NCBI GenBank assembly: GCA_937124585.1
Contig: CAKZKT010000147.1
Span: forward strand, 1-64,000
Direction: 5' to 3'
Length of the DNA stretch: 64,000 nucleotides
From: an uncultured Anaerolineae bacterium
GTDB taxonomy: Bacteria; Chloroflexota; Anaerolineae; CG2-30-64-16
Numbering within the stretch: the stretch's first letter is position 1; every line of letters starts with the position of its first letter. Below, piece by piece: positions 1 to 64,000 of the stretch. The notes beneath the pieces were generated by a model. It worked only from the letters and a program-made list of their open reading frames with translations, searched no databases and was not told the origin of the DNA. The position numbers were made by a program, and so were the translations under genes.

Positions 1-135
1 CACATCGAGCCGCTGACTTACATCCGTGGTCGGTCGCTCGCGTACCAGTACCTGATTGTCGACGAGGCGCAGAACCTGACGCCGCACGAGATCAAGACCA
101 TCGTCACCCGCGTAGGGCCCGGCACCAAGATCGTG
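1..135 (+). pseudogene. PhoH-family ATPase C-terminal fragment, fused in frame to the next gene
   Basis: The first 45 codons read as the nucleotide-binding core of a PhoH/YlaK-type protein. They show [12 protein letters not shown], then the Walker B stretch VDEAQN, then the PhoH signature [14 protein letters not shown] and GTKIV. In the family this is followed by L/F-TGDP and a further ~100 residues. Here the frame continues without a stop into an unrelated solute-binding protein. The upstream part lies outside the window. Either this is a recombination scar or a contig was joined at the short shared word around GTKIV. PhoH assignment of these residues is confident; the biological reality of the junction is not. 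Confidence 0.8.
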
Positions 136-810
136 TTCAACTCGCCGGAAACGGTGGAAGGTGTGAAGTGGCTGGCCACGATCTACAGCGATCCAAAGTT
201 CAAGGATATTCTGCCGCCCGGTGTGGAGAGCTGGACCGACCCCAGCAACAACGAGGCCTATCTGGCCGGCACCATCGCGTACACAAGCAATGCGGCCAGC
301 ATTTATGCCAAAGCCAAGGCCGATAAGAACCCCGCCTTCGAGGGCACGGTCTTCCTGGGCAATCCGGTCGGGCCGACCGGCCAGGTGCTTCGCGGCGCGT
401 CCGGCGGGCAGTTCAACATCTACATGGGCGCCAAGAATGTCGCCATAGCGAAGGAACTGGCACTCTATATGCTGCAGCCAGAAGTCTTCCTGCCGATCTC
501 CCTCATCAGCGCGGGCCTCTTCCTGCCCAGCTATGCCGGCTACTACGAGATGCCGCAGGTGAAGGAAGCCTTCAAGGCCGACCCGAACCTGGAGGCCATG
601 GGCAAAGAGGCGTTCGGTGACTACCCGGGCGGCTGCTGGCCTGCCAAGCCGAATCCCTTCTGGGATGCCGTGCAGGCAGCCGCGATCATGCACGACATGA
701 TGGCCGCCACCACCACGAAGCAGGCCACGCCGGCGCAGGCCGTCAAGCAGGCCCATGAGCGCATGGAGGCCATCGCCAAAGAGATGAAGATCGGCGAACA
801 GAAGAAGTAA
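133..810 (+). CDS. ABC transporter sugar-binding protein (family 1), C-terminal part
   Basis: This is the C-terminal ~225 residues of an extracellular solute-binding protein of the maltose/glycerol-3-phosphate (family 1) type. It contains [10 protein letters not shown], a typical hinge helix, the GNPVGPTGQ loop, and a C-terminal helix rich in Lys/Glu ending GEQKK. The N-terminal lobe and lipoprotein signal peptide are missing because the frame runs into PhoH-like sequence before residue 1. A MalF-MalG-type permease lies 156 bp downstream, so in the intact locus it would deliver a sugar or sugar acid to that permease. No genuine start codon exists in the window; the GTG at 133 is inside the junction and is not proposed as a start. 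Confidence 0.8.
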
Positions 811-822
811 CGCTGCGCACAC

Positions 823-947
823 CACCGCAGAGGCGCTGGGCCGTCCGCAGAGTCGGTCGCCATCCGACCCTGTATCCCATCCGATGCATTGGCATGGCCG
901 GTCGCGGCCGACCAGGCCGATGCCCTGAGCCTCTGCGGTGTGTTTTT
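823..947 (+). ncRNA. Predicted structured RNA with terminator-like tail
   Basis: The gap between the binding protein and the permease folds into nested helices. A perfect 12-bp closing helix joins 823-834 (CACCGCAGAGGC) to 929-940. Inside it lie a 5-bp hairpin (855-859/865-869) and a long bulged hairpin (891-924, arms GGCAT-GGCC-GGTCG). The closing helix is followed by TGTTTTTT at 940-947. This three-way-junction layout with a U tail could be a terminator or attenuator that lowers permease expression relative to the binding protein. A dispersed repeat is the alternative, because the 12-mer recurs at 4188-4199. Confidence 0.45.
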
Positions 948-966
948 TGAATTGACCGGAGTCGTT

Positions 967-2895
967 ATGAGCTCAATCACCTTTCCCCTTCAGCCGGTTT
1001 CGCGGTGGCGCCGCTTCGACCGCATCCTGGGCCGCGACTGGCAGGTGGCCGTGCCTTTCATTGCGCCGGTTGTCATCCTGATGGTCGCCTTCATCGCTTG
1101 GCCCCTGGTTGAGGCCGTCTTGATCAGCTTCACCGCGCGCACCATCCGTGGGGAACAGCAATGGATCTGGTTCGACAACTACATCCGTCTATGGCAAGAT
1201 CCTTTCTACTGGCAAGCAGTGCGCATCACGATCATCTACACGGCTTCGTGCATCATCCTGAAGTTTCTCTTCGGTCTCATCGCTGCGCTCGTCATCAACG
1301 CGCAGCTGCGCGGCCGTAACATCCTCACCGGCCTGGTTCTGCTGCCGTGGATCATCCCCTCGGTGGTGCAGGCGCTGACCTGGAAGAGCATCTTCGATCC
1401 GCTGTTCGGCGCCCTGAACTACATCCTGCTCCAGCTGGGCATCATCAGCGAGGGTATCTCCTGGCTGGGCAACCCGCGACTGGCGTTGCCTGCCGTGATC
1501 CTGGCCAACGTGTGGGCGGGCATCCCGTTCTTCACCGTCAACATCCTGGCCGGGCTCCAGTCCATCCCGCAGGAGCTGTACGAGGCCGCCGAGGTGGACG
1601 GCGCGTCCGAATGGCAGCGCTTCCGCCACATCACCCTGCCCGGCATCCGCTTCGTGGCGCTGGTGGCGGTGCTCCTCTCTACCATCTGGACCTTCAACAG
1701 CTTCGAGGTGATCTTCCTGCTCACCGGCGGCGGCCCGGCAGGCACGACGCGCGTCTACTCGGTGCTGACCTACCAGTATGGCATGATCGGCCTGCGCTTC
1801 GGCCCGGCTGCGGCCATCGCCCTGACCATGACGCCGGTGCTCGGCTTCCTGATCCTGCTCCTCTCCGGCTACATGCGCCGCGACATCGGCACGGACGTCG
1901 AAGAGACCTGGCAGACCCATCTGCTGAGCTTCCTGGGCCGGGTCATCGGCTTCGTCTTGGGCATTGTCCTCTTCCCGCTGCAAATCCTTGGCAAGGGACT
2001 GACCGCAGCGATCAAATGGGCGCGTCGCGCGCTCGGGGCGACGCCGGGACACGCGCAACGTTCGGCCCAACGTCGCGGCCTGCTCCTCGTGCGCGTGCTG
2101 ACGATGATCTGCCTGCTCTTCCTGATCTATTTCCCCTTCTACTGGATCATCATCACCGCCTTCAAGACAGAGCTCCAGATCACCCTGCGCCAGAACATCT
2201 TGTGGCCCGCGCCCTGGTCGCTGGAACAGTTCCACAAGCTGTTCTATGAGCAACCGTTCTTCACCTGGGCGCGCAACACGATCCTCGTGACGGTCTTCAG
2301 CACGATCATCTCGGTGGCGGTCTCGGCGCTGGGCGCGTACGCGCTGGCCCGGCTGCGCTTCCGGGGCGCCGACACCCTCAACGCGGTGTTGCTCATCACC
2401 TATCTCATCCCCGGCGCGCTGATGTTCATCCCGCTCTATCAGATCCTCACCAACCTGGGGTTGATCAACTCGCTGGCCGGCCTGATCGCCGTCTATCCGA
2501 CCTTCATGATGCCTTTCTCGACCTGGCTGCTGCTCGGCTACTATCGTTCGATCCCGGAAGACCTGGAGCATGCGGCCATGGTAGACGGCGCCACACGGCT
2601 CCAGGCGTTCCTGAAGGTCACCCTGCCGTTGACCAAGCCGGCGCTGCTGGCCGTGGCGCTCTTCGCCTTCACCTCGGCGTGGAAGGAATTCCTCTACGCG
2701 TTCGTCTTCATCCGCAGCGACAACCTGAAGACCCTGACCGTCGGCATGGCGACCACCATCTACGGCGACATCTACCCGTGGGGCCTGCTGATGGCGGCGG
2801 CGCTGGTCATCTCCATCCCGGTCGTGGTCATCTACATGTCGGCCCAGCGGTTCATGGTGGCGGGGCTGACGGCCGGCGCGATCAAAGGTGGTTGA
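967..2895 (+). CDS. Fused MalF-MalG type sugar ABC permease (two permease domains in one chain)
   Basis: This 642-residue inner-membrane protein carries both permease halves of a carbohydrate importer. Residues ~1-305 are MalF/UgpA-like with the EAA loop EAAEVDGASEWQRFRHITLP near 206-225. Residues ~373-642 are MalG/UgpE-like with a second EAA loop (AAMVDGATRLQAFLKVTLP) near 534-552. The linker (~306-372) holds an extra hydrophobic stretch and a basic segment. Each half is normally a separate ~280-300-residue gene. The ATG at 967 is chosen because GGAG lies just upstream; longer in-frame starts run into the predicted RNA structure. No cognate ATPase is present, so a shared MsiK/UgpC-type ATPase elsewhere is inferred. 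Confidence 0.9.
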   Translation: MSSITFPLQPVSRWRRFDRILGRDWQVAVPFIAPVVILMVAFIAWPLVEAVLISFTARTIRGEQQWIWFDNYIRLWQDPFYWQAVRITIIYTASCIILKFLFGLIAALVINAQLRGRNILTGLVLLPWIIPSVVQALTWKSIFDPLFGALNYILLQLGIISEGISWLGNPRLALPAVILANVWAGIPFFTVNILAGLQSIPQELYEAAEVDGASEWQRFRHITLPGIRFVALVAVLLSTIWTFNSFEVIFLLTGGGPAGTTRVYSVLTYQYGMIGLRFGPAAAIALTMTPVLGFLILLLSGYMRRDIGTDVEETWQTHLLSFLGRVIGFVLGIVLFPLQILGKGLTAAIKWARRALGATPGHAQRSAQRRGLLLVRVLTMICLLFLIYFPFYWIIITAFKTELQITLRQNILWPAPWSLEQFHKLFYEQPFFTWARNTILVTVFSTIISVAVSALGAYALARLRFRGADTLNAVLLITYLIPGALMFIPLYQILTNLGLINSLAGLIAVYPTFMMPFSTWLLLGYYRSIPEDLEHAAMVDGATRLQAFLKVTLPLTKPALLAVALFAFTSAWKEFLYAFVFIRSDNLKTLTVGMATTIYGDIYPWGLLMAAALVISIPVVVIYMSAQRFMVAGLTAGAIKGG

Positions 2896-2899
2896 GACC

Positions 2900-4183
2900 A
2901 TGCACATCGCCGAAATGCGCGTCACCCCCATTGCGATCAGCGACCCGCCGCTGCTCAACGCGGCCGGACTGCATGCGCCCTACGCGCTGCGCACGATCGT
3001 CGAACTGGTGACGAATGAGGGCATCAGCGGCCTGGGCGAGGTGCCCGGCAGCGCCCAGACTACCGCCAGCCTGGAAGCCGCGGCCGAGGTCGTGATCGGC
3101 CGGGATCCGTTCCAGCTCAACGCGATCTATCGCGGGCTGGTCGAACGGTTCGGCGTCGGCCACGCGCCGGCCAACCTGGTCGGTTGGGAGCACCGCCGCA
3201 TCCTCCACGTCTACAGCGCGATCGAGGTGGCCTGCTTCGACATCATGGGCAAAGCGGTCGGCCGGCCGGTGTGCGACCTGCTGGGCGGCCGGGTGCGCGA
3301 TCGCGTGGAATTTTCCGCTTACCTGTTTTACAAATACGAAGGCGCGGGCGGCGCACTCGGCTTCGGCGTGGACCCGGCTGCGACCGGCTGGGCCGCGGTC
3401 CGACAGCGCGCCGCGCTCGATCCGGAAGGCATCGTGGCGCAGGCACAGGCGATGTGCCGGGAATTCGGCTTCAAATCCATCAAGCTGAAGGGCGGCGTCT
3501 TCCCGCCCGACCAGGAGATCGCCGCCATCCTGGCCCTGCGCGAGGCGTTCGGCGCAGACACACCGCTGCGGCTCGACCCCAATGCGGTCTGGCGCGTCGA
3601 AACGGCCATCGCGGCCGGCCGACAGCTGGAGGGCGTGCTCGAATACTTCGAGGATCCGGTGCGCGGCCAGGAGGCGATGGCCGCGGTGCGCCGGGCGGTC
3701 AAGCTGCCGCTGGCCACCAACATGTGCACGACCGCGTTCGAGTATCTGCCGGCCAGCATCCGCCTTGGTTCGGAGGACATCATCCTCAGCGACCATCATT
3801 TCTGGGGCGGTCTGCGCGCCTCGGTTGAGCTGGCGCGCATCTGCCAGACCTTCGGCCGCGGCCTCTCGATGCATTCGAACAGCCATATCGGCATCTCGCT
3901 GGCCGCCATGACCCATCTGGCAGCCGCTGTGCCCAACCTGACCTACGCCTGCGACACACATTATCCCTGGCAGTCGGAAGAGGTACTCGTCGGCGGCCGC
4001 TTCAAATTCGAGGACGGCGCTCTGTCCGTGCCGCGCGCGCCGGGCCTGGGGATCGAGCTCGACCGCGCCGCACTGGCGAAACTGCACGAGAACTATCTGC
4101 GCTGTGGCCTGACCAAACGAGACGATGAAGTCGAGATGCAGAAGGTACAGCCGGGCTGGAAATTCCAGCCGACGCGGTGGTGA
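2900..4183 (+). CDS. gudD: Glucarate dehydratase-like enolase-superfamily enzyme
   Basis: The 427-residue protein has the complete glucarate dehydratase layout. It shows the KxK base (IKLKGG, about K195/K197), metal ligands in LRLDPNAVW, YFEDP and LATNMCTT, and the His base in MHSNSHIGISLAAMTHLAAA. The family abstracts a proton alpha to the carboxylate of D-glucarate or L-idarate and eliminates water, giving 5-keto-4-deoxyglucarate. The ATG at 2900 follows the permease stop by 4 bp, so the two genes are co-transcribed and the permease may import a sugar acid. Substrate could be a related acid sugar; the match to the GudD motifs is better than to galactonate or mandelate branches. Confidence 0.85.
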   Translation: MHIAEMRVTPIAISDPPLLNAAGLHAPYALRTIVELVTNEGISGLGEVPGSAQTTASLEAAAEVVIGRDPFQLNAIYRGLVERFGVGHAPANLVGWEHRRILHVYSAIEVACFDIMGKAVGRPVCDLLGGRVRDRVEFSAYLFYKYEGAGGALGFGVDPAATGWAAVRQRAALDPEGIVAQAQAMCREFGFKSIKLKGGVFPPDQEIAAILALREAFGADTPLRLDPNAVWRVETAIAAGRQLEGVLEYFEDPVRGQEAMAAVRRAVKLPLATNMCTTAFEYLPASIRLGSEDIILSDHHFWGGLRASVELARICQTFGRGLSMHSNSHIGISLAAMTHLAAAVPNLTYACDTHYPWQSEEVLVGGRFKFEDGALSVPRAPGLGIELDRAALAKLHENYLRCGLTKRDDEVEMQKVQPGWKFQPTRW

Positions 4184-4333
4184 TATGCACCGCAGAGGCA
4201 CGCGAGGTGATGTGACTTTTTCCACCCGGCGTGCGATGTGTATAAAAAAACGACTGAAGTAAGGATCTGTCTGCCCAGCGAATGGAATCTGACGTTCTTT
4301 CTAAATCCTACACACCATGAGGAGAATGTTGCC

Positions 4334-5398
4334 ATGAAATCCCAATCGCTCGTCTTGCTCCTGGTCGTCCTTGTCGTCGCGATCGCGGCTTGCGCTGCGC
4401 CGCCAGCTGCCCAGCCTACCGCCGCCCCTGTGGCCGCCAAACCCAAGGTCACGCACATCCGCTTCGCTCTCGACTGGGCCATCGAAGGGCCATCGGCCCC
4501 GTTCCTGGTTGCGCTCGACAAGGGCTACTTTGCAGAAGAGGGTCTATCGGTGGTCATTGACCGCGGCACCGGCTCGGCCGGCACCGTCACTCGCATTGCG
4601 GGCGGCGCCTACGAAATGGGCTATGCCGACATCAACGCGATGATAGAGTTCAATGTCAAAACCCCGGACAAAGCATTGCAAGCCATCGCCATGCTCTACA
4701 ACACAGCGCCGATGACCGTGTTCACCCTCAAAGACAAAGGCATCAAGACGCCCAAAGACCTGGAAGGGAAAAAGATCGGCGCGCCGGCGGGCGACGCCGG
4801 TCGCCGCCTCTTCCCGCTCTTTGCCAAACAGGCGGGCTTCGACGACAAGAAGGTCGAGTGGGTGACTATGGAACCCGCGCTGCGTGAGGTGGCGCTGGCA
4901 AAAGGCGAAGTGGATGCCATCACCGCCTTCTACGGGAGCGGTTGGTTTGGCCTCACGCGCAACAAGGTGGACCCTGCCAATATCGTCACCTTCATGTACC
5001 AGGACTTCGATCTGCCCCTCTACGGCAACGCGGTGATGGCATCGCCGGCCTATCTGGAGGCCAACCAGGAGGCGATCAAGGGCTTCCTGCGGGCGCTGGC
5101 GCGCGGCTGGCAGGACGCGCTGGCCGATCCGAAGGCCGCAATCGAGATCATCAAACGCCGCGAGCCGCTGGTGGACGGCGATATCGAGCTGCAGCGGCTC
5201 CAGATGGTGATCGAAAAGCACTTCCTGACCGATGAGGTCAAGAAAAACGGCTTCGGCGCAGTAGACCCTGGCCGCCTCTCCCGCTCCATTGATCTGGTGG
5301 CGCAGGGCTTTGAGCTGCCCACGAAGCCAACCCCAGATCAGGTGTTCACCGACAAATATCTGCCGCCGAAAGAACAACGCATGCCGCCCACCAAATGA
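4334..5398 (+). CDS. NMT1/SsuA-type ABC transporter solute-binding lipoprotein
   Basis: The 354-residue lipoprotein has a signal peptide with lipobox AIAAC (Cys20) and a short Pro/Ala/Thr linker. An NMT1/THI5-like periplasmic fold follows (FALDWAIEGP, ALDKGYFAEEGL, GAPAGDAGRRLFP). These proteins bind taurine, sulfonates, nitrate, or thiamine pyrimidines; the substrate cannot be read from sequence. ATG 4334 is preceded by GAGGAGAA, so a longer upstream frame is rejected. It is the first gene of a set with an SsuB-like ATPase and SsuC-like permease. A stem-loop after the stop probably raises its expression over the membrane components. Confidence 0.85.
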   Translation: MKSQSLVLLLVVLVVAIAACAAPPAAQPTAAPVAAKPKVTHIRFALDWAIEGPSAPFLVALDKGYFAEEGLSVVIDRGTGSAGTVTRIAGGAYEMGYADINAMIEFNVKTPDKALQAIAMLYNTAPMTVFTLKDKGIKTPKDLEGKKIGAPAGDAGRRLFPLFAKQAGFDDKKVEWVTMEPALREVALAKGEVDAITAFYGSGWFGLTRNKVDPANIVTFMYQDFDLPLYGNAVMASPAYLEANQEAIKGFLRALARGWQDALADPKAAIEIIKRREPLVDGDIELQRLQMVIEKHFLTDEVKKNGFGAVDPGRLSRSIDLVAQGFELPTKPTPDQVFTDKYLPPKEQRMPPTK

Positions 5399-5411
5399 GC
5401 GCATGATGCCG

Positions 5412-5440
5412 GCCCCTCTCTTGCCCTGCGAGAGAGGGGC
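5412..5440 (+). terminator. Stem-loop between binding protein and ATPase genes
   Basis: Perfect 10-bp arms GCCCCTCTCT (5412-5421) and AGAGAGGGGC (5431-5440) enclose a 9-nt loop and are followed by ATTTTACG. The weak T run suggests partial termination or mRNA 3'-end protection. The right arm GAGAGGGG is also a purine-rich sequence 8-10 nt before a GTG at 5448, so folding could mask a start site for the ATPase. Confidence 0.7.
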
Positions 5441-5468
5441 ATTTTACGTGAAAAGCATTCGCCCTCTT

Positions 5469-6268
5469 ATGAACTCGATTTCTTCCAATCCGCTTTGCGT
5501 AGAATTACGCGACGTGTCGCTGAGCTACTTCAGCAGCGGCAAACATATCCACGCGCTGGAAGGCCTGACGCTATCGGTGCGCCAGGGCGAATTTGTGGCC
5601 ATCGCCGGGCCAAGCGGCTGCGGCAAGACCACCATCCTGAAGCTGGTGGCCGGCCTGCTGCCGCCGACCAAAGGCCAGGTCCTGATTGACGGCCATCCGG
5701 TCAAAGGGCCACAAAAGAACGTGGGCATGGCCTTCCAAAACCCGATCTTGCTGCCCTGGCGCTCGGCCCTGGAAAACGTGCTGCTGCCGCTGGAGATCGT
5801 CGAGCCGCATCGGCAGCTGTTTCGCAATAACCGGCGGGCCTACGAAGAACAGGCGCACGACCTGCTGCGCACCGTGGGGCTGGATGGTTTTGCCGACAAA
5901 CCGCCCTACGAGCTCTCCGGCGGAATGCAGCAACGCGTGTCGCTGTGTCGCGCGTTGATCCATCAGCCCGAAATCCTGGTGCTGGACGAGCCGTTCGCAG
6001 CACTCGATGCGTTCACCCGCGAGGAGTTGTGGGGTGTGCTGCAAGCCCTATGGCTGAAGCGACGCTGCACCGTGCTCCTGGTAACACACGACCTGCGCGA
6101 AGCCGTCTTTCTGGCGAATCGGGTGTGCGTCATGAGCAAACGCCCCGGTCGGCTGGTCTACGAGGCGGTCGTTGACCTGCCGCGGCCGCGCAGCCTGGAA
6201 GACACCTTCAAGCCGGCCTTCGTTGACCTGGTGCACCGGATTTACGAATATATCGGCGAGGTGCGCGT

Positions 6269-6272
<4 letters not shown>
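5469..6272 (+). CDS. ABC transporter ATP-binding protein, SsuB/TauB family
   Basis: This 267-residue ATPase energises the importer encoded by its neighbours. It has Walker A GPSGCGKTT (~47-55), a Q-loop in AFQNPILLPW, signature LSGGMQQR, Walker B ILVLDEP, and an H-loop in LLVTHD. The sequence after Walker B (FAALDAFTREELW) is typical of nitrate/sulfonate/taurine ATPases. ATG 5469 is used; a GTG at 5448 would add seven residues and has the stronger ribosome-binding-like upstream sequence, but that overlaps the stem-loop. Its stop overlaps the permease start as ATGA, so translation is coupled. Confidence 0.9.
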
Positions 6273-7042
<770 letters not shown>

Positions 7043-7062
7043 GCCAGATCAAAGAGATGCAT

Positions 7063-8160
7063 ATGAGCCAATCCGACAGCTTCACGGTCTATATCGGCAC
7101 CTACACGTCCGAGTCCAGGCTCAGCCGCCGCGCGGAGGGCATCTACCGCTTCAGCCTGGACACGCGCACTGCGGCGCTGACATTGCAGGACGTGACTGCC
7201 GGCATCGCCAATCCCACCTGGCTGACGCTCAGCCCAGACGGCCGCGCCCTCTACGCAGGCAGCGAGGTGCGCAAACATGGCCGGCGTTCGGGTGGCGCGG
7301 CCGTAGCCTATGCCCGCGACCCGCTCACCGGCGCGCTGACCCGCATCAACGATGCGCTGACGCTGGGCGCCGGGCCATGTCACCTCAGCCTCGACCCGAC
7401 CGGTCGGCTGCTGATGGTCGCCAATTACGTCAGCGGCAGCTTGACCGTCTTCCCGGTACGGGCAGATGGCGGCCTGGAGCCGGCTGCGCAGCTCATCCAG
7501 CACGCTGGCTCTGGCCCGGTGGCCGACCGCCAGGAAGGGCCGCACGCCCACTGCGTCGTGCCCGATCCGACCGGCTGTTTCGCGCTGGCGGCCGATCTGG
7601 GAATTGACAGGGTGCTGGTGTACCGGACCAATGTGGCAGAACGACGATTGGAGGCAGCCGAACCGCCGGGGATCAGCCTGCAGCCAGGCGCCGGGCCGCG
7701 ACATATCGCATTCCACCCGACCGGCCGCTGGGTCTACGTCACCGGCGAGCTGAACTCGACCCTGGCCGTCTGCGCGTGGGATGCCGAACGGGGACGATTG
7801 GAGCTTGTGCAGGTGATCGGCACATTGCCGGAGGGCTGGCAGGGGACCAATTATCCGGCCGAGGTGGCCGTGACGCCGTCGGGCCGGTTCGTCTACATGT
7901 CGAACCGCGGCCACGACAGCATCGCGATCTTCGCGGTGGACGAGACTACGGGCATGCTCACGCCGGCAGGCCATGAGCCGACGCAGGGCAACTTTCCGCG
8001 CCATTTTGCCCTCGACCCGACCGCCGGGTTCCTGCTCGTCGCCAATCAGAACAGCGACAACGTGGTGGTCTTCCGGGTGGACGACCAGACGGGCCGGCTC
8101 ACGCCGACAGGCCAGACAGCCATCGTGCCGATGCCGGTCTGCGTGCGATTCGCCCGCTGA
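7063..8160 (+). CDS. Lactonase, YbhE/Pgl-type seven-bladed beta-propeller
   Basis: The 365-residue protein is a cytoplasmic YbhE-type lactonase. It opens with FTVYIGTYT and repeats blade motifs such as PTWLTLSPDGRALYAGSE, CHLSLDPTGRLLMVANY, RHIAFHPTGRWVYVTGEL and RHFALDPTAGFLLVANQ. The family hydrolyses 6-phosphogluconolactone or other sugar-acid lactones. In a cluster with a glucarate dehydratase homologue, opening an aldono- or aldarolactone is the likely job (inference). ATG 7063 is preceded by AAAGAG; two other in-frame ATGs at 7039 and 7057 are possible, and 7039 would overlap the permease stop as ATGA. Confidence 0.85.
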   Translation: MSQSDSFTVYIGTYTSESRLSRRAEGIYRFSLDTRTAALTLQDVTAGIANPTWLTLSPDGRALYAGSEVRKHGRRSGGAAVAYARDPLTGALTRINDALTLGAGPCHLSLDPTGRLLMVANYVSGSLTVFPVRADGGLEPAAQLIQHAGSGPVADRQEGPHAHCVVPDPTGCFALAADLGIDRVLVYRTNVAERRLEAAEPPGISLQPGAGPRHIAFHPTGRWVYVTGELNSTLAVCAWDAERGRLELVQVIGTLPEGWQGTNYPAEVAVTPSGRFVYMSNRGHDSIAIFAVDETTGMLTPAGHEPTQGNFPRHFALDPTAGFLLVANQNSDNVVVFRVDDQTGRLTPTGQTAIVPMPVCVRFAR

Positions 8161-8166
8161 TTCGGA

Positions 8167-8198
8167 CGTGCCAGGCACCTGGGAGGGTGCCTGGCACG
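8167..8198. terminator. Perfect 13-bp hairpin between convergent genes
   Basis: Arms CGTGCCAGGCACC (8167-8179) and GGTGCCTGGCACG (8186-8198) surround a 6-nt loop. It sits exactly between the ends of the lactonase (plus) and the HpcH aldolase (minus), where it can stop transcription from both sides. Related hairpins with the same GTGCC-GGCAC core occur at 23368-23401 and 47104-47135, so it is one copy of a dispersed family. Confidence 0.75.
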
Positions 8199-8205
8199 TG
8201 GGGAA

Positions 8206-8985
8206 TTAAATGCCCAGGCTGTCCAGATCCTGTCCCCACTGCTTGAGCGCGGCGGCCAACGCGAAGTCGCCGCCCCACGGCACCATCTGCGCGCCCATCT
8301 CCACGTAGGTTTTGATCTCGGCCAGCGAGCCGGCCGTCCGCCCCCAGGCTTTGCCGTGGCGCCGCGCTGCCGCGGCCACGTGGCGCACTGCCTCGTCCAG
8401 GCTCATCCGATCGGGGCCCTCGGCCACGGCCAGCCGCCGCCCCAGATCGGCCGGCCCCACGAACAGCATGTCAATGCCCGGCACCTGAGCGATCGCATCG
8501 GCGTTGCGCACGGCCTCGGGAGTCTCGATCTGCGCGACGATGAAGGTCTCTCGGTTGGCATCCTCGAAGTAGGTCGTATCCGGCCGCCATACAGCCAGTC
8601 CGTAATCGCCATCCAGCCCGGCGCCATCTACGCCGCGGTTGCCCATGGGCGGAAACTTGAGCGCAGCAACCAGATCGCGCGCGATCTGCGGCGTGGACAC
8701 GAACGGCACCATGAACCCGGCCGCGCCGTCCTCCAGGTAGTGATACAGCTCAGAACGCTGCAACGTCTTGGGCCGCACCATACAGTCAATGTCGTTGTAA
8801 TGGCACGCGGCGATGATCGCCTGCACCTCGCGCTCGTCCATCGTGCGGTGCTCGAGGTCGAGCCAGATGCCATCGTAGCCATTGGCCGCCGCGTGGCGAA
8901 CGAAAAACGGCAGATAATGACCGGTGGCGCAGATGCGGGCGAATTTCCCGCTGCGCAACTTGGCAAGCACTTTGCTTCGACGCAT
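8206..8985 (-). CDS. HpcH/HpaI family 2-oxo-acid aldolase
   Basis: The 259-residue protein belongs to the class II HpcH/HpaI aldolases (PF03328). These split 2-keto-3-deoxy sugar acids or 4-hydroxy-2-oxo acids into pyruvate plus an aldehyde. Visible family marks are GIWLDLEH, the phosphate/carboxylate-binding area MVPFVSTPQIARDLV, metal ligand Glu in AQIETPEAV, and the second ligand Asp in MLFVGPADLG. ATG 8985 has AGGAG seven bases upstream. It is the last gene of the long minus-strand run that begins with the peptide-type binding protein, consistent with a terminal cleavage step to central metabolites. Confidence 0.88.
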   Translation of the reverse strand: MRRSKVLAKLRSGKFARICATGHYLPFFVRHAAANGYDGIWLDLEHRTMDEREVQAIIAACHYNDIDCMVRPKTLQRSELYHYLEDGAAGFMVPFVSTPQIARDLVAALKFPPMGNRGVDGAGLDGDYGLAVWRPDTTYFEDANRETFIVAQIETPEAVRNADAIAQVPGIDMLFVGPADLGRRLAVAEGPDRMSLDEAVRHVAAAARRHGKAWGRTAGSLAEIKTYVEMGAQMVPWGGDFALAAALKQWGQDLDSLGI

Positions 8986-9104
8986 GAATTGCTCCTGTGT
9001 TGATTAATGCTGGCAGAGCCGTTCACGGCACCTGGCGGAGGCGGCAGATGGTCACCGCGACGCAGCCTGCCCCACTGACGGCTGATCGGGCCGCACCGCG
9101 ACGC

Positions 9105-10205
9105 TCAGGCCGCGCGCCATAGCCCCAGAGTCGCCACTTCCACCAGCGCCCGCAGGTTCGCCAGGGGCGTCTGCGGCGGCACCATGTCGCCGGCCGCCAG
9201 AATGTAGCCGTGCGGCCCGCCCTCACGACATTTGCGGATCGCCTCCTGCCGCACCTCCTCCGGCGAACCATTGGCCAGCGTCAACGTGTTGACGCCGCCC
9301 ATCAGGGCAACCCGATGGCCGATGCGACGCCTGGCATCGGCCACCTCGACCCCGCCGAGCGGATCGAGCGGCTCGACGACGTGTGCGCCGGTGTCGGCCA
9401 TCATCTCCAGGATCGGCCGGGAATTGCCGCAGATGTGAATGTAGATCAGGATGCGGTGACGAAAGTGGGCGCAGAATTTGCGATAGGCCGGCAGGCAAAA
9501 CCGCTCGAAGTGTCGCGGGCTGATCAGGCTGGCGCTGGCCGCAGGATCTCCGATGTAGAGCGCATCAATACCGGTCGCCAACAGCTTCTCGGCCCGGCGG
9601 ATGATCGCCTCGGCCTGCAGGTCCATCACCGCGTGCACGAAATCGGGGCGTTCGTAAAAATCCATCATGGCCTGCTCCCGACCCCGCAATGCCGTGTAGG
9701 TGTTCATGGTGATGCCGCCCGGCGCCGAAGCCACGAAGAGGTCGGCCACACGCGCACGCGCGGCGGCGAGGAGCGCCATCTTCTCGTCGGTGAACTGCGC
9801 CACCATCGTCTCCAGCCGCTCACGCGCCTCGGCCAGCGTCTCGATGGCCGGAGCGGGCCGATCGGGCACGAACTCGCCGCCGCCGTGCAGGTCAATGCGG
9901 CCGCTGCGTTCACCGCTCTCGGGGTCGAACACGATCAGCGCATCCTGCTCGCGGCGAACGCGCATCGGCGCCGGCTTGACGAACAAGCGCAATCCGTCGC
10001 AGCCGATCTCTCGCGCCAGACGGATCACGACCTCGTAGATGTATTCCGGCTCCTCGACGCAGCGCCGCATCCCCTCGATCCAGTCGCCGCCGCGGCCGTC
10101 GCCGTACAGGCGCACCGCTACGTCGTGGCAGATCTGCGGCATGGTGGGGATGCGGTCGGTCGGCTCACGCCGCATCGCGGCAGCCATCAGTTGTCGCGAA
10201 TTCAT
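9105..10205 (-). CDS. Uroporphyrinogen decarboxylase/MtaA-like protein
   Basis: The 366-residue protein has a UroD/MtaA-type TIM barrel (RREPTDRIP near the N terminus, IYIHICGNSRPILEMMADTG, and a C-terminal GYILAAGDMVPPQTP). True haem-pathway UroD is unlikely in a sugar operon. The closest biochemical group is the corrinoid methyltransferases MtaA/CmuA, which bind zinc with HxC plus a later Cys. HxC (HICG) is present, but the usual Cys before the VPPxTP loop reads Asp (GD). The start ATG 10205 has GGAGAG upstream and overlaps the aldo/keto reductase stop (ATGA). Function is unknown; a distant homologue occurs at 24603-25730. Confidence 0.75.
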   Translation of the reverse strand: MNSRQLMAAAMRREPTDRIPTMPQICHDVAVRLYGDGRGGDWIEGMRRCVEEPEYIYEVVIRLAREIGCDGLRLFVKPAPMRVRREQDALIVFDPESGERSGRIDLHGGGEFVPDRPAPAIETLAEARERLETMVAQFTDEKMALLAAARARVADLFVASAPGGITMNTYTALRGREQAMMDFYERPDFVHAVMDLQAEAIIRRAEKLLATGIDALYIGDPAASASLISPRHFERFCLPAYRKFCAHFRHRILIYIHICGNSRPILEMMADTGAHVVEPLDPLGGVEVADARRRIGHRVALMGGVNTLTLANGSPEEVRQEAIRKCREGGPHGYILAAGDMVPPQTPLANLRALVEVATLGLWRAA

Positions 10206-11200
10206 GGCGTCTCTCCGGTCGCGGTGCGCGTGGCTCCTTCTGACGCGTCCGTCTGCCACGCCGTGCTGTCGGCCGGCCAGGTGCCCGGATGGAGCTGAGC
10301 CTCATCGTGCACGATGATCTCCCGGATGCGCGCCATCAGGTCGGGCGAGAGGGGCGGCTGCGCTGCGAACGCCAGCGCCTCCTCCAGCTCGCCGATGCGC
10401 GCCGTGCCCACCAGCGCAGTGGCGACGGCCGGATGCGCCAGCACATAGCGATAGGCCAGCGCGGGCAGGCTCAGCGCGGCGGCATCTGCCAGCTTCGCCA
10501 GCCGGGCAATCGCATCCCGCAACTCGGCCAGCTGTGCCGGCAGATACCGATAGCGATGCGTCAGTGTGCCGCGCAGCAGCACCGAGCGCACCACGATGCC
10601 CACGTCCAGGCGCTGCGCCAGCGGCAGGACACGCGTTTCCATCCGGCGATCCACAGCGCTGTACGCGATCTGCAGGCAGTCGTAGCGGCCGTCCTCCAGT
10701 GCCAGCAGCGGCGCCTCCTCGCCGTAGGTGCTGGCGCCGACGTAGCGCACGTGGCCGGCTCGCGCGGCGTCCTGCATGGCGGCGATCAGCTCGCCGCGCC
10801 GGATCTCCTCGGCGGAGGCGCTGTGGAGCAGCAACACATCCAGGTAATCGGTCTGCAGGGCAGCCAGGCTGGTCGCCAGCGACTTCTGCACATGCGCGAC
10901 GAGCGCCCGGCCGCGCACGTCCTCCGGGGCCGGTGCAACCTTGCTGCACAGGATGTACTCGTGACGGCGTGTCTTCAGCGCCCGGCCGATCACCTCCTCG
11001 CTCGTGCCGTAGGCGCGCGCGGTGTCAATGAAATTGACGCCCAGATCGAGCGCCCGATTGAGCAGCCGTGCCGCGGCAGCCTCCTCGGGCCGCAGATGCT
11101 CCCCGGCGACGGGCACGCCGTAATTGAGTCCCAGCTCCACGGTGCCGAGAGAGATCTCCGAGACCTGCAGGCCGGTGCGTCCCAGGCGACGATAGTTCAC
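10202..11200 (-). CDS. Aldo/keto reductase
   Basis: The 332-residue cytosolic NADPH-dependent oxidoreductase starts NYRRLGRTGLQVSEISLGT. It has the catalytic tetrad area GVNFIDTARAYGTSEEVIGRAL (Asp, Tyr) with Lys in ILCSKVAP and His in LLLHSAS. The C-terminal ALVGTARIGELEEALAF is the cofactor-binding stretch. It is likely to oxidise or reduce a sugar-type carbonyl in the surrounding pathway. GTG 11200 is chosen because AGGAGGGG lies immediately upstream; a longer in-frame extension overlaps the preceding SDR gene and looks non-coding. A second AKR of the same type is at 55014-56000. Confidence 0.88.
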   Translation of the reverse strand: MNYRRLGRTGLQVSEISLGTVELGLNYGVPVAGEHLRPEEAAAARLLNRALDLGVNFIDTARAYGTSEEVIGRALKTRRHEYILCSKVAPAPEDVRGRALVAHVQKSLATSLAALQTDYLDVLLLHSASAEEIRRGELIAAMQDAARAGHVRYVGASTYGEEAPLLALEDGRYDCLQIAYSAVDRRMETRVLPLAQRLDVGIVVRSVLLRGTLTHRYRYLPAQLAELRDAIARLAKLADAAALSLPALAYRYVLAHPAVATALVGTARIGELEEALAFAAQPPLSPDLMARIREIIVHDEAQLHPGTWPADSTAWQTDASEGATRTATGETP

Positions 11201-11208
11201 AGCCCCTC

Positions 11209-11997
11209 CTACCACAGAGTCCAGCCGCCGTCCACCAGAATGTTCTCGCCGACGACGTGCGCCGACGCGTCGCTCGCCAGATAGACGACCAGTCCTTTGA
11301 GGTCCCAATCGTTGCCGCTGCGGCCATCGGGCGCCATCGCGACGTAATTGCGCTCGAAGATCGGCTGTTTGCCCGGCGCCCAGAAGCCGCCCGGGCTGAT
11401 GCAGTTGACCCGCACCCCGCGATCACTCCAGGTGGCTGCCAGATAGCGCGTCATGTGGATCAGCCCGGCTTTGGCCACACCGTAGGCGATCGGGTTGCGC
11501 GGGATTTCGGCACCCTCGTAGATGTGCCTGTACGGCGCCACCACGCCGTAGATCGAGCCGATGTTGATGATGCTGCCTTTGCCCTGCCGGAGCATCTGGC
11601 GGCCCACGACCTGGCACAGATAGAACACGCTGTTCAGTGTGGCGTGGATGGTGTATTCCCATGCGGGCGGCGGGAAATCCTCGGGCGCATGGCTGGCTGC
11701 GCCGGCAATCGAATTGACCAGCACATCAATGCGACCCCAGCGCGCCAGCACCGCATCGGCCATAGCCTGCACCGAATCATAGACAGTAGCATCGAGCGGC
11801 ACGGCCATGGCCTGGCGATGCTGCCGGCTGAGCTCAGCTGCTTTGGCCTCGCACTTCGCCAGATCGCGCGAAGCGATCACAACGTGCGCGCCGGCCTCGG
11901 CGAGGGCGGTGGCCATCTGGAAGCCGAGCAGGCCTGCGCCGCCCGCCACCACGGCCACGCGGCCGTCCAGGCTGAAAAGCTCTTGTACCGTGGGCAT
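11209..11997 (-). CDS. Short-chain dehydrogenase/reductase
   Basis: The 262-residue SDR has the NAD(P)-binding motif as GGAGLLG (residues 19-25), the Asn of LVNSIAG, catalytic Ser148 (NIGSIYG), and Tyr172/Lys176 (AYGVAKAG). The C terminus ([19 protein letters not shown]) is the usual classical-SDR ending. The N terminus [17 protein letters not shown] resembles gluconate 5-dehydrogenase-like and KduD-like enzymes, so oxidation of a sugar acid or polyol hydroxyl is likely (inference). ATG 11997 follows AGAGGAG. The AKR start is 8 bp beyond its stop, so the pair is co-transcribed. Confidence 0.88.
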
Positions 11998-12053
11998 GGG
12001 CTTCGCTCCTCTGTGCGGGCCGGCCGCCGAATCGCCCGGCCGGCCCGCAGCCA

Positions 12054-13007
12054 TCACAGGGTGTACCAGCTGAACTCCTCCACCGACGCCGGCCGGATGT
12101 CTGCTGCCAGCGACTCCGACAGGTAGAGCTCGGTGGGCGCCATCTGGATCATCGTCGCCGGGATGAGGGGCGTGGGCGGGGTGAAGGCTGCAAGGCGCAC
12201 AATGAAACGCTGCCAGGAGACCATCGAAACGCCCACCCGAAACGCGTTCCAGGAGCTACGCAGCCGAGCGCCCAGATACTCGGCCGGGCCGATGGTGGCG
12301 CCCTGCGGCGGCACCAGCGACCAGTCGCCGCTCATGCCGAACTCCGGGCCCAGCGAGTTCTGCAGGATGCTGAACGGTGTCAGCTTCACGAGGCGCGGGC
12401 CGATCTTCACCCACTCAGCCATTGGCATGGGCGGAAACGCCTCGGAGCCCGGCTCGATGTAGGCCACGTGGCCCGACCAGCCGATGCCGCCGTAGCAGAC
12501 ATCTGCGCCGCCCAGGTCGGCGATCATCTTGCCGTAATCCCGGAAATTCGCGTTCGTCGGCCCCTGGAAATGGTCTTCCGGCGGCCGCAACGCCGGGTCG
12601 AGCTTGCCGTAGAAGTTCACCTTCATGTTGTACAGGAACGAGTTCGGCCAGCTCTCCGGCGCGATATTGCCGTTCTCATCGGCGTATTCGTCCATGTTGA
12701 AGGTGTAAAGGTGATGGCAGGGCACGCGATACTTGTTGCACAGATAAGCCACCCAGGCATAAAGTGGCTCGGGTTGCGGCAGGATCAACACCAGCCGCCG
12801 GCCCTCATCGGTGGCCTGCTTGATCCGGCCGAAAATGTCGTTGACCAGGCGGAAGGCGAACTCATCATCGCGCAGGATGATGATCTTGAGGTTCGGGTGT
12901 TGGAAGTTTGCCAGCTCCGCGCGTGACACGCGTCGGGCTCGCGCACATGCCTCCTGATCCTGAAACGGGTGCCACGTCGGCATACGATAGGTGAATCCTG
13001 CGAGCAT
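12054..13007 (-). CDS. NagB-like glucosamine-6-phosphate deaminase/isomerase family protein, altered active site
   Basis: The 317-residue protein belongs to the NagB/6-phosphogluconolactonase fold. It keeps FNMDEYAD (D106/E107, matching E. coli NagB D72/E73) and a [15 protein letters not shown] loop (H180, E185, matching H143/E148). The loop residue matching NagB D141 (usually DGH) is Ser178 here. It is also longer than NagB (266 residues), with an extra N-terminal ~35 residues. It may isomerise or deaminate an amino-sugar phosphate different from GlcN6P, or be a non-deaminating relative. ATG 13007 has AGGAGG upstream. The sugar kinase precedes it, giving a plausible phosphorylated substrate. 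Confidence 0.8.
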
Positions 13008-13037
13008 TATGGCCTCCTGAGACAATCCGACGAAATC

Positions 13038-14534
13038 TCAAACGCGCGATTCGGCCGACGGGAAAGCGGCCATATGCGGCCAGAACGCGCGATAGCGCGC
13101 GAACTGCGCCTCGCCAAAGCGCCGATCCGCGGGCATGAACCGCCGCGCATCGGCAAGCACGAGCGGTGCGGCCGCTTCGGCGTGCGCGAAAAGCCCGACC
13201 CCGACACCGGCCAGCACAGCCGCGCCCCAACCGGCTGCCTGCGTCATGGCCGGCACGACGACCTCTCGGCCGGTCACATCGGCCACGATCTGCGGCCAGA
13301 GAGGGCTGCGCCCGGCGCCCCCCACCATCGTCAGCCGGCCGACATCAACGCCGTTCGCCGCCATCTCCTCGATGGCCCAGCGCAGCTCACAGGCCGTCCC
13401 CTCCATCACGGCCCGGCTCAGGTCGGCGCGCGAGTGCGCCAGGGCCAGGCCGGCCCAGCCGCCCCGGCCGCCTGCCGTGGCGCTCGTGTGTCCGCCGGTC
13501 GGCGGATAGAAAAGCAATCCGTGTGCGCCCGGCCCGGCCGCGGCCGCGGCCCGATTGATCACCGCGTAGCGATCCGCGCGCTCCGGGCCGACATCGGCCC
13601 ACAGGTTGTCGGCCAGCCATTCCAGCGCCGCGCCCACTGCGCCCAGGCTGCGGATCGCGCCCCAGCGGCCGGGCACCGCGTGACAGCTCAGCGCCAGGCC
13701 GCTGCGCCGCCCGGCCTCCAGGCTGGCGGGCACGGCCAGCAGCACCCAGGCCGTGCCACAGGAGAGCAGCGTGGCGCCGGCCGCGGTCACGCCCGCGCCG
13801 ACGGCCGCGCAGTACTGATCGTGCGCGCCGTTGAACACCGGCAGCCCGGCCGGCAGGCCGGTGCAAGCCGCCGCGTCGCCGGTCAAACGGCCGATCTGTA
13901 CGGCAGACGATGCGATCGGCGACAGCTGTTCGCGACGAATGCCGGCCAGCTCCAGCAGCCCGTCATCCCAGTCGGCCGTCTCGATGTCGAACAGCTGCGT
14001 GATGCTGGCGTCCGACGGGTTCATGCACCAGCCGCCCGTCAGGCGCCGGCCGATGAAATCGTTGACGAAAGCGAAGCGACGGACTGCCCGAAACCGCTCA
14101 GGCTGATGCCGGCGCAGCCAACGGATATGCTGCAGCGGCAACCCGGCCATCAGCGGCCAGCCGGTGCGGCGATAGATGGCCTCGCCCATGCCGGCCTGAG
14201 CCAGCGCCTCGTACTCTGCCTGCGCACGGCCGTCCATCCAGCTGAGCGCGTTGCCGAGCGGCCGGCCATCTGCATCCAGGGGGATCGTCGTGCCACCCTG
14301 CGACGACTGCGCCAGCGCCAGCAACCGGTCGGCCGGCCGCAGCGCGGCCGCCACGGCGCGCAGCACGGCAACGACGGCCGACCAGAGCGTCTCGGGATCC
14401 TGCTCGACCCAGCCCGGCTGCGGAGTGATCAGGCCGTAGGCGTGGCTGGCCATCGCCTGCAGGTGACCTTCCCGGTCGAAAAGGAAAGCCTTTGTCGCGG
14501 TCGTGCCGACGTCCAGCCCCAGCAACAGCTCCAC
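13038..14534 (-). CDS. FGGY-family carbohydrate kinase (xylulokinase-like)
   Basis: The 498-residue ATP-dependent sugar kinase shows the FGGY/actin-like fold. It has phosphate-1 motif GLDVGTTATKAF at the N terminus, GWVEQDPETLW, and the catalytic-loop area NGAHDQYCAAVGAG. The adenosine motif VGGAGRSPLWPQIVADVTG lies in the C-terminal half. Homologues phosphorylate xylulose, ribulose, gluconate, erythritol and similar substrates; the substrate here is unknown. GTG 14534 is preferred because GGAGGG is 8 nt upstream. It should supply the phosphorylated intermediate for the NagB-like and aldolase proteins encoded next to it. Confidence 0.9.
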   Translation of the reverse strand: MELLLGLDVGTTATKAFLFDREGHLQAMASHAYGLITPQPGWVEQDPETLWSAVVAVLRAVAAALRPADRLLALAQSSQGGTTIPLDADGRPLGNALSWMDGRAQAEYEALAQAGMGEAIYRRTGWPLMAGLPLQHIRWLRRHQPERFRAVRRFAFVNDFIGRRLTGGWCMNPSDASITQLFDIETADWDDGLLELAGIRREQLSPIASSAVQIGRLTGDAAACTGLPAGLPVFNGAHDQYCAAVGAGVTAAGATLLSCGTAWVLLAVPASLEAGRRSGLALSCHAVPGRWGAIRSLGAVGAALEWLADNLWADVGPERADRYAVINRAAAAAGPGAHGLLFYPPTGGHTSATAGGRGGWAGLALAHSRADLSRAVMEGTACELRWAIEEMAANGVDVGRLTMVGGAGRSPLWPQIVADVTGREVVVPAMTQAAGWGAAVLAGVGVGLFAHAEAAAPLVLADARRFMPADRRFGEAQFARYRAFWPHMAAFPSAESRV

Positions 14535-14553
14535 CCTGGCCCTCCGTCCGGCC

Positions 14554-15600
14554 TCACGCTGCGCGGCCCAGCAGCCGGGCTGCGTTGCCGTAAAACACAT
14601 CGGCCACATCGGCTGCGCTCAGCCCCACCGCCTCGGCCGCCTGGCGGAAGGCGAACAGCTCCTCATACAGGAAGAAGGAAAGCTGCTGTGCCTCGGCAGG
14701 GCTCACCGCCCGCATGTGGGGATCATCGGAAATGTCGCCGTAGAGATCGGGCGGCACCAGGTTCACGTAGAAGCCCTGCTCGCAGATGCGCCGCATGCGC
14801 ATGCGCGTGATGGGCAGATCGCTGCCGAAGAGCACGCGTTGCGGCCCCACGGCTTCCAGCGCGGCCCGCATCACCACGGCGTTGGTGTTGGCGCTGAAGT
14901 CAAAGCACATCGTCCGCGAGGCGGCCAGGATGTCGAAGGCCTCGCCGATATCCTCCTCGCAGTAGGCGCGGCCGATGTGGGCGATGATGAGCTGAACGTT
15001 GGGATAGCGCCATTCGATCTCGAGCATCTGAGCCAGGTTGACCGGATCGCGCAGACGGGCGGGCCGCGGGATGTGCAGCATGACGATCCAACTGTGCGCG
15101 TTGGCGACCTCCAGATGATGGCGCGGCAAGAAGTCGTAGATGGTGATCTCGGCCGCAGGAATGTGCGCGGGCGCCAGGTTCAGGTAGGGCTTCAGGCCGA
15201 CAAAGCCGCCTGCGCGCACACGGCGCGCCAATTCCTCGCCGGACCATTCGGGGAGCGTCACCAGCAGGCCGGGCAGGCCCTGCGCGCGCATCGCCCGGCT
15301 CAGGTAATCGCCGGCGCGCTCGTGGTCCATCTCGCGTTCGGGCCAGCCCAGCAGCAGGGGCGTCACTTCCTGTTCCGGCAGCAGCAAGCGGTAGGTTTCG
15401 AGCAGCGCCTCCACCGGATTCTCGTCGGCGACGCGATTGGGCCAGGTGGGCCCCCGTGGCCGACGCTCGCTCTGCTCGCCGGCCCGCATGAACGCCTTCA
15501 GCCAGACATGGGTGTGGCAATCTATGATCCGCCGCGGCAAGAAGTCCGCCAGTCGCTCAGCGTAGAACCGACGATCCACGTCGGTCACGGGAAAAAGCAC
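14554..15600 (-). CDS. Amidohydrolase 2-type TIM-barrel metal hydrolase
   Basis: The 348-residue protein is a metal-dependent hydrolase/decarboxylase of the amidohydrolase-2 group. The HxH motif is in RIIDCHTHVW, later His ligands in VMLHIPRP and IIAHIGRAY, and the Asp in VLFGSDLPITRM. Relatives hydrolyse lactones and amides or decarboxylate aromatic acids, so the substrate is open; a sugar lactone or amide would suit the operon. The start is GTG 15600, with AGGAGGG just upstream and the aldolase stop 9 bp before it. Three amidohydrolases in this window (also 25741 and 30285) belong to this broad group. Confidence 0.82.
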   Translation of the reverse strand: MLFPVTDVDRRFYAERLADFLPRRIIDCHTHVWLKAFMRAGEQSERRPRGPTWPNRVADENPVEALLETYRLLLPEQEVTPLLLGWPEREMDHERAGDYLSRAMRAQGLPGLLVTLPEWSGEELARRVRAGGFVGLKPYLNLAPAHIPAAEITIYDFLPRHHLEVANAHSWIVMLHIPRPARLRDPVNLAQMLEIEWRYPNVQLIIAHIGRAYCEEDIGEAFDILAASRTMCFDFSANTNAVVMRAALEAVGPQRVLFGSDLPITRMRMRRICEQGFYVNLVPPDLYGDISDDPHMRAVSPAEAQQLSFFLYEELFAFRQAAEAVGLSAADVADVFYGNAARLLGRAA

Positions 15601-15609
15601 GCTGCCCTC

Positions 15610-16422
15610 CTAGATCAGGCCGTAATGTGCGGCCGCCTCGGCCGGCGTCGCCCGGCCCTGCACCACCGCTTTCAGCCCGGCCAGAAAGTCGGCAGGCCGC
15701 TCGGCTTGCAGCACGTTGCGGCCGAAGACGACGCCCCTGGCGCCGGCCGCGACTGCGTTGGCGGCCAGATGCAGCGCCTCGATCTGGCGAGGCAGCTTTT
15801 CGGCGCCGAGCGCGAAGATCGGGATCGGCGTGCCCTCGACCACTTCGGCGAAACGCTCGCCCGTGTAAAAGGTCTTGATGGCATCAGCGCCCAGCTCGCA
15901 GACAATGCGACAGGTCTTTTTGACGTAGTCGTGAAACTCATCGCTCCGGCTGCGCAGGTCGTTGGCCGGGAAGACCTCGCCGATCAACGGCATCCCCAGA
16001 TCGGCCGCCTGTTCGGCCAGCGCGGCGAACACGCGCACGTTTTCCGCGTCATGCGTTTCGCTTTCGGTTCTCAGCGTCAGACTGGCCAGGAGCACATCGG
16101 CGCCCGTGCGCACGGCCGCAGCCGGCGAGCAGGCCGGCACGATGCGGGCCTCCCGGTAACCCCATGGCTCGCAGTGGATGGTGTTCCAGTTGAGCCGCAC
16201 GATCATGGCCGGGCTGCCCCGGCCGCAGAAGAGGTCGCCGGTGAAGCGCACCATCTGCGGCGCCAGCAGCACCGCGTCGGCCGCTTTGAGACGTATGGCA
16301 GCGGCCGGGAAATCCACCAGCCCGGCCATGGGGCCGAAGGTCTGGCCATGATCAATCGCCACGACGACGGCGCGTTGGCCGTCGCCGAACAGCTTGCTGA
16401 GACGAATTGCTTTTCCGGTCAC
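15610..16422 (-). CDS. Class I aldolase, DhnA/LsrF/DeoC-type
   Basis: The 270-residue protein is a class I (Schiff-base) aldolase of the DhnA-type FBA/LsrF group. It shows VVVAIDHGQTFGP near the N terminus and the lysine-containing strand DAIKTFYTG. The phosphate-binding end is GARGVVFGRNVLQAERP. It should cleave or form a ketose phosphate, or act as a thiolase-like LsrF. GTG 16422 has GGAGGAGGAA upstream. The 86-bp leader to the previous gene contains a 7-bp hairpin (16476-16482/16491-16497). With the HpcH aldolase at the end of the run, the operon holds two mechanistically different aldolases. Confidence 0.85.
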   Translation of the reverse strand: MTGKAIRLSKLFGDGQRAVVVAIDHGQTFGPMAGLVDFPAAAIRLKAADAVLLAPQMVRFTGDLFCGRGSPAMIVRLNWNTIHCEPWGYREARIVPACSPAAAVRTGADVLLASLTLRTESETHDAENVRVFAALAEQAADLGMPLIGEVFPANDLRSRSDEFHDYVKKTCRIVCELGADAIKTFYTGERFAEVVEGTPIPIFALGAEKLPRQIEALHLAANAVAAGARGVVFGRNVLQAERPADFLAGLKAVVQGRATPAEAAAHYGLI

Positions 16423-16508
16423 AAGTTTTCTTCCTCCTCCGATAGTGCGTTGAGCCACACGCGGTCGAAAACAACGGCCGCGGTCGAACTCGCGGCCACA
16501 GCCCGAAC

Positions 16509-17657
16509 TCACGCCAGGTTGACGACCCGGCCGTCGCGGTACGCTTCCAGCGCCGCGGTGAGCACGAGATGATGCTGGTGCGTCTCCTGGGGCGTGGCGC
16601 AGCCGAACGGCTGGCGCATCTGCTCGCCATGCACCAGCTCATCGCAGAACGCGGCGAGCATTTGCAGGATACTGTCTGGGAAACCGAATTCGAAGATCGC
16701 GCCGGTAATGGCCGCGTACGCGGACTGATAGCCCAGATCGAGCACCTCCCAGCTCTGCGGCCGGCCCGGCCGGTACGTCATAGTGCGCAGGGTGCGCGGC
16801 TGTTTGGTGCTGAACTCGGCCGAGAATTCCGTGCCGTGGATCTTAATGAACCAGGTGTTCATCTCGCCCGGCGCGATGCGCTTGGTGCTCAGCAGCAGCG
16901 GGAAGCGTTGGTCGGCAGTGCGCACCTCGCATGTCAGCACGGCGTTGTCCCACGTGTCGCAGGGCACCCGCCGACCTGTGGCGTCTGGCCGCTCGGTGAC
17001 GATCTTCGAGAGGACAGCGGCCACGGTGGCCGGCATCCAGCCGAAACGCAGCGGAATGTGGAGCACATGCATCCCCAGGTCGCCCAGACAGCCGTACTCG
17101 CCGTTGAACTGCGCCTGCCGTTTCCAGTTGATCGGCTTGTTGGGGTCCAGGTCGCTGGAATGCCAGAAGCCGGCCTCGACCTCGATGATCCGACCGAAGC
17201 GCCCTTCCTGCAGGAAGCGGATGATCTGGTAGGCGCCGGGATAGAAAGGGAACTCCGACGAACAGCGCGCGAACACGCCGGGCCGGCCGGCGAGCGCGGC
17301 CAGGATGCGCTCGTTGGCGGCCAGGTCAATGCCGAACGGCTTTTCGCCCAGCAGGTGCTTGCCGGCTGCGATGATGTCGCAGTAAACCGACGCGTGCAGA
17401 TGATGGGGCAGCGCGCAGTAGACGGTATCCACTTCGGAGCTGGCGAGCAGATCGCGGTAATCGCTGACAGCCACGCGGACGTCGGCGAAGTTCTCCTGAA
17501 ACCAGCACAGGCAGGAAGGTCGGGTGTCGGCCACGGCAACCAGCTGCGGCCGCACATCCATGTCGGGCAGATGGGCCCAGCGTTGGATGGCGCTGGCGAA
17601 CTCGCGCGCCATCAGCCCACAGCCGATGATGCCGAAACGAAGGGTTTGTGCAGTCAT
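16509..17657 (-). CDS. Gfo/Idh/MocA-family oxidoreductase
   Basis: The 382-residue enzyme is an NAD(P)-dependent sugar or cyclitol dehydrogenase. The Rossmann motif is FGIIGCGLMAREFA, the family motif with the conserved Lys is GEKPFGIDL, and a long C-terminal substrate sheet includes CLGDLGMHVLHIPL (catalytic Asp/His region). Typical reactions oxidise a hydroxyl of inositol, glucose or N-acetyl sugars to a ketone. It is next to a class III aminotransferase, so keto/amino interconversion is a reasonable inference. ATG 17657 has AGGACGG upstream. The intergenic stretch before it carries an inverted repeat. Confidence 0.9.
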   Translation of the reverse strand: MTAQTLRFGIIGCGLMAREFASAIQRWAHLPDMDVRPQLVAVADTRPSCLCWFQENFADVRVAVSDYRDLLASSEVDTVYCALPHHLHASVYCDIIAAGKHLLGEKPFGIDLAANERILAALAGRPGVFARCSSEFPFYPGAYQIIRFLQEGRFGRIIEVEAGFWHSSDLDPNKPINWKRQAQFNGEYGCLGDLGMHVLHIPLRFGWMPATVAAVLSKIVTERPDATGRRVPCDTWDNAVLTCEVRTADQRFPLLLSTKRIAPGEMNTWFIKIHGTEFSAEFSTKQPRTLRTMTYRPGRPQSWEVLDLGYQSAYAAITGAIFEFGFPDSILQMLAAFCDELVHGEQMRQPFGCATPQETHQHHLVLTAALEAYRDGRVVNLA

Positions 17658-17673
17658 GAGAACCGTCCTGTTG

Positions 17674-17819
17674 GCGTGAAACGTGAGGCGTCGGCGTCAA
17701 ACATGGCAGGTGTTGGGCGAGATGTGTGGCGCAGAAAGAAAGGCGACATACGAACCCTGAAGGCTTCTGGCTCGCCGCGTTCAGCCCCCTGGCCTCCGGT
17801 CCCACGCCACGTTTCACGC
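17674..17819. repeat. Intergenic inverted repeat bounded by GCGTGAAACGTG
   Basis: GCGTGAAACGTG (17674-17685) and its exact complement (17808-17819) bound 122 bp between the Gfo/Idh gene and the aminotransferase; the right arm overlaps the aminotransferase stop. Words of the same type (GTGAAACGT) recur in the spacers at 44507-44516, ~46010-46020 and 57238-57250, marking a low-complexity dispersed repeat found between genes. Confidence 0.55.
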
Positions 17820-19181
17820 ATACCCCAGCTCACGTTCGGTCTCGTAAATCGCCTCCTCGATGATCGCCAGCCCCTTCAGGGCCAGGTCGTCCTCCATGAT
17901 CATTGGCGGTGACATGCGCAGGATGTGACCGGCGGGGATCCAGGCCAGCCCTTTGCGAAACGCCTTCTGATAGACCAGCTGACCGGCCTGCTCGAAAGGT
18001 TCGCGCGTGGCCTTATCTTTGACCAATTCGATGCCGAGCAGGCAGCCCATCCCGCGCACCTCGCCGATGATCGGATGCCGCGCCTGCATGGCCTGCATCT
18101 CGGCGAGCAAGATCTGCCCCAGGTGGGCCGAACGCGCGCACAAATCCTCTTCTTCGATGACCTCGATGCTGGCCAGGGCCGCGGCACAGGCCATCGGGTT
18201 GCCGCCGTAGGAGGTGCTGGCGCTGATCTTCTCGATGGCGTCCTTGTACTGCTCCGCGACCAGCATCGCGGTGACCGGGAAGCCGTTGCCGAAGCCCTTG
18301 CCCAACGTCATCACATCGGGCACCGTGGTCCAGTGCTCCATGGCGAACATCTTGCCCGTGCGCGCCATGCAGGTGAGCACTTCGTCGGCCATCAGCATGA
18401 TGCCATACTCGTCGCAGATCGCACGGATGCGCTGGATCCAGCCGTCCGGCGGCACGATGCTGCCAGCCCAGCCCTGGATCGGCTCGAGGACGATGCCGGC
18501 CACCCGGCCCGAAGTCTCCTCCTTGATCACCGTGCGGATGTAATCGGCGCACAGCAGGTTGCATTGCGGGTAGGTCTGGCGGAATTCGCAGCGATAGCAG
18601 TAGGCACGCGGCACCAGGAAGAAACCCGGCGCGCGCAGCCCCTGGCTGATGTCGAGCCGCGCCAGGCCGACCGCAGCCATCGTCTTGCCGTGGAAATCGC
18701 GATGGAAGGAGATGAACTCGAATTTATCGGTGGCCGCGCGCATCAGCCGCAGGCCCGCCTCCACCGCCGTGGTGCCCGAATCGTAGAGCTGCATGCCGTT
18801 CAGCTTCTTCTTGCCCTCGCCCGGTGCGATCTCGGCCAGCTTCTCCAGCAGGCGCATCTTGATCGGCGTGGTGAAATCGTGGGCGTTCATCAGCTCGCCG
18901 GCTGCCCGCTGCACCGCCTCCGTCACCTTCGGGTGACAGTGTCCCAGCCCGGTGACATAGATGCCCGACGAGAAATCAATGTAAACATTGCCGTCCACGT
19001 CGGTCAACGTGCACCCCTTGCCGGAGGCAAAGACGACCGGAAAGAGCCGCACCTGCGACGAATATCCTTTCATGTAGCGTGCGGCGCGGCCATGCATCTC
19101 CTGTGACTGCGGTCCAGGCGGCGGCACGACCATGCGCGGCACGCTGTGGATGTCCACTTTCGCCCAATCTCTGGCGTACAT
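17814..19181 (-). CDS. Class III PLP-dependent aminotransferase
   Basis: The 455-residue enzyme matches ornithine/4-aminobutyrate/glutamate-1-semialdehyde-type aminotransferases. It has FSSGIYVTGLGHCHPKV, the cofactor phosphate area YDSGTTAVEAGLRLMRAAT, FHGKTMA, the Asp of MLMADEVLTC, and the Schiff-base lysine in TLGKGFGNGFP. A Cys-rich insertion (YCYRCEFRQTYPQCNLLC) is notable but seen in GABA-type members. In this operon it could remove the amino group from an amino sugar, omega-amino acid or aminocyclitol. ATG 19181 has AGGAGG upstream. It follows the permease genes, so the transported substrate may be nitrogenous. Confidence 0.9.
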   Translation of the reverse strand: MYARDWAKVDIHSVPRMVVPPPGPQSQEMHGRAARYMKGYSSQVRLFPVVFASGKGCTLTDVDGNVYIDFSSGIYVTGLGHCHPKVTEAVQRAAGELMNAHDFTTPIKMRLLEKLAEIAPGEGKKKLNGMQLYDSGTTAVEAGLRLMRAATDKFEFISFHRDFHGKTMAAVGLARLDISQGLRAPGFFLVPRAYCYRCEFRQTYPQCNLLCADYIRTVIKEETSGRVAGIVLEPIQGWAGSIVPPDGWIQRIRAICDEYGIMLMADEVLTCMARTGKMFAMEHWTTVPDVMTLGKGFGNGFPVTAMLVAEQYKDAIEKISASTSYGGNPMACAAALASIEVIEEEDLCARSAHLGQILLAEMQAMQARHPIIGEVRGMGCLLGIELVKDKATREPFEQAGQLVYQKAFRKGLAWIPAGHILRMSPPMIMEDDLALKGLAIIEEAIYETERELGYA

Positions 19182-19204
19182 CGCAATGACCTCCTGAAAA
19201 TGAT

Positions 19205-20119
19205 TTAACGGTTCAACAACCTCGGGTCGAGGGCGTCGCGCAGGGCGTCGCCCAAGAAGTTGATGCTGAGCACGACCAGGGTAATCATCAGGCCGGGCGG
19301 CAGCCAGAGCCAGGGCATCGCCTCGAGCACTGTCAGCGACTGCGCACGCGTGAGCATGTTGCCCCAGGTGGGGGTGGGCACGCGCACGCCGATGCCCAGG
19401 AAGCTGAGGCTGGCCTCGGAGAGGATGGCGCCGGCCACGGCAAAAGTGCCGGCCACGATGATCGGCGCGGTCACGTTGGGGAGGATGTGGCGGAACATGA
19501 TCCGCCGGGCAGAGGCGCCGACGCAGCGACTGGCCATGACGAAATCGCGCTCGCGCAGGCTCAACGTTTCAGCGCGCACCAGCCGCGCGATGCCGGCCCA
19601 GCCGAAGATGCCGATGACGATCATCACATTGTAAATGCTAGGACCGAGCACCGCCACGAGGCTGATGATGATGATCAGGGTCGGGATGGTCATCACGACA
19701 TCGGTCAGGCGCATGAGCCAGAAATCAATCTTGCCGCCGCTGTAGCCGCTGGTCAGGCCGATGAGCGTGCCGATGGTGACGCTGATGCTGGCAGCCACCA
19801 GGCCGACCGAGAGAGAGACGCGCGCGCCCCATATCAGACGGCTGAGCACATCGCGGCCGGTCTCGTCGGTGCCCAGCCAGTGCGCCGCGGAAGGCGGCTT
19901 GCGAATCGCGCGCGCGTCTATTTTGAACGGATCGGCCAGCGGCAGGATGGGCGCGGTGAGCGCCAGGAGCACGAGCAGGATCAGCAGAATGGCCCCGACG
20001 ACGGCCAGGCGGTGGCGCAGAAAACGGCGCATGAACCGCCGTCGTGGGGATGCCGACCGACGCTGCCGTTCCTCGGCCAACAAAGCGTCATCGGCAGACA
20101 AAGAGGAGGTGCTTGCCAT
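19205..20119 (-). CDS. dppC: Oligopeptide/dipeptide-type ABC permease, DppC family
   Basis: The 304-residue inner-membrane protein has a cytoplasmic N-terminal arm followed by the DppC/OppC N-terminal helix and LGTDETGRDVLSRLIWGARVSL. The EAA loop is in VMASRCVGASARRIMFRHILPN. Such permeases import peptides, nickel, glycosides or oligosaccharides. ATG 20119 starts 10 bp after the DppB stop, so both permeases are made from one message. DppD and DppF ATPases are absent from the window. Confidence 0.9.
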   Translation of the reverse strand: MASTSSLSADDALLAEERQRRSASPRRRFMRRFLRHRLAVVGAILLILLVLLALTAPILPLADPFKIDARAIRKPPSAAHWLGTDETGRDVLSRLIWGARVSLSVGLVAASISVTIGTLIGLTSGYSGGKIDFWLMRLTDVVMTIPTLIIIISLVAVLGPSIYNVMIVIGIFGWAGIARLVRAETLSLRERDFVMASRCVGASARRIMFRHILPNVTAPIIVAGTFAVAGAILSEASLSFLGIGVRVPTPTWGNMLTRAQSLTVLEAMPWLWLPPGLMITLVVLSINFLGDALRDALDPRLLNR

Positions 20120-20129
20120 GATGGTCTCG

Positions 20130-21086
20130 CTATGAATATCGGATGCGCGGGTCAGCCGCGGCATATAGGATGTCGGCCAGCAGGTTGCTCAGCAACACCA
20201 GGGTCGAACCGATCAATGCCGTGCCCATCAGGGTGGGATAGTCGCGCGCGTTAATGGAGGCGATGGCAAGTTGCCCCATGCCCGGCCAGGCGAAGATCCA
20301 CTCGATGATGAAGGCGCCGCCGAACAATCCCGGCAGGCTGAGGGCGATAATGGTGATCAACGTCAGCAGGGCATTGCGAAAGCCGTGGCGCCAGAAGACG
20401 ATCCGCGGCGGCAGGCCCTTGGCGCGGGCAGTGGTCATGTAGTCCTGGCCCAACACTTCGAGCACGGCCGAACGCGTGTAGCGCAGAAAACCGGCAATGC
20501 GCTCCAGGCCCAAGACGGTGGCCGGCAAAGCGAGATGGTAGGCGCGGTCGAGGAAAAGATGTTCGGCGCCGGGGCTGTTGATGCCGTGCGTCGGGAAAAG
20601 GTCGAGCCGCAGGGCGAAGATCCAGATCGCGCCCAGCGCGAAGAAAAAGGCGGGCACCGAGACCGCGAAAAACGCGAAAAAGGTGAGCAAGTAGTCTATT
20701 TTGGAATACTGGTGGAGCGCCGAATACACGCCGAGCGGGATGCCCAGCGCCACTGCCAGCAATAATGAGGCCAGCGTCAGCTGAATGGTGGCCGGGACTC
20801 GCTCGGCGATGACCTGGGCAACAGGGCGCTGGCTGGCAAAAGAAAAGCCCAGGTTGCCTTTGGCCGTCTCGCGCAGCCAGATCAGATAGCGGATCGGCAG
20901 CGGCTTGTTCAGGCCGTATTCCTCTTTCAGGCGCTCGATCATCTCGCCCGACAGCGGCAGCGTCGGGTCAATCATGGCCGAGATGGGGTCGCCTGGCGCT
21001 AAATTGTAGGCAGTGAAGGTGATCAACGTGATGCCGATGAGCACCGGCAGGGAGATCACGATCCGCCGGATGATGTATTTGATCAT
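20130..21086 (-). CDS. dppB: Oligopeptide/dipeptide-type ABC permease, DppB family
   Basis: The 318-residue protein shows the DppB hallmarks. The N-terminal helix is MIKYIIRRIVISLPVLIGIT, followed by NLAPGDPISAM, periplasmic YGLNKPLPIRYLIWL, and the EAA loop QDYMTTARAKGLPPRIVFWRH. About six transmembrane helices are expected. It pairs with DppC to form the channel for the binding protein encoded upstream. Two strong hairpins separate it from that binding-protein gene. Confidence 0.92.
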   Translation of the reverse strand: MIKYIIRRIVISLPVLIGITLITFTAYNLAPGDPISAMIDPTLPLSGEMIERLKEEYGLNKPLPIRYLIWLRETAKGNLGFSFASQRPVAQVIAERVPATIQLTLASLLLAVALGIPLGVYSALHQYSKIDYLLTFFAFFAVSVPAFFFALGAIWIFALRLDLFPTHGINSPGAEHLFLDRAYHLALPATVLGLERIAGFLRYTRSAVLEVLGQDYMTTARAKGLPPRIVFWRHGFRNALLTLITIIALSLPGLFGGAFIIEWIFAWPGMGQLAIASINARDYPTLMGTALIGSTLVLLSNLLADILYAAADPRIRYS

Positions 21087-21100
21087 GGATGCTGTCGCCC

Positions 21101-21176
21101 GGGTTTTTCAGGCGGCTTTGCCGCCTGAAAAACCCTCCTGGATTGCAATTCCGCTGCGGCGAGAAGGCCGCAGCGG
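21101..21176 (-). terminator. Two tandem perfect hairpins between binding protein and permease genes
   Basis: On the transcribed minus strand the first hairpin is 21151-21160/21167-21176 (10 bp, CCGCTGCGGC arms). The second is 21101-21115/21121-21135 (15 bp, arms GGGTTTTTCAGGCGG, 5-nt loop). This is a strong barrier in the 103-bp spacer and probably leaves binding protein in excess over permease by partial termination or RNA stabilisation. Confidence 0.75.
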
Positions 21177-21189
21177 GAAATGAACCTGC

Positions 21190-22983
21190 TTACTTGAACG
21201 CCCAGAGGTGGATGTCTTCCCAGTTGTAGCCGAGACCGACCTTGACCGTCTTGGCATCAATCTTGGGGCCGACCATCCGGTAGTACTTGTTCTGCGAGTT
21301 GACGACGAAGGGCAACTCCTCGTTCCACAGCTTGGTCATCTTCGCCATCAGCGGTTCGTACACCTGCGGATCGGCGCTGTTGATGGCCTCGGTGATCATC
21401 TTGTCGAACTCGGGGTTGCAGTAGCGCACCATGTTGTAGCAGTTCGGGCACTTCTCTTTGTCGTAGATGTTGCCGCAGCGGAACCGATAGTAGAAGTCAA
21501 TCATGTTCTGCGTGCCGGCCAGGCCGATGGTGGTGATGTCGAAGTTGCCCTTCTGGTATGTTTCATCAATGTAGACGGCCGGGTCAATGCCGCGCAGCTT
21601 CACGTTGATGCCCACGGCCGCCAGCATCTGCTGCACAGCCTCATCGGCCGGCCCGGTCTGGCGATAGGCGGCATAATCCAGCTCCCACTTGGAATCCCAG
21701 CCGATCTCCTTGAGCAGCGCCTTCGCCTTCTCCGGGTTGTACGGATAGGTGTTCAGGCTCTTGTCGCATTCGCCCACGCCGAAGATGCCGCTGACCCAGT
21801 AGCAATTGCGCAGGTTGATCATGTCGGGGTAGCCGCCGGAAACCACATTCGCCCAGCCCTCCTTGTCAATGGCGTACGCGAAGGCCTGGCGGAATTGCGG
21901 CGTGCGCAGCGCCACGTACTTGGGATCGTCTTTGTTGGGCTTGTCGCTGTGGTAGTTGATCCACCACGCGCCGATCGTGCCCAACGCCGGCACGGACTGG
22001 ACGCCCGGGATCTTCATCACGCGCTCGTACTCGGTCATCGGAAAGCCGTCAATGATGTCCACCTCGCCCTTCTCGAAGGCGATGATGCGAGTGTTGTCGT
22101 CGGGGATCTTCTTTTCCAGGATGCTCGGGATCTTGGGCGCGCCGCGGAAATACTTCGGATTCGCTTCGAACTCGATGTACTCATCCGGCTTGAAGTCCTT
22201 GACGATGTAGGGGCCGGTGCCGGGATAGGGCCGCTTCAGAACGTAATCGCTCTGGACAAACTCGGCCGGCTTGATCTTGGATACGACGTGATCGGGGACG
22301 ATCACGATGTCGGGCATGGCGTAGAAGAAGACGGCGTCGGTCTTCACCACCTTGATCTCCACGGTGGTCTCATCCACCGCCTTGACGCCCGTCATCTCGG
22401 TCTTCTTGCCGTCGTAGTAATCCTGGCAATCCACGATGTTCTTGAGCACCTGGATGCGGTTCGACCCGATGTCTTTCGTGCAGTGCAGGACGAAAGTGGT
22501 GACGACGTCTTTGGCAGTGAAGGGCTGGCCATCATGCCAGGTCACGCCTTTGCGCAGCTTGAAGGTGTAGGTGAGGCCGTCGGGGCTGATCGTCCAGCTC
22601 TCGGCGAGGTCGGGCACGATCTTGTTGTTGACATCGAGGTTGGTGAGGCGGCCATGTGTGAAGCGGAAGGCGCGCATCCACTGCCCACCGGGGATGCGGA
22701 ATGGATTCAACTCCTTCATCATGGTCGCCGAGGCCCAGACCAGCTGTTTGGCTGCCGGGGCTTTGGTCGGCTCAGGCGCCTTCGTGGGCTCGGGGGCTTT
22801 GGTTGGCTCGGGTGCCTTCGTCGGCTCAGGCGCTTTCGTCGGCTCGGGCGCCTTCGTCGGTTCGGCTGCCTTGGGAGCCTGGGCCTCCGGAGCCGGCGCG
22901 GCCGCAGGCTGCGCGCAGGCGCTCAGCAACAGGCTCACCACAGCGACGAACGCGATGATCTTGAAGAACGCAGATGGACGCAT
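21190..22983 (-). CDS. Family 5 (DppA/OppA-like) solute-binding lipoprotein
   Basis: The 597-residue lipoprotein begins with a signal peptide and lipobox LLSAC (Cys22). A ~50-residue stalk with six EPTKAP repeats follows, then a family-5 binding domain (VPDLAESWTISPDGLTYTFKLRKGVTWHDGQPFTAKDVV). Members bind peptides, but also glycosides, cellobiose or opines. ATG 22983 has AAGGAGA upstream and a TTGACA-N17-TATGCT promoter at 23197-23225. It is the first gene of the ~15-kb minus-strand catabolic run, and so probably sets the imported substrate for that pathway. Confidence 0.92.
   Translation of the reverse strand: MRPSAFFKIIAFVAVVSLLLSACAQPAAAPAPEAQAPKAAEPTKAPEPTKAPEPTKAPEPTKAPEPTKAPEPTKAPAAKQLVWASATMMKELNPFRIPGGQWMRAFRFTHGRLTNLDVNNKIVPDLAESWTISPDGLTYTFKLRKGVTWHDGQPFTAKDVVTTFVLHCTKDIGSNRIQVLKNIVDCQDYYDGKKTEMTGVKAVDETTVEIKVVKTDAVFFYAMPDIVIVPDHVVSKIKPAEFVQSDYVLKRPYPGTGPYIVKDFKPDEYIEFEANPKYFRGAPKIPSILEKKIPDDNTRIIAFEKGEVDIIDGFPMTEYERVMKIPGVQSVPALGTIGAWWINYHSDKPNKDDPKYVALRTPQFRQAFAYAIDKEGWANVVSGGYPDMINLRNCYWVSGIFGVGECDKSLNTYPYNPEKAKALLKEIGWDSKWELDYAAYRQTGPADEAVQQMLAAVGINVKLRGIDPAVYIDETYQKGNFDITTIGLAGTQNMIDFYYRFRCGNIYDKEKCPNCYNMVRYCNPEFDKMITEAINSADPQVYEPLMAKMTKLWNEELPFVVNSQNKYYRMVGPKIDAKTVKVGLGYNWEDIHLWAFK
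22758..22866 (-). repeat. Six 18-bp repeats encoding EPTKAP in the lipoprotein stalk
   Basis: Tandem 18-bp units encode six EPTKAP hexapeptides between the lipobox and the binding domain. The copies differ mainly at third codon positions, so the peptide rather than the DNA seems to be kept. The stalk should hold the binding domain away from the membrane. Confidence 0.85.
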
Positions 22984-23196
22984 GGGACCAATCTCCTTTC
23001 AAAATGTGTTTGCCTGCAAATCGTCGGCCGGGCAAGCCGCACGGTCGGCGACCAGCATCCATGAATCGAATCACGAAAACGAACACAGCGAGGCGGAGCG
23101 ATGACGATGCCGTTGTGCCTGTTCAAGCGTTTCAGGCGAAAACAGTATTTTAAGTTTCAATTTCAAAAGCCAACGGCCGCATTCGAGATCATTTCC

Positions 23197-23225
23197 AGCA
23201 TAACACAGAACCTGATTCCTGTCAA
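23197..23225 (-). promoter_or_regulatory. Sigma70 promoter of the peptide-type transporter/catabolic operon
   Basis: On the minus strand TTGACA (23220-23225) and TATGCT (23197-23202) are separated by exactly 17 nt and point to the binding-protein gene at 22983. The gene-free stretch 22984-23429 is clearly AT-rich compared with the rest of the window. It holds this promoter, the divergent plus-strand promoter 85 bp away, and a hairpin; no additional gene is visible. Confidence 0.65.
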
Positions 23226-23309
23226 TGGGTTTCATTCTGTCTTTTAGATCGAAAAATTCCAATCGGATCACGAATTAAAAAAACAAATCCAATTTACGCT
23301 CGAAACACC

Positions 23310-23338
23310 TTGACACCGCAAACGATCCGTGATATCTT
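23310..23338 (+). promoter_or_regulatory. Sigma70 promoter of the sialidase-like operon
   Basis: TTGACA (23310-23315) and TATCTT (23333-23338) are 17 nt apart, about 90 bp before the sialidase-like start. It is divergent from the 23197-23225 promoter, so one regulator bound between them could switch both clusters. The DeoR regulator at the end of the plus operon is a candidate. Confidence 0.65.
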
Positions 23339-23367
23339 TCGTCTGCGTGTGCATATGTTCACCTGCC

Positions 23368-23401
23368 ACGTGCCGGGCACCCGGCAGGCTGCCCGGCACG
23401 T
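23368..23401 (+). repeat. Hairpin of the GTGCC-GGCAC family in a 5' leader
   Basis: Arms ACGTGCCGGGCA (23368-23379) and TGCCCGGCACGT (23390-23401) form a perfect 12-bp stem with a 10-nt loop. It lies between the promoter and the ribosome-binding site of the sialidase-like gene, so in this copy it cannot serve as a simple end-of-operon terminator. It is related to the hairpins at 8167 and 47104. Confidence 0.65.
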
Positions 23402-23429
23402 TCAGGACGATTCTTGCGAGGAGCTGACG

Positions 23430-24593
23430 ATGCCTTCCAACCTTCCCGTCCTCGATGTGCGCGGCCTGCCCGCAACACGAGAGGTCCTGGCCTACCGCCA
23501 CGGCGGCCTTTTCCCGGTGCTCACCACCGCGACAGACAGCAGCATTGTGGCCGTGTTGCGTGGCAATGCCGGCCACCTGGGCCAGGCCGGCAGCGTGGAC
23601 ATTATTCGATCGCGCGATGGCGGCCTATCGTGGACGCAGCCACAGATCGTCGCGAACAGCGAAACCGATGACCGTAACCCGGCCCTGGGCACCTCGCCGC
23701 GCGGCACGCTGATCCTCTCCTACCATCGCACGTTCGCCTACGACGCCGCCGGGAACTACACGCGCCGCGAGGACCCGAACGCCGATTGGCCGTGCGAGAT
23801 CCTGGTCACCCGCTCTCACGATTGCGGGCTGACGTGGGAAGCGCCCTATCTGCTGAGCGAATCGCTGCTGGTGCGCGGCTCGCCCTATGGCAAGATCGTG
23901 ACCTGGCGCGATGACACGCTGCTGATGCCGGTCTATTACCGGCCGGTCGAGGCGCTCGGCGTGGCGATGGAACGCATGCTGCCGCGCGACATGTGCAGCT
24001 ACCTGGTGCGCTCGCGCGATGACGGCCAGACGTGGGGAGACCCCTCCCTCATCTGCATCAACTCCTGTGAGCCGGCCGTGACCGTTTTGCCCGACGGCGA
24101 CCTCCTGGCCGTGGTGCGTCGCGAGCAGATGGGCAAATCGCTGTGGAGCCTCCGCTCTCAGGATGGCGGCTTCACCTGGTCTGAACCGGTGCAGATCACC
24201 GGCGACATGGAGCACCCCGCCGACCTGCTGGTGCTGCAGAACGGCGACCTGCTGATGGTCTACGGCAACCGCAATCAGCCGCCCTGTCGCGTCGAGGGCC
24301 GCGTCAGCCGCGACGGCGGCCGTTCGTGGCTGCCGGTCCTGCTCACCTTTTCGGGCAACCTGCGCGGGTACAACGCGAACTCGCCCTATCGGGTGGACCT
24401 CGGCTACCCCAGCAGCGCGCTGACCCTCGATGGCCGGCGCGGGGTGACCATGTACTACTATCACCCGACCATCCCGACGACAGCCAATCTGCGGATGGCG
24501 GCCGATCCTGCCTACCTGGCCGACAACTATCTGGCCGTCGCGGTCGTCTGGGAGCAGGATGAGCTGATGGCCGCGTTGAACCGGATCGGGTAG
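23430..24593 (+). CDS. Sialidase/BNR-repeat family protein
   Basis: The 387-residue protein is a six-bladed sialidase-type propeller with five Asp-box motifs: SRDGGLSW, SHDCGLTW, SRDDGQTW, SQDGGFTW and SRDGGRSW. No signal peptide is visible, so it is predicted to act in the cytoplasm on an imported glycan or sugar derivative. True sialidase activity is uncertain because an N-terminal RIP-type arginine motif is not seen. ATG 23430 is preceded by GAGGAG. It is the first gene of a three-gene operon with a UroD-like protein and an amidohydrolase. Confidence 0.8.
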   Translation: MPSNLPVLDVRGLPATREVLAYRHGGLFPVLTTATDSSIVAVLRGNAGHLGQAGSVDIIRSRDGGLSWTQPQIVANSETDDRNPALGTSPRGTLILSYHRTFAYDAAGNYTRREDPNADWPCEILVTRSHDCGLTWEAPYLLSESLLVRGSPYGKIVTWRDDTLLMPVYYRPVEALGVAMERMLPRDMCSYLVRSRDDGQTWGDPSLICINSCEPAVTVLPDGDLLAVVRREQMGKSLWSLRSQDGGFTWSEPVQITGDMEHPADLLVLQNGDLLMVYGNRNQPPCRVEGRVSRDGGRSWLPVLLTFSGNLRGYNANSPYRVDLGYPSSALTLDGRRGVTMYYYHPTIPTTANLRMAADPAYLADNYLAVAVVWEQDELMAALNRIG

Positions 24594-24602
24594 TGTGTGC
24601 CC

Positions 24603-25730
24603 ATGGCGATGTCTCTGCGCGAACGGATCCTTGCCGTCTACCGCGGCCAGACGCCCGACGTCGTGCCCTACATGCTCGACCTGTCGCACTGGTTCTATCA
24701 CAAACACCGGCAGCCGTGGGATCTGAGTGTGGCCTACGACGCGCCGGAACATGACCTGATCAATTATCACACCCGGGTCGGCGCCGGGTTCTATCTGCCC
24801 AATCTGGCCGCGTTCTACCGCGTGACCTACGGAAGCGATGTCCAGGCCGAGGTGACGAAAGAAACACGCGACGGCGCGCCGGAGATCGTCTGGCGGCTGA
24901 CGACGCCGCTGGGCAGCATCGAGCGCCGTCGGGTGTGGGAGGAAACCTCCTACTCGTGGGCGATCACCCGCTGGGGCGTGCAAAGCGAGCACGACCTGCG
25001 CATCCTGGGCTATGCATTGGGCTCCCGCACCTACACGCCGCTGTGGGATCGCTATCAGGCCTGGGTGGACGCCGTCGGCGAGACGGGCGTGGTCTATCTG
25101 TCCGCCAGATATAGCGCCATGGGCCATCTCCTGCACTACTGGCTGGGCGTCACCGGTGTCGCCTACGCGGTCGCCGACTGGCCCACCACCCTGCGCGCGG
25201 TAGTGGATCAGATCAACGACAACAATTTGAAGCTGATTGATCTGCTGACCATGTCGCCCGCCGAGATCATCATCATGGGCGATAACTTCTCCGGCGACAT
25301 CCAGCCTCCGCGCTTCTTCGCGCGCTGGTCGCGCGCCTACTATGCGGAAGCGATTCGTCGGCTCCATGCAGCCGGCAAATATGTGGCCGTCCACATAGAC
25401 GGCAAGCTCGCCGGCGCCATCGGCATGATCCGCGACGTGGGCGCGGACTGCGGCGACGCCATCACGCCGGCACCGATGGGCGATCTCACGCCGGCGGCCT
25501 GTCGGCAGGAGGCCGGGCCAGACTTCATCCTATCAGGCGGCGTCCCGCCCAATCTATGGCTGCCAGAGGTGCCGGTCGAGGCGTTCGTGCAGGCCGTGCG
25601 CGTGTGGCTGGAGCTCAGGCGGCACAGCCCCCGCCTCATCGCCAACGCCGGCGACCAGGTGCCGCCCCATGCGGCCGAAGCGCGCATCGAGCTGATGCGC
25701 GATCTGGTCGAGAAGTATGGGCAGTATTGA
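24603..25730 (+). CDS. Divergent UroD/MtaA-like protein
   Basis: The 375-residue protein shares the UroD-like barrel layout with the gene at 9105-10205. It has MSLRERILAVYRGQTPDVVPYM at its N terminus, a central AVHIDGKLAGAIGMIRDVGAD, and a C-terminal LIANAGDQVPPHA. The zinc-type HxC motif of the methyltransferase branch reads HID here, and the later ligand position is also Asp. It may be a metal-poor or non-catalytic relative, or bind a different metal. The ATG at 24603 lies 9 bp past the sialidase-like stop; GTG 24597 and ATG 24609 are alternatives. Function is not known. Confidence 0.7.
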   Translation: MAMSLRERILAVYRGQTPDVVPYMLDLSHWFYHKHRQPWDLSVAYDAPEHDLINYHTRVGAGFYLPNLAAFYRVTYGSDVQAEVTKETRDGAPEIVWRLTTPLGSIERRRVWEETSYSWAITRWGVQSEHDLRILGYALGSRTYTPLWDRYQAWVDAVGETGVVYLSARYSAMGHLLHYWLGVTGVAYAVADWPTTLRAVVDQINDNNLKLIDLLTMSPAEIIIMGDNFSGDIQPPRFFARWSRAYYAEAIRRLHAAGKYVAVHIDGKLAGAIGMIRDVGADCGDAITPAPMGDLTPAACRQEAGPDFILSGGVPPNLWLPEVPVEAFVQAVRVWLELRRHSPRLIANAGDQVPPHAAEARIELMRDLVEKYGQY

Positions 25731-25740
25731 AGGGGAAACC

Positions 25741-26736
25741 ATGAGCGAACGACATATCCAACGCCATGATCTGATCGGGAAGACGATTGACATCCATTCG
25801 CACATCGGCGTGGCGGTACGAGAGGCCGCGCAAATCCATTTCCCCTATTGCTCCAGCGCCGAAGACCTGGCCTACCGGCAACAGGCCAACGGCGTGGATT
25901 ACGGCGTCGTCTTCCCGATCTCGCCGGCATTCCACTACGACCTGCCGACCTTCATCGAGACCGGCGAGCTGGTTCCGGCGGCGCGGCCGATCTCGGCCGT
26001 GCCCTACGAGCGGGAGAACCGGCTGGTGCTGACCGATGTGTATCAGTTCTGCCCGGAGCACAGCCACCGCTTCCTGCCGTTCATCTCGGTAGATCCGGGC
26101 CGGCTGATCGCCGAGCAGATCGCCAGCCTGGAGGCGCTGGAGCAGGAGTTCGCCATCTACGGGGTCAAAATCCATCCGTTGCTCTGCCGATCCCATGCCC
26201 TGGCCCTGTTGGACGAAGGCGCGGCGCTGCTGTCATTCTTCGCCGAGCGCAACTGGCCGCTCCTCTTTCATGCCTCAACCGACCCAACCGACCCGTATTC
26301 GCAGGCCGCCGACATCCTGACGGTCGCCGAGCGGCATCCCGAGCTGCGCTTCTGCCTGGCGCACTGCATCGGTTGCCACCGCGCCTCGCTGGAGCGGGCC
26401 GCGCGGCTGCCCAACGTCTTCGTGGACACCGCAGCCCTGAAGATCCAGGTGGACCTCTTCCGGACCATCAAATCGGAAGAGATGCTGGACCTGGACTACA
26501 GCGACCACACGCGCGTCTTCCAGGCGCTGGTCGAGCGCTACCCCACGACCATGCTCTGGGGCAGCGACGCGCCGTTCCACAGCTACATCACCCGCCGACT
26601 ACAGGGCGAAGGCATCTATCGGGAATTTCGGCTCAAGGGGACCTACGAACAGGAAAAGGCCGCGCTCGACGCGTTGACGCCCGAGCAGCGGCGCCAGATC
26701 AGCGATAACGCGGTGCGTTTCCTGTTCGGCGACTGA
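25741..26736 (+). CDS. Amidohydrolase-2-type TIM-barrel hydrolase
   Basis: The 331-residue predicted metal hydrolase starts with the HxH ligand motif in KTIDIHSHIGVAV. It then shows a GVKIHPLL strand (Lys/His), LLFHASTD, CLAHCIGC and the Asp of MLWGSDAPFHSY. All metal-ligand positions of the group are present. ATG 25741 has AAGGGGAA upstream and starts 10 bp after the UroD-like stop. The pairing of a UroD-like gene with an amidohydrolase also exists in the minus-strand run, which suggests the two clusters process related compounds (inference). Confidence 0.82.
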   Translation: MSERHIQRHDLIGKTIDIHSHIGVAVREAAQIHFPYCSSAEDLAYRQQANGVDYGVVFPISPAFHYDLPTFIETGELVPAARPISAVPYERENRLVLTDVYQFCPEHSHRFLPFISVDPGRLIAEQIASLEALEQEFAIYGVKIHPLLCRSHALALLDEGAALLSFFAERNWPLLFHASTDPTDPYSQAADILTVAERHPELRFCLAHCIGCHRASLERAARLPNVFVDTAALKIQVDLFRTIKSEEMLDLDYSDHTRVFQALVERYPTTMLWGSDAPFHSYITRRLQGEGIYREFRLKGTYEQEKAALDALTPEQRRQISDNAVRFLFGD

Positions 26737-26751
26737 ACGCTGCGGGGAAAA

Positions 26752-27549
26752 TCAAACCAGGATCACCTCGACGCCCTGACGACGCAGATCAGCGACGAAA
26801 TCCTCAGCCGCGTTCGTATCGGTGATCAGCTTGCTGATGCCGGACAACGGGATGATCGTGGTCAGGCCGATGAGGCCGATCTTGGTCGAGTCGGCGACGA
26901 CGATCACCTCGGTGGCCGCGGCGATCGTCGCCCGATTGACCTCAGCCTCCAGGACATTGGCCGTTGTCACCCCTTTGGAGAAGGTCAGGCCGTCGGCGCC
27001 GAGGAAGAGCTTGTCGGCGTGCAGGGTGCGGAGCTGTTCGATCGTCTGGGGCCCCACGGTCACCTCGTACTGCGGCAGATACACGCCGCCGAGCAGGATC
27101 AGATGCACCCCTTTGCACGCGCCCACCTCGCGCACCACGGGCAGCGAGTTCGTGATGACCGTCAGATTGCCTGCCTGGCGCAGCTCGATCGGCAGTTGCG
27201 CCGCCACCTGCAACACGGTCGTTCCGGAATCGAAGATCAGCCGGTCGCCCGGCTGGATCAGTGCGGCTGCCGCCTGACCGATGCGCACTTTTTCGGCGAG
27301 ATGCGCGACCGTTGTCGCCAGGGTCGGCGCGGCGACGGTCACCATGGCTGACGATAGGGCCGGCGCCACCCTCACGGCGCCACCATGGATACGTCGCAGA
27401 AGCCCCCTCGCCTCGAGATAGGCGAGATCGCGCCGGATAGAGACCTCCGAGATGCTAAAGCGCTGGCTGAGCTCTGAAACCTGGACGGCCTGGTTTCGCT
27501 CCAATTCTTCGAGGATGGCATCTCGTCGCTGTTCGGTCCCGATGTCCAT
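26752..27549 (-). CDS. DeoR/GlpR-family transcriptional regulator
   Basis: The 265-residue repressor has an N-terminal DeoR winged helix (EQRRDAILEELERNQAVQVSELSQ, then VSIRRDLAYLEARGLLRRIHGGA). A C-terminal DeoRC sugar-phosphate sensor follows (IFDSGTTVLQVA, VITNSL, LLGG, FLGADGL). Such regulators release DNA on binding a phosphorylated sugar intermediate. ATG 27549 has AGAGGT upstream. It converges on the amidohydrolase with a 15-bp gap and no terminator seen. It is the obvious candidate for controlling the divergent operons at 22983 and 23430. Confidence 0.92.
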   Translation of the reverse strand: MDIGTEQRRDAILEELERNQAVQVSELSQRFSISEVSIRRDLAYLEARGLLRRIHGGAVRVAPALSSAMVTVAAPTLATTVAHLAEKVRIGQAAAALIQPGDRLIFDSGTTVLQVAAQLPIELRQAGNLTVITNSLPVVREVGACKGVHLILLGGVYLPQYEVTVGPQTIEQLRTLHADKLFLGADGLTFSKGVTTANVLEAEVNRATIAAATEVIVVADSTKIGLIGLTTIIPLSGISKLITDTNAAEDFVADLRRQGVEVILV

Positions 27550-27634
27550 GGTTACCTCTTTCAGAAGGCCCTGCATGCCAAAGAAAGGCGAAAATTTCGC
27601 CTGCAATCAAACGGTGCGCGATTCGACCTGTCTC

Positions 27635-27663
27635 ACTATATCACGCAGGGAAGTATCTGTCAA
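27635..27663 (-). promoter_or_regulatory. Sigma70 promoter of the deoR-type gene
   Basis: On the minus strand TTGACA (27658-27663) and TATAGT (27635-27640) are 17 nt apart, placing the start about 80 bp before the regulator ATG. Between promoter and gene lie CGAATCGCGCACCG and GGCGAAATTTTCG stretches that could be operators, but no clear repeat decides it. Confidence 0.65.
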
Positions 27664-27811
27664 GAGGTTTCGCAAACGGTAGCGGAGAGGATTCGGATCG
27701 CGAAAGTTCAAAAGGGGCATGCAACACGCGAGGATCATCGCTCGGGCCGGTCTCTCCGGCTGCCAGGCCAAAGAGACCGATCCAACACCACAGAATGACC
27801 ATCTACACCGC

Positions 27812-28912
27812 TCATCCCTTCACATACCTGGCGAACCATTCCAGGGTGCGTTGCCAGGCATCCTCGGCAGCATCCGGCTTGTAGTTGCGGCCGGTGTCGT
27901 TGTGAAACGCGTGCGCCGCGCCGGGGTAGATGATCTTCTCGAAGACTTTGTTGTGCTTCTTCATCGCTTCTTCGATGGCCGGGATGCCCGCATTGATGCG
28001 CTGATCGTTCTCACCGTAGATCGCCAGCACCGCAGCCTTGATGTTGGGCACCCCCTCTAGAGGCGGATTCGGGCCATAATAGGGCACAGCCGCCTTCAGG
28101 TCGGGCGATTTGGTCGCCGTCAGCCACGTCATGCCGCCGCCGAAGCAGAAGCCGGTCATCCCCAGCCGGTCTTTGTTGACGAACGGCAGCCCCTGCAGAT
28201 AGCGGATGGCCGCCAGGTAGTGACCGGCCAGCTCGTCGGGCGAGGCTGCGCTGAGCGCGGCCGGAATCTGCGCCGGGTCGCTCACTTTGGCCGTTCCGCC
28301 CTGCTTCGAGAGCAGATCCACGGCCACGGCCACGTAGCCGGCTTTCGCCAGCCGCCGCGTTACGCCCTGGATGTAGTCGGTCAGACCGCGATTTTCGTGC
28401 GCGACGACGATGGCCGGGAACGGCCCGTCGCCCTTCGGCCGGGCCTGATAGGCGATGATCGTCAGCCCCTCGCCGGGGAAGGTCACCATAGCGGCCTCGA
28501 TCGCCGGATCATCGGCGGGGACGCGCACGCCCGCGGGAACCGGGATGGCGGCAGGCGTCGGCACCGGCGTGGTGGCAACAGTCGCCAGGACGGCCTGCGT
28601 CGCGGTCGCAGCAATCTGCGCTGGCGTGGGCGCGACGGTCGATATGGCCCTGGTGGCGGTTGCCGTCGGTGGGACGGCCGTCGGCGCCGCGGGCGCGACC
28701 GTCGGCTGCGGTGCAGCGGTGGGCGCGGCCGTCGGCATGGGCGTGCAGCCGGCCAACACCGTGTTGGCAAGCGTCAGGCTGCCCATCACGGCGGCAATGT
28801 ATTTGAGCGCCTGTCGCCGGGTCAGCGCACCTTCCTGGTAATCTTCGACGTACTCCTCCACCAGGTAACGCTGCAGGTGATTCAGGTTCTTCAGCGGATC
28901 ATGATCGGCCAT
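27812..28912 (-). CDS. Dienelactone hydrolase family lipoprotein (predicted Tat export)
   Basis: The 366-residue protein has a hydrophilic ~33-residue N terminus, a twin-arginine motif LTRRQALK, a hydrophobic stretch, and lipobox LAGC. It is therefore predicted to be a folded, Tat-exported lipoprotein. A ~75-residue Ala/Pro/Thr linker leads to an alpha/beta-hydrolase of the dienelactone hydrolase family. Nucleophile Cys is in GFCFGGG, Asp in GENDQRI and His in GAAHAFHND. It probably hydrolyses esters or lactones outside the membrane. It is transcribed divergently from the LacI regulator. Confidence 0.88.
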   Translation of the reverse strand: MADHDPLKNLNHLQRYLVEEYVEDYQEGALTRRQALKYIAAVMGSLTLANTVLAGCTPMPTAAPTAAPQPTVAPAAPTAVPPTATATRAISTVAPTPAQIAATATQAVLATVATTPVPTPAAIPVPAGVRVPADDPAIEAAMVTFPGEGLTIIAYQARPKGDGPFPAIVVAHENRGLTDYIQGVTRRLAKAGYVAVAVDLLSKQGGTAKVSDPAQIPAALSAASPDELAGHYLAAIRYLQGLPFVNKDRLGMTGFCFGGGMTWLTATKSPDLKAAVPYYGPNPPLEGVPNIKAAVLAIYGENDQRINAGIPAIEEAMKKHNKVFEKIIYPGAAHAFHNDTGRNYKPDAAEDAWQRTLEWFARYVKG

Positions 28913-28944
28913 GAGTTTCCACCCCTATATCGGCTAGAACCATT

Positions 28945-28972
28945 TTTGTGATTGATTTGCACTATTCACAAA
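28945..28972. promoter_or_regulatory. Inverted repeat TTTGTGA-N14-TCACAAA upstream of the hydrolase
   Basis: Exact 7-bp arms at 28945-28951 and 28966-28972 lie 33 bp before the dienelactone hydrolase start. The 14-nt spacing does not fit a CRP site. It could be an operator for another regulator; no clear promoter for the minus gene was identified next to it. Confidence 0.4.
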
Positions 28973-29031
28973 ACATATCATCCCTGCCTGCCGGATGTTG
29001 TAGGCGAGCGCCCAATCGCAGCGCGGCGCTC

Positions 29032-29080
29032 TTGACACGCAAACCGGTTTGTGTTATCTTGTATTTATCAAACCGATTTG
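29032..29080 (+). promoter_or_regulatory. Promoter with two LacI-type operators (autoregulation)
   Basis: TTGACA (29032-29037), 17 nt, then TATCTT (29055-29060). The palindrome CAAACCGGTTTG (29040-29051) fills the spacer, and a near copy CAAACCGATTTG lies at 29069-29080, 29 bp further on and just past the start site. CG-centred palindromes of this kind are typical LacI-family operators, so the lacI gene 44 bp downstream probably represses itself. Confidence 0.75.
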
Positions 29081-29123
29081 TACACCTGTTATTTCAGCTT
29101 CTTTTCCCGTCGCCGGGCAAGCC

Positions 29124-30140
29124 ATGAAACGACCGACCATCTCCGATGTAGCCGCGTATGCCGGCGTCACGAAAAGCACGGTGTCGCACGCACTCAGCGG
29201 CAAGCGCCCCGTGGCGGCCAAGACACGCGCCCGCATTGACCAAGCGATCCGCAGCCTCGGCTATCAACCGCATCCGGTGGCGCAGCGGCTGGCGACCGGC
29301 CGCAGTCGCACGATCGGTTTTGTTTATCCTCTCTACGCTTCAGAGTTCAGTGCCCTTGAGATGAAATTCATCGCAGGTGCGGCTGCGGTCATCAATCAGG
29401 CCAACTACGTGTTTGCCCTGCTCACCCCGCCTGACCGACGGGCCGATAGCCTGACCAGATTTCTGCAAAGCGGATTGCTGGATGGCGTCATCCTGATGCA
29501 GGTACAACTGCACGACCCGCGTGTCGCGATCCTCAGGCGCGCGGAAATCCCCTTCGTCCTGATCGGTCGTTGTTTCGATAATGCCGGCCTGACCTTCATT
29601 GACCTGGATATTGACCTGGCGATCTCTCAATGCGTGGAGCACCTGGTCGCTCTGGGCCATCGTCATCTGGCCTATCTGCGGCTGGACGATCCCGACCTGG
29701 GCTTTGCGGTGCGGGCCAATCAGGCTTATGTCGCGGCTTGCCGACGATACGACCTGCCGATCGTGGCGTCCGCCTGCGCGCTGATCCCTGAAAGCGGAGC
29801 GCAGGTGGCCGCGACGCTGTTGGACGCACACCCTGAGACCACCGCCCTGATCGTCTGGAATGATTTGGCCGCGTGGGGTGCCATGCAGGCGATCCAGGGC
29901 CACGGCCTGCGTATCCCGGCAGATGTGTCCCTGATCTGCTTCGATCTCTCAACTGTCGCCAACATCGTTCCGCTCAGGCCGACCGCGGTGGACATCCGGC
30001 CGCGCGAGATGGCCGCGGAAGCAGCACGAATGCTGCTGGCGCAACTCGCCGCCGACGCAACGACGCCGGTCCAGGTTTTGATGGAGCCGAGGCTCATCGT
30101 CGGCGAGACGACCGCGCCGCCGGCCCGGAGGAGAGCGTAA
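29124..30140 (+). CDS. LacI-family transcriptional regulator
   Basis: The 338-residue repressor has an N-terminal LacI helix-turn-helix and hinge (PTISDVAAYAGVTKSTVSHAL, SLGYQPHPVAQRL). A periplasmic-binding-type sensor domain follows, with TIGFVYPLYASEFSALE, AYLRLDDPDLGFAVR and LIVWNDLAAWGAMQAI. It should sense a sugar or related small molecule. ATG 29124 is taken because it gives the exact family N terminus; an upstream in-frame start lies inside the promoter. Its likely targets are its own promoter and the amidohydrolase-ECF operon 145 bp downstream. Confidence 0.92.
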   Translation: MKRPTISDVAAYAGVTKSTVSHALSGKRPVAAKTRARIDQAIRSLGYQPHPVAQRLATGRSRTIGFVYPLYASEFSALEMKFIAGAAAVINQANYVFALLTPPDRRADSLTRFLQSGLLDGVILMQVQLHDPRVAILRRAEIPFVLIGRCFDNAGLTFIDLDIDLAISQCVEHLVALGHRHLAYLRLDDPDLGFAVRANQAYVAACRRYDLPIVASACALIPESGAQVAATLLDAHPETTALIVWNDLAAWGAMQAIQGHGLRIPADVSLICFDLSTVANIVPLRPTAVDIRPREMAAEAARMLLAQLAADATTPVQVLMEPRLIVGETTAPPARRRA

Positions 30141-30179
30141 CACTGGCTGATGGCTTGTGCTTATGGAAGAACGACATCA

Positions 30180-30248
30180 GCCCCATTCATGGGGCGCCGC
30201 TCTGTAGCCCGGCGACTTCATCGCCGCGCGGCCGATCCATCGCCGGGC
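30180..30248 (+). promoter_or_regulatory. Structured leader with competing hairpins before the ECF operon
   Basis: A hairpin GCCCCA/TGGGGC (30180-30185/30190-30195) is followed by GCCCGGCGA (30207-30215). The segment GGCGA (30211-30215) can pair locally with TCGCC at 30221-30225. The whole 9-mer can instead pair with TCGCCGGGC at 30240-30248. These two folds exclude each other, and the AGGAGG site at 30275-30280 is close behind. This could be a regulatory leader (as many ECF operons have), or a dispersed palindromic repeat. Confidence 0.4.
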
Positions 30249-30284
30249 CTTCATCAGATGCAAGCCAGGCCATCAGGAGGTGTC

Positions 30285-31484
30285 ATGCGTATAGATGCCC
30301 ACATCCACTTCACCCCGCCCGAAATGGCGGCCGATTTGGCCGCGTTCGCCGAAACGGAACCCTACTGGGGCCTGCTGGTGACGGGCGATGCCGTCAACCA
30401 CACCGTCCAGGGCTGGGCCACGCCGGAACGGATGATCGAGGACATGGATCGGGCCGGCATAGACCGGGTGATCCTGATGGGCGAGTATCGTCAGCGCCAC
30501 GAGGCGTGCGTCGAGCGCAACGACCAGGCGCTCGCCTTCCTGCGCCGCTGGCCCGACCGCATCAGCGCGTTCACCGTGATCCAGCCGAAAGCTGGCGCAC
30601 GCGCGCTCGACGAGCTGGCGCGCTGCCTGGACGCCGGCATGGCGGGCGTCGGCGAGCTTGGCCCCTACGGCCAGGGCTACACCCTCGACGACCCCGACTT
30701 CTTGCGCCTGGTCGAGATGTGCATCCGCCGCAACGTGCCCCTCAACCTGCACGTCAGCGAGGAGATCGGCCACTTCTACCTGGGCAAGAGCACGACACCG
30801 CTGCTGCACTACTACCGGCTGGCATGCCGCTACCCCGAACTCAAGCTGATCCTGGCGCATTGGGGCGGCGGTCTACTCTTCTACGAGCTGATGCCCGAAG
30901 TGCGGCGCAACCTGCGCAATGTCTGGTACGACACGGCCGGCTCGCCGCTGCTTTTCCCGACCGCGGCAATCTTCCGCACGGCGCTGAGCTGTGTGGATCA
31001 CCGCAAGCTGCTCTACGCGTCGGACTATCCGCTCCTGCTCTATCCCCGCCGGCAGACCGAACCCGACTTTCGGCCCTTCATCACCGAGATCGAGGGATTG
31101 GGCCTGGCAGAAGATGTCTACGCCGACATCATGGGACGCAACGCGGCGCGACTGCTCGGCCTGTTGCCGCCCCTCGAAGTGGCCTCACCTCCGCCCAGGC
31201 GACCGGCCCGCAGCGCCATCATCACCGAGATCGCGCCGGGAGCAGCCATGCAGATCACCCGACTGATGGCGGTCAGCGCGGTGGCACAGGCCTGGCCGGC
31301 GACCCAGGCCGTGTTCGAAGGCTACGGCATCCCGTGGCGCGACAGCCCCGTGCCCTACTGGGAGCCGATTGCCCAGGCCGCGGCCGCGCGCGGTCTGGGC
31401 CCGGCCGCTCAGCAGCGGCTGCTGGAGGAACTGAACGCAGCCATCGGCCACGAGGCGGGAAAGGAGGCGGCTATGACCGGATGA
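30285..31484 (+). CDS. Amidohydrolase fused to a DUF1858-like domain
   Basis: This 399-residue protein joins two domains. Residues 1-~305 are an amidohydrolase-2 barrel: HxH in MRIDAHIHF, NLHVSEE, LILAHWGG and the Asp of YASDYPLLL. Residues ~321-391 resemble DUF1858: an ITRLMAVSAVAQAWPATQAV start, EGYGIP, AAAARGL and LLEELNAAIG. The DUF1858 CxxC (normally in GIxCxGC) is replaced by GIPWRDS, so iron or thiol chemistry is unlikely and a ligand-binding role is inferred. ATG 30285 has AGGAGG upstream. It heads the ECF transporter operon, so it probably acts on the compound that is imported. Confidence 0.75.
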   Translation: MRIDAHIHFTPPEMAADLAAFAETEPYWGLLVTGDAVNHTVQGWATPERMIEDMDRAGIDRVILMGEYRQRHEACVERNDQALAFLRRWPDRISAFTVIQPKAGARALDELARCLDAGMAGVGELGPYGQGYTLDDPDFLRLVEMCIRRNVPLNLHVSEEIGHFYLGKSTTPLLHYYRLACRYPELKLILAHWGGGLLFYELMPEVRRNLRNVWYDTAGSPLLFPTAAIFRTALSCVDHRKLLYASDYPLLLYPRRQTEPDFRPFITEIEGLGLAEDVYADIMGRNAARLLGLLPPLEVASPPPRRPARSAIITEIAPGAAMQITRLMAVSAVAQAWPATQAVFEGYGIPWRDSPVPYWEPIAQAAAARGLGPAAQQRLLEELNAAIGHEAGKEAAMTG

Positions 31485-31572
31485 ACGGGGAAATCCCGGC
31501 CACAACCCACGCCCCGCGGGCGCGGCGGATCTCCCTTCGTTTCAGGCTCACACAACACAGGAGGATTGAATT

Positions 31573-32352
31573 ATGGCTACTCCAACCGGCAAGGAACGTC
31601 AAGTCAAATTCCTCGGCGGCGCTGCAGTAGACGGCGCACCGGTCGCTTACATCGTCGTTCTGGCCGCGGTGGCCGCGGCCCTGGCCTTCATTCCATTCTC
31701 CGTCGTTCTGGCTTCGGGCGGCAGCTTCCCGCTGAGCCAGGGCATCCATCCCCTTATCGGCTGGCTGCTCGGGCCGATCGCTGGCGCGGTGGCGTCCGGC
31801 GTCGGCGCTTTGATTGGCGTCTTCCTGGCTCCGCACACAGCCGGTGTGCCGGTGGTCACGGTGTACAGCGCAGCGCTCGCCAGCTTCGCGGCTGGCGCCA
31901 TGGTGCTGGGCGCAAAGCGACGCGGTTGGTGGCTGGTGCTGACCGTGATCTTCGTGATCTGCTGGTTGCTCTTCGCCGGTCGCGCCGTGGTACAGAATGG
32001 CGTAGGCCTCTACGCCGCTATCGCCGGTTCATTCCTCGACTGGTCGGGCATCCTGCTCTTTGCCCTGCCCACGCGTGCTCTGGCCGCCCGTTGGATCAAC
32101 AGCAAGAATCTCGCCTGGGTGGCTGCTGGACTTTTCCTGGGGACCTGGATGGTGGCCGGCGTAACCCACGTTGCCTCGGCTGTTGTCACGTACTTCATGT
32201 TCAACTGGCCTGAGGAGGTCTGGGTGACGCTGATCCCGATCATCCCATTCGAGAACCTCATGCGTTGCCTGACCGGCACGGTGATCGGCACCGGTGTCAT
32301 CGCCGGTCTGCGCGCCATCGGGTTGGTTAAGCCGACGGAGGCGATTTACTAA
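31573..32352 (+). CDS. ECF transporter substrate-binding (S) component, substrate unknown
   Basis: The 259-residue integral membrane protein has about seven or eight hydrophobic segments. Its position directly before fused EcfA-EcfA' and EcfT identifies it as the S component. Small-residue helices (AAVAAALAF, GPIAGAVASGVGALIGVFLAP) fit EcfT contact surfaces. It is longer than vitamin S components (~180-200 residues, six helices). No BioY, ThiT, RibU, FolT or CbiM signature was recognised. AGGAGG lies 8 bp before ATG 31573. The surrounding amidohydrolase and pterin-binding protein suggest a pterin-, corrinoid- or amide-like substrate (inference). Confidence 0.8.
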   Translation: MATPTGKERQVKFLGGAAVDGAPVAYIVVLAAVAAALAFIPFSVVLASGGSFPLSQGIHPLIGWLLGPIAGAVASGVGALIGVFLAPHTAGVPVVTVYSAALASFAAGAMVLGAKRRGWWLVLTVIFVICWLLFAGRAVVQNGVGLYAAIAGSFLDWSGILLFALPTRALAARWINSKNLAWVAAGLFLGTWMVAGVTHVASAVVTYFMFNWPEEVWVTLIPIIPFENLMRCLTGTVIGTGVIAGLRAIGLVKPTEAIY

Positions 32353-32366
32353 AAGCAGATGATGGG

Positions 32367-32490
32367 TTGGTAGGTAACCTGGTAGATTGGTAACCTGGTG
32401 ATGAATGGTTTCCGCAGGCGCTTCCACGTTGCCCGCTATCAATCTACCGGTTTCCCAATCTACCAATTTCTCGATCTACCAGCCTACCAA
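32367..32490. repeat. Long imperfect inverted repeat inside the ECF operon
   Basis: The left arm TTGGTAGG-taac-CTGGTAGAT (32367-32387) pairs with ATCTACCAGCCTACCAA (32474-32490). A second left segment GGTAGATTGGTAACC pairs almost fully with GGTTTCCCAATCTACC (32450-32465). The 155-bp spacer between S component and EcfA thus folds into alternative long stems. No T run follows it. It probably modulates S versus ATPase expression or is a dispersed repeat. Confidence 0.6.
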
Positions 32491-32510
32491 GTCACCTCAA
32501 AGAGGCGTTG

Positions 32511-34247
32511 ATGACAGAACCTATCGCCATCCTGGATCAGGTTTCCTACATGTATCCGCGTTCGGTCGAACCGGTGCTGCGCGATATCTCGCTCGAAGTA
32601 TACCGCGGAGAATTCCTGGGGCTGATTGGGCCGACGGGAGCAGGCAAAAGCACACTGTGCCTGACCTTCAACGGCATCGTGCCGCAGTTCTTCGGCGGTC
32701 GCTTCTTCGGCAGTGTCACGGTAGCCGGATTGGACACTCTCGAGCACCCGATCAGCCACCTGGCGGCTCATGTCGGTGCGGTGTTCGAGGACCCGGAGAC
32801 CCAATTGATTGCCACCTCGGTGGAAAACGAGATCGCTTTTGCGCTCGAAAACCTACGAGTGCCGCGCGAGGAGATCGCAGCGCGCATTCCGCGCGTACTG
32901 CAAGCTGTACGCCTGGAAGGGACCGAGAAGAAGCATCCCCACGAGCTATCCGGCGGTCAAAAGCAGCGCCTGGCGATTGCTGCGGCCCTGGCGGTGCAGC
33001 CCAGTCTGCTGATCCTGGACGAGCCGACCTCGCAGCTCGACCCTGTCGGCAGCCAGGAGGTGTTCGCCACAGTGCACGAACTCAACAAAGAGCTGGGCAT
33101 GACCATCATCATGGCGAGCCATGCGGCTGAGGAGATGGCCGAGTATGCCGATCGGTTGGTGCTGTTATCGCATGGCGTCATCGAGGCGATCGGCACTCCG
33201 GATCAGCTTTATGCAGAAATCGAGAAGCTTGAACACCACGGATTACGGCCGCCGCAGGTCGCCCGCACTTTCTATCTGATTCATCAGGCTAACCGGCTGC
33301 CCCACCCGGCGCCGGTGCGCCTCAAAGAGGGCATAGCTGGCCTCCACAGCCTGGCACAATCCTGTCGGATCATCCCGCCTGATCACCTACCCCCGCCCAA
33401 CGTACACGAGGGAACACCACTCCTCTCGGTCAAAAATCTCAAACATGTTTACAGCGACGGCACCGAGGCGTTGCACGGCGTCTCCCTCGACATTCACGAG
33501 GGCGAGTACGTGCTCATTATCGGCCAAAACGGCGCGGGCAAGAGCACATTGGTGAAGCATTTCCTCAAGCTGCTGGAACCGACCGAAGGGATCGTCACCG
33601 TCGGCGGCATTGACACCCGGCAGCTCACCATGAGCGACCTGGCCCGGCGCATCGGTTACGTGGCGCAGAACCCCGACAATCAGATCTTCAACGCCAGCGT
33701 TGTCGAAGAAGTCTCGTTCGCCCTGCGCAACCTGGGCTATCCCAAAGCTGAAGTCGAGGCACGCGTACGCGAAACCCTGACTGCCATGGGCCTGTGGGAG
33801 CAGCGCGACCAGCACCCGCTCTCGCTGCCCAAGGGGGATCGCGCCCGTGTGGTGATCGCTGCGATCCTCGCCATGAAGCCTGAAATCATCATCTTCGACG
33901 AGCCGACCACTGGTCAGGACTTCCAGGGCGCGCGCTATATCCTGGATATCAGCCGCGAGCTGCATCGCATGGGCAAGACGGTCATCGTGATCACCCATCA
34001 TCTATATTTGATGCCGGAGTACGCGGAGCGTGTCATCGTGATGGGCAAGGGCACGATCCTGCTCGATGCGCCGATCCGCATGGCCTATCATCAAGTCGAG
34101 CTCCTGCGCTCCACCTTCCTCTCGCCGCCCCAGGCCGTATCGCTGGCGCAGGAGCTGACGCGGTGGGATGGCCGCGATTTCCCCCTACTGACACCCGAAG
34201 AAGTGGCTGCCTGCTTCTCGTGCAGCCAGGACAGAGGTGACCGATGA
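32511..34247 (+). CDS. ECF transporter ATPase, EcfA-EcfA' fused in one chain
   Basis: This 578-residue protein contains two complete ABC ATPase domains. The first has Walker A GPTGAGKST, signature LSGGQKQR and Walker B LLILDEPTSQLD. The second has Walker A GQNGAGKST and LIFDEPTTGQD, while its signature reads LSLPKGDRARV instead of LSGGQ. The altered second signature implies one normal and one degenerate composite ATP site. In most ECF systems EcfA and EcfA' are separate ~280-residue proteins. ATG 32511 has AAAGAGG upstream. The stop overlaps the EcfT start by ATGA. Confidence 0.9.
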   Translation: MTEPIAILDQVSYMYPRSVEPVLRDISLEVYRGEFLGLIGPTGAGKSTLCLTFNGIVPQFFGGRFFGSVTVAGLDTLEHPISHLAAHVGAVFEDPETQLIATSVENEIAFALENLRVPREEIAARIPRVLQAVRLEGTEKKHPHELSGGQKQRLAIAAALAVQPSLLILDEPTSQLDPVGSQEVFATVHELNKELGMTIIMASHAAEEMAEYADRLVLLSHGVIEAIGTPDQLYAEIEKLEHHGLRPPQVARTFYLIHQANRLPHPAPVRLKEGIAGLHSLAQSCRIIPPDHLPPPNVHEGTPLLSVKNLKHVYSDGTEALHGVSLDIHEGEYVLIIGQNGAGKSTLVKHFLKLLEPTEGIVTVGGIDTRQLTMSDLARRIGYVAQNPDNQIFNASVVEEVSFALRNLGYPKAEVEARVRETLTAMGLWEQRDQHPLSLPKGDRARVVIAAILAMKPEIIIFDEPTTGQDFQGARYILDISRELHRMGKTVIVITHHLYLMPEYAERVIVMGKGTILLDAPIRMAYHQVELLRSTFLSPPQAVSLAQELTRWDGRDFPLLTPEEVAACFSCSQDRGDR

Positions 34248-35095
34248 GCATGATGCGCTTCCAGACGGTTGAGCGGGACTCCTTCTTCACCCGCATGGAC
34301 TTCCGGCCCAAGCTGGTGATGATGACGGTGATCAGCATTATCGCCTTCGTATGGGAAAGTCCGGCAGCGGGCGGGCTGTTGACCCTCGTTGTCGTCGTGG
34401 CCTCGCTGCTGGCCGGCGTCAAGACGGGCTACATCCGCATGGTGATCACCATCATGATCCCATTCTACCTGCTGCTGCTGTTGACGCACGGCTTCTTCAA
34501 CGTGGACCAGGTCAAGGCACTGACGGGCAAGACCGAACTGACCACCCTGTTCATGTTCCCCACCACATGGCCCGTGATCGGCGGCGGTCGGATGTCGGTG
34601 GAAGGCGTGCTCTACGGTCTCAACGTTATCTTCAAGACCCTCACCCTGGTGCTCGTCATTCCGCTCGGTATCTTCACCACCGAAGTGGATAAATTCATCG
34701 TCGGCATGGTGCGTGCCCGCGTCCCCTACAAGCTTGCCTTCATCTTCTCGGCCACGCTGCGCTTCGTACCGCTTCTCTTCTCCGAGATCCAGGGAATCAT
34801 CGAAGCGCAACGTCTGCGCGGCCTGGCAGTGGAGAAAATGGGGCCGCTCAAGCGTGTGCAAGTCTACTCCAAGGTCGCCGTGCCTCTCATTCTGGGCGCG
34901 ATGGTCAAATCGCAGATGCTCGAAGTGGTGCTTCAATCGAAGGCCTTTACCGGCAGCCCCGACCGCACCTATCTGCACGAGTCGGTGCTGGGGCCGCTGG
35001 ACTACCTGATGATCGCCTTTTTCGTCCTCCTACTGATCGCGGCCGTCGTCGCCTACCTCACCGTCGGCTTTGGCAAGTTCGGGGGGCCGTTCTGA
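34244..35095 (+). CDS. ecfT: ECF transporter transmembrane component EcfT
   Basis: The 283-residue protein links the ATPases to the S component. It has about five membrane helices and two cytoplasmic coupling helices. The Ala-Arg-Gly-type motif of the first helix is seen in GIIEAQRLRGLAVEK, and the second coupling region is QMLEVVLQSKAFTGSPDRTYL. The N-terminal segment DFRPKLVMMTVISIIAFVW is the standard EcfT opening. Translation is coupled to the ATPase (ATGA), and the MeTr-like gene begins 2 bp after its stop. Confidence 0.9.
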   Translation: MSMMRFQTVERDSFFTRMDFRPKLVMMTVISIIAFVWESPAAGGLLTLVVVVASLLAGVKTGYIRMVITIMIPFYLLLLLTHGFFNVDQVKALTGKTELTTLFMFPTTWPVIGGGRMSVEGVLYGLNVIFKTLTLVLVIPLGIFTTEVDKFIVGMVRARVPYKLAFIFSATLRFVPLLFSEIQGIIEAQRLRGLAVEKMGPLKRVQVYSKVAVPLILGAMVKSQMLEVVLQSKAFTGSPDRTYLHESVLGPLDYLMIAFFVLLLIAAVVAYLTVGFGKFGGPF

Positions 35096-35097
35096 CC

Positions 35098-35964
35098 ATG
35101 ACACAACTCGCCGGATCGCGTTTTTCGGTCGAATTCGGCCCCGGCCGACCGGTGCTGCTGATCAACGACCAGCTTCGTGTTTACGATCAATCGCCGCAAG
35201 TGCTGGCCGAGCTCGCCGTCGGGCGTTGCGACACGCTGGTTCAGTTGGCACGCGAAGGTGAGGCGGCCGGCTGTCGCGCCGTAGACATCCTGATTGATCA
35301 TCCCGCGCTGGTCGAGGCCGACGTTCTGCCACTGGTCTTTCGAGCGGTTGACGCTGCCCTCGGCTGCCCGATTTCGCTCGACTCCCGCAACCCGCTCGCC
35401 ATCGAAGCTGCGCTGGACGGCTATACGGGCAAGGCGCTGCTGAATTCGATCACTGGCGAGCGGGAACTACTGGATACTCTGCTGCCGCTGGTCGCCAAAT
35501 ACCGGCTGGCCGTTGTAGCGTTGTTGGTAAACGATGTGCATGTGCCGCAGACCTGGCAGGAACGGCTAGCCGTGGCGCGCGACATTCTGGCACGCACCGA
35601 CGCCATCGGCATTCCGCGCGAAGACATTGTCTTCGACGCCGTATGTATGGCCGCCAGCACTCTCCCAGGCTCCATGCAAGTCACACTCGATACTCTTGCC
35701 GCCATTCACGGCGAGCTGGGCATGAGCACCCTTCTGGGCATCGGCAACGCCGGCTTCGGTATGCCCGATCAGACGCGCATTGACCTGGCCTATCTGATCG
35801 CGGCCGTACCCTGGGGGCTGGATGCTGCGCTGGTGGATTATCACACCGAGAACCTGCTGGTCGCATCTCGCGCGATTGACTTCCTGAGCGGCCGTGATCC
35901 GACCGGTGCCGGATACATCAGCCTTTACCGGCCAGCTCGACCACGCCGGTCGCGCTCCGGGTAG
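35098..35964 (+). CDS. MeTr-like pterin-binding (methyltetrahydrofolate methyltransferase) protein
   Basis: The 288-residue TIM barrel matches the pterin-binding domain of methyltetrahydrofolate:corrinoid methyltransferases (AcsE/MetH type). Matches are SLDSRNPLAIEAALDGYTGKA followed by LLNSITGE, the D-containing strand DIVFDAVC, and LGIGNAGFGMPDQTR where the family has SNVSFGLP-R. The N-terminal motif IGERIN of the family reads LINDQLRV. No corrinoid protein gene is visible nearby. Location 2 bp behind ecfT ties it to the transported compound: it may bind an imported folate/pterin or use it as methyl donor or acceptor. Catalysis is unproven. Confidence 0.75.
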   Translation: MTQLAGSRFSVEFGPGRPVLLINDQLRVYDQSPQVLAELAVGRCDTLVQLAREGEAAGCRAVDILIDHPALVEADVLPLVFRAVDAALGCPISLDSRNPLAIEAALDGYTGKALLNSITGERELLDTLLPLVAKYRLAVVALLVNDVHVPQTWQERLAVARDILARTDAIGIPREDIVFDAVCMAASTLPGSMQVTLDTLAAIHGELGMSTLLGIGNAGFGMPDQTRIDLAYLIAAVPWGLDAALVDYHTENLLVASRAIDFLSGRDPTGAGYISLYRPARPRRSRSG

Positions 35965-36036
35965 GGGCCCCGGCGCGCCGTGCGGCTGCAGAGCGGCAGA
36001 ACGTTTCTCTGATAGACCACTGACACGGAGATCACC

Positions 36037-38541
36037 TTGCACTCACCGATTGACTGGCGCCGCATCGCCGCGGCGCTCGATGTCGCCAGCTTTCCGCCGG
36101 CGCAAAACCACCTGCGGCGCTGGACAGGCTACACCATCCTCCCCACCGGCATCGTCTTCGACTGCGAGACTGCGGCGGGCGCGCCGGCTGTCTACCGCGT
36201 GGACGTGATCGAACCGGATGTGATTCGCGTGCGCATGGCGCGGCGCCATCACGCTGCCCGGCTGGCAGCACGTAGCTCGGAGATGCTCGTCCGCGCCGAT
36301 TGGCCGACCGTGCCGTTCGAGGTCGGCCAGGACGGCGACTGCGTCATTGTGACCACCGCGACGCTGCGCCTGGAGTTCCAGCAGTTCCCCTGGCAGTTGC
36401 GGGTGTACGCACTGCGGGCCTCGCCAGCCCCGCCCGGCCGGGGCCCGGCGACGGATGTCCCCTTTTTCGCCGAACGCGTGGACGACCGGGCCTATGGCCC
36501 CGGCTACGAAGTTGAGCCGGTCGGCTTCGAGGCCGGCGTGAACGGCCAGGAGGCCGTGCGCGAGGCGGTGGCCGTGGCCCCGGGCGAGGCTTTCTACGGC
36601 TTCGGGGAAAAATTCACGCCGCTGGACAAATGGGGCCAGGAACTGGTCTCCTGGACGGTGGACTGCGGCAACGTCAGCTCCGGCCGCTCGTACAAAAACG
36701 TGCCGTTCTTCATCAGCAGCGCCGGCTACGGCCTGTTCGTCCACTCGTCCTATCCTATCGTCTACCGGATGGGCAGCGAATCGGCCATCACCTATTCATT
36801 CCACGTGGCCGAGCCATGTCTGGACTATTTCCTGATCTACGGCCCGGCCTACAGCCATATCCTGCACCGCTACGCCGGGCTGACCGGCTTCGCACCGATC
36901 CCGCCCAAATGGTCGTTCGGCTTCTGGATGTCGCGCGCGGGCTATCGCACGCAGGCCCAGGTCGAGGAAATCGCAGCCGAACTGCGGGCGCGCGGCTTCC
37001 CCTGCGACGTGATCAGCCTGGACCCATGGTGGATGGGCGAGGCACCCTGGTCTACCTATCGCTGGGACAGAGAAGCATTCCCTGCACCGGAAGCGATGAT
37101 CCAAAAGTTGCGCCGACAGGGCATTCGCACCTGCCTGTGGATCCATCCCTACGTGCCAGCCGGGACTGCTCTCTACGAGGAGGGGCGGGCCAAAGGCTAT
37201 TTCGTGCGCCGCGGCCCGGCCGCCGGAGACGAGATCAGCCCGGTGATCGAGGCGTTTTCGGGCGAGAAACTGGCGGCCATTGATTTCACCAATCCCGAGG
37301 CCGTGGCCTGGTTTCAGGCACAGCTCGACGCGCTGCTCGACATGGGTGTGGCGGTCTTCAAGAGCGATTTCGGCGAGCAAGCGCCCGTGGACGCGATCTA
37401 TGCAGATGGCCGTGATGGGCTGGCGCTGCACAACCTCTACCCGCTGCTCTACAACCGGGCCGTCTTCGAGACGACTGCGCGGCGCTTCGGCCGTGGGCTG
37501 ACGTGGGCGCGCTCGGGCTACGCCGGATCGCAGCGCTACCCGGTGCACTGGGGCGGCGACTCGTACAGCAGCCTCGACCAGATGGCCGGCCAGTTGCGCG
37601 GGCTGCTCAGCCTCGGCATGTCGGGCGTGCCGTTTTGCAGCCACGACATCGGCGGCTTCGACTTCGCGCCCGGCTATTTCGACCACACCGACGTCGAGAA
37701 TTTCCTGGAAACCTTCAAAAAAACCGAACGGGATGAGTATCCGAAAGACCCGATCACGTATGTGCGCTGGCTTCAGTTCGGCGCGTTCTCATCACACATG
37801 CGCAGCCACGGCAAACAGCCGCATGAGCCGTGGACCTACGGCGCAGAGGCCGAGGCGATCTCCCGGCGCTACCTGATGCTGCGCTATCGGCTGCTGCCCT
37901 ACATCTATTCCCAGGCTGTGCTCTCCGCGCGCGGCGGCCTGCCCCTCGTCCGGCCCATGGCGCTGATGTTCCAGGACGACCCGACCACACGGCGGCTCGA
38001 TCTTCAGTATATGTTCGGGGAAGAGATCCTGGTCGCGCCCGTCTTTCGGCCCGATGGCCGCTGCCAGGTCTATCTGCCTGCGGGCGATTGGGTGGATTTC
38101 TGGACGCATGCGATCGTGCGCGGCCCCACCTGGCTGGATTTGACCGTCCCGCTCGACGTGCTGCCGCTCTGGGTGCGTGGGGGCGCGGTCATCCCCTGGG
38201 GGCCGGCGCAGGATTTTGTGGATCAACGGCCGCTCGATCCCCTGACGCTGGAGATCTACGCGCCGGCTGCAGAGGGGAGCTGCACGATCTACGACGAGGA
38301 GCGGCCGGAAATCCGGGTGCATTACCGGCGGTCAGAGACGGCCGGTGCAGAGGCCGGCGCCGGCCTGACCGTGACCATCTCGCCGACGGCCGGAGACGTG
38401 ATGCTGATCTGTCGCGGCGTCGCGCTGCGTTCGGCGCGCGTGGACGGTGCCGACACCACGCTGACCGCTGCCGGCGCGCTCTGCTTCGATGGACGAGCGG
38501 GCAGCGTGGTGCAGCTCACGCTGGGCCAGGAAACGGGGTAG
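36037..38541 (+). CDS. GH31 alpha-xylosidase/alpha-glucosidase (YicI-like)
   Basis: The 834-residue glycoside hydrolase has the GH31 beta-sandwich ([21 protein letters not shown]), the (beta/alpha)8 barrel and C-terminal sheets. The nucleophile Asp is in [13 protein letters not shown] and the acid/base Asp in [19 protein letters not shown] is characteristic of the YicI alpha-xylosidase branch, so release of xylose from xyloglucan oligosaccharides is likely. No signal peptide is seen, so it is cytoplasmic. The start is TTG 36037, supported by GGAG six bases upstream. Its last 26 bp overlap the convergent glcF-like gene. Confidence 0.9.
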
Positions 38542-39796
38542 CGTGGCGATACGCCGCGTCCAGCAATTCGATCGTGTGATAGATGGGCAGCGGGTGGCCG
38601 GCCGCCTGAAGATGCGTGCGGATCTGCACCAGGCAACCGATGTTGCCTGCGGCCACAGCATCCGCGTCCGTCTTCAGGATGTTGGCAGCTTTGCGCCGGC
38701 CGAGCTCGCTCGCGATCTCCGGCTGCTCGATGTTGTATGTGCCGGCCGAGCCGCAGCAGAGTTCGCCCTCTGGGATCTCCAGCAGCGTCAGGTTGGGGAT
38801 GCTGCGCAGCAGCTTGCGCGGAGGATCGGTCACCTTCTGCGCGTGCGCCAGGTGACAGGCATCGTGGTAAGCGACTTTCAACGGCTGCGGCAGCGGCGGC
38901 AGCACCACGATCCCCAGCTGATCGAGGAAGACGGCAATGTCCACGGCCTTATGCGCCAGCTCGGCAGCGGCTTCGGCTTCGGGCAGGCCCACAAAAAGCA
39001 GCGGATACTCATGCAGGCCAGAGCCGCAGCCGGCCGCGTTGGTGATGATGGCGTCTATATCGCGCGGGAAGACACGCAGGTTGGCGCGGGCGTGACGCCG
39101 GGCCTCCTCTGCCTCGCCCTGATGCATCCCCAGCGCGCCGCAACACTCCTGTCCGGCCGGGATCACCACCTCGACGCCGTTTTTCGCCAGCACACGCAGC
39201 GTTGCCCAGTTGAAGTCGGGCGCCAGCGCCTGCTGAACGCACCCCGCCAGCAATGCCACGCGCGCGCGCCGCGGGCCCTCGGCCGGATAGAAGGCCGGCA
39301 ACGGCCGCGCTTCTGGCATCTTCTCCGGCAGCAACGCCAGCATCCCGCGCAGGTCGGCGGGCACCAACCCCTCCACCGTCTTGCCGATCTTTCCGGCGAC
39401 GGCCGCCACGCGGAAGCGGTTCGGATAGGGGATCGTCTCGCGCACGAGCGCGCGGCGCACCTGGGCCATGAACGGCCGCTTCCGTTGCCCTTCGGCGTGC
39501 GCGCGATACAGCGTCACCAGGTCGCCGTAACGCACCCCTGATGGGCATGCGGTGACGCAGCCCTGGCAGCCCAGACAGCGGTCAATGTACGGCAGCGTCT
39601 CTTCGACGGTGAGGCTGCCCTCCAGCGCAGATTTCATCAGCAGGATCCGTCCGCGCGGAGAGTCCATCTCCTGGCCGAGCACCTGATAGGTCGGACAGGC
39701 GGGCAGGCAAAAGCCGCAGTGGACGCACGAGGCGATGGCGAACGCCATCGCCTGGCCTTGCGGGCCGAGGGTTTCAACAGGGATGGAATGTTGCAT
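38516..39796 (-). CDS. glcF: Glycolate oxidase iron-sulfur subunit GlcF
   Basis: The 426-residue electron-transfer subunit binds two 4Fe-4S clusters through [14 protein letters not shown] and [14 protein letters not shown]. It also has two Cys-rich CCG domains ([25 protein letters not shown]). It passes electrons from GlcDE to the quinone pool. ATG 39796 is used because GAGGACCTC sits directly before it; a TTG at 39811 would extend by five residues. Its 3' end overlaps the GH31 gene on the other strand. It is the last gene of the glcDEF operon. Confidence 0.92.
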
Positions 39797-39841
39797 GAGG
39801 TCCTCGGACAAATGGGCAAATGAACACAGCAGCGAATGGCC

Positions 39842-40942
39842 TCAGCGAGTGGGGAAACGGCCGTGCGGGTCGAGGGCCTGTTTCACGCGCCGCTCGAAAG
39901 AGGCGCCGGGTTGGACGCCCAGGCGCACCTGGGCCGGCGGCCCGATCAGCACCAGGCCGTTGAGTCCCGTTTGAGTCAGAATGGCATCCAACCGGGCCCG
40001 GTCGGCCGTGGCGATCCACGCGACCTGACCGGCGACGCTGTAACGCCGGATGTCCTGGGCCATGAGATGCTGCTCCAGGCCGAGGATTTTCTTCGGCGTC
40101 AGCGGCACCTTGACCAGCGACCACCCGGCCGGCACCCAGGTCAGCTCGCGGACAGCACGCCAGAGGGCAGCCTCTTCTGCGCCGCTCACCGTCTCGCCGC
40201 CGCCGAGCACGCCGCGCAGTCGCTCGCTGCGGCCGGGCAGCGCGTCGGCCAGGCCGGCCAGTCGCACCCAGAGCGTTGCGCCCGCGGCAGACGGCGCCAG
40301 GTCGAGGCTATCCAGGTCGAGGGGCTGCGCCGTCAGCTTGATGATGGCCGCGACGCCGGCCTCCATCGAGGGCAAATCGAGCCGCAAGGTGGCATATGCC
40401 TCCGGCAGCGGGAAGACTTTACACGTCAGCTCGACCAGCACGCCGAACTGGCCCAGGCTGCCCACCATAAGCTTCGGCAGGTCGAAGCCGGCCGCGTTCT
40501 TCACCACCTTGCCGCCGGCATAAACGAGCCAGCCCGCGGCGTCCACGTAGCGCACGCCCAGGATGAAATCGCGCAGGCCGCCGTAGCGATAGCGACCGGG
40601 ACCGTTCGCGCCGGCAGCGACCGTGCCGCCCAGCGTCGCGCCGGCCTCGGCCAGCAGCGGGTCGCAGGGCAAATACTGGCCGTTGCGGGCCAGGATCGCC
40701 GCGATCTCGGTGAGTGGCGTGCCGGCCAGCGCGGTGAAGGTGAATTCGCCCGGCTGGTATTCGATCATCCCGGACAGGCCGGTCAGCGAGAGGGGAGTAG
40801 CGCCATTCGGCGCAGCCGCTAGCGCCGTTTTTGTGCCCGCGCCGCACGGATGGATGTGCGTGTGGTCGCGGACGGCGGCCTGGACATCAGGAATAGAGCC
40901 AGGAGCAAGCGGTGTAGCTGACATGGGGTCAATGATCTCCAT
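39842..40942 (-). CDS. glcE: Glycolate oxidase FAD-binding subunit GlcE
   Basis: The 366-residue flavoprotein is the second FAD-binding subunit of glycolate oxidase. It shows the short PCMH fold: HPCGAGTKTALA near the N terminus, PAGATLGG-like EAGATLGGTVAAGANGPG, and YVDAAGWLVYAGGKVVKN, AAGFDLPKL. It is shorter than GlcD, as expected, and lacks the full FAD-oxidase C domain. ATG 40942 starts 3 bp beyond the glcD stop; ATG 40924 is an alternative. The complete DEF set supports glycolate (or D-lactate) oxidation to glyoxylate at the membrane. Confidence 0.9.
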   Translation of the reverse strand: MEIIDPMSATPLAPGSIPDVQAAVRDHTHIHPCGAGTKTALAAAPNGATPLSLTGLSGMIEYQPGEFTFTALAGTPLTEIAAILARNGQYLPCDPLLAEAGATLGGTVAAGANGPGRYRYGGLRDFILGVRYVDAAGWLVYAGGKVVKNAAGFDLPKLMVGSLGQFGVLVELTCKVFPLPEAYATLRLDLPSMEAGVAAIIKLTAQPLDLDSLDLAPSAAGATLWVRLAGLADALPGRSERLRGVLGGGETVSGAEEAALWRAVRELTWVPAGWSLVKVPLTPKKILGLEQHLMAQDIRRYSVAGQVAWIATADRARLDAILTQTGLNGLVLIGPPAQVRLGVQPGASFERRVKQALDPHGRFPTR

Positions 40943-40945
40943 TCT

Positions 40946-42391
<1,446 letters not shown>

Positions 42392-42447
42392 GGATGCTAC
42401 CTCTCGTTCTCAGAAATCGGACCACAACCTCGGGCAGAGCGCTTCAG

Positions 42448-42477
42448 ATTATACCGCACGCATGGCGATTTGTGCAA
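42448..42477 (-). promoter_or_regulatory. Sigma70 promoter of glcDEF
   Basis: On the minus strand TTGCAC (42472-42477) and a perfect TATAAT (42448-42453) are separated by 18 nt. Start of transcription would be about 50 bp before the glcD ATG. Confidence 0.6.
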
Positions 42478-42509
42478 CGATCACAGGCACCCCTGAGGGG
42501 AACGCGGCT

Positions 42510-42815
42510 TCAGGCGGCATCGGCTGCGCCGTCTACCAGCAGCTCCTGGGCCGCAGCCACATAGCGCCGCGCGGTCTCCGCATCGCCGGCCAACAGATAG
42601 CTGGCTGCCAGCCGGGCCCGGCTACGCACGGCGTCGGGAAGGTGAGAGGCGCTGAGCCGGGCGATGGCCGCGCGCAGCAGCTCCTTTTCTCCGCGCGCCT
42701 GACTGCCGGCGTCGCGTTCCACTACCAGCCCATCGTCGGTGACGTTGTCGGGGAGGCCGCTCAGCCGGTGCCACATGGCGACCTCGCTGAGCTGCGGCGA
42801 TGAATTCTCGTTCAT
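42510..42815 (-). CDS. Hypothetical 101-residue protein coupled to the dehydrogenase
   Basis: The predicted soluble 101-residue protein has a short N-terminal segment (SEVAMWHRLSGLPDNV). A helical C-terminal half follows, with two Ala/Arg-rich helices (LRAAIARLSASHL, YLLAGDAETARRYVAAAQELL) resembling a tetratricopeptide-like pair. No family was recognised. Its ATG overlaps the dehydrogenase stop (ATGA), so it is translated with it. Base composition is like that of its neighbours, so it is probably a real accessory protein of the dicarboxylate or glycolate pathway. Confidence 0.65.
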   Translation of the reverse strand: MNENSSPQLSEVAMWHRLSGLPDNVTDDGLVVERDAGSQARGEKELLRAAIARLSASHLPDAVRSRARLAASYLLAGDAETARRYVAAAQELLVDGAADAA

Positions 42816-43891
42816 GGCCGTTCGCCTGCACGGAGCGCAGCAACGATTGCATTCCCCATCTCGACCGTCGTGGCACGGCCGCCCAGGTCGGGGGTGCGCA
42901 CGCGGCCGGCCGCCAGCACGTCCCGAATGGCACGCACGATCAGATCGGCCGCGGCCTTCTCGCCCAGAAAATCGAGCATCAGCGCGCCGCTCCAGATCAT
43001 GGCGATCGGATTGGCGATCCCTCGACCGAAGATATCGGGCGCAGAGCCGTGCACCGGCTCGAACATAGACGGATAGCGCCGTTCGGGGTTGAGGTTGGCG
43101 CTGGGCGCCAGGCCCAGCCCGCCCACCACCGCAGCGCCCAGGTCGGTCAAGATGTCGGCGAAGAGATTGGAGGCGACCACCACGTCGAGCGACTCCGGCT
43201 TGAGCACGAAGCGAGCGGCCAGCGCATCCACCAGCACTCGCTCGGTGGCCACATCGGGATACCCGACGGCGACTGCGTCGAACACCTCGTCCCACAGCGT
43301 CATCGCGAATCGCTGCGCGTTCGACTTGGTAGCGCTCGTCAGCCGTCGCCGCGGCCGGTGCCGTGCCACCTCGAACGCGTAGCGAATCACTCGCTCGACG
43401 CCGGCCCGGGTGAATACCGACGTCTCGACGGCCACCTCCAGCGGCAGGCCGCGATGTGCCCGGCCGCCGGCGCCCGCATACTCTCCCTCGGTGTTCTCGC
43501 GCACGACTACGAAATCAATGTCGCCGGGCTGTTTGTCCCGCAGCGGCCCCGGCACGCCCAGCAGCAGCACACTCGGACGCAAATTGGCATACTGGTCGAA
43601 GCCCTGGCAGATCGGCAACCGCAGGCCCCACAGCGACACGTGATCGGGCACGTTGGGCCAGCCGACCGCGCCGAAGTAGAGCGCGTCGAAGTCGGCGAGG
43701 ATATTCAGGCCATCCGCCGGCATCATCGCTCCATGAGCCAGGTAATGCTCGCAGCCCCACGGGAACGTTTCACACTCCAGCCGGAAGCCGCCCGCGATCT
43801 CGGCTGCGGCATGCAGCGCCTTCAGCCCCTCCGGCATGACTTCCTGCCCGATCCCATCGCCCGGAATGACGGCAATCCGATAATTACGCAT
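42812..43891 (-). CDS. Tartrate dehydrogenase-like isocitrate/isopropylmalate dehydrogenase family enzyme
   Basis: The 359-residue NAD-dependent 2-hydroxy-acid dehydrogenase/decarboxylase starts IAVIPGDGIGQEV. It shows the substrate-loop motif VVRENTEGEYAGAGGRAH, the catalytic Lys in TSATKSNAQRF, Asp ligands in VVASNLFADILTDL, and adenine motif FEPVHGSAPDI. ENTEGEYAGAGG and the CEHY segment place it closer to tartrate dehydrogenase/D-malate dehydrogenase than to LeuB or Icd. It could feed pyruvate or glycerate metabolism together with glycolate oxidase. ATG 43891 has GAGGTGAT upstream. Confidence 0.85.
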   Translation of the reverse strand: MRNYRIAVIPGDGIGQEVMPEGLKALHAAAEIAGGFRLECETFPWGCEHYLAHGAMMPADGLNILADFDALYFGAVGWPNVPDHVSLWGLRLPICQGFDQYANLRPSVLLLGVPGPLRDKQPGDIDFVVVRENTEGEYAGAGGRAHRGLPLEVAVETSVFTRAGVERVIRYAFEVARHRPRRRLTSATKSNAQRFAMTLWDEVFDAVAVGYPDVATERVLVDALAARFVLKPESLDVVVASNLFADILTDLGAAVVGGLGLAPSANLNPERRYPSMFEPVHGSAPDIFGRGIANPIAMIWSGALMLDFLGEKAAADLIVRAIRDVLAAGRVRTPDLGGRATTVEMGNAIVAALRAGERP

Positions 43892-43943
43892 GATCACCTC
43901 GTCAGCCAAACTGGTGGCGCGTGGCCGCGCCGGTCCTGGGGGA

Positions 43944-43973
43944 ATGCTACCCGATCCGGGCCAGCTTTGTCAA
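43944..43973 (-). promoter_or_regulatory. Promoter of the tartrate-dehydrogenase-like gene
   Basis: On the minus strand TTGACA (43968-43973) and TAGCAT (43944-43949) are 18 nt apart, about 50 bp before the ATG. It is back-to-back with the Rrf2 promoter 18 bp away. Confidence 0.55.
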
Positions 43974-43990
43974 CCGCGCTTGTGTGCGAT

Positions 43991-44035
43991 TTGACAAGTT
44001 CGTGAAAGTTGTTATAATGATACCAGATCGGTATC
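43991..44035 (+). promoter_or_regulatory. Strong promoter with Rrf2 operator palindrome
   Basis: TTGACA (43991-43996) and TATAAT (44013-44018) are 16 nt apart, both perfect consensus. The palindrome GATACC-AGATC-GGTATC (44019-44035) begins directly after the -10 box and covers the start site. An Rrf2-family repressor bound there would shut off the promoter, so autoregulation of the downstream gene and of the cyd genes is likely. Confidence 0.75.
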
Positions 44036-44065
44036 AATCAATTCGACCCACTCGCCCATACGCCT

Positions 44066-44503
44066 GTGCTCACCATCAGTCGCGAGACAGACTACGCTGC
44101 ACGCGTGATCCTGCATCTGGCGCTCCAGCCGACAGGGAGCCGCTCCACCGCGCGCCAGATCGCCGAGCTTCGCATCATCCCACGCGCGCTGGTGCGGCGG
44201 ATCGTCACCCGGCTGGCGACGGCCGGCCTGATCACGACCGCGCGCGGCGGCGACGGCGGCATTACCCTGGCCCGCCCGCCGACAGAAATCACTTTGCTGG
44301 AGGTCGTAGAGGCGCTGGAAGGCCCTGTGGCGCTCAACATCTGCACGGTGGAGCCCAATATCTGCCCGCTGATGCCGGCATGTACAGTGCACGAAGCCTG
44401 GGTGGACATACGCGACACCCTGCGGGCGAACCTGGCCCGCATCACCTTTGCGGCCCTGGCCCAGAAAGGAGGTGCCTCCTCGCCGGACACAACTGCGCGT
44501 TGA
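44066..44503 (+). CDS. Rrf2-family redox-sensing transcriptional regulator
   Basis: The 145-residue regulator starts LTISRETDYAARVILHLAL and carries a winged helix (STARQIAELRIIPRALVRRIVTRL, GLITTARGGDGGITLAR). Three cysteines, C93, C100 and C106 (NICTVEPNICPLMPAC), match the iron-sulfur-cluster ligand region of IscR/NsrR/RsrR proteins. It is expected to sense O2, NO or iron-sulfur status and to control cytochrome bd encoded just downstream. The start is GTG 44066; no Shine-Dalgarno sequence is evident, while the promoter is very strong. Confidence 0.9.
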   Translation: MLTISRETDYAARVILHLALQPTGSRSTARQIAELRIIPRALVRRIVTRLATAGLITTARGGDGGITLARPPTEITLLEVVEALEGPVALNICTVEPNICPLMPACTVHEAWVDIRDTLRANLARITFAALAQKGGASSPDTTAR

Positions 44504-44599
44504 GGCGTGAAACGTCATTTGTTGATTTGCCGATTTGTCTCTTTCTAGCCGTTTTCTTGTCTACTCGCACCTTGTCTACTCACCCACGGAGGCTGACCT

Positions 44600-45988
44600 A
44601 TGGATTCACTGCTCATCGCACGGTGGCAGTTTGCCATCACTACGACCTATCACTTCTTCTTCGTGCCCCTGACCCTGGGACTGTCGCTGCTGGTTGCCAT
44701 CATGCAAACGCTGTGGATGCGCACCGGCGACGAGACGTACAAGCGGATGACCAAATTCTGGGGCAAGCTCTTTCTCATCAATTTCGCCATGGGTGTCGTG
44801 ACCGGCATCGTCCAGGAGTTCCAGTTCGGCATGAACTGGTCGGAGTATTCCCGCTTCGTGGGCGACGTCTTCGGTGCGCCGCTGGCGATCGAGGCGCTGC
44901 TGGCCTTCTTCATGGAGTCCACCTTCATCGGCATGTGGTTTTTCGGCTGGGATCGACTCCCGAAACGCATACATCTGGCGGCGATCTGGTTGGTTGCGCT
45001 CGGCTCAAATCTGTCGGCGCTGTGGATCCTGATCGCGAATTCGTTCATGCAGGAACCGGTGGGCTTCGTCTTGCGCAATGGCCGCGCTGAGATGGTGGAC
45101 TTCGGCGCGTTGCTCACCAATCCGCACGTTTGGGTGCAGTGGCCGCATGTCTTCTTCTCGGGCCTGGCGACCGCCGGCTTCTTCATCCTGGGCATCGTGG
45201 CGTGGCGTTTGCTGCGCAAAGAGCGGGACATGGCGTTTGCGCGCCGCTCTTTTCAGGTGGGCGCGACGGCCGCGCTGATCGGCGCGGTGATGGTGGGGCT
45301 GGTCGGGCACAGCCAGGCACAGCACATGGTGCAGGCGCAGCCGATGAAGATGGCCGCGGCCGAGGCGCTGTGGAACACCGAACAACCGGCCTCGCTGTCG
45401 CTCTTCACCATCGGCGATATGGTCAACCGACGTGATGTGTTTGCTATCCGCCTGCCCGCGGTGCTGAGCATCCTGTCGTGCAACCAGACCTCGTGCGCGG
45501 TGCAGGGGATCAACGAATTGCAGGCAGCCTACGAAAAGCAGTACGGGCCGGGGAATTACGTGCCGTTCGTCGTCCTGATCTACTGGTCGTTCCGGGCGAT
45601 GGTGGGTGCGGGGGTGCTGATGGTGGCGCTGGCGGCCTGGGCGCTCTATCGCGCCATGCGCGACCGGATCACGATGCCGTCGCCGCTGCTGCGCATCCTG
45701 CCGCTGGCGCTTTTCCTGCCTTACATCGCCAACACCGCCGGCTGGATCATGACCGAAATGGGCCGACAGCCGTGGATTGTCTTCGGCGTGCTCAAGACCC
45801 AGGACGCAGTGTCGCCCAACGTGCCCGCCGGCATGGTGTTGACAACCGCTATTCTCTTCACGCTGCTCTATGGCGTGCTCATGGCGGCCGATGTGTACCT
45901 GCTGGCGAAATACGCCAAAGCCGACCCGGCAGACGTAGCGGCCGATCTGGTGCCGTCGTGGGCGGGCGGCGTGGCGCAGGAGGCGTGA
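44600..45988 (+). CDS. cydA: Cytochrome bd ubiquinol oxidase subunit I
   Basis: The 462-residue membrane protein is the catalytic subunit of a bd-type quinol oxidase. His18 (TTTYHFFFVPLTLGL) is the high-spin haem ligand, Glu98 and Glu106 lie in APLAIEALLAFFMEST, and His183 (WPHVFFSGLATAG) is the b558 ligand. GWIMTEMGRQPW is the conserved late motif. The quinol-binding loop is short, as in non-enterobacterial enzymes. A ~97-bp spacer of low-complexity GATTTGCCGATTTG repeats precedes it. It works with CydB to reduce O2 without pumping protons. Confidence 0.95.
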   Translation: MDSLLIARWQFAITTTYHFFFVPLTLGLSLLVAIMQTLWMRTGDETYKRMTKFWGKLFLINFAMGVVTGIVQEFQFGMNWSEYSRFVGDVFGAPLAIEALLAFFMESTFIGMWFFGWDRLPKRIHLAAIWLVALGSNLSALWILIANSFMQEPVGFVLRNGRAEMVDFGALLTNPHVWVQWPHVFFSGLATAGFFILGIVAWRLLRKERDMAFARRSFQVGATAALIGAVMVGLVGHSQAQHMVQAQPMKMAAAEALWNTEQPASLSLFTIGDMVNRRDVFAIRLPAVLSILSCNQTSCAVQGINELQAAYEKQYGPGNYVPFVVLIYWSFRAMVGAGVLMVALAAWALYRAMRDRITMPSPLLRILPLALFLPYIANTAGWIMTEMGRQPWIVFGVLKTQDAVSPNVPAGMVLTTAILFTLLYGVLMAADVYLLAKYAKADPADVAADLVPSWAGGVAQEA

Positions 45989-46074
45989 AATGCCAAACGT
46001 CAGACCGTCAAACATGAAACGTGTTCTGTCGTTTCGTCGTTTTGCCGATTTGCTGATTCCCGCGGAGGCAACTC

Positions 46075-47088
46075 ATGGAACTTAATACCCTCTGGTTCAT
46101 TCTGATCGGCGTGCTTTTCACCGGTTTCTTTGTCCTCGAAGGCTTCGACTACGGGGTCGGCATCTTGCTGCGGATCATCGGGAAGAAGGATGAGGAGCGC
46201 CGCCTCATCATCAACACCATCGGGCCGGTGTGGGATGCGAACGAGGTGTGGCTGTTGACTGCCGGCGGCGCGATGTTCGCGGCCTTCCCGAACTGGTACG
46301 CCACGTTGTTCAGCGGCTTCTATCTGGCGCTCTTCCTGATGCTGGCCGCGCTGATCGTGCGCGGGGTGGCCTTCGAGTTCCGCTCAAAGGATGCCGATCC
46401 GCGCTGGCGCAACCTTTGGGATTGGGCCATCGCTATCGGCAGCTTTGTGCCGGCATTGCTGTGGGGCGTAGCGATGAGCAACATCGTCCGCGGCGTGCCG
46501 ATTGACGCGAAAATGCAGTACGTCGGCGGCTTCTTCAACCTGCTGAATCCCTATGCATTGCTGGGCGGGGTGGCCGGGCTGGGCGTCTTCACGTTGCACG
46601 GCGCCATCTTCCTCTCGCTGCGCACCGACGGCGAGATCCGCCAGCGAGCCGAGGCGCTGGCAAATCGCCTGTGGCCGGTCGTCCTGGTTGTGGGCGCGGC
46701 GACCGTGATTGCCTCGTATTTCGCGACCGATATCTTCCAGCGACTGGGCGTCAACCCGGGTATCAGCGCGCTGGGCGCGGGCGCGGCCTTCCTCGTGGGC
46801 GGCTGGTTCTTGCGCCAGGGCCGCTTCGGCTGGGCCTTCGCCATGACCACGCTGACCATCGCGCTGACGGTGGTGACCACCTTCCGCGGCCTCTATCCGC
46901 GCGTGATGGTTTCCAGCCTGAACCCTGACTGGAGCCTGACGGTGACGAACGCGTCGTCGTCTCCGTACACGCTGCAGGTGATGAGCATCGTGGCACTGAT
47001 CTTCGTGCCCATTGTGTTGCTCTATCAGGGATGGAATTATTGGGTCTTCCGCGCCCGACTCAGCGGGAAGAGTGCGCTGAAGTACTGA
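46075..47088 (+). CDS. cydB: Cytochrome bd ubiquinol oxidase subunit II
   Basis: The 337-residue multi-helix membrane protein has the standard CydB opening (LWFILIGVLFTGFFVLEGFDYG). It continues with the conserved WDANEVWLLTAGGAMFAAFPNWYAT motif. It forms the heterodimer with CydA. It is separated from cydA by 86 bp of repeat-like spacer and from cydDC by a strong hairpin. AGGCAACTC precedes the ATG weakly. Confidence 0.95.
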   Translation: MELNTLWFILIGVLFTGFFVLEGFDYGVGILLRIIGKKDEERRLIINTIGPVWDANEVWLLTAGGAMFAAFPNWYATLFSGFYLALFLMLAALIVRGVAFEFRSKDADPRWRNLWDWAIAIGSFVPALLWGVAMSNIVRGVPIDAKMQYVGGFFNLLNPYALLGGVAGLGVFTLHGAIFLSLRTDGEIRQRAEALANRLWPVVLVVGAATVIASYFATDIFQRLGVNPGISALGAGAAFLVGGWFLRQGRFGWAFAMTTLTIALTVVTTFRGLYPRVMVSSLNPDWSLTVTNASSSPYTLQVMSIVALIFVPIVLLYQGWNYWVFRARLSGKSALKY

Positions 47089-47103
47089 GCAGTGTCTCAG
47101 CGA

Positions 47104-47135
47104 CGGGCCAGGCACTTTCCGAAGTGCCTGGCCCG
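47104..47135 (+). terminator. Perfect 14-bp hairpin between cydB and cydDC
   Basis: Arms CGGGCCAGGCACTT (47104-47117) and AAGTGCCTGGCCCG (47122-47135) enclose a 4-nt loop. No T run follows, so partial termination or RNA protection is more likely than full stop. It is a third member of the GTGCC-GGCAC hairpin family. Confidence 0.65.
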
Positions 47136-47159
47136 TGAACATGTGAACACCCTCAACTC

Positions 47160-50100
47160 ATGCCTCGTTTTTTCGACCGCCGTCTCCTGCGCCAGGCCAG
47201 CTCGGAGCGCCTGCTCCTGGCCCTGACGGTCGGCCTGGGTGCGCTGGCAGGGCTGGCAACGGTAGGGCAGGCCGCCGCGCTGAGCCGAGCGGTCGCCGGC
47301 GCGTTTCTGGGCGGCCTCGACCTGGCCGGTGTCTGGCCCGCGCTTCAGGCGTTGATCGCCTTCACAGCGCTGCGCGCGGCGGCGGTCTGGACGGCAGAGG
47401 TCACGGCCAGTCAGACGGCAACGCGCATTAAGACCGCGCTGCGCGAGCGACTGCTGGCGCACATCCTGGCTCTCGGTCCGGCCTACACCCGGGGCGAGCG
47501 CGCCGGCGAGCTGGTCAACACCGCATCCGAAGGGATCGAGGCGCTCGACGCTTATTTCGGCCAGTATTTGCCCCAGGTCGCGCTGGCCGCGCTCGTCCCG
47601 TTGATCTTTCTGGCGCTCGTCTTTCCCGTGGATCCGCTCTCGGGGCTGGTGCTGCTCCTCACCGCGCCCCTCATTCCGGTCTTCATGATCCTGATCGGTG
47701 GCCTGGCCGACGCGCTGACCCGACGTCAATGGGCCGAGCTGAGCCGGATGAGCGCGCACTTCCTCGATGTGCTTCAGGGGCTGACCACGCTCAAGTTGTT
47801 CAACCGCAGCCGCGAGCAGGTCGCCGTGATCCGACAGATCACGGATCGGCATCGCGATGCCACGCTCCAGGTGCTGCGCGTGGCGTTCCTCTCCGCGCTG
47901 GTGCTGGAGATGGTGGGCACGCTCAGCACGGCTATCGTTGCGGTCGAGATCGGTCTGCGGCTCCTGTACGGTCTGCTGGCGTTTGAGCAGGCGTTTTTCG
48001 TGCTGATCCTGGCGCCGGAATTTTATCTGCCGTTGCGCCTGCTGGGGACGCGCTTTCACGCCGGTATTGCAGGGGTCATGGCGGCGCGGCGCATCTTCGA
48101 GGTGTTGGAGACGGGAAGCGAGAGAGTGGGAGCCGGGGACCGGGAACGAGGGGCTGGGTGTCGGACCGAATCTTTCATCACAGAGTCGCCGGCTTCCAGG
48201 TTTCGGGTCTGTTTCGAGAATGTGAGCTACACCTATCCCGATCGCGAACGGCCGGCACTGGACGGCGTCTCGCTGGAGATCGGGCCCGGCGAAAAGGTGG
48301 CGTTGGTCGGGCCAACCGGTGCGGGCAAGAGCACCATCGCGCATCTGCTCCTCGGCTTCATTCAGCCCACCTCCGGTGTGCTCACATTCGATGGCAGGCC
48401 ATCCGATGCGTTCACAGCTCCGCTGCGGCCGACGATCGCCTGGGTGCCACAGCTGCCGCACCTGTTCGATGCGTCAGTGGCCGACAACATTCGGCTCGGC
48501 CGGCCCGATGCCACGTTGGATGAGGTGATCGCAGCGGCGAGGGCCGCGCACGCCGATGCGTTCATCCGCGACCTGCCGCAGGGCTACGCTACGCGCCTCG
48601 GTGAGCGCGGCAACCGGCTCAGCGCGGGCCAGGCGCAACGCATCGCGCTGGCGCGCGCGTTTCTGCTCGCCGCACCGCTGGTGATTTTGGACGAGCCTAC
48701 GGCCCATCTCGATCCCCAGACCGAGGCCGACGTGCAGGCCGCGGTCGAACGGCTGCTCCGCGGCCGCAGCGCGCTGATCATCGCCCATCGCCTGCATACC
48801 ATTCGCGCGGCCGATCGCATCGTGATGCTGGAGGCCGGCCGCGTCATCGAGACCGGCACCCATGAGGAACTGCTCGGTCGGCGGGGTGCCTACTGGCGGC
48901 TGCTCATGGCTGCGTCGGGCGAGATCGAGGACCATGCCGGGGAGGACCGGGAGAGCTGGCCCCGGGCGCAGCACGAACTCGATCAGCAGGTCCGATCGGC
49001 GTCTCCGGCGATCACAGATCGGCCCGCACACCTGACATCTGAGGTTTCACGTGCGACGCTTCGCTTCTTTCGCCTCACATCTCCGATCGTTCGCCTTTTT
49101 TCTTTTCTAAGGCCCTTCTGGCCCAGGATTGCGCTTGCTGTTTTGCTCGGCTTCCTCACGATTGCCAGCAGCATTGGCTTGTTGGCGACCTCAGCCTGGA
49201 TCATCGCTATGGCTGCGCTTCAGCCATCGGTCGCCGTGCTCCAGGTGGCTATCGTCGGCGTGCGATTCTTCGGTATCGCCCGCGGCCTCGCGCGCTACGG
49301 TGAGCGGCTGGTGTCGCACCAGGTCACGTTTCGCGTGCTGGCGCAGATCCGCACCTGGTTCTATGCCGCCATTGAGCCGCTGGCGCCGGCGCGGCTGGCC
49401 GGACAGCACAGCGGTGATCTGCTCAGCCGGATTGTGGCCGATACCGCCAGCCTGGAGCATTTTTTCGTGCGAGCTGTCGCGCCGCCACTCGTGGCTCTGC
49501 TCGTGCTGGCATTGATCGCGGTCATCCTGGGCAGTTATCATCTCAGCCTGGTCTGGCCAGCGCTGGGCTTTCTGCTTCTGACCGGCGTGGTCGCGCCCGT
49601 GGCGATACTGCTTGCGGCACGTGCGCCCGGCCGACGTCTGGCCGAGCAGCGCGCCGGCCTGAACGCGCTGTTCGTGGACGGCGTGCAGGGCACGGCCGAT
49701 GTGGTCGCCTTCGGGGCCGGCGATCGGATGGTCGCTGCGGCGTGGCGTCTCAGTGCAGCGTTGGGACGCACGCAGGTGCGCCTGGCCGGGCTCTCGGGCC
49801 TGAGCACGGCGTTCAGCCTGAGCTGTACCTGGCTGGCGGTGGTCGCCGTCCTGGTCGTTGCGATCCCGCTGGTGACTGCCGGTCGCCTGGATGGGGTGAG
49901 TCTGGCAGTGCTGGCCCTGGCGACGAGTGCCAGTTTCGAGGCGGTGTCGCCATTGCCGCTGGCCGCGCAGCATCTGGCGAGCAGTCTGGCCGCAGCGCGA
50001 CGGCTCTTTGCGCTGACCGATGGCGGGGGAGAGTCGGCCCAAACGGGCCGGCCGGCAACCGGCCAGAAGATGCAGGGGGCTGAAGCCGATCAGGTCGAAG

Positions 50101-50849
50101 GCCGATCGGTGCGAGAGAATTGGCAAACGCACAGTGCGCTTGCATTCGAAGGGGTCACTCTGCGCTATGCAGCCGACGAGCCGCCCGCGCTTGCCGATGT
50201 CACCTTCGCTGTGCCGGTCGGCAGTACGGTCGCGGTGGTCGGGCCAAGCGGAGCAGGCAAGAGTTCGCTCATTAATGCGCTGCTCTGTTTCTGGGATCAC
50301 GAAGCAGGGCAGATCAGGCTGTTTGGCCGCAATGTGCGCGATCTGGACGAGACGGATGTACGGGCGCAGGTCGGTGTGGTGGCGCATGATCCACATTTGT
50401 TTACTCTGACCGTGGCAGACAATATCCGGTTGGCTCGACCTGCTGCGACGCAGGGAGAGGTTGAAGCGGCGGCGCGCGTGGCCGGCGCGCATGATTTCGT
50501 CGTCAGGCTGCCGCGGGGTTACGATACGTGGCTGGGCGAGGGAGGCACAAAGTTGAGCGGCGGCGAGCGTCAGAAGATCGCGCTCGCGCGCGTGGTGCTG
50601 AAGGATGCGCCGTTGCTGATTTTGGACGAGCCAACTGCGCATTTGGATGCTGAGGCCGAGCGCCAGGTGAGCGAGGCGCTGATGCGCGCGATGCATGGTC
50701 GCACGACGTTGCTGGTCACGCACCGCCTGCAGCTGGCCCGGTCAGCTGATCGGGTCGTGGTGCTGGTCGGCGGTCGGGTGGTGGATGTGGGGCGACACGA
50801 GGAGTTGTTGGCACGGTGCGCGGTGTATCGGATGCTGAGCGGTGTGTGA
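47160..50849 (+). CDS. cydDC: CydD-CydC fused in one polypeptide
   Basis: This 1229-residue protein holds both halves of the heterodimeric ABC exporter of cysteine/glutathione needed to assemble cytochrome bd. Half 1 has a six-helix ABC-type transmembrane domain and an ATPase with Walker A GPTGAGKST (~384), signature LSAGQAQR and ILDEP. Half 2 repeats this with GPSGAGKSS (~1027), LSGGERQK and ILDEP. The normal genes are two ~550-590-residue proteins. Three linkers are long and unlike either half (about nt 48106-48200, 48930-49110 and 50025-50140) and look like translated intergenic repeat DNA. ATG 47160 is used; no strong ribosome-binding site is visible. Confidence 0.93.
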   Translation: MPRFFDRRLLRQASSERLLLALTVGLGALAGLATVGQAAALSRAVAGAFLGGLDLAGVWPALQALIAFTALRAAAVWTAEVTASQTATRIKTALRERLLAHILALGPAYTRGERAGELVNTASEGIEALDAYFGQYLPQVALAALVPLIFLALVFPVDPLSGLVLLLTAPLIPVFMILIGGLADALTRRQWAELSRMSAHFLDVLQGLTTLKLFNRSREQVAVIRQITDRHRDATLQVLRVAFLSALVLEMVGTLSTAIVAVEIGLRLLYGLLAFEQAFFVLILAPEFYLPLRLLGTRFHAGIAGVMAARRIFEVLETGSERVGAGDRERGAGCRTESFITESPASRFRVCFENVSYTYPDRERPALDGVSLEIGPGEKVALVGPTGAGKSTIAHLLLGFIQPTSGVLTFDGRPSDAFTAPLRPTIAWVPQLPHLFDASVADNIRLGRPDATLDEVIAAARAAHADAFIRDLPQGYATRLGERGNRLSAGQAQRIALARAFLLAAPLVILDEPTAHLDPQTEADVQAAVERLLRGRSALIIAHRLHTIRAADRIVMLEAGRVIETGTHEELLGRRGAYWRLLMAASGEIEDHAGEDRESWPRAQHELDQQVRSASPAITDRPAHLTSEVSRATLRFFRLTSPIVRLFSFLRPFWPRIALAVLLGFLTIASSIGLLATSAWIIAMAALQPSVAVLQVAIVGVRFFGIARGLARYGERLVSHQVTFRVLAQIRTWFYAAIEPLAPARLAGQHSGDLLSRIVADTASLEHFFVRAVAPPLVALLVLALIAVILGSYHLSLVWPALGFLLLTGVVAPVAILLAARAPGRRLAEQRAGLNALFVDGVQGTADVVAFGAGDRMVAAAWRLSAALGRTQVRLAGLSGLSTAFSLSCTWLAVVAVLVVAIPLVTAGRLDGVSLAVLALATSASFEAVSPLPLAAQHLASSLAAARRLFALTDGGGESAQTGRPATGQKMQGAEADQVEGRSVRENWQTHSALAFEGVTLRYAADEPPALADVTFAVPVGSTVAVVGPSGAGKSSLINALLCFWDHEAGQIRLFGRNVRDLDETDVRAQVGVVAHDPHLFTLTVADNIRLARPAATQGEVEAAARVAGAHDFVVRLPRGYDTWLGEGGTKLSGGERQKIALARVVLKDAPLLILDEPTAHLDAEAERQVSEALMRAMHGRTTLLVTHRLQLARSADRVVVLVGGRVVDVGRHEELLARCAVYRMLSGV

Positions 50850-50855
50850 AGGTTG

Positions 50856-50928
50856 CTCGACACGGAGGACACAGATGCCACGGAGCCACGCCCGAGAATC
50901 CGTGGCCTCCGTGATTGTCCGTGTCGAG
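50856..50928. repeat. 73-nt palindromic element, copy A
   Basis: The element begins CTCGACACGGAGGAC and ends GTCCGTGTCGAG, forming an 11-bp base, an internal loop, an 8-bp upper stem (CCACGGA-type) and a GC-rich loop. It lies 6 bp after the cydDC stop, between convergent genes. A closely related copy lies 46 bp downstream, and an inverted copy at 58703-58775. Confidence 0.8.
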
Positions 50929-50973
50929 CGCACGGCCCACCCCTCGCTTCTGCCGGTCGGGGGGCGGAGGTCG

Positions 50974-51046
50974 CCCGACACGGAGGGCACGGATGCCACG
51001 GAGCCACGCCCGAGAATCCGTGGCATCCGTGATTGTCCGTGTCGGG
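50974..51046. repeat. 73-nt palindromic element, copy B
   Basis: The element begins CCCGACACGGAGGGC and ends GTCCGTGTCGGG. It has an 11-bp base, a 3/4-nt internal loop, and a perfect 15-bp upper stem (CACGGATGCCACGGA). Relative to copy A the second base pair of the stem changed on both arms (T-A to C-G), which keeps the pairing. It ends 8 bp before the end of the MoaD-like gene. Confidence 0.8.
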
Positions 51047-51054
51047 CGCGGAGA

Positions 51055-51285
51055 TCAACCGCCTCCGATCGCCGGGTATAACTCTACCCGATCCCCGTCT
51101 TCCACCATCACCGCCTCGAGCTGGGCCAAACGTCCATTTATGACAACAATGGCTACCTCGCCCGGCGGCACATGCAACTGCTGAAGCAGCGCACTCAGCA
51201 GCACGGGCGCGGCCAGAGGGACCTCCAGCCACGCCCGTTTGCGGGGATCGTACCAGTTTAGATGACCGCCGAGATGGAGACGCAT
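51055..51285 (-). CDS. MoaD/ThiS-type ubiquitin-like sulfur carrier
   Basis: The 76-residue beta-grasp protein ends in the diglycine tail AIGGG (three Gly) required for adenylation and thiocarboxylation. It starts MRLHLGGHLNWYDPRKR and includes VVINGRLAQLEAVMVEDGDRVELYP, matching MoaD-like proteins. It is encoded right after an aldehyde:ferredoxin oxidoreductase, and its ATG overlaps that stop (TGATG). It is therefore likely the dedicated sulfur donor for the tungsten- or molybdenum-bis-pterin cofactor. GTG 51288 would add one residue. Confidence 0.85.
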   Translation of the reverse strand: MRLHLGGHLNWYDPRKRAWLEVPLAAPVLLSALLQQLHVPPGEVAIVVINGRLAQLEAVMVEDGDRVELYPAIGGG

Positions 51286-53186
51286 CACACCATCAAATCA
51301 GCCGCCCAGCCGATATTCAAGGCTTCAAGACGCTCGCGGGTAGGCCTGGCGGTCTCGGGATCCCAGCCTTTCACCCGATACAGAGCGGTCAACGCGGTCT
51401 CGAACTCCTCGCGCGACATGCCCACGCCGGCCAGCGCGCCACTCTCCAGCGGCTGGAACAGACGGTCGGGCAACGTGTCATCTTGTCGCGAAAAGCCTTC
51501 CCGCACATTGAACACACGCGCCAGATTGGTCGCCCGCTCGCCGATCCGCAACAGCTCCTCTTTATCGAAGTCCCAGCCCGAAGCCGCACGCACCGCCTCG
51601 ACCACCTCGTCCACCTGAATCAACGAACGCGGGGCCGGACCGAAATAACAAAAACCGACCACCTTGCCGAAACTGCTCCAGTTCTCCAGCCGGGCATAGG
51701 CTTCAGCTTTGCGCGGGCTGAGCTCGCGTGGAGGCAACGGTTCGGTGATCCCCAGCTCGGCGGCGGCCTTGAAAGTGATCGAAGCGGGATTGGCATACAT
51801 CGGATCGTGGTAGGCCACGAGATGGTCGGCGCCGCCCTCATTGACTGCGTAGCCCAGCCCGACGCCCACCTTGCCGCGCGGCTCATGCATGGGCAGCTCC
51901 TGGCCCTTGACATGCATGGCGAAATAGCGCGCATCTCCGCCGATCACCTCGGCCGCCCGGAGTGAGCCTTCGGCCAGCAGGTCGCCGATGCCCCGGCGAT
52001 GCGCGATCCAGTCCACGATCTGCAACATCGCCTCCGCGTTGCCGAAACGCCACTCCGCGCCATTGGTCTGCTCAGGCGTGATCAGCCCGTGCTCGAAGCA
52101 CTCCATGGCGAACGCGACGACTGCGCTCGTCGAAATCGAGTCGAGCGTGTAGCGGCCGCACAACTCGTTGGCTTTGGCAATCGCCTGCAGATCGTCAATG
52201 CCGCAGTTCGGGCCGAACCCGCCGATCGTCTCGTACTCCGGGCCGCCGTAGGCATCGCTCACCTGGTAGCGATCATCCACCTTCACCTCGCGCTTGCAGC
52301 GGATCGCGCACGCATAGCAGCTGCGCCGGGCCGAAAGCAGCTCCTTCTCGTACACCTCCCACTTGATGTTATCCACTCTCTCGAAAGCGCCCTGGCGAAA
52401 ATTGCGCGTTGGCAGGATGCCGCCCGCGTTCAGGCCACTCACCAGGCCGGGCGTTCCTTTTTCCTGCAGGTCCCAGCTCTGCGGATGTTCCTTCACGCGT
52501 TTAGCGATCCTTCGGCCGATCTCGGCCACCGCCTGTGGATCATGGGCATAGTCACTGTACTTGCCCGTGCCGCGCACCGCAATGCCCTTCAGGTTCTTCG
52601 ATCCCATCACTGCGCCCATGCCGCTGCGGCCGTTGAAATGGCGCAGGTCGTTGATGAGCGCGGCGAAGCGCACCTTGTTCTCGCCGCCGATACCAATCTG
52701 CAACACGCGCGTCAACCGATCGCCCATCTCCTCGCGCATCGCGGCCTGGGCCTGTTCCGGTTCCAGGCCCCACAGATGTCGCGCATCGCGGATCTCGACC
52801 TGGTCGTTCTTGATGGCGAGATAGACCGGATGCGCGGCGCGACCGGTCAAAATGATCCCCTCCCAGCCGGCCAGCTTGAGTTCTGGCCCCCAAAAACCGC
52901 CCGCCTCCGATTCACCGTACGCGCCGGTCAGGGGCGAGCGGGCTGCCGCGGTGAAACGCGTCGCGGTCGAGATCGGCGCGCCCGTGATCAGACCGTTCAC
53001 CAGCACCAGCACGTTCTCCGGGCCGAGCGGATCCACATGGGGCGCGATCTCGCGCAGCAGCAGATAGGCGGCCAGCGCCTTGCCGCCGGGGTAAACACGA
53101 TAAAAAGCCTCGTCGAAGCGTTCCACACTCGTCACACCGCGGGTCAAATCAACCCGCAAGAGCTTCCCTGTGCTTCCGTAACCCAT
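51285..53186 (-). CDS. Aldehyde:ferredoxin oxidoreductase (tungsten-type, AOR family)
   Basis: The 633-residue enzyme oxidises aldehydes to acids using tungstopterin and a 4Fe-4S cluster. The cluster cysteines are C290, C293 and C297 (SCYACAIRC) plus C513 (GFCYFGP), close to the P. furiosus arrangement 288/291/295/494. Pterin-binding marks include GAYGESEAGG, FNGRSGMGAVMGSKNLK and MHEPRGKVGVG. ATG 53186 is preceded by GGAGGG ten bases upstream. Electrons would go to ferredoxin, which fits a facultative or anaerobic lifestyle. MoaD-like protein is translated next. Confidence 0.93.
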   Translation of the reverse strand: MGYGSTGKLLRVDLTRGVTSVERFDEAFYRVYPGGKALAAYLLLREIAPHVDPLGPENVLVLVNGLITGAPISTATRFTAAARSPLTGAYGESEAGGFWGPELKLAGWEGIILTGRAAHPVYLAIKNDQVEIRDARHLWGLEPEQAQAAMREEMGDRLTRVLQIGIGGENKVRFAALINDLRHFNGRSGMGAVMGSKNLKGIAVRGTGKYSDYAHDPQAVAEIGRRIAKRVKEHPQSWDLQEKGTPGLVSGLNAGGILPTRNFRQGAFERVDNIKWEVYEKELLSARRSCYACAIRCKREVKVDDRYQVSDAYGGPEYETIGGFGPNCGIDDLQAIAKANELCGRYTLDSISTSAVVAFAMECFEHGLITPEQTNGAEWRFGNAEAMLQIVDWIAHRRGIGDLLAEGSLRAAEVIGGDARYFAMHVKGQELPMHEPRGKVGVGLGYAVNEGGADHLVAYHDPMYANPASITFKAAAELGITEPLPPRELSPRKAEAYARLENWSSFGKVVGFCYFGPAPRSLIQVDEVVEAVRAASGWDFDKEELLRIGERATNLARVFNVREGFSRQDDTLPDRLFQPLESGALAGVGMSREEFETALTALYRVKGWDPETARPTRERLEALNIGWAADLMV

Positions 53187-53253
53187 GTCGGCCAAACCCT
53201 CCCTGTGATGTTGCGACGTAGTCTACAGTATTTTGACGAAAACGCCAACCGGA

Positions 53254-53937
53254 TCAACCGCCGACATGCAGATCGGCGGCAAAACGCAGCAGGTTGAACA
53301 CCCACAGCACCACAAACCCAAACGCAGCGACCAGATGCCAGGTCGCGTGATACGCCAGGATGCCAAAATCCACCTGGCGATTGGATGCGGTTGCCAGCAG
53401 CAGGCCCAAAACAAAAACAGCCGTGAGCAAATGCAACGTCGGCCGGGCAGATGCCGGAATGCGCTCGCGGCGGAAGTAGAAGAGGGCTACCACCAGGAAG
53501 GCATCGGTGATCAAAACGAGCTCGTTCAGGTGAAAGCCACCGAACGCGCCAAAGGAGAGCACATCCTGCCGTGCAATAGCCGGCCCAACGATCAGCTTCC
53601 AGGCTGTGACGCCCAAATTGACCAGCGCCGAGCCTCCGCCGATGATCCAGGCGGTACGCCACGCGTAGTAATCGCCCAAGATGGCGATTTGCAGGAGCCA
53701 GGCGAGCAGCAGGTTCGTCCCCCCGTCAAACACACCGGCGATGAAGGTCTCACCGTAGCCATGATACCACACAGTGGCAACTCCGGTGACGACGAGCCCC
53801 ACATAGACCGCCAGCCAGTGCCGTGGCTGCGGCCGCGTGACTGCGGTCAACGCCAGGCAAAGCAAGCCGGACATCACCGTCGCAAACGCCGTTACCGTGT
53901 TCGCCAGCGCCCAGGGAGGCAACGGATCGGCATTCAT
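53254..53937 (-). CDS. Seven-helix membrane protein with CREST-like metal-ligand pattern
   Basis: The 227-residue protein has about seven hydrophobic segments and no recognised name. Conserved-looking polar residues inside helices are H59 (VWYHGYGE), D71 (GVFDGG), H136/E139 (FHLNE), and H197/H201 (YHATWH) in the last helix. The order His, Asp about 12 residues later, then HxxxH in helix 7 matches the zinc ligands of alkaline ceramidases (H81, D92, H217, H221 in ACER3) and the CREST superfamily. The usual Ser four residues before the first His is Thr55. A zinc amidase-type hydrolase is a hypothesis. It sits between APH-like kinase and AOR genes. Confidence 0.6.
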   Translation of the reverse strand: MNADPLPPWALANTVTAFATVMSGLLCLALTAVTRPQPRHWLAVYVGLVVTGVATVWYHGYGETFIAGVFDGGTNLLLAWLLQIAILGDYYAWRTAWIIGGGSALVNLGVTAWKLIVGPAIARQDVLSFGAFGGFHLNELVLITDAFLVVALFYFRRERIPASARPTLHLLTAVFVLGLLLATASNRQVDFGILAYHATWHLVAAFGFVVLWVFNLLRFAADLHVGG

Positions 53938-53976
53938 CTGATTCCTCCACGCGACAAGCCGCGAAAATGCAGCAGC

Positions 53977-55017
53977 TCACTCCGCCAACAGGCGCTCGAT
54001 GCCGGGCAGGCGCAGGCTCGTGCGCCTCGTCAGGAGCTGATAGACGTTGCGCAGCACGGGGAACTGGCGGCGCATCATCGCGACAGCCTCCGGCCTCATG
54101 CCGAGGGCCTCGGGTCCGGCCGTCAGTGAAACAGCAACACTGAACAGCCGTTTGCCGCATGCGGCTGCCTCGAACCAATCCAGTTCCTCCGGAGCCGCCC
54201 CGGCCAGGCGTGTATAGCCGGCCAGGATACGCTCGCGCCACGACCAGCCCTCGGCCGCGCCGACCAGCACCAGCGTCCAGGCGAGATCGAAGCGTGGATC
54301 AGAGAGCTCGATCTGCGTCCAGTCAATCACGGTTGCTGATCCGTCGGCTGCCAGGAGCACATTGGCCGGATGAAAATCCCAGTGAACGGGTGCAGGTCGG
54401 CGACACGGCACGCGATCGCGCCGCGCGGCGAGCCAATCAAGCAGCACATCGGCGTCGGCCAGGCTGAAGCGCGCCGTCGTTGCGCGCACCAACGCCAGCC
54501 AGCCATCCACGAACGCATAGGGGTTGTCGGGATAAGACGCGTGGCCGGGCGGCTCTGCAACAGCGAAGGGCCGCCAATCCAGCCGGTGCAACCGAACGAA
54601 AAGCGCGCAAAACAGATCCAAGAGCCGGCTCTGACGCGGCTCGGCCGACCGGAACAGGTGCGGCCAGAGGCTCTCCCCCGCGACCCGTTCCATGATGACG
54701 AACGGCTTGCCGAAAGGTGAGGCGTCGCGCTCCAACGCCAGCACGCGCGGCACAGGATAGCCCGCCGCGTGGAGCCGCTGCATCCCGTGAAATTCGCGGC
54801 CGGATTTGGTACAGGCATCCGCGCCGGGGTAGATGCGCAGGACGAGCGCCTGACGGCGTCGCGCCGCGGCCGGCCCCCATTCCAGATCGAAGGCGTAGAC
54901 ATCACTCTCCCAGCCAACGCTGATGCTGACCAGATCGTGCACGACCGCGTCCGGCCGGTCGGGGAACGCGCGACCGATATAGCCCTGTAGCGCAGCGCGC
55001 ATAGCGGCATTGGTCAT
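53977..55017 (-). CDS. APH-family phosphotransferase
   Basis: The 346-residue protein has a kinase fold of the aminoglycoside phosphotransferase/choline kinase group. Catalytic motif PVHWDFHPANVLL contains the HxDxxxxN residues, and VIDWTQIELSDP holds the metal-binding Asp. The N-lobe has VLRIYPGADACT with the ATP-binding Lys position unclear. Most relatives near metabolic genes phosphorylate choline, fructosamine, homoserine or sugars; resistance is not implied. Its ATG overlaps the aldo/keto reductase stop (ATGA), so the two act in one pathway. Confidence 0.82.
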   Translation of the reverse strand: MTNAAMRAALQGYIGRAFPDRPDAVVHDLVSISVGWESDVYAFDLEWGPAAARRRQALVLRIYPGADACTKSGREFHGMQRLHAAGYPVPRVLALERDASPFGKPFVIMERVAGESLWPHLFRSAEPRQSRLLDLFCALFVRLHRLDWRPFAVAEPPGHASYPDNPYAFVDGWLALVRATTARFSLADADVLLDWLAARRDRVPCRRPAPVHWDFHPANVLLAADGSATVIDWTQIELSDPRFDLAWTLVLVGAAEGWSWRERILAGYTRLAGAAPEELDWFEAAACGKRLFSVAVSLTAGPEALGMRPEAVAMMRRQFPVLRNVYQLLTRRTSLRLPGIERLLAE

Positions 55018-56000
55018 AGCGGCGCTGCGCGCATCGCATCCAACTGGCGCAATGCATCAGCCGGCAACGGACCGCGCGCCGCGCTGGCCGCTGCCGGCTC
55101 CAACTGCTGCCGGTCGGAGATGCCCACCAGCGCGGTCGAGATGGTCGGCGCGCTCAGGGCGAAGCGCAGTGCAGCCTCGACCAGGCTGCCGGCATAGCCG
55201 GCACGCACGAGAAAGTCGAAACGTCGGGCATAGGCGACATCGGCAGCGTAATCGCGGCCAGAGGCGATCGGCTCTACCGCGGCCAGCGCGTTCGGGTGGC
55301 GCTCGGCAAGGCCGCTGAGCGCGCCGCCGGCCAGCACGCGGATGGCGATCACACCCATGCCGCGATCGGTCGCCCGTTCCATCAGCCGCTCATAATCCTG
55401 GAAAGGAAAGTCGGGGCCGACTGCCTGGCCAGCGGACGGGTTGATGAGATTGTAGCAGCACTGGATCGTCTGGGCCGGGATTGCAGCGACCGCCCGCTGC
55501 AGGGCCGCGGTCTCACCCAGGCCATTGATGCCCCAGAAGCGCGCTTTGCCCTGGGCGCACAACTTCTCGAACGCCTCGCCGGCCCGCAGCGCGTCCTCGA
55601 CGCTGACCCAACGCCGCTCCGGCCGACGGCGGTCGGCGAGGGGATTGTGCAACTGGATCAGGTCTACCATCTCGCGGCGCAGCCGACGCAGGCTGGCCTC
55701 GACCGAGGCGATCACGGCGGTTGCAATCGGCTCGTCGTCCGTCGCAGCAAGCTGGACTTTCGTGCCGACCAGCACATCGGCCTTCAATTCGGCCAGCACG
55801 CGGCCCAGGTTCGTCTCAGAGAGGCCGTTGCCGTAGATGGCCGCGGTGTCGAAGTAGTTGATGCCCAGCTCGATGGCGCGAGCAACCGTCGCCGTCATCT
55901 CGCGAGGCTCGCCCTTCACCAGCAGCCCGCCGACCGCGCCGCAGCCGAAGCCGAGAACAGAGACGCGCAGGCCCGTACGGCCCAGAAGACGATATTCCAT
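55014..56000 (-). CDS. Aldo/keto reductase
   Basis: The 328-residue oxidoreductase starts MEYRLLGRTGLRVSVLGFG. The catalytic area INYFDTAAIYGNGLSETNLG provides Asp and Tyr, VLVGTKVQL the Lys, and LIQLHNPL the His. The C-terminal ALVGISDRQQLEPA is the cofactor end. The sequence is of the YghZ/L-fucose- or rhamnose-dehydrogenase-like AKR group. ATG 56000 is chosen; upstream TTG 56015 would make a longer start that overlaps the enolase-family gene. It is co-directional with the enolase-superfamily gene 11 bp before it. Confidence 0.87.
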   Translation of the reverse strand: MEYRLLGRTGLRVSVLGFGCGAVGGLLVKGEPREMTATVARAIELGINYFDTAAIYGNGLSETNLGRVLAELKADVLVGTKVQLAATDDEPIATAVIASVEASLRRLRREMVDLIQLHNPLADRRRPERRWVSVEDALRAGEAFEKLCAQGKARFWGINGLGETAALQRAVAAIPAQTIQCCYNLINPSAGQAVGPDFPFQDYERLMERATDRGMGVIAIRVLAGGALSGLAERHPNALAAVEPIASGRDYAADVAYARRFDFLVRAGYAGSLVEAALRFALSAPTISTALVGISDRQQLEPAAASAARGPLPADALRQLDAMRAAPL

Positions 56001-56011
56001 GCCTCCCCCGT

Positions 56012-57202
56012 TCAATCGAAGAAGTCTTCATCTCCAGGCTGGAGATAGGGTCGGGCTTTCTCCGGGTTGAGCTCCACGCCCAGTCCGGGCCGATCCCACA
56101 CCTCGATGTGGCTGTCTACGACGATCGGATTTGGCAGGCTCTCGACGATATCGTACCACCATTCAGGCCGGCCGGTCGGATACTCGAAGGCAATGTAGTT
56201 GTGGGGCAGCGTTGCGCAGACCTGCACCAGGGCGGCCAAGCCGATCAAGCCGTCGGCGATGCCATGTGGCGCGATGAGGATGCCGTGCAGGTCGGCGTAT
56301 TCGGCGATCCATTTCAGCTCGGCCAGGCCGCCGACGTCGGCCGGGTCGGGTCCGATGATGCGCACGGCCTGCTTTTCGATCAGATCCACAAAGTTGTGAC
56401 GGAGATAGATCTGCTCGCCGGTATGAATAGGGGTCGCGGTGGCGCGTGTGACTTCGCTGTAGAGCTGGGCCAGCACGTAGGGGGTGTAGTCCCCGGTGAT
56501 GAGGTCTTCCAGCCACATCACGTTCAGCGGTTCCAGCGCCCTCGCCAGACGGATGGCATCGGGCACGGTCCAGCCTGGCCCGCAGTCGAGAGCCAGGCCT
56601 ACCTCGTCGCCGAGCACGGCCTTCATCGCTTCGACGCAGGCGATCACGTGCTTCAGCCCGCGCTCGGTGAGGGGACCGCGGTTGGGGTAGAACTGGCCCT
56701 CACGCACGTCGCTGTAGGTGAAGTCAGGCAGGCGGAGCGGCATCGGACTATGGAAGCCGATCCCCTGTTTGATGATTGAGAACTTTTCAGGCGAGGCCTT
56801 CATCAGGGCCATGTTCGCCGCGAAATCGTCGGGGGTGTAGCCGGTCATGGGGAAGCGCACCGCGCCATTGTAGACGCGCACCCGGTCGCGCACCTTGCCG
56901 CCGAGCAGCTTGTAGACCGGCAATCCGGACGCCTTGCCGGCAATGTCCCAAAGGGCCATTTCGATGGCGCTCACAGCTGCGCCCCAGGGTTTGAAGCTGC
57001 CGAGCCGACGGATTTTCAGCATCACCCGCTCGACGTTGGTCGGGTCTTCGCCCACGATGAACGGTTTATAGAACAGCACGTGCGGCTTGAGGTAGGGCTT
57101 GGGCCATTCGGCCTGGCCCCAGCCGACGATTCCCTCGTCGGTGACGATGCGCACAACCGGATGCTGGCCAATGATCGCACATTTGAGGTCCGTGATCTGC
57201 AT
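56012..57202 (-). CDS. Mandelate racemase/galactonate dehydratase-like enolase-superfamily enzyme
   Basis: The 396-residue enzyme belongs to the mandelate racemase/muconate lactonizing group. Metal-ligand positions are the Asp of LALDCGPGW, Glu of MWLEDL and Glu of HTGEQIY. The catalytic His is in ILIAPHGIAD, giving a galactonate dehydratase-like His base. The Lys position (SIIKQGIG) departs from KxK. A sugar acid dehydratase is the best guess, parallel to the GudD-like gene at 2900 but of a different branch. A 109-bp upstream spacer contains GTGAAACGTG repeats. Confidence 0.88.
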   Translation of the reverse strand: MQITDLKCAIIGQHPVVRIVTDEGIVGWGQAEWPKPYLKPHVLFYKPFIVGEDPTNVERVMLKIRRLGSFKPWGAAVSAIEMALWDIAGKASGLPVYKLLGGKVRDRVRVYNGAVRFPMTGYTPDDFAANMALMKASPEKFSIIKQGIGFHSPMPLRLPDFTYSDVREGQFYPNRGPLTERGLKHVIACVEAMKAVLGDEVGLALDCGPGWTVPDAIRLARALEPLNVMWLEDLITGDYTPYVLAQLYSEVTRATATPIHTGEQIYLRHNFVDLIEKQAVRIIGPDPADVGGLAELKWIAEYADLHGILIAPHGIADGLIGLAALVQVCATLPHNYIAFEYPTGRPEWWYDIVESLPNPIVVDSHIEVWDRPGLGVELNPEKARPYLQPGDEDFFD

Positions 57203-57311
57203 GGTTGGTCTCCGTTGGATTGGGGTGTGGGTTGTGAGGTGAAACGTGAAATGTCAGGCACCATACACCATACGTCATGCGTCAAATGGCAGATCGATGA
57301 CGCCGGACGTT

Positions 57312-57947
57312 CTATGCCTCTCGCTGGCTGTCTTTTTCCCGCGCGACCAGGATGATGATTTGCGCGGCGACTTCGGGATTTACGGCGCCAGTGTTGATTG
57401 TCAGATGGTAGTAGCGAGGGTCTTTCCACTCGGCGTTCGGGTACATGTGACGGATCGCCTGGCGTTTTTCTTCGTCGGAGGCGGCGATGCGGCGACGGGC
57501 TTCGGCCTCGGCGATGTTGTAGCGTTGCATGAGCCGACGGACGCGCACCTCGATCGGCGCGTAGAGATGCACATGCAGCGCAGTAGGCCAGTCGCGCAAT
57601 GCCATCTGTCCGCCGCGGCCGACGATGACCACGTTTCCCTCGGCCGCGACCTGTTCCATGGTCTGGCGCACGATGCGAATGTAGGTCTGGTCGTCTACGG
57701 CGCGCTTGCTGTCGAACGCGGTGGGCTGCTTGCTGTAGAGGCTGAGCATGTCGGAGCTGACCAGCCGGGCGCGCGTGGCAAAGCTGCGTTCCATCGCCAG
57801 GACTGCTTCGACATCTACACCGGCCTGCCGCGCGATCTCGGACAGCAGCGCTTTGTCCACGCGGCGATAGCCGAGCTCCTGGCATACCAGATCAGCGATG
57901 CGATCTCCTTCGCTGCCCAGTTCGCGCGAGATGGTGATCACAGCCAT
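57312..57947 (-). CDS. Cytidylate kinase-like family protein
   Basis: The 211-residue protein matches the cytidylate-kinase-like family (Cmk-related P-loop). It starts MAVITISRELGSEGDRIADLVCQELGYRRVDK, has VVIVGRGGQMALRDWPTALHVHL, and a RRRIAASDEEKRQAIRHMY helix. The P-loop is the atypical SRELGSEGDRIA form rather than GPSGSGK. These proteins sit beside many different operons and their substrates are unknown. ATG 57947 has GAGGGGGG upstream. It is 29 bp behind the DUF1349 gene and may phosphorylate a metabolite or act in regulation. Confidence 0.82.
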   Translation of the reverse strand: MAVITISRELGSEGDRIADLVCQELGYRRVDKALLSEIARQAGVDVEAVLAMERSFATRARLVSSDMLSLYSKQPTAFDSKRAVDDQTYIRIVRQTMEQVAAEGNVVIVGRGGQMALRDWPTALHVHLYAPIEVRVRRLMQRYNIAEAEARRRIAASDEEKRQAIRHMYPNAEWKDPRYYHLTINTGAVNPEVAAQIIILVAREKDSQREA

Positions 57948-57976
57948 ATGTCCCCCCTCGATCTGCCCGGCGACGC

Positions 57977-58591
57977 TCACACGCCAGCCCGCAGATCGGT
58001 GATCGTCCGTGAGTCCACTGTGAAGCTAAGGAAATCCACCGTGGTGCCTGGGCCGGTCGGGCATTGCGCCACCAGCCCGACCTGGATCGTGGGAGGCACG
58101 ACCAATCGGAACAGGCGCACCATCTGCCAGCCTTTGCCGTCCAACGCGTAGTGCATGCCGAAGACATCGCCAGCACGGAAAAGCTGCAGCCACACATCCG
58201 GCGCGACCAAGTTGACGCCGTTGGCGTCATCGGAGTATTCATTGGTGACGACGCTGACGATGGCACGGGTGCCGAAATCAGTCGCCTCGTAGCAAAGTTT
58301 GGCCCAGTGCAGAGCGTCGTGTCGCGCCATGAGTGCAGCGGCATCGTAGTGAGAAGCGTGGACAGGGCGCACATGGGCCTGTGCGACGAAGTCACCCATG
58401 ACTTCGAGCCATAGATAGGGGGCGTTGTCTGGCGTTTGCGTCCCATCGGGAGACCGGAAGTAGTCCGTCTTGGGGCCGACCTGCACGCGCAGGCCGCGAC
58501 CGGACAGCGGCTCCCAGCGCAGCGGCGGATGGGTCCAGCGCAGCGGGCTGGAGGACAGAGTCTGCGGCGTGAGGGCATCCAGCAGGTTCAT
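57977..58591 (-). CDS. DUF1349-type jelly-roll protein
   Basis: The 204-residue protein resembles DUF1349/YesU-type beta-sandwich proteins. Marks are LRWTHPPLRWEPLSGRGLRVQVGPKTDYFRSPDG, DNAPYLWLEVMGDFVAQAHV, DALHWAKLCYEATDFG and SVVTNEYSDDANG. The fold is shared with carbohydrate-binding or hydrolytic concanavalin-like proteins; the exact role is unknown. ATG 58591 has GAGGAGG upstream; a longer frame upstream crosses the repeat element at 58703 and is rejected. It is co-directional with the cytidylate-kinase-like gene. Confidence 0.8.
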   Translation of the reverse strand: MNLLDALTPQTLSSSPLRWTHPPLRWEPLSGRGLRVQVGPKTDYFRSPDGTQTPDNAPYLWLEVMGDFVAQAHVRPVHASHYDAAALMARHDALHWAKLCYEATDFGTRAIVSVVTNEYSDDANGVNLVAPDVWLQLFRAGDVFGMHYALDGKGWQMVRLFRLVVPPTIQVGLVAQCPTGPGTTVDFLSFTVDSRTITDLRAGV

Positions 58592-58702
58592 GGGAATTCC
58601 TCCTCGGCATGGCGATTGGAGATTCAAGAGGAAGTATAACACAGCAAGCGAATTCGAGAAAAGTTCCGCCGGGGCGAGCAGAAACGAAAGGTTGGCCATG
58701 CG

Positions 58703-58775
58703 CCCGACACGGACCATCACGAATGCCACGGATCAACGGGCACGCCTCCGTGGCCTCCGTGCCCTCCGTGTCGAG
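58703..58775. repeat. 73-nt palindromic element, copy C (opposite orientation)
   Basis: The element starts CCCGACACGGACCATC and ends CTCCGTGTCGAG. Its reverse complement aligns base by base with copy B, including the GGCGGAGGTCGC flank on one side and a GCGCA(T/C)GGCC...TTTCTGC flank on the other. It lies between the GH42 and DUF1349 genes in the 204-bp spacer, which has nothing else recognisable except the DUF1349 leader. Confidence 0.8.
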
Positions 58776-58795
58776 CGACCTCCGCCACACACCAA

Positions 58796-60811
58796 TCAGA
58801 GACCACCCTCCCTCACAATCCTCACACCGAACGGCGGAATCTCCACACTATCGCCGACCGCTGCGGCCGCCAACAGGTCAAACCCCGGCCTCGCCAGCGC
58901 AACCTTGACCGCCGCATCGCTATGGTTTAGATAAAACGCGTATCGCGTTCCACCCCTACTGCGATAACTCACCTCGACGCACTCCGGCAAGTCGGACAGC
59001 ACCGCAACGCCAGCTCCCGGCAGCACACCATAACGCAGAAAACCGATCAGACCGGCTGGCTCCATAACCGTCCCGACATAAAAACAACAGCCCTTGCCGT
59101 AGGCATGGCGCACCACTGCCGGCTTCCCTGCATAATAACGACCCTCATAACGATGCGACACCTCCGCGTCCCCCTCCGGCACCAGCACATCGGCCAGGCC
59201 ATACGCGCGGTAAAGATGATTGGCCGGACAGCGCACCCGCATCTCCAGGCCGGGGATCTGTGAGAACGCATCGTACTCCTCGACATAGCAACCCGCGACC
59301 TCGCGCAGAGGGCCAGGCAGCAGCGCGTCCACGATGGCGCCCTCCGACTCCTTCACCCCACTGCGCGGCCCGAGAATCAACGTGCCGCCCGCGCGGACAA
59401 ACGCCGCCAGCCGCTCGGCGGTCGCCGGCGGACACACATGGACGCTCGGCGCAATGAGCACCTTGTAGCGCGTCAGATCGGCGTCAATGCTCACCGCATC
59501 CGCCACAACCCCCAGCCGCGCCAGTGCAGCATCCCACCCGTTCGCCATCGCCCGATAATCGAAGCCATCGCCGGTATTTGGCTGCGTCTCCAGCGCCCAC
59601 AGGCTATCGTAGTCATAGAGAATGCCCACCTCGGCCGCCACCTCGCTGCCGTCCAGCTCGGTCGAAAGCGCCCGGAACTCCGCGCCAAGCTGCTTCACCT
59701 CCTCGTACCGGCGCTGCGGGATGCCGTGATGATAAAGAATGCCGTGCCAGTACTGCTCGCGACCCCACCGACACGAACGCCAGCGGAAGAAACTGATCAT
59801 GTCTGCGCCGCGCGCGACCGCCTGATAGGCCCACAGCCGCATCTGACCCGGTGGCGGCGTAGCGGCATAACTGCCCCAGCCGCCTGGCCCCGATGCCTGC
59901 TCCATCACCCACACGGGCTTCTGCTTCAGCCCGCGCATCAAATCGTGCGCCAGGGGTGCCGGTGGCCGGTTCGTGTTATTGGCGAGAAACGGATAATTAT
60001 CCCACGAAACGATATCCAGGTCGGTGGCCAACTTGAAATAGTCAATCTGATGGAAAAGCCCCATCAAATTGTGCGTGATCGGCCGGCCAGGCGAATGACG
60101 GCGAATGATCTCCACCTGCTCGCGATTCATCTCGACCTGCACATCGGACGAAAAACGATAAAAATCAAGCACCAGACCTGGATTCTGCCCGTCGTTGGCC
60201 GTCCGATCGGCGGTGTCCATTGGCGGCCAGATCTGATCGAAATCGTCATACTCATGACTCCAGAACACCGTACCCCAGGCCGCGTTCAGCGCCGCGATGT
60301 CATTGTTGAAGCGCCGGCGCAGCCACGAGCGAAATGCCCGCCCACAATTCGGGCAATGACAGCGCGCAGTGCCGTGACAACCGAACTCGTTATCGGTCTG
60401 CCAGGCGACCACGTGCGGATTCTGGCCCAGCGCGGCCGTCATCTTCTCGACGATGCGCCGCGCATAGGCACGATAGCCGGGATGATTCTTGCACGCATCC
60501 TGCCGCTGACCCCACTCCTTCACCTGGCCGTTGCTTTTCACCTGATGAATATCGGGGTACATCTCATGCAGCCACGCCGGATAAGTGGGCGTGGGCGTGC
60601 CGAGGATCGTCTGGATGCCATAGCGACCGAACAGATTAATGGCCTCCTCCAGCCAGCCGAAATCAAACTGCCCCTCGCGAGGCTCCAGGCGATGCCATGC
60701 AAACTCCGCCATCCGCACCCGGCTAATGCCGGCCTCTTGCATCAAACGAGCATCGGTCTCCCAACGCTCACGTGGCCAGTGTTCAGGATAATAAGCGACG
60801 CCGAGAATCAT
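58796..60811 (-). CDS. GH42 beta-galactosidase
   Basis: The 671-residue glycoside hydrolase cleaves terminal beta-galactosides. The start is MILGVAYYPEHWPRERWETD. The acid/base Glu is in VAWQTDNEFGCHG and the nucleophile Glu in VMEQASGPGGWG. The zinc-type cysteine cluster (CHGTARCHCPNC) found in many GH42 enzymes is present. The middle trimerisation and C-terminal domains are intact, and no signal peptide is seen. It may release galactose from imported oligosaccharides. Confidence 0.93.
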   Translation of the reverse strand: MILGVAYYPEHWPRERWETDARLMQEAGISRVRMAEFAWHRLEPREGQFDFGWLEEAINLFGRYGIQTILGTPTPTYPAWLHEMYPDIHQVKSNGQVKEWGQRQDACKNHPGYRAYARRIVEKMTAALGQNPHVVAWQTDNEFGCHGTARCHCPNCGRAFRSWLRRRFNNDIAALNAAWGTVFWSHEYDDFDQIWPPMDTADRTANDGQNPGLVLDFYRFSSDVQVEMNREQVEIIRRHSPGRPITHNLMGLFHQIDYFKLATDLDIVSWDNYPFLANNTNRPPAPLAHDLMRGLKQKPVWVMEQASGPGGWGSYAATPPPGQMRLWAYQAVARGADMISFFRWRSCRWGREQYWHGILYHHGIPQRRYEEVKQLGAEFRALSTELDGSEVAAEVGILYDYDSLWALETQPNTGDGFDYRAMANGWDAALARLGVVADAVSIDADLTRYKVLIAPSVHVCPPATAERLAAFVRAGGTLILGPRSGVKESEGAIVDALLPGPLREVAGCYVEEYDAFSQIPGLEMRVRCPANHLYRAYGLADVLVPEGDAEVSHRYEGRYYAGKPAVVRHAYGKGCCFYVGTVMEPAGLIGFLRYGVLPGAGVAVLSDLPECVEVSYRSRGGTRYAFYLNHSDAAVKVALARPGFDLLAAAAVGDSVEIPPFGVRIVREGGL

Positions 60812-60841
60812 AGGCTTTGACTCCTTTCTTATTTTGATTTC

Positions 60842-62287
60842 TCAATCCAGTGGAAACATCGGCCGTTGCACGCGGCGAAACTCCATCCGCTCCACCCGAC
60901 AATTGGTACAGCCCGGAGTGAAGGCCAGAATCGAACGCGGCGCGATACGGGCAAACTCCGTAGTCAAATAGCCGCGCTTGAGCACCACAATGCGATAATC
61001 GAGCGGCTCCAGGCCCAACACGCGCAGCTGGAGCGGATCCTCGAAACTGTGCCGCGTAGCAGACAAGACGACATCTATGCCGGCCACATTGAGCACAGCG
61101 ATGGGGCCGATCCGCGTGCGGCCCATGGCCTGGCGCAGCCCACCGCGCCAGGCTGCACCATCGAAAAGCGAGCGCACGACACCCGTCACGGCCAGCGGCC
61201 GACCGTGGCGCACATCGAGCTTGCCGCCGATCTCCAGGCTGATCTCCGCGCCGACACCGGCTGCCAGACAGGCCTCCACCGCATCGCGATCCCACATCCC
61301 CGCATAAAGCACACTGCTCACCTGGCGTTCGAGCAGCGCGGCCAATAAAGCCGGCACATCGGTCGAGCCGCCGGCGCCGGGATTGTCGCCGGAATCGGAG
61401 AGGAAAACCGTCGGCTCCGCCGCGGCCAGAGCCGTTTCGACCGCCTCCTCCAGATCATACGCTTCGGCGCTGATCGCGAACTCATGGCGCCGGGCCCAAA
61501 ACTCGGCCGCGATGCGTTCGGCCTGGGCCTGGGCCAGAGCGGCATCGCCATCGGTCACAACGACCGCGCTGACGCCGATATCGGGCACGTCGGCCCAGCA
61601 GTGACCGTTCATCAACGACGCCGAGAGGACACCGGGGATGCGTTCGACCTCGGCGACCAGGGCCATCATGGACTTCATCGGGTCCAAACTGGTCTGGGCC
61701 ATCTCGCCGGGCAACAGGAACGGGATCTTGGCAAAGCCGATGCAGGGCCGAACGCCCTCGGTCAAAATCTGCAGCAACAGCTGCGCGGCGCGCTGACCGG
61801 TCTCAAACGCGTCATCATGCGGGGCCGTCTTGTACGCGACCAGCGCATCCACGTAGCGCATGGTGTTGCGGATCAGATTGGCGTGCATGTCGAGCGCGAC
61901 CGTGATCGGCACATCCTGGCCGACGCGAGCGCGCAGATCGGCCAGCAGGTCGTCCTCGCAATAGTCCAGCCCCTCAGCGCGCATTGCGCCGTGAAGCGCC
62001 AAACAGACGCCGTCCACATTCTGCGCTGCGGCCAGAATGCCAGCCTTAAACTGCTCATAGGCCGGGCGCGCCACCACCCCGCCGGGCATGGCCCAGGCCG
62101 TCAGCGACGGCACGAGCGCGATGTCGCCGCGCCGGCTCAACGTCTCCACGATGCCGGCAAACGAGCTGCGGCGCAGCGGCATTTGAAGCGTCTCCGCGCC
62201 CCAGCGCACGAAGAAATCATCTGCGGTGGTGAGAAACGGGGTAAATGTGTTCGACTCGTGCCCAAAGGCACCGACCAGGACTCGCAT
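60842..62287 (-). CDS. mlrC: M81 family metallopeptidase (MlrC, microcystinase C-like)
   Basis: The 481-residue protein matches MlrC/M81. It has MRVLVGAFGHESNTFTPF, VCLALHGAMRAEGLDYCEDDLLADLR, VALDMHANLIRNTM, YKTAPHDD and SDNPGAGGSTDVP. His and Asp metal ligands are in HESNTF, DMHAN and PHDD. Outside microcystin degraders, M81 proteins act on small peptides or amide-type sugars. ATG 62287 is preferred over a much longer upstream frame that enters the promoter area; AAGGCAGG lies upstream. It is 30 bp before the GH42 gene, on the same strand. Confidence 0.88.
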   Translation of the reverse strand: MRVLVGAFGHESNTFTPFLTTADDFFVRWGAETLQMPLRRSSFAGIVETLSRRGDIALVPSLTAWAMPGGVVARPAYEQFKAGILAAAQNVDGVCLALHGAMRAEGLDYCEDDLLADLRARVGQDVPITVALDMHANLIRNTMRYVDALVAYKTAPHDDAFETGQRAAQLLLQILTEGVRPCIGFAKIPFLLPGEMAQTSLDPMKSMMALVAEVERIPGVLSASLMNGHCWADVPDIGVSAVVVTDGDAALAQAQAERIAAEFWARRHEFAISAEAYDLEEAVETALAAAEPTVFLSDSGDNPGAGGSTDVPALLAALLERQVSSVLYAGMWDRDAVEACLAAGVGAEISLEIGGKLDVRHGRPLAVTGVVRSLFDGAAWRGGLRQAMGRTRIGPIAVLNVAGIDVVLSATRHSFEDPLQLRVLGLEPLDYRIVVLKRGYLTTEFARIAPRSILAFTPGCTNCRVERMEFRRVQRPMFPLD

Positions 62288-62352
62288 GTGCACCTGCCTT
62301 GTGAAGAAATATTCCGGACATGCAAGGCTTCCCAGAGGAATGCCCGCAATAT

Positions 62353-62380
62353 ATTGTACCGCGATTTCGGGCCGGATCAA
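62353..62380 (-). promoter_or_regulatory. Probable promoter of the mlrC-GH42 operon
   Basis: On the minus strand TTGATC (62375-62380) and TACAAT (62353-62358) are 16 nt apart, about 65 bp before the MlrC start. The match is weaker than the divergent LacI promoter about 110 bp away. Confidence 0.5.
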
Positions 62381-62486
62381 CTCTCGGATTGCCCTGTATC
62401 GCGCAGGAAAAGCGCTCCGCAAAGATCTATTCACACGCGTTTTTCTCAGACAAAAGAACGAGTATGCTCAAATTGCCCCGAAAGCA

Positions 62487-62540
62487 TTGACAGTCGTATC
62501 ATGTTGTGCTATTGTGAAAAAGCGTTACCGGTAGCGTTTT
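62487..62540 (+). promoter_or_regulatory. Promoter and LacI-type operator
   Basis: TTGACA (62487-62492), 17 nt, TATTGT (62510-62515). A CG-centred imperfect palindrome AGCGTTACCGGTAGCGTT lies at 62521-62538 directly after the -10 box. GTTACCGGTA is a classic LacI/GalR operator core, so the regulator 34 bp downstream should repress its own promoter. Confidence 0.75.
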
Positions 62541-62573
62541 CACCTCTCTTCCTGCCGCGGCGAGGGCTATCCG

Positions 62574-63599
62574 ATGAGTGTGAGCATCCGCGATGTTGCA
62601 CAACGTGCCGGGGTTTCGATCAGTACGGCCTCGCGCGCGCTGAACAACAAGCCCGATGTGAACAAAGAAGTCCGACAGCGTGTCCTGGCCGCGGCGCGCG
62701 AACTCAATTATGCGGCAAACGTTCATGCGCGCGTGCTGGGTGGCGGTCGCAGTCGAGCCCTGGGCCTGGTGATCGTGAACAGCGCCGATTTCTTCTTCAC
62801 GAACATCGTGCGCGGCGTCTCCGACACCGCCACGGCGCACGGTTACAGCATCATGGTGTGGAACACAGACGAGACTGTAGAAGGGGAACTGTGGGCCCAT
62901 CAGATGCTGCGGCAACGCCAGGTAGATGGCGCCCTGATCGGATCGGTACAGAGCGGCATGGTGCCCCTGGAGCGACTGATAGCCGAAGGCTTGCCCATCG
63001 TCCTGCTCAATCGTCGGCTCTCCGGTCTCGCGGCCGATCACGTGCTGTCTGACTATCGCTGCGGTGCGTATGATGCCACTCGCTATCTGATCGAACTGGG
63101 ACATCGGCGCATTGCCCACCTGACCTGGCATGATGATCGCTACAGTGTTCAGGAACGCCTGGCAGGCTACCTGGATGCATTGCGGGATGCCGGCATTGAG
63201 CCCCCACCCGATTTCATCATTCGCTGCGCTGTCGGCATGGAAGGCGCCTACCGGGGCATCCTGAATCGTCTGCCCGAACTGCGCCCCAAGCCGACGGCAC
63301 TTTTCGTCTACAATGACTATTCCACCATCGGCGTCCTCAAAGCGTTCCATGAACTCGACGTGCGCGTCCCTGATGACATCTCTCTGATGGGCTACGACGA
63401 TATGGAATTCAGCCGGTTCTTGATCCCATCGTTGACCACCATGGCGCAGAACCCCTACGAGATCGGCCGGCAGGGTACCGAACTGTTGATCGAGCGCTTG
63501 CGTGATCGGGATGCGCCCTGGACGCCCCGTCAGATCGTCTTGAGGCCCGAGCTACGCGTGCGGGCCTCTACAACGCCGCCGGGGAGCGATGATGAGTGA
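62574..63599 (+). CDS. LacI-family transcriptional regulator
   Basis: The 341-residue repressor starts SVSIRDVAQRAGVSISTASRAL with the hinge ELNYAANVHARVLGG. The sensor domain shows LGLVIVNSADFFFTNIVRGVSD, VLLNRRLSGLAADHVLSD, IAHLTWHDDRYSVQERLAGY and DDISLMGYDDMEFSRFLIP. It is distinct from the LacI protein at 29124. The last codons overlap the start of the next gene (ATG at 63592), so that gene is part of its operon. It probably controls the divergent MlrC-GH42 genes or genes beyond the window. Confidence 0.93.
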   Translation: MSVSIRDVAQRAGVSISTASRALNNKPDVNKEVRQRVLAAARELNYAANVHARVLGGGRSRALGLVIVNSADFFFTNIVRGVSDTATAHGYSIMVWNTDETVEGELWAHQMLRQRQVDGALIGSVQSGMVPLERLIAEGLPIVLLNRRLSGLAADHVLSDYRCGAYDATRYLIELGHRRIAHLTWHDDRYSVQERLAGYLDALRDAGIEPPPDFIIRCAVGMEGAYRGILNRLPELRPKPTALFVYNDYSTIGVLKAFHELDVRVPDDISLMGYDDMEFSRFLIPSLTTMAQNPYEIGRQGTELLIERLRDRDAPWTPRQIVLRPELRVRASTTPPGSDDE

Positions 63600-64000
63600 A
63601 ATCCCATCCCGGCCGGCTTTCACGAGCGTCTCGCTCTACAATGATCCGAGCGGCCTGCTCTCTTTCTGGTATGCCTCGGAGTGGCACCTCTATGCTGCGC
63701 CGACTACGCTCCCGGCGATCACCCTGACGCCCGACCCGACCGACCCTCAGACCCATCTCGCGATCACCGTGCGCGATCTGGGCGCGCCACTGGCCGTTCG
63801 GGAACGGCCTGCGATCGTTGCGGGCATTCGCGAAGGGTTAGCGCAACTGGATGGATGCGTAGTTGAGTCTTTCGCTGAACTGGCCGAGGAAGGCCGTTGG
63901 GGGATCGAGTGGCGCTGTACCTTCGTGGAAGCCGGTCAACGCTTTCGTCGTCGCGGCCGCATCTTTTTCAGCGACCGCTATCAGTATGCCGTGGCCCTGC
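63592..64000 (+). CDS. Unknown protein, truncated by the window end
   Basis: An open frame continues to the last base (136 codons seen). It overlaps the lacI stop, with ATG at 63592 or 63589. It starts MSEIPSRPAFTSVSLYNDP, has SFWYASEWHLYAAP, HLAITVRDLG and IEWRCTFVEAGQRFRRRGRIFFSDRYQYAVAL. The alternation of YPSDW-like and beta-rich stretches vaguely recalls PsbP/DUF1795-type proteins, but no family can be assigned. No signal peptide is seen. The C terminus lies outside the window. Confidence 0.6.
   Translation, partial: MSEIPSRPAFTSVSLYNDPSGLLSFWYASEWHLYAAPTTLPAITLTPDPTDPQTHLAITVRDLGAPLAVRERPAIVAGIREGLAQLDGCVVESFAELAEEGRWGIEWRCTFVEAGQRFRRRGRIFFSDRYQYAVAL

Follow-up and report, generated by a model that had tools for sequence, protein, structure and literature searches.

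ECF transporters are known to take up vitamins and metal ions that cells need in traces. The closest described relatives of the system reported here are group I transporters with a dedicated S component, exemplified by Thermotoga RibU and BioMNY (accessible part of PMC6828968; S structure in PMC5037267). The same part of PMC6828968 describes a chloroplast and cyanobacterial ECF system, ABCI10–ABCI12, whose substrate is not known and whose A subunits are separate; since A and A′ are fused in our locus, we rejected it as the same system. A catabolic counterpart is the reductive uric acid cluster XdhD–YgfK/UacX–SsnA–HyuA–YgeW–YgeY–YgeX, as given in the accessible part of PMC12507026.

Here, we analyzed an operon on a contig of an uncultured Anaerolineae bacterium (CAKZKT010000147.1; ‘the window’ denotes the whole stretch of 64,000 nt that was analyzed). 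It is best explained as an operon headed by a LacI-type repressor, with a group I ECF importer (S, fused A-A′, EcfT) as its core. As a tentative proposal, we suggest that this importer serves a purine- or hydantoin-type heterocycle, a ligand class that we infer from genes beside related S components.

Organization and predicted regulation of the operon

The genes for LacI, the Amidohydro_2–DUF1858-like protein, S, A-A′, EcfT and the MeTr-like protein follow one another in this order on a common strand (29.0–36.0 kb), just as an earlier note on this DNA had it. That note also called the operon tightly packed, which is true of EcfA–EcfT (4 bp overlap) and EcfT–MeTr (2 bp gap) and of no other junction. 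LacI and the amidohydrolase gene are separated by 144 bp, the latter and S by 88 bp, and S and EcfA by 158 bp, the last of these gaps containing a strong hairpin with short repeats (32362..32490, no strand assigned; RNA fold z −4.3 for 32353–32510). The same-strand series extends past the MeTr-like gene to a GH31 glycosidase gene 72 bp downstream, which is adjoined by the glycolate-oxidase genes GlcF/E/D.

The LacI-family regulator (29124..30140, plus strand; PF00356/PF13377) probably starts at ATG 29124, the alternative start TTG 29049 falling within the promoter/operator region. There, a candidate sigma-70-like promoter, TTGACA-17-TATCTT (29032..29060, plus strand), matches the consensus at 10/12 positions, a call made from the consensus alone, with two such sites found against 1.7 expected in shuffles. 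Of two putative LacI-type operators, the first is a perfect palindrome, CAAACCGGTTTG, within the promoter spacer (29040..29051, plus strand), and the second, CAAACCGATTTG, lies directly 3′ of the −10 box (29069..29080, plus strand). Elsewhere in the genome (4.83 Mb), CAAACCGRTTTG does not occur, and the reversed control pattern is absent altogether. Judging from their sequence, the predicted palindromes overlap the LacI gene’s own promoter, and LacI-type autoregulation of the operon is the best reading. LacI may thereby control the entire operon.

The importer core and an S family outside the named vitamin classes

The fused EcfA-A′ ATPase (32511..34247, plus strand) scores above the cut-offs of both TIGR04520 and TIGR04521, and Q-helix motifs are present in both halves (PETQL and PDNQI). 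An LSGGQ signature occupies the first half, while LSLPKGDRARV replaces it in the second. We dismissed this degenerate second signature as a private hallmark, because the A′ of distant relatives carries one too. EcfT, the transmembrane coupling component (34244..35095, plus strand), passes the PF02361 cut-off.

The S component (31573..32352, plus strand; 259 aa) belongs to no curated vitamin class; it is a genuine S component, in an undescribed S family. Its match to PF12822 is weak (E 0.0012), and a PDB sequence search with S or an S profile returned no relative. With an AF2 model of S (mean pLDDT 88.8), the only credible top Foldseek matches were solved ECF S components, which argues for an S fold at the level of the predicted structure. 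These PDB matches, namely TmRibU, BioY, ThiT, FolT and PanT, combine probabilities of 0.9–1.0 with weak E-values, the best being TmRibU (E 5.6e-3, probability 1.00, TM 0.68 by target length; 0.70 for FolT 5d0y). The claim that S stands apart from the known vitamin families was borne out: it passed no curated cut-off in Pfam and NCBIfam, including those for FolT, RibU and ThiW. Across the family, the best sub-threshold matches were to TIGR04518, PF12822, PF07155 and TIGR02359. Weak FolT-family (TIGR04518) matches were returned by 13/17 members (best E 1e-5, all under the cut-off) and sub-threshold RibU (PF07155) matches by 10/17. Riboswitches offered no route to the ligand, as an Rfam search of 20 loci around S yielded none, a tRNA being its sole match. 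Residues conserved in S include H199, Y207, W212, W217, E227 and R231.

A scan of 84,980 species located the S family in Chloroflexota, Cyanobacteriota, Verrucomicrobiota and Myxococcota, the cyanobacterial carriers including spheroid-body endosymbionts of diatoms and bloom-forming Microcystis. Nodosilinea also has an orthologue. S, AA′ and T form a constant core, encoded together in 35 complete loci from these four phyla.

Genes beside S in other genomes

In five Chloroflexota loci (L099, L101, L102, L138 and L142), EcfT is followed by a co-directional gene for an Xdh-like 2Fe-2S/Mo hydroxylase, which in L102 comes after a MeTr-like gene. The five enzymes share 67–91% mutual identity, and the S tree shows Xdh-like neighbours in two or more of its branches. 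SsnA-like aminohydrolases are encoded near S in three loci (L112, L134 and L143). In L134, the gene adjoins that of a DHO_dh-4Fe4S protein, the same family pair as SsnA–UacX of the reductive uric acid pathway (accessible part of PMC12507026). A distant S component (L054) shares its operon with an M20 hydrolase and, as the first gene, a dihydropyrimidinase above the TIGR02033 cut-off. Since these recurring neighbours are predicted to degrade purine-like ring compounds, they point to such a compound as the importer’s ligand.

The window’s genome itself encodes a 58% homologue of the neighbour Xdh, in a separate cluster resembling those for reductive purine degradation (G000:C121), together with XdhB and proteins resembling 5′-deoxyadenosine/8-oxoguanine deaminase, YgeY, YgeW, HyuA and SsnA. 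Homologues of these cluster proteins were detected in 9/29 Chloroflexota S loci versus 1/23 comparison loci (Fisher p 0.016). Counted by genome, Xdh was present in 9/17 with S versus 19/281 without (p 2e-6), a difference confounded by kinship, most matches stemming from a single family (f50). The SsnA-like gene was discarded as a genome-wide companion of S, showing no enrichment (p 0.30).

Several observations bound this argument. The window operon contains none of Xdh, SsnA, HyuA, YgeW and YgeY, purine genes were within reach of S in 0/31 cyanobacterial loci, and the majority of S loci have no informative neighbour. The Verrucomicrobiota deaminase-like proteins share only 27–28% identity with the deaminase-like protein of the genome’s own cluster. 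In xanthine dehydrogenases, the Glu of the GGKE motif is purine-binding. The Xdh-like enzyme has an Asp in its place (GGKDD), and its best PDB matches are aldehyde oxidoreductases, so a purine is only a candidate substrate. Searching the literature for ECF transporters of nucleobases, xanthine or hydantoin returned nothing relevant, with subscription journals mostly outside coverage.

The Amidohydro_2 enzyme

The first gene after LacI (30285..31484, plus strand) encodes an Amidohydro_2 metal-dependent hydrolase (PF04909, E 7e-33) whose DUF1858-like C-terminal tail has no cysteine. In the amidohydrolase–DUF1858 fusion originally described, the DUF1858 part is a weak TIGR03980/DUF1858-like match (E 0.018), and the cysteine pair of the DUF1858/hybrid-cluster-associated redox disulfide domain is absent from the tail in 13 full-length sequences. 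The proposed link to the transporter gained support, in that 3/3 Verrucomicrobiota loci, like the window, have a related Amidohydro_2 gene ahead of S. Elsewhere in the class, full-length orthologues from other families stand alone; the 13 other genomes that contain one lack a close S gene, which led us to drop the fusion as a marker of the transporter.

The MeTr-like gene and alternative ligands

From the MeTr-like neighbour (35098..35964, plus strand; PF00809 above cut-off), the earlier note had derived a pterin-, folate- or corrinoid-related ligand: S would import a pterin-like amide, the amidohydrolase cleave it, and the MeTr-like protein use or salvage the pterin part. We consider this cycle improbable. 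The gene directly follows EcfT, and the protein retains four pterin-contact residues of Moorella MeTr (D75, N96, D160 and N199, here D95, N116, D180 and N217), but S198, Q202 and R207 are changed, the GERIN motif reads NDQL, and the score against NF005719 is 171 bits (cut-off 259). Relatives of the protein are encoded with an MttB-type methyltransferase, a corrinoid protein and a sugar ABC transporter. MttB is missing from the window’s genome, and a corrinoid demethylase reading via MttB was rejected on that ground. A search of the window for B12-binding domains found none; three further MeTr paralogues in this genome (C42, C51 and C154) lie within roughly 4 kb of one. No relative of the protein was encountered on viral contigs. 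A distant S homologue (L052) also adjoins another MeTr homologue, and the weak FolT-family similarity of S leaves a pteridine a small chance as ligand, although S stays under every folate-family cut-off. One thing that would refute the idea, according to the earlier note, was a MeTr-like gene not conserved beside S. Apart from the window, just 1/35 complete loci (L102 = G174) has it after EcfT, and these counts rule it out as a conserved transporter partner. The recurrent neighbours instead favour a purine- or hydantoin-type heterocycle.

Import of an ordinary vitamin or precursor (flavin-, thiamine- or pantothenate-like), with incidental neighbours, is unlikely, if the least so of the three alternatives. 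Every characterised relative of S by fold binds vitamins, TmRibU is the best PDB match, and the cyanobacterial and endosymbiont loci are devoid of catabolic neighbours. Against this speak the unmatched curated families, the lack of nearby vitamin riboswitches at the S genes tested, and catabolic neighbours that recur in Chloroflexota and Verrucomicrobiota. Slightly more doubtful is a local unit for carbohydrate or hydroxy-acid catabolism, in which S would import a sugar-derived compound with GH31, the glycolate-oxidase genes and LacI as partners. The LacI-type regulator and the genes downstream of MeTr fit such a unit, L112 likewise has GH31 immediately upstream of S, LutABC-like genes precede S in L103 and L104, and distant S homologues reside near PfkB, SIS, and sugar or peptide ABC genes. 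Yet GH31 adjacency is confined to two loci, sugar genes encircle the whole 84 kb island without a particular tie to the ECF operon, and we know of no ECF transporter that imports sugars.

A model for heterocycle import

Under the favoured heterocycle reading, S would capture a purine- or hydantoin-type nitrogen heterocycle outside the membrane and pass it on to T-A-A′, the ATP-driven module. Once imported, the compound would be opened by hydrolysis, with the operon’s Amidohydro_2 enzyme as the likely local hydrolase and the genome’s separate Xdh–deaminase–YgeY–YgeW–HyuA–SsnA-like cluster as the likely downstream route. The LacI inducer might be the ligand or a product of it, and the MeTr-like protein a later, lineage-specific addition to the operon.

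It is possible, albeit on a more speculative level, that the family represents a widespread, unnamed class of ECF importers for nucleobases or hydantoins as a nitrogen source, not trace vitamins, and that nitrogen-fixing diatom endosymbionts have retained it despite their genome reduction. With carriers in four phyla, Microcystis and obligate diatom endosymbionts among them, and no place in the named classes, the S family is a clear target. Should its ligand prove to be a purine or hydantoin, the range of ECF importers would grow to include catabolic nitrogen compounds, and the S family could serve to find purine-degrading lineages.

Comparison with known systems

Like group I ECF transporters with a dedicated S component, the locus encodes S, A-A′ and T together, and the predicted S fold matches the structures of RibU, FolT, ThiT and PanT. 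Unlike the named group I S families, the 259-aa S component has an N-terminal GEER-V...DGAP motif and no named family; its closest sub-threshold sequence matches are the folate family (TIGR04518) and RibU (PF07155), yet at 15.8 bits against a cut-off of 60. The ATPase differs by the A and A′ fusion and by KGDR, not GGQ, in its second signature. With MeTr, the methyl-THF:corrinoid/iron-sulfur protein methyltransferase (1f6y, 2yci), the MeTr-like protein shares the fold family and four pterin contacts, but it falls under the NF005719 cut-off, has lost GERIN and has no corrinoid partner nearby. No ECF transporter was found in the accessible part of the description of the reductive uric acid cluster (PMC12507026). 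The genes of that cluster are absent from the window operon, and no YgfK, UacX or YgeX was identified in L219, while the same enzyme families stand beside S elsewhere and in the C121 cluster.

Operon organization and probable LacI control

The operon lies on contig C147 of a 4.83 Mb draft genome, and ORF calling combined with HMM scans recovered every gene named in the earlier note, in the same order and on one strand: LacI, an Amidohydro_2 hydrolase with a DUF1858-like tail, the S component, a fused EcfA-A' ATPase, EcfT and a MeTr-like protein. Their tight packing holds for EcfA and EcfT (4 bp overlap) and for EcfT and the MeTr-like gene (2 bp gap), but not for S and EcfA, which are separated by a 158 bp spacer that folds as a strong hairpin (z -4.3). 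LacI likely starts at the ATG at 29124. A promoter-like pair occupies 29032-29060; its spacer contains the perfect palindrome CAAACCGGTTTG, a second copy of which lies downstream of the pair, at 29069. Genome-wide, the two palindromes are the sole matches to the pattern CAAACCGRTTTG, whose reversed control gave 0 matches. Judged from sequence, this layout looks like that of an autoregulated LacI gene heading an operon, and we infer that LacI also controls the genes downstream.

A patchily distributed importer with an unnamed S component

That S fits no known vitamin family was borne out by HMM scans, in which it fell under every cut-off: it matched PF12822 weakly and scored far below the threshold of the FolT model TIGR04518, with weak sub-threshold matches to named families in 10-13 of the 17 S family members. 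A PDB sequence search returned nothing similar. An AlphaFold2 model built from 50 homologues (mean pLDDT 88.8, pTM 0.86) had as its top credible Foldseek matches the solved S components TmRibU, BioY, ThiT, FolT and PanT, with weak E-values (best 5.6e-3) and probabilities mostly of 0.9-1.0; by its predicted fold, the protein is thus an S component.

Across Anaerolineae, S occurrence is patchy: genes of at least 44% identity are found in 17 of 298 genomes and more remote ones in a dozen further genomes, with none in the nine other genomes of the window's own family. Scanning the genome collection revealed 65 loci in Chloroflexota, Cyanobacteriota, Verrucomicrobiota and Myxococcota, the cyanobacterial carriers being Microcystis, Pseudanabaena, Nodosilinea and the spheroid-body endosymbionts of Epithemia and Rhopalodia. 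S, the fused ATPase and EcfT are co-located in 35 of the 65. In nearly all members listed, the second ABC signature of A' is KGDR or a near variant rather than GGQ, as it is in some distant relatives, suggesting that the two ATP sites are unequal. We conclude that the operon encodes a genuine group I ECF importer of an unnamed class.

At their loci (L117, L124, L132; about 9977-13414), the spheroid bodies, nitrogen-fixing diatom endosymbionts with reduced genomes, retain the full S-ATPase-EcfT set; the substrate of this set is therefore probably important to the symbiosis. Ten genomes of Pseudanabaena and relatives (L119, L121-L123, L125, L126, L129, L140, L158, L159) carry S without ATPase and EcfT, divergently oriented from genes for the SBP, ATPase and permease of a PhnD-like phosphite/phosphonate-type ABC transporter, and in Microcystis (L106-L111, L150, L160) a lone S sits beside housekeeping genes, with neither partner within the locus. 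A distant homologue in L214 (G059:C181, 1917-7477) has a CitG-family gene (PF01874) immediately 3' of it, in an operon that carries a LacI regulator of its own. The window's genome carries seven EcfT-type genes, implying several independent ECF systems side by side.

The Amidohydro_2 hydrolase

The link between hydrolase and transporter recurs: in each of the three Verrucomicrobiota loci an Amidohydro_2 gene precedes S in the same orientation, immediately in L153 and L161 and with one gene intervening in L154. A QGWAT motif characterizes the supergroup (100/99 support) that these proteins share with the window's clade; they sit on a different branch, so the association is ancient or has arisen on two occasions. 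The DUF1858 form as such is ruled out as transporter-bound, since 13 other genomes have a full-length orthologue and no close S gene. A redox DUF1858 identity was likewise discarded, the tail being cysteine-less.

Candidate ligands

Import of a nitrogen heterocycle of the purine or hydantoin type is the best-supported reading, though a tentative one. An Xdh-like 2Fe-2S/Mo hydroxylase gene or gene pair follows EcfT in five Chloroflexota loci (in L102, after the MeTr-like gene); the proteins are 67-91% identical to one another, and in the S tree the loci fall on separate branches. Genes for SsnA-like aminohydrolases occur close to S in L112, L134 (adjoining a DHO_dh-4Fe4S protein) and L143. In the remote relative L054, overlapping genes on one strand encode a dihydropyrimidinase (557 bits; cut-off 393), EcfT, A, A', an M20 hydrolase and S. 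Homologues of a cluster on contig C121 of the window's genome occur in 9 of 29 Chloroflexota S loci versus 1 of 23 comparison loci, and in 0 of 31 cyanobacterial S loci. Xdh is present in 9 of 17 genomes with S versus 19 of 281 without, a genome-level test confounded by kinship; the SsnA-like protein alone showed no enrichment with S (p 0.30). The Xdh-like active site has Asp in place of the purine-binding Glu of xanthine dehydrogenases, and the enzyme's closest PDB matches are aldehyde oxidoreductases. An ordinary vitamin as cargo, given an S component below all named-family cut-offs, appears unlikely.

The earlier note had instead proposed that a pterin-, folate- or corrinoid-related amide is imported and cleaved, its pterin part being used or salvaged via the MeTr-like protein. 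The gene for this protein follows EcfT in just one other locus (L102/L036, genome G174) and is itself followed there by two Xdh genes; the remote S homologue L052 adjoins a different MeTr homologue. Elsewhere in the class, the nearest relatives of the window's MeTr-like protein (43-56% identity) have as neighbours either MttB-type methyltransferases, a corrinoid protein, sugar ABC transporters and GlcD/GlcF-like oxidases, or a dehydrogenase together with an E2-like protein; these labels were assigned by eye from the sequences. The window protein retains D75, N96, D160 and N199 of Moorella MeTr and has lost R207, S198, Q202 and the GERIN motif. MttB is absent from the window's genome, and no B12-binding domain was found within the window; three other MeTr paralogues of this genome do have one close by. 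Given the rare adjacency, the lost residues and the missing partners, we treat the MeTr-like protein as a putative lineage-specific addition to the operon. A sugar-derived ligand seems slightly less probable than a vitamin, and the pterin cycle is the least probable of the four readings. Two URO-D superfamily proteins are also encoded in the window, at 9105-10259 (-) and 24597-25730 (+), the former a sub-threshold match to MtaA/CmuA methylcobamide methyltransferases.

Comparison with reductive purine degradation

The window's genome holds a 58% homologue of the Xdh found beside S in other genomes; it lies inside the C121 cluster (L219, G000:C121:10500-30300). That cluster also includes AOR, XdhB, a deaminase, a dihydropyrimidinase, YgeW-like and SsnA-like proteins, and YgeY, which passes the PRK13004 cut-off. 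YgfK, UacX and YgeX are not evident in the cluster. Xdh, the deaminase, YgeY and the YgeW-like, dihydropyrimidinase and SsnA-like proteins belong to families found in the reductive uric acid pathway of PMC12507026, a paper that reports a variant form in Chloroflexota. By gene content, the cluster is likely a variant of reductive purine degradation.
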